Positions 1 to 32,293 of a DNA stretch of 32,293 nt are shown piece after piece. The DNA is taken from positions 1-32,293 of the forward strand of contig NZ_JAQUOY010000027.1 in assembly GCF_028716865.1 (NCBI RefSeq), in the 5' to 3' direction. Position 1 is the first letter of the stretch. Each line of letters starts with the position of its first letter. The DNA is from Candidatus Methylomirabilis sp. (GTDB lineage Bacteria > Methylomirabilota > Methylomirabilia > Methylomirabilales > Methylomirabilaceae). A program made the position numbers and the translations under genes. The notes under the pieces are model-generated. The model made no database searches and was not told where the DNA came from. It worked only from the letters and a program-made list of their open reading frames with translations.

Positions 1-20
1 CTAGGCAGGAGATAATCACT

Positions 21-320
21 ATGCCGTTTGTTGCCCACTTCGTCGATGCATTTGCGTCCATCCTGAACATGGTGTTGTCGCTTTATACCTGGCTCCTCAT
101 CATCCGGGCGCTGATCTCCTGGGTCAACCCCGACCCCTGGAATCCGATCGTCCAATTTCTCGCTCGCGTTACCGACCCGGTGTTGCGGCCGATTCAGCAA
201 ATGCTGCCGATGTGGCGGTTGGGATTCGATATCTCTCCCATCGTCGCCATCCTGGCGATCCAGTTTATCCAGCGATGGCTGGTGCCTTCCCTTCAAGAGA
301 TGGCCTGGACCCTTCGCTGA
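21..320 (+). CDS. yggT: YggT family integral membrane protein
   Basis: Small membrane protein of 99 residues with two hydrophobic segments (about 12-34 and 70-90) separated by a loop rich in W, N and P (ALISWVNPDPWNP, about 30-43) that is characteristic of the YggT family (also called YlmG/Ycf19). Family members sit in the inner membrane and are linked to osmotic tolerance, cell division or membrane-complex assembly; the biochemical role is not settled. An AGGAGA ribosome site at 7-12 lies 8 bases before the ATG. The stop overlaps the start of the next gene (TGATG), so the two are translationally coupled. The yggT-yggU pair is a common bacterial neighbourhood, often after yggS/proC, which would lie left of the window. 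Confidence 0.93.
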   Translation: MPFVAHFVDAFASILNMVLSLYTWLLIIRALISWVNPDPWNPIVQFLARVTDPVLRPIQQMLPMWRLGFDISPIVAILAIQFIQRWLVPSLQEMAWTLR

Positions 321-628
321 TGGTTCTGGTTCGACAGGAGGGCGAGGCCGCCTCGTTCTGTATCCGCCTGCAGCCGAAGGCGTCCCGCGAAGCGATCGTC
401 GGCGAGGTCGATGGTATCCTGAGGCTCCGGGTGACCGCCCCGCCGGTAGATGGACGGGCCAACGAGGCCTGCCTCCGTCTGCTTGCCAAGGCTCTTGACC
501 TGCCGGTCTCCCGCTTTCGAATCACCGCTGGTCAGCAGGCCCGCGTGAAAACCATCCGGATCACCGAAGCCTCCGCCGATCTCATCCGCACTGCTTTCTG
601 TGACCTGCTGGAGCACCCAAACCGCTAA
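320..628 (+). CDS. yggU: DUF167 / YggU family protein
   Basis: A 102-residue protein of the DUF167 (YggU) family, a small alpha/beta fold of unknown biochemical function. The family hallmarks are visible: a basic beta strand reading RLQPKASR, then RLRVTAPPVDGRAN followed by a helix (EACLRLLAKAL) and the motif ITAGQQARVKTIRI. The reading frame is open upstream to 212, but the chosen ATG at 320 overlaps the yggT stop by one base (TGATG) and places the first beta strand at the normal distance from the N terminus. The upstream extension would only repeat yggT sequence in another frame. The gene ends at 628 within a short pair of 7-base repeats (622-635). Confidence 0.9.
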   Translation: MVLVRQEGEAASFCIRLQPKASREAIVGEVDGILRLRVTAPPVDGRANEACLRLLAKALDLPVSRFRITAGQQARVKTIRITEASADLIRTAFCDLLEHPNR

Positions 629-699
629 CCCCTACTATACTGGCGGACCAAATTACCTGGAAAAGCATTGCGTTGTCCGTGCAACCGCAGAAGTTGGGC

Positions 700-728
700 T
701 TGACTCAAGCCCGCGCATTTCCTATACT
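700..728 (+). promoter_or_regulatory. sigma-70 promoter of the glpX-like gene, with palindrome over the -35 box
   Basis: TTGACT at 700-705 and TATACT at 723-728 are separated by exactly 17 bases; each hexamer matches the consensus in 5 of 6 positions. Transcription would begin near 735, giving a leader of about 75 bases. The -35 hexamer lies inside a perfect inverted repeat, GGGCTTG-ACT-CAAGCCC (696-712), which could be a repressor or LysR-type operator. Confidence 0.75.
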
Positions 729-810
729 TCTGTCGGTTTTAGGGGTGTAGAGTGCGAGCGAACAGGAGTGAGCTGCCCGCGGTTTTTGGCTGACTGAGAA
801 GAGAGATGTG

Positions 811-1773
811 ATGGACCGAAACCTGGCGCTTGAGTTAGTGCGGGCGACCGAGTTAGCCGCCATTTCGTCGGCGCGTTGGATGGGGTTAGGCAATCCGAGC
901 GCGGCTGATCAGGCTGCGATCGACGCCATGCGTCATGCCTTCGATAACGTCAGCTTCAGTGGTTCCATTGTCATCGGGAAGGGTGAGCGCGGTACGGCGC
1001 CAACCCTCTATGTCGGAGAGGTCCTTGGCCAAGGCGATGCCCCTGAAGTAGACATCGCGCTTGATGCCGTTGAAAGCGGGGCGATTGTGGCCAATGGCCG
1101 TCCCAATGCCATCTCCGTCATCGCCGCCGCTGAGAAGGGGTCGCTGCGCCAGGTGCCGGAAGCCCACATGGAAAAGATCGCCGTCGGGCCCAAGGCGGCC
1201 GGGGCGATCGACATCACCGCCCCGGCAGAGAAGAATCTTCGCGCGATTGCTGAAGCGATGAACTGTTCTGTAGAAGATCTCACGGTGGTCATCCTTGACC
1301 GACCTCGCCACGCCGATCTGGTGAGGCAGGTCCGCGGGATCGGCGCGCGCATCAAACTCATTCAGGATGGCGACCTGTCCGCCACTATCGCTGTGGCGTT
1401 CGAAGGGACGGGCGTCGACGTCCTCATGGGGGTCGGGGGGGCGCGAGAAGGCGCGCTCGCGGCGACTGCGCTTCAGTGCATTGGGGGTGACATGCAAGGT
1501 CGCCTGAAGCCGCTGACGGAAGAGGAGGCAGAGCGCGCACTGAGAATGGGAATCCAGGATCTGGACCGGGTATTTACGATCTCCGATCTGACCGGAGGAG
1601 GAGAGTGCGACATCATGTTCGCCGCGACCGGGGTGACTGATGGTGATCTTCTGAAGGGGGTCCGCTTCTTCGGCGGAGGAGCCCAGACGCACTCCCTTGT
1701 CATGCGCTCCAGGTCCGCGACCGTCCGCTTCATCGAGTCAACTCACCGCTTCGACCGGAAATCGGTCTCATAG
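811..1773 (+). CDS. glpX: Class II fructose-1,6-bisphosphatase (GlpX) family protein with altered active site
   Basis: A 320-residue protein that aligns over its whole length with GlpX, the metal-dependent class II fructose-1,6-bisphosphatase of gluconeogenesis and the Calvin cycle. Starting at ATG 811, its numbering matches E. coli GlpX exactly to position 90, which supports this start over GTG 808. Metal ligands D33, D85 and E88 are kept, and the GGAxEG loop with the last glutamate is present. However, E57 is lysine (IGKGE instead of IGEGE), D61 and E62 are G and T, P86 is A, G89 is S and the catalytic T90 is G (DAVESG instead of DPIEGT). The family assignment is firm; normal phosphatase activity is doubtful. 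The protein may be a regulatory or re-specialised paralogue. It is a single gene behind its own sigma-70 promoter. Confidence 0.85.
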   Translation: MDRNLALELVRATELAAISSARWMGLGNPSAADQAAIDAMRHAFDNVSFSGSIVIGKGERGTAPTLYVGEVLGQGDAPEVDIALDAVESGAIVANGRPNAISVIAAAEKGSLRQVPEAHMEKIAVGPKAAGAIDITAPAEKNLRAIAEAMNCSVEDLTVVILDRPRHADLVRQVRGIGARIKLIQDGDLSATIAVAFEGTGVDVLMGVGGAREGALAATALQCIGGDMQGRLKPLTEEEAERALRMGIQDLDRVFTISDLTGGGECDIMFAATGVTDGDLLKGVRFFGGGAQTHSLVMRSRSATVRFIESTHRFDRKSVS

Positions 1774-1797
1774 GCCCACATTGCGCATCGCGTTAAT

Positions 1798-1832
1798 CAG
1801 TCTTCAGTCTTCAGCCGTCAGCCGTCAGCTCT
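1798..1832 (+). repeat. Period-7 degenerate tandem array (5 units), directly before hisS
   Basis: Five consecutive heptamers: CAGTCTT twice, CAGCCGT twice, then CAGCTCT. The array ends 4 bases before the hisS ATG and occupies the place where a Shine-Dalgarno site would be. Related arrays lie at 4880-4907, 9494-9514 and 32105-32132. Confidence 0.85.
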
Positions 1833-1836
1833 CTGC

Positions 1837-3096
1837 ATGAAACTAAAAGGTGTACGGGGGGCGCCAGACCTCTTGCCTCAGGAGACCGCGAGGTGGCAGC
1901 GCGTCGAAACGGCTACGCGCTTTCTCTTGCAGCGGTACGGCTACGCGGAAATCCGGACCCCAGTCTTTGAACGGACGGAGCTCTTTGTCCGTGGTATCGG
2001 CGAGGGGACCGACATCGTCGAGAAAGAGATGTACACTTTCATCGACCAGGGGGAGGTCAATCTCACGCTTCGGCCCGAAGGGACCGCGCCGGTTGCCCGA
2101 GCCTATCTCGAACATCAGATGGCCGCCCAGTTCCCCTTGGTGAAGCTGTATTACCTCGGTCCGATGTTCCGTCGGGAACGGCCACAATCGGGACGATACC
2201 GGCAGTTCCACCAGATCGGCGTGGAGGCGATCGGCTCCGACCAGCCGGCGGTGGATGCGGAGGTGATCGACCTCCTCTGGGCGCTCATGGTGGAGGAGTT
2301 CCGAATTCCTGATCTGCAACTTCGCCTCAATTCGATCGGTGACGCAGCCTGCCGCCCCACGATCCGAGATCGCCTCCGTCGCTATATGACGGATCGGTCG
2401 TCAGCGCTCTGCCCGGATTGCCAGGGGAGGCTCACGCGTAATCCGCTCCGGATCATGGACTGCAAGCAACCGGGCTGCCAGCATCTGGTGGCGGAGGCAC
2501 CAAAACCACTTGAGAGCCTGTGTGAAGCCTGTGCGGCCCACTTCACTGAGGTCCGAGGTCTGCTGGATCACTTGAAGATCCCCTATACTATCGATGAGCG
2601 GCTGGTCCGCGGCCTTGAATACTACACAAAAACGGCTTTCGAGGTGATTAATCCCCGCCTTGGCGCTCAGAATGCCTTGGCCGGTGGCGGGCGCTACGAT
2701 GGCCTGATCGAGGTAGTGGGCGGGCCCTCAACCCCTGCCATGGGGTTCGCTGTCGGGATAGAACGGGTCATAGCCTCGCTTCCGTCAGCCGAAGAGGAGG
2801 ACGTGCTGCGTGGGATCTACGTTGCCACGCTAGGGCGAGAGGCGCAGCGAGCCGGGATGGGGCTCCTGCAGGAGCTGCGTCGACGCGGTATGCGGGGCCT
2901 GATGAATCTCGAAGCGCGCAGTCTCAAGAGTCAGATGCGTCAGGCCAATAAGGAGCGGGTCCGGTACTGCCTGATCTTGGGTGATGAGGAGCTCGGGCGA
3001 GGCCAGGCGACGCTGCGGGATATGATGAAGGCCGACCAGACGTCCGTGGAGCTCGTTCATATCGTCGAGCGTCTGATGGGGCTGGAGGGGGTATGA
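1837..3096 (+). CDS. hisS: Histidyl-tRNA synthetase
   Basis: Class II aminoacyl-tRNA synthetase of 419 residues that charges tRNA-His in the cytoplasm. It starts with the typical MKLKGVRGAPDLLP. Motif 1 is the region around IRTPVFERTELF, followed by TLRPEGTAPVARAY. Motif 2 is FRRERPQSGRYRQFHQIG (about 110-127). The HisRS-specific histidine A region reads LVRGLEYYTKTAFE, motif 3 is GGGRYDGL plus MGFAVGIERV, and the C-terminal anticodon-binding domain occupies about 325-419. The length is normal. No Shine-Dalgarno sequence precedes the ATG: a period-7 repeat array fills that position. The stop overlaps the aspS start (ATGA), so hisS and aspS form a coupled operon, a common arrangement in bacteria. 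Confidence 0.97.
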   Translation: MKLKGVRGAPDLLPQETARWQRVETATRFLLQRYGYAEIRTPVFERTELFVRGIGEGTDIVEKEMYTFIDQGEVNLTLRPEGTAPVARAYLEHQMAAQFPLVKLYYLGPMFRRERPQSGRYRQFHQIGVEAIGSDQPAVDAEVIDLLWALMVEEFRIPDLQLRLNSIGDAACRPTIRDRLRRYMTDRSSALCPDCQGRLTRNPLRIMDCKQPGCQHLVAEAPKPLESLCEACAAHFTEVRGLLDHLKIPYTIDERLVRGLEYYTKTAFEVINPRLGAQNALAGGGRYDGLIEVVGGPSTPAMGFAVGIERVIASLPSAEEEDVLRGIYVATLGREAQRAGMGLLQELRRRGMRGLMNLEARSLKSQMRQANKERVRYCLILGDEELGRGQATLRDMMKADQTSVELVHIVERLMGLEGV

Positions 3097-4874
3097 GCAC
3101 AAGCAGAGGACATCTGACGCGGACGGAGTATTGCGGTTTATTGGGCCCGCAGCACATGGGGCAGCCTGTGGTACTGATGGGCTGGGTGCATCGGCGACGC
3201 GATCATGGCGGCCTCATTTTTATCGATCTTCGAGATCGCGAAGGGGTGGTCCAGACGGTCTTCAACCCCGAGCATCATCCGGAAGCCCATGAGGTGGCCA
3301 GACGGATGCGCGCTGAATTTGTGGTGGCGATTCGCGGCAGAGTCCAGGCGCGCCCGCCGGGGACCGAAAACGCCGCACTTCCCACCGGGGCTATCGAGAT
3401 CGTGGTGGAGGAGGCGCAGGTCCTGAATGAGGCGAAGCCGCCGGTCTTTGCAATCGAAGAGGAGACAGACGTCGCCGAGGAGATTCGGCTGACGTATCGG
3501 TACCTGGACCTCCGCCGCCCGCCGCTGCTGCGCAACCTGCGCCTGCGTCACAAGGCGGCCCAGGCGGTTCACTGCTATCTGGACAGCCACGGCTTTGTTG
3601 AGGTAGAGACCCCCATGCTGACTCGGAGCACGCCCGAAGGGGCCAGGGACTATCTGGTTCCGAGTCGGCTGAACCCCGGGGAGTTCTACGCCCTGCCGCA
3701 GTCGCCCCAGCTCTTCAAGCAGCTCCTCATGGTCTCGGGCATGGATCGATACTATCAGATCGTCCGGTGCTTTCGGGACGAGGATCTGCGGGCCGACCGA
3801 CAGCCGGAGTTTACTCAGATCGACATGGAGATGTCGTTTGTGGATCGAGAGGATGTGCTCCGGGTGACGGAAGGGCTGGTGGCGGCACTCTTTGAAGCGG
3901 CCGGCAAGCCTTTACCGCCCAGGCCATTTCCACGACTGACGTATGCCGAGGCGATCGACCGATTCGGCCTCGATGCGCCGGACACCCGGTTCGGGATGGA
4001 GCTGACCGACCTGACCGAGTTGTTGCGCGGGATCGATGCCAAGGTGTTTGCCGAGCCGATTGCGCGAGGCGGCGTGGTCAAGGGGATGAATGTCAAAGGG
4101 TGCGGCGCATTCTCCAGGACGCAGATTGATGGGCTGGTTGACTGCGCCAAGGGGTTTGGGGCCAAGGGGTTGGCCTGGTTCAAGGTGTCTGCGGACGGGA
4201 TCCAGTCGCCGCTGACCAAGTTCCTCTATCCGATGATCCTTGAACGGCTTGCTGAGCGACTGAAAGGGGAGGAAGGGGATCTCTTGTTGCTGGTCGCCGA
4301 TCAGGCAAAGACGGCGGCCGAGGCGCTGGGGCGCTTACGGGTTAAATTAGGCCGTGAGTTGAAGTTGATTGATGAGAGCGCGCTGGCTGTCACTTGGGTC
4401 ATCGACTTCCCCCTCCTTGAATTCGATCCCGAGCAAGGGCGGTGGCAGGCGATGCATCACCCCTTTACGGCGCCGCTGGACGAGGATCTGCCGTTCTTTG
4501 ACACCGATCCCGATAAGATCCGCGCCAAGGCCTATGACCTGGTTGTGAACGGGCAGGAGTTGGGGGGAGGCAGCATCAGGATCCACCGCCGGGATGTGCA
4601 GAGCCGGATGTTCGGCGCTCTCGGAATCAGCGAGGACGAGGCAAGGGCCAAATTTGGGTTTCTCTTAGAAGCGCTTGAGTATGGCGCCCCGCCCCATGGC
4701 GGGATCGCCTTCGGCTTCGATCGGGTTATCGCGCTGCTCGCGGGGGCCGGCTCGATCCGGGACGTGATTGCCTTCCCCAAGACCCAAAAGGCGGTGGACC
4801 TGATGACGAACGCCCCTTCGCCTGTCGACTCGAAACAGCTCAGGGAGTTGAAGATTAAGCTGGATCTCGACTGA
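3093..4874 (+). CDS. aspS: Aspartyl-tRNA synthetase, bacterial type (probably non-discriminating)
   Basis: A 593-residue class IIb synthetase. An N-terminal OB-fold anticodon domain (about 1-105, RRRDHGGLIFIDLRDREG) is followed by motif 1 (HGFVEVETPMLTRSTPEGARDY), motif 2 (FRDEDLRADRQPEFTQID), the bacterial GAD insertion (about 290-410) and motif 3 (GGIAFGFDRVIALLAG). In the OB fold the residue after RRRD is histidine, as in the non-discriminating enzyme of Pseudomonas; discriminating E. coli AspRS has leucine there. I infer that it can also make Asp-tRNA-Asn, which would need GatCAB elsewhere in the genome. It starts within the hisS stop (ATGA). The intergenic region after it carries another heptamer array. 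Confidence 0.97.
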   Translation: MSTSRGHLTRTEYCGLLGPQHMGQPVVLMGWVHRRRDHGGLIFIDLRDREGVVQTVFNPEHHPEAHEVARRMRAEFVVAIRGRVQARPPGTENAALPTGAIEIVVEEAQVLNEAKPPVFAIEEETDVAEEIRLTYRYLDLRRPPLLRNLRLRHKAAQAVHCYLDSHGFVEVETPMLTRSTPEGARDYLVPSRLNPGEFYALPQSPQLFKQLLMVSGMDRYYQIVRCFRDEDLRADRQPEFTQIDMEMSFVDREDVLRVTEGLVAALFEAAGKPLPPRPFPRLTYAEAIDRFGLDAPDTRFGMELTDLTELLRGIDAKVFAEPIARGGVVKGMNVKGCGAFSRTQIDGLVDCAKGFGAKGLAWFKVSADGIQSPLTKFLYPMILERLAERLKGEEGDLLLLVADQAKTAAEALGRLRVKLGRELKLIDESALAVTWVIDFPLLEFDPEQGRWQAMHHPFTAPLDEDLPFFDTDPDKIRAKAYDLVVNGQELGGGSIRIHRRDVQSRMFGALGISEDEARAKFGFLLEALEYGAPPHGGIAFGFDRVIALLAGAGSIRDVIAFPKTQKAVDLMTNAPSPVDSKQLRELKIKLDLD

Positions 4875-4879
4875 GATTG

Positions 4880-4907
4880 CAGCTTTCAGCAATCGGCTAT
4901 CAGCCTT
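4880..4907 (+). repeat. Period-7 degenerate tandem array (4 units) after aspS
   Basis: Four heptamers: CAGCTTT, CAGCAAT, CGGCTAT and CAGCCTT, beginning 5 bases after the aspS stop. They share the CAGCnnT pattern with the array before hisS. The following 4908-4930 is a decayed continuation containing TGGCTGGCTGCTG. Confidence 0.7.
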
Positions 4908-4947
4908 TAACAGATGGCTGGCTGCTGACAACTAATTGCCGCCTCTG

Positions 4948-4976
4948 TTGACAGGTCCATGGGGCAGGGATAGGAT
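4948..4976 (+). promoter_or_regulatory. sigma-70 promoter upstream of phoH
   Basis: A perfect -35 hexamer TTGACA (4948-4953) is followed after exactly 17 bases by TAGGAT (4971-4976, 4 of 6 matches). Transcription would begin near 4983, giving a leader of about 58 bases for the phoH-pgpH-ybeY-dgkA-era-recO run. Confidence 0.65.
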
Positions 4977-5005
4977 ATAGGAGCGTGGGGTGGTGGCTGT
5001 GTCCC

Positions 5006-5044
5006 ATGAGGCAGAGGATAATGAGTAGCGAAGCGGGGAGATGA
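5006..5044 (+). other. Possible 12-codon leader ORF overlapping the phoH start
   Basis: ATG at 5006 opens a 12-codon frame (MRQRIMSSEAGR) that ends with TGA at 5042-5044, so its stop and the phoH start form an ATGA overlap. The second in-frame ATG (5021) has AGAGG five bases upstream. The phoH ATG has its purine-rich GGGGAG directly abutting it, which is a poor spacing, so translation could arrive by coupling from this leader. It could equally be chance. Confidence 0.3.
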
Positions 5045-6033
5045 CAGGGGAGCAGGTTCGACCGGAACAAAAGGTTTCCCTGCCTATCGGGGAAGAGATC
5101 CGGCAACTGTTTGGTCGCAAGGATGAGGTTAGAAAGCTCATCGAAGAGGCATTACAGGTTAAGCTGGTTGCGCGCAATGGCTTTGTGAGCATCCAGGGTG
5201 AGGCGTCAGATGTCGCTGTCGGGGAGCAGGTCGTATCAGAGCTGATCTCGGTGCTGGCGCGCGGTGAGCGCGTGACGCCACAAGACGTGAAGCTGGCCCT
5301 TCGGCTCTTTACCAAAAAAGAGGAGGAGGAGTTCAAGCGGATCCAGGGTGAGGTGATCGATGTTTCGTCAAAGAAGCGGCCGGTTCGGCCAAAGGGCCCC
5401 GGCCAGCGAAGCTACATCGAAGCCATCCGCCATCACGACATCGTCTTCGCCATAGGGCCGGCCGGGACCGGCAAGACCTATCTGGCCATGGCCATGGCCG
5501 TGTCAGCCCTCCTGAGGCACGAGGTCAGCCGGATCATCCTGACCAGGCCCGCCGTGGAGGCTGGGGAAAAGTTGGGTTTTCTCCCCGGCACGCTCTACGA
5601 CAAGATTAACCCATACCTTCGACCCCTGTACGATGCGCTCTACGACATGATCGAGCTGGAGCGTGTCACCCGTCTGATTGAGATGGGCACCATCGAGATT
5701 GCTCCGCTGGCCTTCATGCGAGGCCGGACCTTGAACGATTCGTTTATCGTGCTGGACGAGGCTCAGAATACGACCTCAGAGCAGATGAAGATGTTTTTGA
5801 CGCGCCTTGGCTTCGGTTCAAAGACCGTCATTACGGGGGACATTACCCAGGTCGATCTGCCCACCGACAGACGCTCCGGACTGATCGAGGTGCAGCGTAT
5901 TCTGAAAGGGATCGAGGGGATCAAGTTCGCTTATCTCGGCGAGGAGGACGTGGTGCGACACGAGTTGGTGCAGCAGATTGTCAGGGCCTACGAAATGTAC
6001 CAGACCTCCACACCACCAGCCGAGGGGCGATAG
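5041..6033 (+). CDS. phoH: PhoH-family ATPase (YbeZ)
   Basis: A 330-residue cytoplasmic P-loop ATPase related to PhoH/YbeZ, with a superfamily-1-helicase-like core. The N-terminal third (1-115) is a small alpha/beta domain typical of the family. Walker A reads GPAGTGKTYLA (about 139-149), followed by LTRPAVEAGEKLGFLPG, a stretch highly conserved in PhoH. Walker B is FIVLDEAQNTT (about 235-245), and TRLGFGSKTVITGDITQVDLP is the sensor region. YbeZ acts with YbeY in rRNA processing and ribosome quality control; ybeY lies two genes downstream, the standard arrangement. ATG 5041 is the first start after an in-frame stop at 5026. The stop is followed 11 bases later by the HD-domain gene. Confidence 0.95.
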   Translation: MTGEQVRPEQKVSLPIGEEIRQLFGRKDEVRKLIEEALQVKLVARNGFVSIQGEASDVAVGEQVVSELISVLARGERVTPQDVKLALRLFTKKEEEEFKRIQGEVIDVSSKKRPVRPKGPGQRSYIEAIRHHDIVFAIGPAGTGKTYLAMAMAVSALLRHEVSRIILTRPAVEAGEKLGFLPGTLYDKINPYLRPLYDALYDMIELERVTRLIEMGTIEIAPLAFMRGRTLNDSFIVLDEAQNTTSEQMKMFLTRLGFGSKTVITGDITQVDLPTDRRSGLIEVQRILKGIEGIKFAYLGEEDVVRHELVQQIVRAYEMYQTSTPPAEGR

Positions 6034-6044
6034 GAGGGCGCCAG

Positions 6045-7694
6045 ATGGCGCCCGACACGAGTAGCAGCGGTATCATTACCAGTATGCAGTCGCCGGCTGC
6101 GCGCCGGCTGCTCCACGCTCCCCGTGTGGTCTCCTCCTGGTTCCATTGGGCCACCGGGCGCCTCGAGCGCCATCCGGGTGCGCTGTATGTGCTCTGTAGC
6201 GTGGCCGTTCTCACGATCATCCTCCTCATCGCATCTTCCCCGGTACTCCCGGCTGGAATCCTTCCACTCCTTGGGATCTGCCTCCTGGTCAGCCTCCTGC
6301 TTGGAAGCCTCTGCCTGTACATCTGGACGCTCCAGCCCAAGTCGATGCGACAGCCGAAGAGTCTGTTCCTCCTCGCGTCGGTGATCTTGTTGACGGTGGC
6401 TATCACCCGCTCGTTTTTCTTCTTTCTGCCCTCCGCCCACCAGGCGCTCCCTCATGTGCCTGCGAGCGCCCTCGAATACTCGATCCCTGTCGCCTTGGGA
6501 GGTCTGCTCCTGGCGCTCCTCTTCAATAGTCGCCTGGCCTTTGCAGGCGCTCTTGCTATCAGCATCCTGACCTCCCTCGTAGCGGCTGACGGGTTCCGCT
6601 TCTTCCTGTATAGTCTTGTGAGCAGCCTTGCTGCGATCTTCGCCCTCGTGGGTCAGAAAGATCGAGCTACCCTGCTTAAAGCGGGAGCGGCTGTCGGGCT
6701 GGCCAATCTCTACTCAATCCTGGCCTGGTCGTTGCTCTCCGGGACCACAGAGTGGCTTGGTTTTCACCTGCTCTGCGGTCTTGCCGGCGGGTTGTTTGTC
6801 GCGATCCTGTCGCTTGGCCTGCTCCCGCTGTTCGAATATCTGTTCGAGGTGGCTACCGATTTTCGATTGCTGGAATTGTGCAACCTGAACCATCCCCTCC
6901 TGAAGGAGATGATACTCAAGGCCCCAGGTACCTACCACCACAGTGTTGTGGTGGGTACCCTGGCCGAGGCGGCCGCTGAGGCGATCGGCGCGAATGCTCT
7001 GCTGTGCCGGGTGGGCGCGTACTACCACGACATCGGGAAAATCACCAAGCCTTCGTACTTCGTCGAGAATCAGCAGAATGTCCGGAGTCGACATGAAAAG
7101 CTGGGCCCGAGCCTCAGCAGCTTGGTGATCGTATCTCATGTGAAGGGTGGCATCGAACTGGGTCGGGCCTACGGCCTTCCCCAGACCGTGCTGGAGATGA
7201 TCCCGCAGCACCACGGCACCAGGCTCATCCTTTTCTTTTACCACAAGGCCAAGGGTACAGAAGAAAGCGACCAAGGCGAGGTTCAGGAAGAGAAGTTTCG
7301 GTATCCGGGGCCGAAACCTCAAACCAAGGAGGCGGCCATTCTGATGCTGGCCGACGCCGTTGAGGCAGCGTCGCGGACCCTCACCGAGCGGACACCCGGG
7401 CGGTTCCAGGCGCTGGTTGCGAAGATCGTGAATGCTATTTTCGCGGATGGGCAACTCCGCGAATGCGAGCTGACCTTCAGTGAGCTTCGCCTCATTGAGG
7501 AGAACTTCATTCGGATTCTTAGCGGCATCTACCACCGACGGGTAGAGTATCCCGGATTCGCCTTTGAGGAGTCTGCCGGTAGAAGGGGGGCGAATGGCAC
7601 TGCAGGTCATAAATCGACAAAGGAAGATCAGGCTCGACACGAGATTTCTAAAAAAGGTCGGGCAGACTACCCTCGTCACAGCAGGGGCTCATGA
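6045..7694 (+). CDS. 7TM-HD membrane phosphodiesterase (PgpH-like), lacking the extracellular domain
   Basis: A 549-residue membrane protein with an AGGAGGG site 6 bases before the ATG. After a short basic N terminus come about seven hydrophobic segments between residues 45 and 265, then a cytoplasmic HD domain (about 285-500). The metal-binding HD residues are visible: TYHHSV, AYYHDIGK, HVKGGIELG, QHHGT and ADAVEAA. The family includes PgpH, which hydrolyses cyclic di-AMP. PgpH proteins normally carry a large extracellular 7TMR-HDED domain after the first helix and are about 700 residues; here that domain is missing. The last ~33 codons overlap ybeY by 101 bases in another frame. Homologues usually end near the motif YHRRVEYP, so the tail may be a read-through extension after loss of the original stop. 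Membership is clear; the c-di-AMP substrate is inferred. Confidence 0.88.
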   Translation: MAPDTSSSGIITSMQSPAARRLLHAPRVVSSWFHWATGRLERHPGALYVLCSVAVLTIILLIASSPVLPAGILPLLGICLLVSLLLGSLCLYIWTLQPKSMRQPKSLFLLASVILLTVAITRSFFFFLPSAHQALPHVPASALEYSIPVALGGLLLALLFNSRLAFAGALAISILTSLVAADGFRFFLYSLVSSLAAIFALVGQKDRATLLKAGAAVGLANLYSILAWSLLSGTTEWLGFHLLCGLAGGLFVAILSLGLLPLFEYLFEVATDFRLLELCNLNHPLLKEMILKAPGTYHHSVVVGTLAEAAAEAIGANALLCRVGAYYHDIGKITKPSYFVENQQNVRSRHEKLGPSLSSLVIVSHVKGGIELGRAYGLPQTVLEMIPQHHGTRLILFFYHKAKGTEESDQGEVQEEKFRYPGPKPQTKEAAILMLADAVEAASRTLTERTPGRFQALVAKIVNAIFADGQLRECELTFSELRLIEENFIRILSGIYHRRVEYPGFAFEESAGRRGANGTAGHKSTKEDQARHEISKKGRADYPRHSRGS

Positions 7695-8040
7695 GGCCGA
7701 GTGCGGGCTGTTGCTGGTCAGCGATCGGGCTATGACCCGCCTGAACCGGCAGTATCGAGGGATAGCCAAAAGTACGGACGTCCTCTCATTTCCGATGCGC
7801 GAGGGTCCGCTTGCGTCGCTATCGCCGAATCTGCTCGGGGATGTGGTGATCTCAGCCGAAATGGCCGATCGACAGGCCACAGCGGCGGGTCGCTCGCTTC
7901 GAGACGAGTTGGTCGCGCTCCTGATCCATGGCATCCTACACCTCCTCGGCTACGACCATCAGACGCCATCAGAGGCGAAGAGGATGAAACGCCTCGAAAG
8001 GCAGTTCGGTCTCCCGTTCATCGAGACAGAAGGTGGATGA
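7594..8040 (+). CDS. ybeY: Endoribonuclease YbeY
   Basis: A 148-residue zinc metalloprotein, the conserved endoribonuclease of 16S rRNA 3' end maturation and ribosome quality control. The catalytic zinc site HGILHLLGYDH near residue 115 matches the family signature (H-x3-H-x5-H). The substrate loop STDVLSFPM and LGDVVIS are also present. ATG 7594 is preceded by AAGGGGGG and gives the usual short first strand (MALQVINRQ). An upstream ATG at 7564 would add ten residues without family support. It overlaps the tail of the preceding HD gene by 101 bases and the dgkA start by 4 bases (ATGA). The phoH-HD-ybeY-dgkA-era order is classical. Confidence 0.95.
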   Translation: MALQVINRQRKIRLDTRFLKKVGQTTLVTAGAHEAECGLLLVSDRAMTRLNRQYRGIAKSTDVLSFPMREGPLASLSPNLLGDVVISAEMADRQATAAGRSLRDELVALLIHGILHLLGYDHQTPSEAKRMKRLERQFGLPFIETEGG

Positions 8041-8534
8041 GCGTGGTGGACTCGCTGAAACCGTTTCGCTGTGCGCTCGACGGGATCGTGGATGCGATCT
8101 CAACACAACGCCACCTGCGCATTCATGGTGTTGTGGCCGGCCTTGTCGCGCTGCTCGGGGTGCTGCTGGGGTTGCCGTATACTGATCTCCTGCTGCTGCT
8201 CATGGCTATTGCGCTTGTGGTCATCACAGAGCTTCTCAATACTGCAGTGGAGTTGACCGTGGACCTCACATCACCCGTTTTTCACCCGATTGCCAGACGG
8301 GCAAAGGACATCGCCGCCGGCGCAGTTCTGATCGCTGCGTTGGCCTCGGCTGCTGTCGGCATCATTATCCTTGCGCCTCCCCTGTTTCGCGCCTTCGTCG
8401 CAAGTCCATTGTCCGCAAAGTCGGCTATGCTGGCGGTGATTGCCATCGGGCTGGGGGCAAGCATATTCACCGCGCTCTTGCCGCGCCGGTTCGGGCAGGA
8501 CCCTTCCAGCGAATCAGTTCCCAGGCGAAGATGA
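8037..8534 (+). CDS. dgkA: Diacylglycerol / undecaprenol kinase with C-terminal extension
   Basis: A small integral membrane kinase of 165 residues in the DgkA/UdpK family, which phosphorylates undecaprenol (mostly Gram-positive type) or diacylglycerol to recycle lipid carriers. The signature is complete: EGxxxA-type N terminus (FRCALDGIVDAI), first membrane helices at about 30-70, then ELLNTAVELTVDL followed by ARRAKDIAAGAV, which holds the catalytic and metal-binding glutamate and aspartate residues. Usual members have about 120 residues; here a fourth hydrophobic segment (about 130-152) and a basic tail are added. The start is fixed by the ATGA overlap with ybeY. Position between ybeY and era is typical. 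Confidence 0.92.
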   Translation: MSVVDSLKPFRCALDGIVDAISTQRHLRIHGVVAGLVALLGVLLGLPYTDLLLLLMAIALVVITELLNTAVELTVDLTSPVFHPIARRAKDIAAGAVLIAALASAAVGIIILAPPLFRAFVASPLSAKSAMLAVIAIGLGASIFTALLPRRFGQDPSSESVPRRR

Positions 8535-8570
8535 CCATCGGTTCGAGGCCGCACATCACAGGATTGGGGT

Positions 8571-9467
8571 ATGAACAGTTATAAATCCGGCTTTGTTGCG
8601 ATTATTGGACGCCCCAACGTGGGCAAATCGACCCTCATGAACCGCCTGCTCGGACAGAAGGTTTCAATCGTGTCTCCCAGGCCGCAGACGACCAGGGCAA
8701 AAATTCTGGGGATCAAGAGCCTGCCTGGGGCGCAATTGATCTTTCTGGATACGCCAGGGATCGACAAGTCGGGTGGCTATTTCCACCGGCTGATGGTGAA
8801 GACGGCTACGAACAGCCTGGAGGGGACAGATCTGGTCCTCTGGATGGTAGAAGCCCCTAATCCACTCTCTCAGGACGACAAGCTGATTCTGGAGGCCCTG
8901 AGGAGCGTCAAGTCCCCGATCCTTCTCGCCATTAATAAGGTCGATCTCGTTGAGAAAGAAAGGTTGCTGCCCACGATTGATCGCTTCCGGGCACTGCTGC
9001 CATTTGCCGAGATTGTTCCCATCTCCGCCACGAAAGGCGACAACGTTGCGCTCCTTGAGTCGCTGCTGGTCCAATACCTCCCGGAGGGACAGCCTTTGTA
9101 TCCTCTTGATCAGTTGACTGACCAGCCCGAGCGGTTCATTATCGCCGAGCTGATTCGCGAGAAGGTCTTTCGTTTGGTCTACCAGGAGATACCGTATGCG
9201 GTTGCCGTTCTGGTGGAGCAGGTGAGGGAGCGGGAAGGGCGGGCGCTCACCGACGTCGAGGCAACTATTTATGTCGAGAAAGATTCGCAAAAAGCGATCA
9301 TTATCGGGCGCGGGGGGGCCATGCTGAAGAAAATCGGGGAGTTAGCCAGACCGGAGATTGAGATGCTGCTCGGCACCCAGGTATTCTTGAAACTGTGGGT
9401 CAAGGTTCGCAGCGACTGGCAGAAGGATGATGAGGTACTCAAGCGGCTTGGCTATTTGCAACCATAA
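8571..9467 (+). CDS. era: GTPase Era
   Basis: A 298-residue GTPase essential for 30S subunit assembly; it binds the 3' end of 16S rRNA. G1 is GRPNVGKST (13-21), switch I carries TTRAKILGI, G3 is FLDTPGID (about 62-69), G4 is NKVD (about 124) and G5 is SATKG. The C-terminal KH domain contains IIIGRGGAMLKKIGELAR, the GxxG RNA-binding loop. An AGGATTGGGG-type purine tract precedes the ATG. The length is normal. Clustering with ybeY and phoH matches their shared role in 16S rRNA maturation. Confidence 0.97.
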   Translation: MNSYKSGFVAIIGRPNVGKSTLMNRLLGQKVSIVSPRPQTTRAKILGIKSLPGAQLIFLDTPGIDKSGGYFHRLMVKTATNSLEGTDLVLWMVEAPNPLSQDDKLILEALRSVKSPILLAINKVDLVEKERLLPTIDRFRALLPFAEIVPISATKGDNVALLESLLVQYLPEGQPLYPLDQLTDQPERFIIAELIREKVFRLVYQEIPYAVAVLVEQVREREGRALTDVEATIYVEKDSQKAIIIGRGGAMLKKIGELARPEIEMLLGTQVFLKLWVKVRSDWQKDDEVLKRLGYLQP

Positions 9468-9493
9468 AAACATTGCGGGTTTCGAGATCCGAG

Positions 9494-9514
9494 CCCCTAG
9501 CCCCTAACCCCTAG
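9494..9514 (+). repeat. Period-7 array (3 units CCCCTAR) between era and recO
   Basis: CCCCTAG, CCCCTAA and CCCCTAG in perfect 7-base register, ending 8 bases before the recO ATG. The recO start has no Shine-Dalgarno sequence; the array takes up its initiation region. A two-unit relative (CCGCTAA, CCCCTAC) lies at 622-635. Confidence 0.8.
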
Positions 9515-9522
9515 TTCGAAAA

Positions 9523-10272
9523 ATGCCTTTACACACAACCGAAGCGATTGTGATCGGCGGACATAATCTTGGCGAGGCAGATCGGATTATTCCGTTCTTT
9601 ACGAGGAAATTAGGGAAGGTCCGGGCGGTTGCCCGTGGGGCAAGGCGGGTTCGCAGCCGATATGGCGGGACCCTTGAGCTGTTCACGCTTGGGCAGCTTG
9701 TCTTCTTCGAGTCGCCCAACCGGACCCTCCACAAGATCAACGAGTTCTCTGTTATCGAGCCGTTCGCCGAGCTCAAGGCAGATCTTGGGAGGCTGAGCCG
9801 GGGAGCCTACCTCGTGGAATTGGCGGGTGCATCTATCGAGGAGGGGGAGTCAAGCGAGGAGATCTTTCTTTTGCTTCGGGATGCCTTAACGCTGCTTGCC
9901 TTGCATGATGACTCGCGACTCCTTAGATCGTTTGAGATCCGCCTCCTCAGAATTGTCGGATACCTTTTGGAGCTCTATCACTGCCTGGTCTGTCGGTCCG
10001 TACTGGAGTCCATCGCTGAACCCGCCATCAGCCCGACCCGTGGTGGGCTTGTCTGTTCCAGATGCCTCTCACGAGCGCCAGATAATTTACCTATCTCTCT
10101 GGAATCATTGGGATTCCTGCGCTCAGTTCTGCACGGCAGACTGGAGCAGTCGCTTGCTTCGCCTCTTTCCCATCCTCATCTTACCAGCCTTCAAGAGGTT
10201 TTGCGGGTGTGCATTGCGCACTTCTTCGGTAAAAGACTTCGGTCTGTTGCCTTCCTAAGCCTCGTCGAATAG
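9523..10272 (+). CDS. recO: DNA repair protein RecO
   Basis: A 249-residue protein of the RecFOR pathway that loads RecA onto SSB-coated single-stranded DNA. The N-terminal OB fold (about 1-80) starts with the family-typical TEAIVIGGHNLGEADRI and contains VARGARRVRSRYGG. The all-helical middle follows, and a zinc finger is formed by CLVC (about 149-152) and CSRC (about 179-182). The length is normal. No ribosome site is visible: a heptamer array precedes the ATG. It is the last gene of the phoH-to-recO run; the next gene starts 22 bases later with its own strong site. Confidence 0.93.
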   Translation: MPLHTTEAIVIGGHNLGEADRIIPFFTRKLGKVRAVARGARRVRSRYGGTLELFTLGQLVFFESPNRTLHKINEFSVIEPFAELKADLGRLSRGAYLVELAGASIEEGESSEEIFLLLRDALTLLALHDDSRLLRSFEIRLLRIVGYLLELYHCLVCRSVLESIAEPAISPTRGGLVCSRCLSRAPDNLPISLESLGFLRSVLHGRLEQSLASPLSHPHLTSLQEVLRVCIAHFFGKRLRSVAFLSLVE

Positions 10273-10294
10273 AGCGTTAGTGGAGGAGGCGTGT

Positions 10295-11293
10295 ATGCGG
10301 GCGTTGCGTTTGAATAGTACGCGCCCGATCGAAGATCACCCGCTCACGCTGGTCGAGCTGTCGCCGCCGATCCCTGGCCCAGGTGAACTTCGCCTGCGGG
10401 TCCAGGTCTGCGGGCTCTGCCGGACCGACCTGCACATCATCGAAGGCGATCTCTTGCTTCCCACGCTCCCCATCGTGCCCGGCCACCAGATCATCGGCAT
10501 CGTCGATCAGGTGGGAGCGGGCGTAACGCGCTTTCAGGCAGGCGATCGGCTGGGCGTTCCCTGGCTGTACTCCACCTGTGGCCGATGCGCCTTCTGCCGG
10601 CGGGATCAGGAAAACCTCTGCGACGCAGCCCGTTTTACCGGCTACCACGTGAATGGGGGGTATGCGGAGTTCGTGGTTGTGCGGGATGAATTTGCGTACC
10701 CGCTCCCGACCGGCATCTCGACGGCCCACGCGGCCCCCTTGCTCTGCGCAGGGGTCATCGGCTTGCGCGCCCTTCGACTGAGCGAGGTCAGGCCCGGCGA
10801 ACGTCTGGGGCTGTATGGGTTCGGCGGCTCGGCGCACATTGCCATCCAGGTGGCGGTCCACTGGGGATGCGAGGTCCTTGTCTTTACCCGGAGCGAGGCA
10901 CACCGCGCCATGGCCAGGCAGCTCGGCGCCCACTGGGCGGGTCAGGCGGAGGCCGACCCGCCTGGACTGCTCGATAGCGCGGTCATCTTTGCGCCTGCCG
11001 GACGGCTGGTGCTGCAGGCGCTTCGGGTCCTCAGGAAGGGCGGCACGATCTCACTTGCCGGCATCACCATGAGTCCGATCCCGGAGCTTGACTATGCCCT
11101 ACTCTACCAGGAGCGGACCGTTCGGAGCGTGGCCAACAGTACCCGTCAAGATGTGCGTGACCTCCTGCGCTTGGCAGTCGAGATCCCGATTCGAACCGAG
11201 GTCCACACCTTTCCCCTGGATGAGGCTAATCACGCTCTCCAGCTCCTTAAGCAAAGCCGGTTCAGCGGCGCCGGAGTCCTGACTATCTCCTAG
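10295..11293 (+). CDS. Zinc-dependent alcohol dehydrogenase, MDR family
   Basis: A 332-residue medium-chain dehydrogenase. GGAGGAGG at 10282-10289 lies 5 bases before ATG 10295 and decides the start over an upstream GTG at 10280 within that same site. The catalytic zinc site is C39 (CGLCRTD) and H64 (PGHQ), with a third ligand probably in APLLCAG; the structural zinc site has four cysteines, C95, C98, C101 and C109. The usual glutamate after H64 is glutamine. The nucleotide fold carries LYGFGGSAHIAIQ, a GxGxxA-type Rossmann loop. The protein most resembles the short subfamily of zinc-binding alcohol dehydrogenases; substrate and NAD/NADP preference cannot be read. It follows recO by 22 bases and may share its transcript. 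Confidence 0.88.
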   Translation: MRALRLNSTRPIEDHPLTLVELSPPIPGPGELRLRVQVCGLCRTDLHIIEGDLLLPTLPIVPGHQIIGIVDQVGAGVTRFQAGDRLGVPWLYSTCGRCAFCRRDQENLCDAARFTGYHVNGGYAEFVVVRDEFAYPLPTGISTAHAAPLLCAGVIGLRALRLSEVRPGERLGLYGFGGSAHIAIQVAVHWGCEVLVFTRSEAHRAMARQLGAHWAGQAEADPPGLLDSAVIFAPAGRLVLQALRVLRKGGTISLAGITMSPIPELDYALLYQERTVRSVANSTRQDVRDLLRLAVEIPIRTEVHTFPLDEANHALQLLKQSRFSGAGVLTIS

Positions 11294-11317
11294 TGTCTTC
11301 GAGTGCTTTATTTTTCG

Positions 11318-11346
11318 TTGACAGCCCTGGGAGTGTGATGTAAAGT
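11318..11346 (+). promoter_or_regulatory. sigma-70 promoter of the radical SAM gene
   Basis: TTGACA (11318-11323, 6 of 6) and TAAAGT (11341-11346, 4 of 6) with a 17-base spacer. Transcription would begin near 11353, so the palindrome at 11380-11395 would lie in the 5' leader. Confidence 0.7.
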
Positions 11347-11379
11347 AACTACTCGCGTCGCCTCGTAACGTAATCTTCA

Positions 11380-11395
11380 CGTTCTCGGGAGAACG
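11380..11395. promoter_or_regulatory. Perfect palindrome in the leader of the radical SAM gene
   Basis: CGTTCTC-GG-GAGAACG: two perfect 7-base arms around GG, between the predicted transcription start and the ribosome site of the gene at 11415. It could be a repressor operator or an RNA hairpin. The binding protein is not evident. Confidence 0.55.
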
Positions 11396-11414
11396 GTGCC
11401 GGAGAAGGCGAGGA

Positions 11415-13748
11415 ATGGGGACGACAACCGCTAGTCAAAGTAGATCGCTATCCGCCAAGGATCACATGCACGAGTGCGCTGAATCACAGCAGTCTCTCCT
11501 TCTCCCTCAAGCCAACCAGCATAAGACCCTTCGAATCGTCCTGATCAAACCCTCACAATACGATGATGATGGGTACGTCATCCGCTTTTGGAAAGCCGTA
11601 CTGCCCAGCAATACCCTGAGTGTCCTCCAGGGCTTGACCGAAGACATCAAGAGGCGCCGTGTCCTCGGCGACATTACTATCCAGGTCGATACCTTTGATG
11701 AGGTAGCGGAAAAGGTCCCAGTGGCGCAGATCGTGAAATGGAGCCGCCATCCTTTCACGAAGCTGGTGGTATGTCTCGTCGGAGTCCAGACCCCCCAGTT
11801 CCCCAGGGCGCTCGAAATGGGGAAGCAGTTCCGAAAGTATGGGATTGACGTCATGATGGGGGGATTCCATACCAGCGGAACCATCAATATGCTTGGCGAT
11901 CAGGGGCCGGACATCCAGGAGCTCTATCGAGAATCGATCGCAGTAGTCTCCGGCGAGGTTGAAGGACATTGGGAAGGGATGCTGGCCGATCTCCTCAACG
12001 GACAACTGAAACCCCTCTACTCCTTTGCACAGGACCTCAAAGAGCTTGTGGACATCGACAATGCCCCCTTGCCCATCATCAGCCGCAAAACGATGAAGCA
12101 CTTTGCCAGGCCCAACTTTGGAACGGTTGAAACCTCTCGAGGCTGCCCATTTTCGTGTAGCTTTTGTACGATCATCAACGTACAGGGTCGGATGATGCGG
12201 GAGCGTTCTCCAGAGGTAATCGCGGAGCTCATTCGAAGAAATTACACTGAACATCGGATCGACTTTTACTTTTTCACTGACGATAACTTTGCCCGGAAGA
12301 AGTGGTGGCGCGAAACCTTTGAAGCAATCATCCGCCTGCGCGAGGAGGGGATCAAGATCTCCTTTATGATGCAGGTGGACTTGGCCCGCAAGCCGCAAGA
12401 CTTCGTGCGTCTCGCAGCCGAGGCCGGCTGTACCCAGGTATTCGTCGGCATGGAGAGCGTCAACCCTGACAACATCAAAGCCCAAGGCAAGGGACAGAAC
12501 AAGGTTGAGGAGTATAAGGCCATTATTGGCGAGTGGCACAACGTCGGCGTTGCTGTCCACGTGGCCTACATTATCGGTATGCCCTTTGATACGAAGGCGC
12601 AGGTGGCCCTCGACATGCAGTATCTTATGGATGAGATCCAGCCGGATCAGGCCTCCTTCTTTATGCTGACTCCGCTGCCTGGTTCCCAGGACCACAAAGA
12701 AATGCAGGAACACGGCGAGTGGATGGACCCCGATCTCAATAAGCGAGATTCTTTTCACGCCACAACCGCACACCCCAATATGACCACCGAGGAGTGGACC
12801 GCCGCGTATCAGGAGGCTTGGCGGGCGTTTTACAGTAAAGAGAATATGGCGAAGATCCTGTCACGATGGCAGCACGCCCCGAGGACATATTGGAATCTCC
12901 TGAATGTCTACCTGTGGTACAAGAACGCGGCCCTGATCGAAAAGCAACATCCGATGGTGGCCGGCTTTTTCCGCTTGAAGGACCGGCTGACGCGGAGACC
13001 AGGATGTTCGGTTGATCCGCTGCCGGTCCATCTTTGGAAGCGTACGAAAGAGGTGTACCGTCTGTTCGTGGCATGGGCTCGATTCCTGAAGGAGATGGAA
13101 GAGGTCTGGCTTCAGTCCCGCCCTCGAACTGAAAGAGAAAGGCGAGTACTCGATGAGGTGCAGCGGATACAAGGAGAGATCTGGCAGACCTTAAAGGTTG
13201 CGGAGTGGCAAAAGGCATATAATGATGCCAAGGCGGCGCTACCCTCCAAGGCCCGGAGCCTGCTCGATCCCTTTGAGGAACTCTCCTCCAAGATGTTGCT
13301 CAGCCGCCGGGACCTGAATGTGTTCCTGAAGAAGTGGGGAAGCCTTCAGGCCAAGATCCAGACACTGCATCGCGGTTGGGCATGGGGAGACGGACCTGCC
13401 AAGAAATGGCTTGAGCAGCTCTATGCGCTCCATCGAGATGCTCGGCAGGGCATGAAGGTTCGTGAATGGCAAGAGGTCTACTCCGGCCTCAGGGGAAGGC
13501 TCCCGTCACGACTGGATCTGCTCTATGCCAGGTTTGATGCCTTGAGCAACCGGATTGTCTGTTCCCGCCAGGATCTCAGCATGTTCTGGATCAGAACACG
13601 GGAGCACCTGAGCAGGATGCGATTCTGGCAGATACGGCCCTTCAGGCTCGCGGCTACCTTTTTTAAGGAGTTTCTGCTGACAACGGCCTTCGCTCGAAGC
13701 CTCTTAGCATCGACTCGCTCGAAACAGCCGAGGGTACTGCAGCATTGA
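11415..13748 (+). CDS. B12-type radical SAM protein with duplicated C-terminal helical module
   Basis: A 777-residue protein. Residues about 40-210 resemble the N-terminal cobalamin-binding-like domain of B12 radical SAM enzymes (VLIKPSQY start, MMGGFHTSG turn), although the DxHxxG cobalamin motif is absent. The radical SAM core spans about 235-450, with CxxxCxxC at C244, C248 and C251 (RGCPFSCSFC) for the 4Fe-4S cluster, then FFTDDNFAR and VFVGMES. A long helical tail contains two copies of one module (about 594-640 and 681-727; 18 identities in 46 aligned positions, e.g. KVxEWQxxY, LPS and SRxDL), and a hydrophobic stretch lies near the end. The substrate is unknown; such proteins often perform methylations or rearrangements in lipid or natural-product pathways. 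It has its own promoter and an AAGGCGAGGA site. A single-gene transcript is likely. Confidence 0.85.
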   Translation: MGTTTASQSRSLSAKDHMHECAESQQSLLLPQANQHKTLRIVLIKPSQYDDDGYVIRFWKAVLPSNTLSVLQGLTEDIKRRRVLGDITIQVDTFDEVAEKVPVAQIVKWSRHPFTKLVVCLVGVQTPQFPRALEMGKQFRKYGIDVMMGGFHTSGTINMLGDQGPDIQELYRESIAVVSGEVEGHWEGMLADLLNGQLKPLYSFAQDLKELVDIDNAPLPIISRKTMKHFARPNFGTVETSRGCPFSCSFCTIINVQGRMMRERSPEVIAELIRRNYTEHRIDFYFFTDDNFARKKWWRETFEAIIRLREEGIKISFMMQVDLARKPQDFVRLAAEAGCTQVFVGMESVNPDNIKAQGKGQNKVEEYKAIIGEWHNVGVAVHVAYIIGMPFDTKAQVALDMQYLMDEIQPDQASFFMLTPLPGSQDHKEMQEHGEWMDPDLNKRDSFHATTAHPNMTTEEWTAAYQEAWRAFYSKENMAKILSRWQHAPRTYWNLLNVYLWYKNAALIEKQHPMVAGFFRLKDRLTRRPGCSVDPLPVHLWKRTKEVYRLFVAWARFLKEMEEVWLQSRPRTERERRVLDEVQRIQGEIWQTLKVAEWQKAYNDAKAALPSKARSLLDPFEELSSKMLLSRRDLNVFLKKWGSLQAKIQTLHRGWAWGDGPAKKWLEQLYALHRDARQGMKVREWQEVYSGLRGRLPSRLDLLYARFDALSNRIVCSRQDLSMFWIRTREHLSRMRFWQIRPFRLAATFFKEFLLTTAFARSLLASTRSKQPRVLQH

Positions 13749-13793
13749 CACAATGTACGGCGGCCGTTTTGAAGTGTTGTGGCCCCGTTTTGG

Positions 13794-13831
13794 CGTAATT
13801 GCGCGTAATCATTTTGATAATGCGTAACGCA
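13794..13831 (+). promoter_or_regulatory. Repeats and palindrome in the cold-shock gene upstream region
   Basis: GCGTAAY occurs three times within 36 bases (13794-13800, 13803-13809 and 13823-13829). The last copy lies in an 11-base palindrome TGCGT-A-ACGCA (13821-13831), and GATAAT at 13816-13821 could be a -10 box without a convincing -35. The 186-base gap 13749-13934 otherwise holds no recognisable feature and probably contributes a long 5' leader, as is usual for cold-shock genes. Confidence 0.4.
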
Positions 13832-13934
13832 CATAGTTTTGTATGTCGCCGAATTTGGGGATAAGCTCTGGTGCACTTGGGCCACAGTCGTGCCTGAGTA
13901 TTGGCGATTCGGAGAGAGTTTTGTAAAAGGAGGG

Positions 13935-14147
13935 ATGAAGGAAGTGCGATTGACCGGCAAGGTAAAGTGGTTCAATGACAGCAAGGGGTACGGCTTTATT
14001 GAGCGACCGGATGGCGATGATGTCTTTGTGCATTATTCCGCCATCCAGGGCTCCGGCTTCAAGACGCTGGCCGAGGGTCAGGAGGTTGAGTTTGAGGTCG
14101 TCGATGGTCCAAAGGGGAAACAGGCCGCGAACGTCATCAGGCTTTAA
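13935..14147 (+). CDS. csp: Cold-shock protein, CspA family
   Basis: A small single-domain OB-fold RNA/DNA chaperone. RNP1 reads KGYGFI and RNP2 VFVHYS, and the hallmark [11 protein letters not shown] opens the fold. From ATG 13935 the product has 70 residues. AAGGAGG (13927-13933) is only one base before this ATG, so GTG 13944, which would give a 67-residue protein beginning [11 protein letters not shown], fits ribosome spacing (10 bases) and family length better; either is possible. The protein melts RNA secondary structure and acts as a transcription antiterminator in the cold or in stationary phase. A strong terminator follows 22 bases after the stop. Confidence 0.95.
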
Positions 14148-14168
14148 CGCTGCTCCTCCGTCACGAAC

Positions 14169-14206
14169 AAAAAGCCCCCGCGAATTCCATCCTCGTGGGG
14201 GCTTTT
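14169..14206. terminator. Bidirectional rho-independent terminator between csp and the Tim44 gene
   Basis: A 13-base stem, AAAAGCCCCCGCG (14170-14182) with CGTGGGGGCTTTT (14194-14206; one G-U pair), around an 11-base loop. A run of T follows on the + strand and another on the - strand, so it ends both the csp transcript and the convergent Tim44-domain gene. Confidence 0.92.
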
Positions 14207-14239
14207 ATGTTTTCTGCTGATCGGCTGAAAACTGAACGC

Positions 14240-15211
14240 TCAGTTGTCTGCCTGGTTGATGGCTGTGAGGAGCCAAGGGTTTGGCCCGACCGGGCGCGTG
14301 ACGGTCCAGTACTCCTCAAACTTTACAGGGTCGGTGCGGCTACCGTCTACAACCTGGGAAGTCCCTTCGTCCACAGTATAATCGAGAAGATTCGCCAGGA
14401 ACCGCACCGTTACATAGTCTTGCCCGCGCTCCTGCCACGCTTCCGTGAGTTCTACGGAGCGGACCGCGATGTTTTCCAGGCGGTTGATCTTCCGCTCGTT
14501 CCTGAGCCGCATCACATCTGCGCCAAGCTGAGCGTACATCTCAGGCGTGAGGATCGTGCGAATCGGTTCAAGATCACGATTCCCCCAAGCCGCCTGAACC
14601 TTGAAGAAGAGATCGGTGCATGCCTCTCGGAAGCGTCCCTCCTCAAAGCCAGGGTCCATCTGGCGGATATGCGCTATTCCCTGGTCCAGATTGCCTTCTT
14701 GGACCATTGTGGCCTGCGAAGCCGTCCCCTGGTACCGTTCCGGCTCACGTTCGCCAAACCCCGTACGCTGATACGGCCCCTCGGTTGGCACCGGCTGCGA
14801 CCGTTGCTTAACCACCCAATAGATCGCCAAGCCGATCCCACCCAGGATAACCAGGTCCATCAACCCGAATCCCCCACCCATGCCGCCAAAGCCGGCGAAA
14901 CCCAGACTCCGGAACAACATTCCGCCGAGAAATCCGCCAAGCAGGCCTCCTGCCATGCTCCGCATGAACCCACCGCCTCCGAACGGAGTGGGTGCCGGGG
15001 CCGCGAGCGGAGACTGTGGCTCGGGCCGTGGCTGAGTGGGAGCTGTTGGTCTATAATAGTTGCGGCTTGGGCTGGAGTAGCTGCGGAAGCCGCGGCTCCC
15101 AAAGCTGCCGCCGCCGCCTGCTCGTGCCCAGACCTCGATCTCTGTGGCCAGTAGTGCGAAGACTACCGCAAGGATAGTGAACCCTACGCACTGTCCGTAC
15201 TTCCGTGTCAT
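14240..15211 (-). CDS. Tim44-like domain membrane protein
   Basis: A 323-residue protein with an AGGAGGAG ribosome site. An N-terminal hydrophobic segment or signal (about 10-28) is followed by a Gly/Ser/Pro-rich stretch (30-80), glycine-rich hydrophobic segments (about 84-105 and 115-135) ending in YWVVKQR, and a C-terminal Tim44/MBA1-like domain (about 180-320; e.g. FEEGRFREACTDLFFKVQAAW). Bacterial Tim44-like proteins are membrane-anchored and poorly understood; relation to the mitochondrial import protein suggests binding of membranes or translocating proteins. It lies downstream of the sigma/anti-sigma/Spy-like genes on the same strand but has its own promoter, and it ends at a bidirectional terminator. 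Confidence 0.8.
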   Translation of the reverse strand: MTRKYGQCVGFTILAVVFALLATEIEVWARAGGGGSFGSRGFRSYSSPSRNYYRPTAPTQPRPEPQSPLAAPAPTPFGGGGFMRSMAGGLLGGFLGGMLFRSLGFAGFGGMGGGFGLMDLVILGGIGLAIYWVVKQRSQPVPTEGPYQRTGFGEREPERYQGTASQATMVQEGNLDQGIAHIRQMDPGFEEGRFREACTDLFFKVQAAWGNRDLEPIRTILTPEMYAQLGADVMRLRNERKINRLENIAVRSVELTEAWQERGQDYVTVRFLANLLDYTVDEGTSQVVDGSRTDPVKFEEYWTVTRPVGPNPWLLTAINQADN

Positions 15212-15261
15212 GTATCTCCTCCTGTTGCTAAATCTACCGCGAGCACAAAATCTTCAGACTC

Positions 15262-15290
15262 ATTATCAGCGATCTTTTTCGATGGTGCAA
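15262..15290 (-). promoter_or_regulatory. sigma-70 promoter of the Tim44-domain gene
   Basis: Read on the - strand: TTGCAC (15290-15285) as -35 and GATAAT (15267-15262, 5 of 6) as -10, with a 17-base spacer. The start near 15255 leaves a leader of about 45 bases. Confidence 0.5.
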
Positions 15291-15509
15291 GTAAAAAGCG
15301 GTTTTATCGTCGCTGACAGCGCAGATCAAGAATGAGCCGATAGATGTACCATCCTTCCGGCAGATACACCTGCAGGAAGTTCGATCGCTATGTGGCGGAA
15401 GAGACAAAGGATCTCCAGGCGAACCTCCCCTTTACGGCCACGGGCTTCCGCCAGTGGGAGGCATTCCGTGTAAGGGAGAAAGAGATCAGGGGATTGGTTG
15501 ATCCAAGGA
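15291..15509. other. Gap without a supported gene
   Basis: Upstream of the Tim44 promoter and downstream of the Spy-like gene stop. On the - strand one frame is open through most of the gap except for a single TAG (near 15387), but it lacks a start codon, a ribosome site and a recognised family. No terminator hairpin was found. Confidence 0.4.
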
Positions 15510-16130
15510 CTACTTGTTGCGTGGTATCTCGCCCTCTATGGGGGTCGGCGGTCGATCCATCAGGCTGGGCGGGTCAACGGTCCGGCCAGAACCGGGCGGG
15601 AACCCCCGACGATGCTGTCGGAGGTCCTGAATGACGTTGCGCATCTCGGTTTCAAATCGGTCTTCGAACAAGGCAAGGCGGGCCTGTTGCTCCGGACTGA
15701 GGATCGACCGCAGCCCCCCCTTAATGGCTTGCTCGTGTCCCCTGAAGTCGGTCTCAGTACGATCCAACTGGTCAAGTCTCGCCTTGATCTCCTCATCTCG
15801 CAAGGGCCGCTGCTTCAAAAGCTCTGCCAGCTCACCCCTGAGCAAGCGCTGCCTCCTATAAAATTCGCGGCGTGAGGCCTCCAGTTGGGCGAGTTTCGGA
15901 AAGAGCTTGGCGGCTTGATGTTCATCCAGGTTAAGCGCCTCGGTCATCTTCCAAATCTTGATCGTCTCGATCAGGCGTCTCCCTTCCGGTTCGCCTGGCG
16001 GCCTTGGAACGGCAGGTACGAGCGGTTGTCCCATAGCGCCAGAGACCGGACCAAGCAACCAGACCAGCCCCGCGGCGGCTATCGCCATACACCAAGCCCG
16101 AATCGAACAACGTTCCTGTAACTGTGTCAT
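15510..16130 (-). CDS. Periplasmic Spy/CnrX-like helical protein
   Basis: About 206 residues: a signal peptide (basic start, hydrophobic core CMAIAAAGLVWLLGPVSG) followed by a highly charged all-helical domain with two LTxxQ-like motifs, LNLDEHQ and LSPEQQ, as in Spy, CpxP and the CnrX/ZraP metal sensors. These periplasmic proteins form helical hairpins that act as chaperones or sense metal ions. The start at 16130 overlaps the anti-sigma stop (ATGA); an ATG at 16142 would add four residues. Placed directly after an ECF sigma and a zinc anti-sigma gene, it is probably the periplasmic sensing partner, as in CnrYXH-type systems (inference). Confidence 0.75.
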   Translation of the reverse strand: MTQLQERCSIRAWCMAIAAAGLVWLLGPVSGAMGQPLVPAVPRPPGEPEGRRLIETIKIWKMTEALNLDEHQAAKLFPKLAQLEASRREFYRRQRLLRGELAELLKQRPLRDEEIKARLDQLDRTETDFRGHEQAIKGGLRSILSPEQQARLALFEDRFETEMRNVIQDLRQHRRGFPPGSGRTVDPPSLMDRPPTPIEGEIPRNK

Positions 16131-16837
16131 GACTCTGACCATTTAAAGCGACTCAGGTGATCCAGCAGGGCCTGTCGCTCCTTTTCGTCAAGCGAGGCGA
16201 GCGAGTCCGACGGGTCGGCCTCCTGACGCAGGAGCCAGGCCGTTTCAAACCGATCCCCTATCTCATCTGCCCAGCGGAGTCGCTGAATTGCCGCCATAAG
16301 AATCGAGGGCTCTTCAACGACCTCTCCGGCCACCACGAACGGCTCACCTGGGTGTTGATTCCCATTGTCTGGGCGCGGTATGATGGCCATACCGTGACCC
16401 GCGCGATTGCGATCTACGATCTTTTCCGTCGAAGTCGGCGCGCCCCCTTGCCGATCAACCCTGACAGGCAAGAAGCCCGGCAATCGGACAACGACAAATA
16501 TTGAGACGGCGGCCACAGCCAGGCCGGCGATGAACTGCGGCCGGAAGGTCAGCCATGATCCAGCGCCGGCCAACCAAGCGAAGGGTGTCGACTTGCGCCT
16601 ACGATCCTCCTGTTCGATTCGATGCCGTATCGAAGGTAGAAACGCTTCCCAGAAGCCCGGTGACGGCTCAGGAATCGGGTCAGCCTGCACAAGCGCGAAG
16701 AGATCGCGAGATGCGGAAAATTCAGCGGCACACGTCGCACAGCCATGAAGATGCGCGAGGATCTCCGCACGTTGCGCGGGCGGCAACTCCTCCTCGATCA
16801 ACTCCAGCAGCCTGCACTCAACTTCCATGCATTGCAT
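16127..16837 (-). CDS. Zinc-finger anti-sigma factor, membrane-anchored
   Basis: A 236-residue protein. The N-terminal zf-HC2 (ZAS) domain carries H29-x3-C33-x2-C36 (HLHGCATC), which binds zinc and clamps the cognate ECF sigma factor. One membrane helix (about 100-121, FIAGLAVAAVSIFVVVRLPG) separates this cytoplasmic part from a periplasmic tail of about 110 residues. It starts 24 bases after the sigma gene and overlaps the Spy-like gene by 4 bases. It is presumed to hold the sigma factor inactive until a periplasmic signal, perhaps through the Spy-like protein, releases it. Confidence 0.88.
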   Translation of the reverse strand: MQCMEVECRLLELIEEELPPAQRAEILAHLHGCATCAAEFSASRDLFALVQADPIPEPSPGFWEAFLPSIRHRIEQEDRRRKSTPFAWLAGAGSWLTFRPQFIAGLAVAAVSIFVVVRLPGFLPVRVDRQGGAPTSTEKIVDRNRAGHGMAIIPRPDNGNQHPGEPFVVAGEVVEEPSILMAAIQRLRWADEIGDRFETAWLLRQEADPSDSLASLDEKERQALLDHLSRFKWSES

Positions 16838-16861
16838 GGCGACGATGGTCCTTTCTCCCCA

Positions 16862-17413
16862 TCACGTGCCTTCACGCCAGTGTGCCAACTTGCGCCGAAG
16901 CGCTTGCACGGCATGAAAATAGTGTACCTTGGCCGTTGCCTCTGAGACCCCCAGGATATCGGCGATCTCCCGGTGTGCGAGGTGATGATGAACACGCAAC
17001 GTCAAGCTCGCCCGCTGTTGCGGGGGAAGGGTCTCGATGGCATTAGCGAGTGCATCCGCCCGCTCCTTTTCCTCGAGTTGTGCGAGCGACCCCTCCGATG
17101 AATCGGCCGGTTCAGGATGCTGGTCAACCGTCGCGTAAAGAGAGCGTGAGCCCCGGTTCAGATGGTTGAGGCATAGGTTTACGACGATCCGGTACAGCCA
17201 AGTGGCCAAGCTGGAGCGACGGTCAAACCGACTCAAATTTCGATACACCTGGACAAAGGCCTCCTGCGACACGTCGCGCGCATCCTCCGCATTCCTGGTC
17301 ATCCGGTAGGCCAGATTGTACACCTCCCGCTGGCGCCTTTGGACCAGTTCATCGAACGCCGTCCCATCGCCCTGCAAGAATCGATCGATCAGTTCGAAAT
17401 CTGCCTCGCGCAA
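16862..17413 (-). CDS. ECF-type RNA polymerase sigma factor (RpoE family)
   Basis: A 183-residue sigma-70 family protein with region 2 (about 22-90: FDELVQRRQREVYNLAYRM, then DARDVSQEAFVQVYRNL and TWLYRIVVNLCLNHL) and region 4 (about 128-178: ETLPPQQRASLTLRV, then HREIADILGVSEATAKVHYFHA). No sigma region 1 or 3 is present, as expected for ECF sigmas. The start is TTG 17413; an in-frame stop lies five codons upstream, so no ATG or GTG alternative exists there. It is followed by its zinc anti-sigma gene. No sequence resembling a typical GGAAC-type ECF autoregulatory promoter was found in the 131 bases upstream. Confidence 0.92.
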   Translation of the reverse strand: MREADFELIDRFLQGDGTAFDELVQRRQREVYNLAYRMTRNAEDARDVSQEAFVQVYRNLSRFDRRSSLATWLYRIVVNLCLNHLNRGSRSLYATVDQHPEPADSSEGSLAQLEEKERADALANAIETLPPQQRASLTLRVHHHLAHREIADILGVSEATAKVHYFHAVQALRRKLAHWREGT

Positions 17414-17507
17414 GGCCTTTGTCTCTCACCGAGAGCCATCCCCCGTCCGACCGGCCCAGCCCGGCAACGGTGCTTCTGCAGGGCACGTCGCTTGAATCTG
17501 CCTATTA

Positions 17508-17524
17508 GAGCGGCTGTGCCGCTC
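17508..17524. other. Hairpin between the bS22-like gene and the sigma gene
   Basis: A perfect stem of seven base pairs, GAGCGGC-TGT-GCCGCTC, lies 20 bases after the bS22-like stop. No T-run follows on the - strand, so it is a weak terminator at best; it may stabilise the upstream mRNA 3' end. Confidence 0.45.
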
Positions 17525-17544
17525 GAACGTTTAATGACTCGACC

Positions 17545-17640
17545 CTACTTCTTCCGGCGCTGGTGTCTGGTCCGCTTCAGTAGTTTCTTATGTTTGTGCT
17601 TACTCATCTTTTGCCGACGCTTCTTGACAACGCTTCCCAC
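17545..17640 (-). CDS. Small ribosomal protein bS22-like (AURKAIP1/COX24 domain)
   Basis: A 31-residue, extremely basic protein (GTG start) reading VGSVVKKRRQKM, then SKHKHKKLLKRTRHQRRKK. This pattern is that of the bacterial AURKAIP1/COX24-domain peptides, known as 30S protein bS22 in mycobacteria and related to mitochondrial mS38; bS22 sits near the decoding centre of the small subunit. AGGGGGG lies 7 bases upstream of GTG 17640. The start is 21 bases after the NtrC-type regulator stop, so it is probably co-transcribed with the two-component genes. The match rests on near-residue-by-residue similarity from memory with the mycobacterial protein (GSV-KKRR--MSK-KH-KLL-RTR-QRRK), so I am confident of the family. 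Confidence 0.88.
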   Translation of the reverse strand: MGSVVKKRRQKMSKHKHKKLLKRTRHQRRKK

Positions 17641-17661
17641 TCACATCCCCCCTTTCTGTCC

Positions 17662-19104
17662 TTACGCCTGCTCAGTTAATCCGCTTTCCGAAGTTGCGGA
17701 AGCGGTCTTCGTATCCCGTTTGATCTGAAACTTCTCCAGACGATACTGCAGCGTCCGATAGCTTAAGCCCAGGAGGCGGGCCGCCTTGGTGATCACCCAA
17801 TCAGACTTTTCCATGGCCTGCAGGATCAAGTCGCGCTCCAGCGCCTCAAAGGAGATCCCCTGCTCTGGAATCTCGATCGCGAACTTCCTGCCGGGCGCAC
17901 TCGATGGGGCAAGTTGGACCGGGAGATCAAAGAACCGAACCTCAATGGGCAGATCGTAATGCGTAATCTCAGGCCCTTCGCAGAGCAGGATTGTCCGCTC
18001 GACCACTCCCTCAAGCTGCCGAACATTACCGGGCCAGTGGTAGTTCATCAGCAGCCGCATCGCCTCGTTGCTGATCCCTTGGATTGGCTTTCCCGCGCGC
18101 TCACCGTGCTTTCTGATGAAATGTTCGACGAGCTGAGGGATGTCGGTGCTCCGCTCTCGAAGCGGCGGAATTATAATAGAGACGACGTTCAGCCGATAGA
18201 ACAGGTCCTCCCGGAGGAGCCCGCCTTTGACCGCCTCGGCAGGATCCCGATTGGTCGCGGCGATGACGCGAACGTCGACGCCGATCTCGTTTTTCCCCCC
18301 GAGTCGTCTGAACGTTCCACCCTGCAAGACCCGCAGAAATTTTGCCTGAGTCGACACCTGCATCTCGACGACTTCATCGAGGAAGATCGTCCCGCCGTCC
18401 GCCAACTCAAAGCAGCCGGCCCTTCGCTCCACTGCCCCTGTAAACGCGCCCCGCTCGTGGCCGAAGATCTCACTTTCCAGCAGACTCTCAGGGATGGCGG
18501 CACAGTTGACGGCGATAAAGGCGCGATCCTTGCGCTGGCTCTGTCGATGGATGGTCCTGGCGATCAGTTCCTTGCCGGTCCCACTCTCCCCGATGAGCAG
18601 CACGGTGGAGTTGCTGTTCGAAACCTTCCGGATCTTTTCGAAGACCTCCTGCATCCGGAAGTGGTTGCCCACGATCCCTTCGACGCGAAACCGCTCCTCA
18701 ATCTGCTGTCGTAAGGACCGATTCTCCCGGCTCAACTGGATGCGATCGAAGGCCCTGCGCACCGTCAGCAGCAACTCCTCCCGTTCGAGCGGTTTGGTCA
18801 AATAGTCGAACGCGCCCCGCTTCAATGCCTGCTCAGCCGAATCGAGTGAGCCGTATGCAGTCATCAGGATGATCAGGGTAAGTGGGCTATCCCGGGGCAA
18901 CCGCTCCACCAGGGAGAGGCCATCGATCCCCGGCATTCGGAGATCGGTCAGCACCAGGTCGAACGGCTTCTCCTGACAACGCCTGATGGCTTCCCCTCCT
19001 CCTGGCGCCGTTTCGACCGAATAGCCCTCAGCCGACAGGATAGTCCGAAGGATCTCCCGCTGGGGTCCCTCGTCATCGACCACCAGGATCCGTCCCCCCC
19101 GCAT
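17662..19104 (-). CDS. NtrC-family sigma-54-dependent response regulator
   Basis: A 480-residue protein in three parts. The receiver domain (1-120) has the acidic pair D10/D11, phosphorylation site D54 (VLTDLRMPGIDG) and K104. The AAA+ sigma-54 activation domain (about 143-375) has Walker A GESGTGKE at 172-179, the sigma-54-contacting loop GAFTGA at 219-224 and Walker B TIFLDE. The Fis-type helix-turn-helix lies at the C terminus (ITKAARLLGLSYRTLQYRLEKF). The frame is open another 74 codons upstream, but ATG 19104 overlaps the kinase stop (ATGA) and begins the receiver domain correctly. It will activate RpoN-dependent promoters when phosphorylated by the adjacent kinase; targets are unknown, and no convincing sigma-54 promoter was seen here. 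It is closest in design to the ZraR/AtoC group. Confidence 0.96.
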   Translation of the reverse strand: MRGGRILVVDDEGPQREILRTILSAEGYSVETAPGGGEAIRRCQEKPFDLVLTDLRMPGIDGLSLVERLPRDSPLTLIILMTAYGSLDSAEQALKRGAFDYLTKPLEREELLLTVRRAFDRIQLSRENRSLRQQIEERFRVEGIVGNHFRMQEVFEKIRKVSNSNSTVLLIGESGTGKELIARTIHRQSQRKDRAFIAVNCAAIPESLLESEIFGHERGAFTGAVERRAGCFELADGGTIFLDEVVEMQVSTQAKFLRVLQGGTFRRLGGKNEIGVDVRVIAATNRDPAEAVKGGLLREDLFYRLNVVSIIIPPLRERSTDIPQLVEHFIRKHGERAGKPIQGISNEAMRLLMNYHWPGNVRQLEGVVERTILLCEGPEITHYDLPIEVRFFDLPVQLAPSSAPGRKFAIEIPEQGISFEALERDLILQAMEKSDWVITKAARLLGLSYRTLQYRLEKFQIKRDTKTASATSESGLTEQA

Positions 19105-20582
19105 CAGGCCGGCTCCTCTACCGGTAGCTGGATGCTCACGGTAGTACCCTGGCCGCGAACGCTGGCCAACGTGATTACCCCGCCATGCTCCTCTACGATC
19201 TTCTTCGTCAGGGCCAATCCCAGCCCGATCCCGACCTCCTTCGTCGTAAAGTATGGCTCGAAGACCTTGGCCAGATCTTCGGGGGCGATCCCGTACCCGG
19301 TATCCTGGAAGCGGACCTCGATCCACCGTTCGCTTCCGGAGGGTGGTGATGAGAGTGATGGGTCGGTCCCGTTCGCCAGCCTGGCGGTGATCGCAAGCTT
19401 CCCTCCCTGAGGCATGGCCTGGAAGGCGTTTACCAGAACATTCACGAAGCAGGTCTTGATCTGCTCACCGTCTGCCAATATCCGCGGCAGGTCACCCGAG
19501 GAGTTGCGTTCGATCTCAATCCCCTGTTCTTCGGCTTTGCCGCTGGCCATACTCACGACATCATGGAGCAGCGGGGCCAGATCGCATGGACGCGGCTCAA
19601 GCTTGAGCGGCTTGCCATAGTTCAGGAAATTGGTAATCATGGTGTCCAGCCGATGGATCTCGGTTTTCATCCACGAGACCAGGTGGGTGAACTCTTCCCG
19701 TGAGCGAGGGTCGGTTGGTGAGAACCGACTCCGCAGATGATCGATGCTCAGGTTGATGAAGTTCAATGGGTTACGGATCTCGTGCGCGATGCCCGAGGCC
19801 AACTGACCAATGCTGGAGAGGCGCTCAGCCTGGTGAAGGCGGCTCTCCAGCTCCTTGTTCGCCCGCAGCTTGGCCACCATGTCGTTGAAGCTCGTGGTCA
19901 GCTCACCGATCTCATCGTGCCGTTCCACCGGCAAACTCTCTCGCAAATCACCCTGCGCGACCCGGCGTGCGGCCTGGACCACCTGATCGATCGGCCTGGT
20001 ATACTTCCAGGACAGAATGAGGGAGGCCGCCATCCCGAGGCCGAAGACCAGTACGGTGACAATCAGTCGTTTGATAAAGTTGAGCCGAGAGATCTCGGCA
20101 AAATCATCCAGCACCATGCTGATCAGGGCATAGCCCATCCGCTGGTTCCCTACTACGATCGGCACGATCAGATTGTAGTTCTTTTGACCTTTCTCGGTCG
20201 CGAGCGTCTCCCCCAGTCGGGCGGTGATGAACAGGTCCCGGTGGCTGGGGTCGATGGTTGCGCCTACGCGCTTTGGATTGCTGCTGGCAATGATCTCCTT
20301 TTCATTGCTGATGATCGAGATCTCATTGACCCCTTTTCGTTGCAGGCGACTGACATAGTCCTGGAGGCGCGCCTCGTCGGTCCGCTCCTGTGAGGTGAGA
20401 CGCTCCACGCTGATCTGAATGGCACTGGACAGATCCGTCGTGTGCTTCTCCACCTGGTCGATCAGCGTTCGCTCTGCCTGCCAATACAGTACGAACAGCG
20501 ACGCCAGCGTCAGCAGCAGGAGGGAGAACATCATCAGGAGCAGTTTCGCCCTGAGCCCAAGATTATCGAACAGCCCCTTCAC
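19104..20582 (-). CDS. Membrane sensor histidine kinase (NtrB/ZraS type)
   Basis: A 492-residue kinase. The start is GTG 20582, with AAGGAGG 8 bases upstream; an ATG at 20633 lacks such a site. Domains in order: membrane helix (about 12-34), periplasmic sensor region of the sCache type (about 35-168), second helix (about 170-192), HAMP linker (TRPIDQVVQAARRVAQGDL), HisKA with phosphorylated H267 (GIAHEIRNPLNF), and HATPase_c with N box (NVLVNAFQAM), G1 (DTGYGIAPED) and G2 (GIGLGLALTKKIVEEHGG). It probably senses an extracytoplasmic signal and phosphorylates the NtrC-type regulator encoded by the overlapping next gene. Confidence 0.95.
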   Translation of the reverse strand: MKGLFDNLGLRAKLLLMMFSLLLLTLASLFVLYWQAERTLIDQVEKHTTDLSSAIQISVERLTSQERTDEARLQDYVSRLQRKGVNEISIISNEKEIIASSNPKRVGATIDPSHRDLFITARLGETLATEKGQKNYNLIVPIVVGNQRMGYALISMVLDDFAEISRLNFIKRLIVTVLVFGLGMAASLILSWKYTRPIDQVVQAARRVAQGDLRESLPVERHDEIGELTTSFNDMVAKLRANKELESRLHQAERLSSIGQLASGIAHEIRNPLNFINLSIDHLRSRFSPTDPRSREEFTHLVSWMKTEIHRLDTMITNFLNYGKPLKLEPRPCDLAPLLHDVVSMASGKAEEQGIEIERNSSGDLPRILADGEQIKTCFVNVLVNAFQAMPQGGKLAITARLANGTDPSLSSPPSGSERWIEVRFQDTGYGIAPEDLAKVFEPYFTTKEVGIGLGLALTKKIVEEHGGVITLASVRGQGTTVSIQLPVEEPA

Positions 20583-20657
20583 CCTCAGACCCTCCTTGAA
20601 CCCGGTACAGCGCAGCCGGGCGCTACGATACAAAACTATAGCTTATCGGAAATGCTG

Positions 20658-20805
20658 GATTTTGTAAAGCTGGGAGGGACTCAGCGCATAATCCTCTCTC
20701 TGGTAGCCTAGATCAGAAGGGATTTCAGGGGTGAGAACGAAGCGGGATCGCCCGATAGGACGCGAGAAGGATGGTTGGGGTTCGGGCCGCGAGGCTTTAC
20801 AAATC
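20658..20805. repeat. Long-spaced inverted repeat between the kinase and the complex operon
   Basis: GATTTTGTAAAGC (20658-20670) and GCTTTACAAATC (20794-20805) are reverse complements apart from one extra T, separated by 123 bases. The right arm includes the stop codon of the large-subunit gene. The arms may pair in RNA or mark a short mobile remnant. The gap between them holds no gene and no clear promoter. Confidence 0.35.
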
Positions 20806-22383
20806 ATTCCCTGCGTATGACAGGTTGAAACTCTTATTGACGAGCGGAAAATCGGGTACGATGTTTTTGAGAATGGCGTAATGTAGCGCCGGCCAGTTAG
20901 CGAATGACGGATCTTTGATCTTCGCGCGCGCAAGCCGATCTTGCTCACCGGTGACAAGCCAGTGCCAGATCGGGCCTCGCCACCCCTCAACCAGACCGAA
21001 CCCGCTCGCGCCCGCCGGCAGCGCCGGGAGCGGTGCCGAGATCTTGCCTTCAGGGAGCCCGTCCAATGCGCGCATGATCAGATTGGCGGCCTCGCGCGCC
21101 TCCTCTATCCGCACCATCAGTCGCGCCCAGACATCGCCTTCGCCATACACCGGCACATGCGGCGGTAGATCCGCATACGCGGCAAAGGGATGATCCCGCC
21201 TGGCGTCACGATCGATCCCGCTGGCTCGCGCCGCAAGCCCAACGACCTGCAACTTACGCGCGGTCTGTCTCGACAAGTATCCTGTCCCGTGCAGGCGGTC
21301 CAGCACCAGGCCGTTGCTCAGCGCGATCTCGACCACTTCGTCGAAGTCGATCGCCGCGCGCCTCACCGTCTCCCGCGCATCTGCGATCTGCTCCGCCGTG
21401 AAGTCGCACCTCACGCCGCCCGGCATCAGCGTACCGCGCAACAGGCGATGACCGGCCAGACGCGCGTTCAGGCGCAGCATCTCCTCACGAATCCTCATGG
21501 CGTGTGCATTTGCTACCGCAAAGCCGGTGTCCGTACAGATCGCGCCGACATCGGCGATGTGATTATAGAGCCGTTCAAGTTCAAGCAGCACTACGCGCAC
21601 GTAGGCCGCGCGCGGGGGGATCTGTAGCCCTGCCAGCGATTCGAGCGCCTGGCAAAACGCGAGTGCGTGCGCTACGCTGGAGTCCCCGGAAATCCGTTCA
21701 GCCAGTTCCACCCCGCGCGTGAGCGGGATCGTCTCGAATAGCCGCTCGATCCCCTTATGAACGAAATAGAGCCGGGTCTCGAGATTGACAATGGTCTCAC
21801 CTTCGACACTGAACCGAAAATGACCCGGCTCGATAGTACCCGCATGGACAGGGCCAACAGTGATCTCGTAGATCCCCTCGCCCTCGACGCGGCGGAACGG
21901 AAAGGGCGTGCCATCGTCAGCAAATTCAGGGGGCGCCGAGGCATCCTTTAGCAGCGGGTGATACGTTTCTGGCCAGAACTGATGCAGCGGGAGGCGGCGT
22001 AGGTCGGGGTGATCGGTCGGCACCAGTCCGAAAAGATCGTGAATCTCGCGTTCAAAGCGACTGGCCAGATACCAACGTGTTGCGAGCGACGGAAACCGGC
22101 GGTCATCCTCCGGGACTGCTACCGACGCGACGATAAATAGATCCATGCCTTCGAGTTCGAAGAGATAGCGTAGCGTAAACGCGCCGCGCTCCGCACGTGT
22201 ATCTTCCGCCACGATCAGTTCTGGCCTCGCACAAAATCTGTCGCACACATAATCAGCGACCGCGGGCAGCTCATCCCGTTCGAGGCTCACGCGCACCTCC
22301 CGCGGAGGATGCATCCGGAGGTCAGTCAGTTTCAGTGTCGTTGCGCGAAGCTGCCGGACAATACCGTTCATCAGATCAGGCAT
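20797..22383 (-). CDS. hyfG: Hydrogenase-4-like large subunit (HyfG/NuoCD fusion) without Ni-Fe ligands
   Basis: A 528-residue fusion: the N-terminal part (1-160) is NuoC/30-kDa-like (WYLASRFEREIHDLFGL) and the rest is NuoD/HyfG-like (GPVHAGTIEPGHFRF and VHKGIERLFE). In genuine group 4 hydrogenases four cysteines hold the Ni-Fe centre. Here the first pair (CGIC) is S232-G-D-S235, and the C-terminal DPCxxC is NLSYAG (520-525), with no cysteine. The subunit therefore cannot bind Ni-Fe and resembles complex I NuoD or Ehr proteins in that respect. It is the last gene of the six-gene operon and overlaps hyfF by 8 bases. It is probably peripheral on the cytoplasmic face and partners the Fe-S small subunit encoded by the first gene. 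Redox substrate unknown. The symbol reflects homology, not function. Confidence 0.9.
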   Translation of the reverse strand: MPDLMNGIVRQLRATTLKLTDLRMHPPREVRVSLERDELPAVADYVCDRFCARPELIVAEDTRAERGAFTLRYLFELEGMDLFIVASVAVPEDDRRFPSLATRWYLASRFEREIHDLFGLVPTDHPDLRRLPLHQFWPETYHPLLKDASAPPEFADDGTPFPFRRVEGEGIYEITVGPVHAGTIEPGHFRFSVEGETIVNLETRLYFVHKGIERLFETIPLTRGVELAERISGDSSVAHALAFCQALESLAGLQIPPRAAYVRVVLLELERLYNHIADVGAICTDTGFAVANAHAMRIREEMLRLNARLAGHRLLRGTLMPGGVRCDFTAEQIADARETVRRAAIDFDEVVEIALSNGLVLDRLHGTGYLSRQTARKLQVVGLAARASGIDRDARRDHPFAAYADLPPHVPVYGEGDVWARLMVRIEEAREAANLIMRALDGLPEGKISAPLPALPAGASGFGLVEGWRGPIWHWLVTGEQDRLARAKIKDPSFANWPALHYAILKNIVPDFPLVNKSFNLSYAGNDL

Positions 22384-23833
22384 GAGTAACCCCGAGCACC
22401 CTGAGGGCGGCCTCCAGCGCCTCAGTCACTGCATGGGGGAGCGTCAGTCCCAGCACAAGCAGCAGCGTGAAATTCACCACGATCGGTGCCAGCGACCATC
22501 TGAGCACATCCCCATGCTCCACCTTCTCGAAGGGCGCCCCATAGAGCATCTGATTCACACTGCTGAGCATACCTGCGAACACAACGACAAGCAGCGTAAT
22601 TCCCAAGACCACTACCCACACAGGCCCGCTCTCCAGGCCCGCGCGAAAGATCAGGAACTCGCTCATGAATAGTCCGAAGGGGGGCAGGCCTATCAGCGCA
22701 AGTATGCCGGTCAGAAACGCGCCGGCCGTTAACGGCGATGCCCGTAACAGCCCGCGCACCCTCCGGATGTCGGTGGTCTGATATTTCAGCAGGATGTTTC
22801 CCGACAGGAGAAACAGCAATGACTTTGACAGCGCATGATTGATGACGTGCAGGAGCGCACCCAGGACGCCCCAGTAGCCTCCAAATCCCAGTCCCATACA
22901 GATAATGCCGACGTGTTCGACGCTTGAATAGGCCAACATCCGCTTATAATTGCGCTGTCTGACGAGAAAGACCGCGGCCACGGCGAGCGAAAGCAACCCA
23001 ATACCCACAAACCATGGGCCGGCGAAGTTCGCACCGACCGCGATATCCGCGATCGTCTTGAAACGCATCAGCGCGTAGAGTCCCACGTTGAGCAGGACAC
23101 CGGACATCAAGGCGCTGATCGGGGCGGGCGCCTCACTGTGGGCATCCGGCAGCCACGTGTGCATCGGCGCCAGGCCCGCCTTTGTCCCGTAGCCGACAAG
23201 GATAAAGGCGAAAGCGAGCCGGACCACCTGGGGATTCAGTGATGATGCGGCGGCCCGGAGCGAGGTCCAATTCACTGCAATCTCGCCCGCCCGCGAGGCG
23301 CCGGCGTAATACAGCAGCGCCGTGCCGATGAAGGCGAGGGCGATGCCGACCGAGGAAAGGATGAGGTATTTGTAGGCCGCCTCCAAAGACCTGGGCGTGT
23401 TGTGCAGGTTCACCAGAAAGGCGGTCGCTAATGTCGTCCCTTCAATCGCCACCCACATAATACCGAGGTTATCCGTTGTCACCGCCAGCAGCATCGTAAA
23501 GAGAAACAGATGAAAAAGCCCAAAGAAGCTCCGCACGCGGGTCAGATGAGTATCGTCGTATTCGGCTCGGATATAGCCAAGCCCGTACAGTGCGGCGATC
23601 GCCCCCAACAGGGTGATCACGACGACCATCAACGCCGAGAGCCCATCGGCTCGAAGCAGCCCACCGATGGCAGCAGGTACATCGCCTCGCCATACCCGCA
23701 CCGCGACAATGAGACCGACGGCCAGCCCGCCAACGGCTGCAAGCGCGTGGATGAACTCGAGCCACGCCCGAGGACGTACCAGCGCCATGAGGGCTGCGGC
23801 GATCAGCGGCGTGAGGAGCAGCGTGACAAGCAT
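22376..23833 (-). CDS. hyfF: Hydrogenase-4-like antiporter subunit (HyfF/NuoN-like)
   Basis: A 485-residue membrane protein with about 14 hydrophobic segments, of the proton antiporter (Proton_antipo_M) family shared by complex I and Mrp antiporters. The conserved charged residues of the ion path are present: a glutamate in WVAIEGTTLATAF (about 130), lysine in AAYKYLILSSVG, lysine in GYGTKAGLAPMHTWLPDAHSEAPAP (about 220) and lysine in NHALSKSLLFL. Its start (ATG 23833) shares one base with the hyfE stop (TGATG); an in-frame GTG lies one codon earlier. As a second antiporter-like subunit beside HyfB it should translocate H+ or Na+ when the peripheral arm is reduced or oxidised. Confidence 0.93.
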   Translation of the reverse strand: MLVTLLLTPLIAAALMALVRPRAWLEFIHALAAVGGLAVGLIVAVRVWRGDVPAAIGGLLRADGLSALMVVVITLLGAIAALYGLGYIRAEYDDTHLTRVRSFFGLFHLFLFTMLLAVTTDNLGIMWVAIEGTTLATAFLVNLHNTPRSLEAAYKYLILSSVGIALAFIGTALLYYAGASRAGEIAVNWTSLRAAASSLNPQVVRLAFAFILVGYGTKAGLAPMHTWLPDAHSEAPAPISALMSGVLLNVGLYALMRFKTIADIAVGANFAGPWFVGIGLLSLAVAAVFLVRQRNYKRMLAYSSVEHVGIICMGLGFGGYWGVLGALLHVINHALSKSLLFLLSGNILLKYQTTDIRRVRGLLRASPLTAGAFLTGILALIGLPPFGLFMSEFLIFRAGLESGPVWVVVLGITLLVVVFAGMLSSVNQMLYGAPFEKVEHGDVLRWSLAPIVVNFTLLLVLGLTLPHAVTEALEAALRVLGVTHA

Positions 23834-24492
23834 CACCCCTTGAGCCTCCCTAACCGGTCCACCTCGATCGAATCAAAATTCTCTTTGATGCGGTAGATGA
23901 ATACCTCCATGATCAGCACGGCAACCAGCACATCAAGGAAGACCCCCATCTCCACGATGAACGGCACCCCATACGTGGCCAGCAGCGCAAGGAGGAAGAT
24001 GCTGTTCTCCAGCATCAAGAAGCCGAGGATCTGTGTCAGCGCGCGTCGGCGATTCACCATCACGAAAAAGCCGATAAGCACGCCGGCAAAGGCGATCGGA
24101 ATAGCCTCAGCGGTAGGGAGCGGGTTTGACGCAGCAACAGGGGCCATCACGTAAAATGCGATCACGACTAAGCCTCCGCACACCACCAGCGTGGCGGGCG
24201 TGCCCAGATATGGCAAGGCAGCCCGCTGCAAACCGATCTTCATCACGGCGCGATTGAGGACGCGGGGAATGATGAACACCTTTAAGAGCACCAGTACCAG
24301 CGCAACACTGGTCAACTCAACGCTTTTCGTGAACGCGGCGACGGCCGCCGCCAGAATGGCCAGGACCACTGATTGCATCGCGAATATTCGGACCTGTCCG
24401 GCCAGATCCCTGCGCACGATCAGCAGGAATGCCGTGCCCAGCATCGCGAACGAGAGTAGCGTGACCAGCCTTGGAAAGAGTATGGTGAACAT
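23833..24492 (-). CDS. hyfE: Hydrogenase-4-like membrane subunit (HyfE)
   Basis: A 219-residue hydrophobic protein with about seven helices, of the HyfE family, which combines a NuoK-like region with additional helices. The conserved part reads RALTQILGFLMLENSIFLLAL (NuoK-like, with the buried glutamate in LEN), and the C terminus is charged (EVFIYRIKENFDSIEVDRLGRLKG). The open frame extends far upstream into hyfC, but ATG 24492, 17 bases after the hyfC stop, gives a normal N terminus (MFTILFPRLVTLLSF). It probably forms the lateral link between the antiporter-like subunits and the proximal membrane module. Confidence 0.9.
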   Translation of the reverse strand: MFTILFPRLVTLLSFAMLGTAFLLIVRRDLAGQVRIFAMQSVVLAILAAAVAAFTKSVELTSVALVLVLLKVFIIPRVLNRAVMKIGLQRAALPYLGTPATLVVCGGLVVIAFYVMAPVAASNPLPTAEAIPIAFAGVLIGFFVMVNRRRALTQILGFLMLENSIFLLALLATYGVPFIVEMGVFLDVLVAVLIMEVFIYRIKENFDSIEVDRLGRLKG

Positions 24493-24509
24493 CGCTCTGC
24501 GCACCCGGC

Positions 24510-25454
24510 CTATTTCACGAACAGGAACGAGATGACCGCCAACAGGGCAAGCGCAAATGACCCGCTTAACAGCGCCGGCAGGCGGAATAGCCGCAACTTG
24601 GCCACCGCCGTCTCGATCGCCGCGATCCCTACTGCGAGTGTGCCCACTTTCACGACAAGCGCGACAAAGGCCACAGTCAGCGCCGCCGGCGTGACCGCCA
24701 TCGCGACGCCCCACGGAAAGAATAGGTTCGAGAGCAGCGCCAGGAAGATCAGGAGCTTCATCCCTGCGGCCCACTCGATCAGCGCCAGGTGCCGTCCCGA
24801 ATACTCCAGAATCATCGCCTCGTGGATCATCGTCAGTTCCAGATGCGTTGCAGGATTGTCAACCGGCAATCGTCCCGTCTCTGCAAGGGCCACGATAAAG
24901 AACGCGACGAATGCCAGCAGGTGGCCGGGATTGAGCAGCAAAAGCGAGTCATCTGCTCCGCGCCTGACAATCTCATCGAGGCCCGTATTCCCGACACGCA
25001 AGGCAATCGCGAAGATCGCGATCATCACGGTCGGCTCAGCCAGGGCGGCAACGGCCATCTCACGGCTCGAGCCCATGCCGCCGAACGCGCTGCCGGCATC
25101 AAGACCTGCCAGCGCCAGGAAGAAGGTGCCAAGCAGAAAGAGATACATCAGCACGATGATATTGCCGATAAAGCCGAGCGGGGTCAGGGTCGTGAGAAGG
25201 GGCACCAGAAGCGATGACAGCAGCATCGTCGCCACCAGCAGATACGGTGTGAACCGAAAGATCCACGAGGTAGTCTCCGACACGACTGCCTCTTTCACCA
25301 GGAGTTTGCGAAGATCGGCATATGGCTGCAGCACGCCTGCACCGCGTCGGCCCTGGAGCCTGGCTTTCACCCGCCGAACCAGCCCCACCAGAAGCGGTGC
25401 GCCAAGTCCGACCAGAAGCAACTGGATCGCTTCGATCAGAATCTGTGTGAGCAT
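24510..25454 (-). CDS. hyfC: Hydrogenase-4-like membrane anchor (HyfC/NuoH-like)
   Basis: A 314-residue protein with about eight helices, of the NuoH/HycD/HyfC family that anchors the hydrophilic arm. Family hallmarks are clear: RRGAGVLQPYADLRKLLVKE in loop 1, FGGMGSSREM, and the acidic cytoplasmic loop AETGRLPVDNPATHLELTMIHEAM. In complex I this subunit forms the quinone chamber; here the LTMIHEAMILEYSGR continuation is of the hydrogenase type. It starts 6 bases after the hyfB stop. Confidence 0.94.
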   Translation of the reverse strand: MLTQILIEAIQLLLVGLGAPLLVGLVRRVKARLQGRRGAGVLQPYADLRKLLVKEAVVSETTSWIFRFTPYLLVATMLLSSLLVPLLTTLTPLGFIGNIIVLMYLFLLGTFFLALAGLDAGSAFGGMGSSREMAVAALAEPTVMIAIFAIALRVGNTGLDEIVRRGADDSLLLLNPGHLLAFVAFFIVALAETGRLPVDNPATHLELTMIHEAMILEYSGRHLALIEWAAGMKLLIFLALLSNLFFPWGVAMAVTPAALTVAFVALVVKVGTLAVGIAAIETAVAKLRLFRLPALLSGSFALALLAVISFLFVK

Positions 25455-25460
25455 CTGCCT

Positions 25461-27476
25461 TTAACCCGCCAGCGCCAGCAGGACCACCAGCGCGACCAGG
25501 ATATACAATAAGTAGAGGTGCACACTCCCAGACTGTACGATACGGGCGCGATGTGAGGCCCATTGCACAAGCCGAGACATCGGGCCATAGAGCGCCTCGT
25601 CGAATATCGAGCGGGCCTCATTGCGGTAGGTGATCGTCTCGACAAAAAAGGGCGATTCCGGATGGAACCGGATGTCCAACTCCTTCACCGGACGGTATAA
25701 GAGACCAAACACCCGCTTGAACGGATTGGCGAACGCTGTCGAGGTATATTCAAATCGCGATGTCTGCAACGCGCGACCGCATCCCCATGTCTCGTACGCG
25801 CGACGGCGCGCGTTCGCGCCGATGATACGTAAGGCCACCAGGACCAGCGCGAGCAGCGAGGTCAGCGCGACCGCGATCCACAGCGGCGATGCCATGGCGA
25901 ACGCGCCGTCGGCGACGATGACGTCCCAGTTGAAGTGCGCGTCTGTATGCGCCCCTGTCAGATCGGCCGCTGTCGCATTTAAAAGGCGCAACAAGCCAAC
26001 CGGCGCCACCCCGAGTACCAGGCACGCGACCGCCGACATCCCCATCGCCCCACGCATCATCCACGGCACCTCCCGCGCCCGTTTGGCGTATTCGCTGCGC
26101 GGGAGCGCCAGAAAGGTAATGCCGAAGGCTTTCACGAAGCAGGCCGCTGCAAGTCCGCTCGTTAATGCGAGCGCGGCGACGACCGCTGCGAACAGCAGAT
26201 TGGTTCCCGTCGCGGAGATCTGGAAGCTGAGCAGAAGCGATTGAAACAGCAGCCATTCGCTGATAAAGCCGTTGAATGGCGGCAGCGCCGCAATCGCCAC
26301 CGAGCCGATGAGAAAATAGGCGGCCGTCTGCGGCATCCGCTTGATGAGCCCGCCAAGCTCTTCCATATTGCGGGTTCCGGTCGCATGCACGACTGCGCCG
26401 GCGCCCATGAAGAGGAGGGGCTTGAACGTGGCGTGATTCACCGTGTGATATAGGCCCGCCACCAGCGCCAGCGATGCCAGCGCATCGAGGTGATAACTCT
26501 GAAACAACATCCCTCCCCCTACCCCGAGTAGGATGATGCCGATATTCTCAACGCTGGAATAGGCGAGCAGGCATTTCAGGTCCTGTTCCACCAACGCATA
26601 TAATACGCCGAGTACCGCGCTTATCGCTCCGACGACCAGGATTGCGCCGCCCCACCAGGATGGGCCTACCCCGAGCCAATCGAACCCGATCCGCACAAGC
26701 CCGTAGATACCAAGCTTGATCATCACCCCGGACATCATGGCCGACACATGACTGGGCGCCGCCGGATGGGCCTTTGGAAGCCAGATGTGCAAGGGAATCA
26801 CCCCCGCTTTTGTGCCGAACCCGAGCGCCAGCAAGGCGAATACCGCATAGCGCATCGGTTCGCTCACGGTCACCGATGCGGCGCGCCATTCACCCAGGTC
26901 CATCGTACCGGTTGCGCGGGCCATCAAGAGGAAGCCAACGAACAGGCATGCGAATCCCGCATGCGTCATGACGAAATACACCCAGCCCGCATGTTGCGTC
27001 TCCCCATGCTCAGCCTCTGTCATCACGAGAAAATACGATGCCAGCGACATCACCTCCCACATGAGCAGAAATGTCAGCGCGTTGCGGGCCAGGACGACGA
27101 GCACCATCCCGGCGAGGAAGGCATTGAACCCACACCCCATTCCCGCCAGCGAATGCCTTCCCTCATAGTCTCGGGTGTAGGCGATCGCATAGAGCGCGGA
27201 GGGGATCGCCGCCACCGCAATGACCAGAATAAAGAACGCGCTGAGGCGATCTATGCCGAGGGAGAATCCGCCGACAGGGAGGAGCGCCGGGATTATCACA
27301 CCCAGCGTGCCGCCCGCCAGGCCCGCCGCGCCCAACGCGAGGGTTCCTATAGCGCCGACGAGCGCGCACGCGTGTCCCACCAGTCGCGATACGCGCGGCC
27401 AGGGCGCCGTCAGCAACGCCCCCGCTGCGCCGATGCCGAAGCACGCGAGCGTCAGGAGCAACAGATTCAGCGTCAT
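25461..27476 (-). CDS. hyfB: Hydrogenase-4-like antiporter subunit (HyfB/NuoL-like)
   Basis: A 671-residue membrane protein with about 16 hydrophobic segments. Its Proton_antipo_M core has a glutamate in LLMWEVMSLASYFLVMTE, lysine in GFGTKAGVIPLHIWLPKAHPAAP and lysine in YHTVNHATFKPLLFMGAG. The longer C-terminal part (about 480-671) contains further helices, as in HyfB. ATG 27476 lies 4 bases after the small-subunit stop; a GTG at 27500 would overlap that gene. This is the largest ion-translocating subunit of the complex. Confidence 0.94.
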   Translation of the reverse strand: MTLNLLLLTLACFGIGAAGALLTAPWPRVSRLVGHACALVGAIGTLALGAAGLAGGTLGVIIPALLPVGGFSLGIDRLSAFFILVIAVAAIPSALYAIAYTRDYEGRHSLAGMGCGFNAFLAGMVLVVLARNALTFLLMWEVMSLASYFLVMTEAEHGETQHAGWVYFVMTHAGFACLFVGFLLMARATGTMDLGEWRAASVTVSEPMRYAVFALLALGFGTKAGVIPLHIWLPKAHPAAPSHVSAMMSGVMIKLGIYGLVRIGFDWLGVGPSWWGGAILVVGAISAVLGVLYALVEQDLKCLLAYSSVENIGIILLGVGGGMLFQSYHLDALASLALVAGLYHTVNHATFKPLLFMGAGAVVHATGTRNMEELGGLIKRMPQTAAYFLIGSVAIAALPPFNGFISEWLLFQSLLLSFQISATGTNLLFAAVVAALALTSGLAAACFVKAFGITFLALPRSEYAKRAREVPWMMRGAMGMSAVACLVLGVAPVGLLRLLNATAADLTGAHTDAHFNWDVIVADGAFAMASPLWIAVALTSLLALVLVALRIIGANARRRAYETWGCGRALQTSRFEYTSTAFANPFKRVFGLLYRPVKELDIRFHPESPFFVETITYRNEARSIFDEALYGPMSRLVQWASHRARIVQSGSVHLYLLYILVALVVLLALAG

Positions 27477-27480
27477 CGTT

Positions 27481-28053
27481 TCACTGAGTGTTATCGTCAC
27501 TTACCGAACCATCCCTGGGTCGAACATCCTGATGGTTCCCGCGGCTCTCAAGCGCCGCCAGGATTCCGACCAGGATCATCTGCGGGGGTGGCGGGCAGCC
27601 ACCAACGACCAGATCGACCGGCACAATCGCCGACACGGGCCCGACGACCCCATAACCGCCCGCGAAGATTCCGCAATCCCTGGCGCAGTCGCCGATGGCG
27701 ATCACGATCTTTGGGTCAGGGGTCGCATCATAGGTGCGCCTGAGAGGGCCGGCCATATTGCGTGTCACCGGACCCGTCACCAATAAACAATCGGCATGGC
27801 GCGGTGAGGCGACGAAGTGCATTCCATAACGCTCCAGATCATAGTAGGGGTTATTCAGCGCGCCGATCTCCAGCTCACACCCGTTGCACGAGCCCGCGTC
27901 CACTTCGCGGATATGCAGCGAGCGACCAAAAAGACGCCGTGCGCGCTCCTCAATCTGCCGTGCAATGGTCTCGATCTGCGCGTCGTGACCCGGTCGCAGC
28001 AACGGCTCGGTCACTACGGGTGTCTTCCAGATCTTTCTTATCAGTGTCAGCAT
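27481..28053 (-). CDS. hyfI: Hydrogenase-4-like small Fe-S subunit (HyfI/NuoB-like)
   Basis: A 190-residue protein of the NuoB/HyfI family that carries the proximal 4Fe-4S cluster. Four ligand cysteines are in place: C56 and C59 (GSCNGCE), C123 (IGDCARDC; C127 is also present) and C153 (GGCPPPP). An electron path to the large subunit is therefore kept even though the Ni-Fe site is not. ATG 28053 begins with the family-typical short N terminus; the frame is open to 28167 but runs into a repeat. It is the first gene of the operon, 157 bases after the arsR-type gene. No gene for an extra ferredoxin-like subunit (HyfA/HyfH) follows. Confidence 0.93.
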   Translation of the reverse strand: MLTLIRKIWKTPVVTEPLLRPGHDAQIETIARQIEERARRLFGRSLHIREVDAGSCNGCELEIGALNNPYYDLERYGMHFVASPRHADCLLVTGPVTRNMAGPLRRTYDATPDPKIVIAIGDCARDCGIFAGGYGVVGPVSAIVPVDLVVGGCPPPPQMILVGILAALESRGNHQDVRPRDGSVSDDNTQ

Positions 28054-28114
28054 CTCGATGCGACTTCTCTCATTGCTGTACCAGTGTCGTGAGTCCAACG
28101 CCTCTTGACGGTCA

Positions 28115-28191
28115 CCGTTTACCCTGAGCCTGTCGAAGGGTGCAGTATTGTAGCTAGTTCCGCTCATGCTCGACTAGCTCGGCACGAACGG
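28115..28191. repeat. Inverted pair of REP-like intergenic repeats
   Basis: The left unit (28115-28141, + strand) begins CCGTTTACCCTGAGCCTGTC and the right unit (28160-28191, - strand) begins CCGTTCGTGCCGAGCTAGTC; both follow the pattern CCGTT...GAGCnnGTCGA. Units of this type, with the core GAGCYTGTCGA, are found between genes in many unrelated bacterial genomes. The two face each other around TAGCTAG and may form a cruciform or mRNA hairpin between arsR and the hyf-type operon. Confidence 0.7.
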
Positions 28192-28209
28192 TAATTGCAG
28201 GCCGCTACA

Positions 28210-28560
28210 CTAGCGGCGCCTGGGTGTTTGCGTCTGCTCGAGTCGTATCTCCTCAAGCATCCCGCGAACACCGATCAGGTGGTTGTTGAAGATCTCTCTG
28301 GCCGCGTCAAGCAGCTTAAAGATGGCGTGGTCGCTGACGGAATAGTAGACATTCGATCCCTCTTTGCGGGCCGCCACGATGCCCTTATTACGAAGAACCG
28401 CAAGCTGCTGAGAGGCGTTGGCGGGTTCGACGCCGAATCGCTGGCTGATCTCGTTCACCGTGAGCTCTCCCGTCCGCAACGCATCAAGGATCGAGATCCT
28501 CAACGGGTGGGCCAGCGCCTTAAAGAATTCCGCCTTGAAATTACTGAGTTGTTGTCTCAT
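28210..28560 (-). CDS. ArsR/SmtB-family winged-helix regulator
   Basis: A 116-residue DNA-binding protein (126 from GTG 28590). The ArsR fold is clear: FFKALAHPLRISILDALRTGELTVNEISQRFGVEPANASQQLAVLRNKGIV in sequence from about residue 12, with the recognition helix ANASQQLAVL and the wing GSNVYYSVSD. The metal-binding cysteine box of ArsR (ELCVCDL) is absent (ELTVNEI), so metal sensing through that site is unlikely; other effectors or redox sensing are possible. It lies upstream of the hyf-like operon on the same strand and probably regulates it and itself (inference). Confidence 0.9.
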   Translation of the reverse strand: MRQQLSNFKAEFFKALAHPLRISILDALRTGELTVNEISQRFGVEPANASQQLAVLRNKGIVAARKEGSNVYYSVSDHAIFKLLDAAREIFNNHLIGVRGMLEEIRLEQTQTPRRR

Positions 28561-28592
28561 CCGTTTCCCAACGCCTGAAAGAATGCACACTA

Positions 28593-28604
28593 TTGCATCT
28601 GCAA
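28593..28604. promoter_or_regulatory. 12-base palindrome, candidate ArsR-type operator
   Basis: TTGCA-TC-TGCAA: perfect 5-base arms around TC, between the predicted -10 box and the regulator's start, where an autorepressor would block transcription. Confidence 0.5.
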
Positions 28605-28614
28605 GTATGCTTAT

Positions 28615-28643
28615 ATCTTATATCCTCTGTTTACGCTCGTCAA
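28615..28643 (-). promoter_or_regulatory. sigma-70 promoter of the arsR-type gene and possibly the operon
   Basis: On the - strand, TTGACG (28643-28638, 5 of 6) and TAAGAT (28620-28615, 4 of 6) with a 17-base spacer. An alternative -10, TATAAG, would have a 15-base spacer. Transcription begins near 28608, next to the palindrome at 28593-28604. Confidence 0.6.
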
Positions 28644-28701
28644 GTATCCACGTCAGCCATCGCTCGCACTTTTACCGAAAGAGTCGCGCTGCCTGGATTC
28701 C

Positions 28702-28712
28702 TGGTATACAAT
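28702..28712 (+). promoter_or_regulatory. Possible extended -10 promoter of the methyltransferase gene
   Basis: TGGTATACAAT contains a TG one base before TATACA, and TACAAT in a shifted register (28707-28712, 5 of 6). No convincing -35 box is found. Divergent from the arsR-type promoter. Confidence 0.35.
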
Positions 28713-28734
28713 GCGACAGGAATAAGGAGGATCG

Positions 28735-29445
28735 ATGGTCGAGTGGAAGCGACAGCGGATCGAGCGGGCCTATCGGTCCGGCGAAGGGCGCGAGGCGATA
28801 CACGGCGGTCTCAGCGACACGCTCCTGCGCCTCATCCGGGAAGAACCGCTGCGCGAGCGGACGGTGCTGGATGTCGGGTGCGGCAATGGGCGCTTGACCT
28901 TTGCCCTGGCGCAAGAGGTCGGCCGGATCATTGGGATCGACTGGTCGGAGCAGGTAATCCAGGAGGCCCGCCGACGCGCCGGCGCCCTTGGCCTGAACCA
29001 TGTCACGTTTGTGTGCGACGATGCCGAGCGGGTCGAATATGGCAAATTTGGTCCGATCGATCTGGTGGTCGCCCATCTCTGCATGTCTAACGCAATCCTG
29101 GAGCGAGCGGCCGCGGTCCTGGTACCGGGCCGCTTCATGGCCTTTGCGACCCTTCACCGAGATCAATGGAAGGAGAGCGGCAGAAGCTCCCGATTCGCCT
29201 ATGGAGAGGAGGATGTCGATCTGGCGCTGACAGCGGTGGGATTCGACCCCGTCTATCTCGAGGTCGAGCATGAGGTGCTCTCTTTTACCGCCTCCGATGA
29301 CGCCCTGGCTTACGTGGAGGCCTCAGGTCTCACTGAGAAATGGCAGACCGATAGCCGCTGGGAGGGGTTTCTCGCGTATCTGAAGCGCGGCGGGAGAGAA
29401 TTAACGATCCGGGCCCGTGTCAATGTGAAGGCGCGCCGCCGGTGA
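28735..29445 (+). CDS. Class I SAM-dependent methyltransferase
   Basis: A 236-residue protein with a strong AAGGAGG site 4 bases upstream. The Rossmann-type SAM site is visible: motif I VLDVGCGNGRLTFAL (about 44-58), acidic residue D69 in GIDWSEQ, motif II around VCDDAERVEY, and VVAHLCMSN. The substrate is unknown; the N-terminal helix KRQRIERAYRSGEGREAIHGG and C-terminal helices provide no family I can name (UbiE/Methyltransf_11/25-like). It is transcribed away from the arsR-type gene, and its 3' end overlaps the 3' end of queG by 26 bases in the opposite direction. Confidence 0.88.
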   Translation: MVEWKRQRIERAYRSGEGREAIHGGLSDTLLRLIREEPLRERTVLDVGCGNGRLTFALAQEVGRIIGIDWSEQVIQEARRRAGALGLNHVTFVCDDAERVEYGKFGPIDLVVAHLCMSNAILERAAAVLVPGRFMAFATLHRDQWKESGRSSRFAYGEEDVDLALTAVGFDPVYLEVEHEVLSFTASDDALAYVEASGLTEKWQTDSRWEGFLAYLKRGGRELTIRARVNVKARRR

Positions 29446-30598
29446 GCGCCTGCGCAATCTCGACTTTTACGTCGGGATCGGTCTCGCGAGCAAGCGCCTC
29501 GTCGAGCGCCGCACGCGCCTCAGTCGTGCCGGTCCGTCCTAAGGCCCAGGCGGCATGACCCCGGACCAGCGGCTCCGGATCGGAGAGGAGCCGTGCCAGA
29601 GCCGGGATCGATTCCGCGGAGCCCAGGTTACCCAGCGCCACTGCCACGTTTCGCAAAACGCCCCGCCGCTTTGACCGCTTGAGCGGGCTCCCCTTGAACC
29701 ACGACCGAAACTGTTCGTCGTTCAGTGCAAGGAGAGGGATCAACTCCGGCGCATGAAGGCCCTCACGGGGCTGAAAAGCAGGCTCCTTCGAGGCCTCGAT
29801 ATTGACATTATACGGGCAGACCTCCTGGCAGATATCACAGCCAAAGATGTGACTGCCGATCAGTGGCCGTATCTGTGCCGGGATACTGCCCTTCAACTCG
29901 ATCGTCAGGTACGAGATGCAGCGACGGGCATCCAGTCGATACGGGCCGACAAAGGCGTCGGTCGGACAGGCCTTCAGGCATAGATCGCACGAACCGCACC
30001 GGTTCCTGATCGGCTGATCTGCCGGCAGTTCGAGGCTCAGAAACAGCTCGCCCAGAAAAAAATACGAACCGTGCTTTGGAGAGATGAGGAGCGTATTCTT
30101 GCCGATCCACCCGATTCCCGCCAGGCCAGCGAACCCCTTCTCCAACACCGGCCCGGCATCGACGTAGGCCTTGCCCTGAACCTCTTCGCCGACGGTATTG
30201 CGAATCCATCCGAGCAGCGCGTCAAGTCGGCTCTCAAAGACCGTGTGATAGTCCTCTCCCCATGCATAGCGGGAAATCCATCCCTTGGGCGCACCCGCCT
30301 GGTGTGTCTCGCGCGGAAAGGGGGTGTAGTAGTTCATGGCGACAGAAACCACCGAACGCGCCCAGGGAAGCCACGTACTCGGGTGGCGTCGGGCCTGCTC
30401 AGTACGCGTCATATAGGCCATCTCGCCGCCATACCCCTCTTGCAGCCAATCGGCGAACGACTGTTCATGGGGAGGGTCGCTGACCGACGAGATCCCGACC
30501 AGCTCGAACCCCAGCCTGTGGGCCTCTTCTTTGATCGCCTGAGTCAACTGCTCAGGACTCTGCACGACCATGTCGCAATCCTGTTGATTCGTGCCCAT
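29420..30598 (-). CDS. queG: Epoxyqueuosine reductase QueG with C-terminal HEAT repeats
   Basis: A 392-residue cobalamin- and Fe-S-dependent enzyme for the last step of queuosine synthesis in tRNA (epoxyqueuosine to queuosine). The catalytic aspartate is D147 in YVDAGPVLEK, followed by GIGWIGKNT. Two 4Fe-4S clusters are held by C201, C204, C207 and C211 (CGSCDLCLKACP) and by C227, C254, C257 and C261 (CDICQEVCP). HEAT-type repeats follow from about 310 (RGVLRNVAVALGNLG and VRGHAAWALGRTG). It starts 6 bases after the DUF72 gene; ATG 30571 is an alternative start. The 3' end overlaps the convergent methyltransferase gene. Confidence 0.96.
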   Translation of the reverse strand: MGTNQQDCDMVVQSPEQLTQAIKEEAHRLGFELVGISSVSDPPHEQSFADWLQEGYGGEMAYMTRTEQARRHPSTWLPWARSVVSVAMNYYTPFPRETHQAGAPKGWISRYAWGEDYHTVFESRLDALLGWIRNTVGEEVQGKAYVDAGPVLEKGFAGLAGIGWIGKNTLLISPKHGSYFFLGELFLSLELPADQPIRNRCGSCDLCLKACPTDAFVGPYRLDARRCISYLTIELKGSIPAQIRPLIGSHIFGCDICQEVCPYNVNIEASKEPAFQPREGLHAPELIPLLALNDEQFRSWFKGSPLKRSKRRGVLRNVAVALGNLGSAESIPALARLLSDPEPLVRGHAAWALGRTGTTEARAALDEALARETDPDVKVEIAQALTGGAPSH

Positions 30599-30604
30599 TG
30601 ACGC

Positions 30605-31384
30605 TTACCGTACTACCTTGAGGGCTCGCGCTCGTAGCGGTTTCGCCTTCTCCCCCAGCAGCGCCTGGAATCGAATCGCGTCCTCGGCCATCAAGAGATT
30701 ATTGAACAGGCAGTAGGTGGGGAGATCATTCTTGTACACCGTCTTCAGCCGCTCAAGGTCCTGATCGGTGTGAACGTACCGGTAGCCGGTAAGGCCGTGC
30801 AGCCGATAGTAGCGGATCGGGCCATACAGCGACGGCTCCTTGAGCGGATCGACCACGTGGACCAACTCTAACTCGCGACAGAGTCCCTGGATCAGATCCG
30901 CCGTCCAGGCACCGCGTGGCTCCCAGGCAGCTTGCCAGCCGGCGCGGTCGACGCTGGTGAAGAAGGCGCGCAGGTTCGCGATATGTTCGGACGTCGGCGT
31001 GAAGCTCGGCGGGCACTGGAAGACGATGATCGAGGCGCCCAGGGCTGCCGCGAATGCCCGCGTCTGGGCCCAGGCTTCGAAGACTTCCTCGGTGGGCCGA
31101 AACGCGCCGTAGCGATCTTTCGATTCAGGTGAGATCGGCTTGGTGAGGCGGCGATAGGTCGGGCTTGACGGCTCGTGCGTGATGAGCTGCCATGCCTTCA
31201 TCGTAAACTCGAACCCGGTCGGCGCCCCGGCTTGCCACCGTACCCCTGTGCTGAGCCGCGGCAATTTGTAAAAGGTCTGCTGGATCTCAACAACCGGGAA
31301 GGTGTTGTAGTACTCCTGCCGGCCCATCGCGAAGCCGCAGGTCCCGATCTTGGCATGGCCCGCGCTTGGATCAGCAGTGGCTAT
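30605..31384 (-). CDS. DUF72 (YecE-like) family protein, apparent ATA start
   Basis: About 259 residues of the DUF72 family, a TIM-barrel fold of uncertain function. The family start IGTCGFAMGRQEYYNTFPVVEIQQTFYKLP is visible, followed by FEFTMKAWQLITH and FQCPPSF, then YYRLHGLTGY and YCLFNNL. No ATG, GTG or TTG lies in frame near the proper N terminus. An ATA codon (31384-31382) overlaps the TAG stop of the preceding gene, with AAGGAG 7 bases upstream. The first conventional in-frame ATG (31465) would add 27 residues lacking DUF72 similarity and overlap the neighbour by 85 bases. I prefer ATA; an assembly error at this base is an alternative. Co-transcribed with queG. Confidence 0.85.
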   Translation of the reverse strand: MATADPSAGHAKIGTCGFAMGRQEYYNTFPVVEIQQTFYKLPRLSTGVRWQAGAPTGFEFTMKAWQLITHEPSSPTYRRLTKPISPESKDRYGAFRPTEEVFEAWAQTRAFAAALGASIIVFQCPPSFTPTSEHIANLRAFFTSVDRAGWQAAWEPRGAWTADLIQGLCRELELVHVVDPLKEPSLYGPIRYYRLHGLTGYRYVHTDQDLERLKTVYKNDLPTYCLFNNLLMAEDAIRFQALLGEKAKPLRARALKVVR

Positions 31385-32031
31385 CGGATCTCTCCTTCGT
31401 CCATTGGGGCATCTTGGGACGGTGAAGAAGACGGCTGCGGCCGGGGGCTCCTCGAGCCCATCCACGCTCGCGTGGCGCTAAGGGCTGACACGAGGAAGGC
31501 CGAGCCGGAGACCAGGTATTCGGTGGTCAGCCAGTGGACCACCCAGCCCGTTCCAGGGGCCGGGCTGGCCCACAACCACTGCACCGCTTTGAAAAGCAGC
31601 AGGAGAAAGCCTGCCCAAGCGGTAATTGTCACCAGCAGCCAGTGCCACGACTCAGGTGTCCGCCGGTGAGCTTGAAACAGCAGCGCACCCAGCAGCAACG
31701 ATGCGGCGGGGATGAACCACAGGAGCGGCTCCTGCGGTACAGGGTGGCCTTTGAGTGTCTGGCCAAGGGCGAGTTCCAGGCCCGCAACCGAGATCACGCG
31801 ATGGGCCCAATATGGACCGGCGATCACCCAAGGCAGGAAAAAGAGCCCGAAGGGGATCACGCCCGCCCACGGCAACTTCGCCCAGCGCAGGGAAGACACC
31901 GGTGCCGTCGGCGGCGTCGCGAATGTCCCGCCGCACTGCCAACATGCGCTGGCTCCAGGCACTCTACGCGCACCACAGTCCGGGCAGAGGCCAATCGTGT
32001 GAGTACTCATCGATATTCGCGCACCGTGCAT
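31381..32031 (-). CDS. Zinc-ribbon membrane protein of unknown function
   Basis: About 216 residues from ATG 32031 (GGAAGG 11 bases upstream; ATG 32010 is the alternative and gives the cleaner start MSTHTIGLCPDCG). The N terminus has a zinc ribbon with two CxxC pairs (CPDCG and CWQCGG, 13 residues between them). Four hydrophobic helices follow (about 60-80, 85-100, 112-130 and 140-165), then a Ser/Pro-rich charged tail. I do not recognise the family. The TAG stop overlaps the DUF72 start (ATAG), so the two genes and queG form one transcript. Confidence 0.7.
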   Translation of the reverse strand: MHGARISMSTHTIGLCPDCGARRVPGASACWQCGGTFATPPTAPVSSLRWAKLPWAGVIPFGLFFLPWVIAGPYWAHRVISVAGLELALGQTLKGHPVPQEPLLWFIPAASLLLGALLFQAHRRTPESWHWLLVTITAWAGFLLLLFKAVQWLWASPAPGTGWVVHWLTTEYLVSGSAFLVSALSATRAWMGSRSPRPQPSSSPSQDAPMDEGEIR

Positions 32032-32054
32032 GAAGAGGTTTACCTTCCCACACA

Positions 32055-32087
32055 ACTATACTGTGCAGCCGAAGGCTCTGCTGTCAA
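32055..32087 (-). promoter_or_regulatory. Candidate promoter with long spacer before the zinc-ribbon gene
   Basis: On the - strand, a perfect TTGACA (32087-32082) and TATAGT (32060-32055, 5 of 6) are 21 bases apart. The spacer contains a short AGCC-TTC-GGCT inverted repeat. This is longer than normal and, at best, resembles MerR-type promoters (19-20 bases). If real, transcription starts near 32048. Confidence 0.35.
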
Positions 32088-32104
32088 GGTGTTTCCATTC
32101 GTCA

Positions 32105-32132
32105 TAGCCTTCAGTCTTCAGCCTTTAGTCTA
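32105..32132 (+). repeat. Period-7 degenerate tandem array (4 units)
   Basis: TAGCCTT, CAGTCTT, CAGCCTT and TAGTCTA in 7-base register, consensus YAGYCTT. It shares the CAGTCTT unit with the array before hisS. It lies between the partial ABC-F gene and the zinc-ribbon gene. Confidence 0.8.
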
Positions 32133-32148
32133 TCTACCTGAAAAATAA

Positions 32149-32293
32149 CTACATCAGACTGGATAATCGATCCCATTCCGCCGTCAATTCCACCACCCTT
32201 TGCTTGGCCTGAGTATGCGCATCCAGCGTTTCAAGGCATCGTTCCTTATTCTGGTAGATCTCCGGGTCGGCAAGAGCCTGGGAGAGATCCTGG
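32149..32293 (-). CDS. ABC-F family ATPase, C-terminal end (partial)
   Basis: Only the last 47 codons lie in the window (TAG stop at 32151-32149), running off the right edge. The residues ALADPEIYQNKERCLETLD and ELTAEWDRLSSLM form the helical C-terminal end typical of Uup/EttA-type ABC-F proteins, with the common LADPExY motif followed by a coiled coil and EW(D/E)xL. ABC-F proteins are soluble tandem ATPases that act on the ribosome. The assignment rests on this tail only. Confidence 0.65.
   Translation of the reverse strand, partial: QDLSQALADPEIYQNKERCLETLDAHTQAKQRVVELTAEWDRLSSLM

Follow-up and report, generated by a model that had tools for sequence, protein, structure and literature searches.

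Translation of infC in Escherichia coli starts with AUU, and a 64-codon measurement in the same bacterium was reportedly made by Hecht in 2017. In Staphylococcus aureus, infC, ccpN and citZ begin with AUA, and the output from this codon stays below that from AUG, at about 10% of it in poor medium at the tested sites, with ccpN reaching as much as 30% in rich medium; the portion of the study cited here also reports strong Shine-Dalgarno (SD) sequences for infC and ccpN and the mapping of starts by ribosome profiling or their measurement with reporters (PMC13009471). Weaker start codons such as GUG and UUG tend toward compensation by stronger SDs, according to the cited part of PMC5622118. Among close neighbour genes, NTGA is the commonest spacing motif in the excerpted sections of a review on translational coupling (PMC12548453), sections that contain no mention of AUA, non-AUG or near-cognate starts. 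In these −4 overlaps (PMC12548453 and PMC6728339, both cited in part) the first base of the downstream start immediately precedes the upstream stop codon. Titles and abstract openings in the literature gave no sign of an AUA start coupled through ATAG or ATAA, and nothing turned up on start codons in Methylomirabilis.

The window analysed here is a whole stretch of 32,293 nucleotides and represents one entire contig from the genome of a methane-oxidising bacterium, Candidatus Methylomirabilis (G000; 2.54 Mb, 53 contigs, 99.98% complete). On its minus strand, a gene for a hydrophobic protein, a DUF72 gene and a queG-like gene follow each other closely (Table 1). A sequence-only reading of this DNA had proposed that DUF72 starts at an ATA placed 7 bases behind AAGGAG and overlapping the upstream stop as ATAG, an arrangement that was borne out exactly on the minus strand. 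As in NTGA overlaps, the candidate start opens on the base just ahead of the upstream stop, but ATA is combined with TAG instead of NTG with TGA. With the S. aureus genes it would share AUA as start codon and an SD in front of it; in contrast to those mapped starts, the DUF72 ATA was read from the sequence, overlaps an upstream stop and was apparently born from a deletion. Initiation at this ATA, coupled to termination of the upstream gene, appears to be the most likely present start of DUF72, and we assign it a probability of about 0.64.

Table 1. Features at and around the DUF72 junction of G000, in positions of the window
Feature	Position	Strand	Remark
ATA, candidate DUF72 start codon	31382..31384	minus	sequence; SD-spaced
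TAG, stop of upstream gene	31381..31383	minus	2-base overlap with ATA (ATAG)
−4 overlap, ATAG	31384-31381	minus	ATA begins one base ahead of upstream stop
AAGGAG, Shine-Dalgarno-like	31392..31397	minus	7 bases before ATA, within upstream gene
Spacer from AAGGAG to ATA	31391-31385	minus	7 bases
Deletion-junction zone	31376..31382	minus	alignment with G007, G014, G009
DUF72 (PF01904) gene read from ATA	30605..31384	minus	259 codons plus stop
GTG, rival start	31463..31465	minus	sole standard in-frame start upstream of ATA
Upstream gene, hydrophobic protein	31381..32010	minus	open frame extends to TTG 32055
queG-like gene (QueG_DUF1730, 4Fe-4S, HEAT repeats)	29420..30598	minus	6 bases after DUF72

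Read from the GTG, the frame matches the DUF72 family of Pfam with E=2.4e-29 and 103.4 bits (gathering cut-off 25.3); a search by sequence against solved structures gave no match. The product of the upstream gene, by eye a membrane protein, has no Pfam family over the cut-off, with a weak zinc-ribbon hint at E 0.089, and is present in 12 of the 15 genomes of the genus that were compared (G000 and 14 others). In the queG-like protein, the HEAT repeats (PF13646) lie C-terminal to the 4Fe-4S domain.

It had also been claimed that no conventional start lies near the ATA. The frame is open from the GTG at 31465, 27 codons ahead of the ATA, and the first standard start downstream is an ATG at codon 20, past the conserved KIGTCGF, which starts at codon 12 (the Pfam match itself starts at codon 24). 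This internal ATG reads ATA in G003 and G012 and is therefore no conserved start. The similarity to DUF72 had been placed ten codons downstream of the ATA; it begins earlier, since relatives of the genus align from residue 3, or slightly beyond it, of the ATA-started protein. Codons at most one base away from ATG, counted from the in-frame stop to codon 15, are GTG (−27), AGG (−4), ATA (0), AAG (+11) and ATC (+12), and among them only ATA is SD-spaced. The mRNA folding at the ATA showed nothing unusual (z 0.34 and −0.20).

Initiation at the GTG would add a 27-residue extension, encoded by the last part of the upstream gene in another reading frame. GTG is a standard codon and its frame is open, but it has no SD before it and sits in the predicted stem of a hairpin, the folding again being not unusual (z 0.15). 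Moreover, stops close the extension frame in G001, G004 and G012, three relatives in which DUF72 is coupled through GTGA (see below). Over the 81-base stretch, differences from eight relatives at positions 1/2/3 of the extension codons amount to 80/55/15, the reverse of a coding pattern, in a count in which the relatives do not weigh as independent samples (G007 and G014 being nearly identical) and the majority would presumably not translate the extension; the pattern indicates that the extension is not conserved as a protein. We regard a start at this GTG as improbable.

Conservation analysis showed strong DUF72 orthologs with 75–86% identity in 12 of the 14 other genomes, whereas G006 (94% complete) has a weak match only and G011 (80% complete) none. 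ATA is the DUF72 start in none of these relatives, which have an ATG further downstream or a GTG here. In G007, G014 and G009 the upstream gene adjoins DUF72 and ends with CGATAG, followed by a spacer, TGTACAAT or TGTAACAT, six bases and an in-frame ATG; from the coordinates, 64 bases (G007, G014) or 171 bases (G009) separate the upstream stop from this ATG. G000 matches the three relatives up to the TAG and resumes at DUF72 codon 8 or 9 (codon numbers of the ATG-started relatives), where the end of the upstream gene is fused to DUF72; the second matched block of G007 and G014 was extended by five bases to reach the junction. Absent from G000 is a block of 86 or 193 bases that runs from the spacer through the −10 element and the ATG to codon 7. 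The alignment thus shows a deletion on the G000 lineage that took the ATG of DUF72 together with its −10 element. Trees of DUF72, of QueG and of both combined group G000 with G009, G007 and G014 (support for the four 89, 96 and 96), and since these three all keep the spacer and the in-frame ATG, the loss falls on the branch of G000 itself.

The upstream gene ends with CGATAG in G005, G007, G009, G010 and G014 alike, and in G005, G008 and G010 it lies elsewhere, not adjacent to DUF72, yet ends in ATAG. As read from this comparison, the ATA of G000 is an inherited stop-codon context that was brought against DUF72 by the deletion. The suspicion that the codon is an ATG misread as ATA does not fit the junction alignment, in which G007, G009 and G014 have the same ATAG as upstream stop and no ATG at this place. 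A different error would be a block lost in assembly, in which case spacer and ATG would be present in the organism as in its relatives. The site lies about 900 bases from the contig end, and the junction with ATA is seen in one species, from a single assembly; the join is nevertheless clean and in frame, and five other assemblies have GTGA junctions similar to it, so that we consider an assembly error very unlikely. A search of viral contigs, which are a poor place to look, did not turn up the exact junction.

In five of the 12 relatives with a strong ortholog (G001, G003, G004, G012 and G013), DUF72 is joined directly to the same upstream gene via GTGA. The start lies one base before the stop as in ATAG, and the spacer and the −10 element are absent. 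Gene pair and geometry are thus those of G000, but the start is GTG and the breakpoint is a different one, since these species lack the coding stretch that is kept in G000 and stand elsewhere on the tree. The GTGA junctions reflect one event or several, the tree supports among these species being low. In the other seven (G002, G005, G007, G008, G009, G010 and G014), an extended −10 element, TGTANNAT, ends six bases before an ATG, a spacing that suggests a leaderless transcript. Six of the seven have this ATG in the DUF72 frame; in G008 it is one base out of frame, so that translation must begin at a GTG or ATG deeper in the gene, and G008 may also have lost its old DUF72 start and moved inward. 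At the other end, the proteins of G009 and G005 are cut short at the C-terminus by in-frame stops (TGA and TAA, respectively).

These comparisons suggest the following model. The ancestor would have carried DUF72 behind a gene ending with CGATAG, with its own extended −10 element six bases before the ATG and probably a leaderless mRNA. On the G000 lineage, the deletion took away everything from the spacer to codon 7, −10 element and ATG included, and left a frame that begins at the upstream stop. Ribosomes ending the upstream gene at TAG could then re-start one base back at ATA, aided by AAGGAG, and the product would be about six residues shorter at its N-terminus. From what is known of AUA starts, DUF72 output would be low and sensitive to IF3.

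Constraint on DUF72 was analyzed with a branch codon model, run on 12 genomes of the genus with the combined-tree topology and on the protein from KIGTCGF onward. On the G000 branch omega is 0.31, against 0.14 for the rest of the tree (p=0.053). No other of the 10 terminal branches tested reaches this value, and a model with omega=1 is rejected for the G000 branch (p=0.008); QueG gave 0.20 and 0.17 in the same comparison (p=0.59). At the 137 DUF72 columns that are invariant in the other 12 species, G000 differs at 3, the values for each of the other species being 0 to 5. The DUF72 protein was constrained for most of the G000 branch and shows a slight sign of relaxation. Part of that branch predates the deletion, and the constraint is therefore no proof of present use.

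The main rival to an ATA start is accordingly a DUF72 gene in decay, its promoter and start lost by deletion and its open frame being a young pseudogene or made in traces. The raised omega of G000 would agree with this, and DUF72 seems dispensable in the genus, with the weak match in G006, no match in G011, the C-terminal stops in G009 and G005, and G008 as a second lineage that may have lost the old start. However, the 259-codon frame of G000 is intact, evolution at omega=1 is rejected, few of the invariant sites are changed, and G010 has a similar omega (0.28) together with an in-frame ATG. Decay therefore appears unlikely to us, and initiation at the ATA is the reading we prefer. Of what the sequence-only reading had proposed for this codon, its place as the best candidate stands, with the sole SD, the GTGA geometry in five of 12 relatives, the constraint on the protein and a second ATA gene described below; that ribosomes start there is what we infer from these features.

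Gain of the SD as compensation for a poor start was considered and rejected. AAGGAG is missing at this place in the eight relatives with adjacent genes, but G010, in which the genes are not adjacent, has AAGGGGAG. As this encodes the same protein end, one silent change may account for the AAGGAG of G000, and compensation is not claimed; the SD may be largely inherited from the upstream gene.

Genome-wide, AAGGAG precedes ATG at SD distance at 206 sites in G000 versus 46 in the control and is therefore a real signal in this genome. In contrast, AAGGAGN{5,8}ATA occurs at 66 sites versus 70 for the reversed control, which equals background, and ATA starts as a habit of this genome were rejected on this count. 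AAGGAGN{4,9}ATAG was found 17 times versus 33 in the control, and AAGGAGN{5,8}ATAR, with site counts summed over the 15 genomes, is rarer than its control (275 versus 434). The chance of a site like that of DUF72 is about 2e-4 (1.3e-5 per position, about 12 in-frame positions from the stop to KIGTCGF), a post hoc value for a motif whose parts are inherited.

All 66 AAGGAGN{5,8}ATA sites were scanned mechanically for open frames, and DUF72 and a gene for a DUF3568 lipoprotein stood out. Other candidates were ordinary: a gene of the family that we take to be MOSC (L129) has a conserved GTG upstream in four of four species, L164 has a GTG or ATG two codons upstream in G000, G004 and G011, a response-regulator-like protein by eye (L145) has ATG ATG further in, and in L140 an ATG adjoins the ATA. 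L199 overlaps frames without a Pfam match.

The lipoprotein gene (L154/L171; G000:C3:129622-130035, minus strand; Pfam E=4e-23) shows the same succession of AAGGAG, 7 bases and ATA. It is present in eight of the 15 genomes, and the aligned start codon is ATG in G002, G006 and G009, GTG in G011 and ATA in G000 and G004, while G007 and G014 have an ATG two codons upstream of it. Like the ATA of DUF72, that of the G000 lipoprotein gene overlaps an upstream stop, here the TAA of a gene for a small hydrophobic protein (ATAA instead of ATAG); at the same place, G002 and G006 read ATGA and G011 reads GTGA. One G>A in ATGA retains a stop and turns ATG into ATA, and the ATAA of G000 probably arose in this way, by a point change and not by a deletion. 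The G000 lipoprotein could instead start at a TTG, codon 6 from the ATA. In the G004 gene (L173), no ATG, GTG or TTG is found from the in-frame stop to the lipobox Cys, and the stop of the upstream gene comes 14 bases sooner. The DUF72, QueG and combined trees do not place G000 and G004 as sisters. This second ATA gene somewhat raises our confidence in the ATA of DUF72.

A near-cognate start also appears in infC, where an invariant ATC lies behind an SD in all 15 genomes (loci L103-L117), the SD being GGAGGAGG in G012 and AAGGAGG in the other 14. Three codons ahead of the GGA of this SD stretch (GGC in G002) stands ATG in eight genomes, GTG in two and CTG, ACG, CCG or GCG in five, and no standard start is conserved across all 15. 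Translation of infC thus probably begins at the ATC, which sits behind an SD like the candidate ATA of DUF72 but, unlike the latter, is conserved throughout the genus.

Genomes of this genus show how a start codon and a promoter are lost by deletion, with a stop-codon context stepping in as the most likely start. Gene finders would call the GTG extension of DUF72 or miss its 5′ end. Through the step from ATGA to ATAA, overlapping genes have an easy way to gain AUA. Together, the ATAG and ATAA sites raise the tentative and still doubtful idea that the genus uses AUA as a start where it overlaps an upstream stop behind a good SD and a terminating ribosome is already in place, reached by two routes, deletion of spacer and AUG in DUF72 and G>A within ATGA in the DUF3568 gene. 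If the ATA of DUF72 is used, the locus offers a natural experiment on the extent to which a weak start can be rescued by termination coupling and SD strength. If the idea holds for the genus, such AUA genes would run at low output, adjusted through translation of the upstream gene and through IF3.
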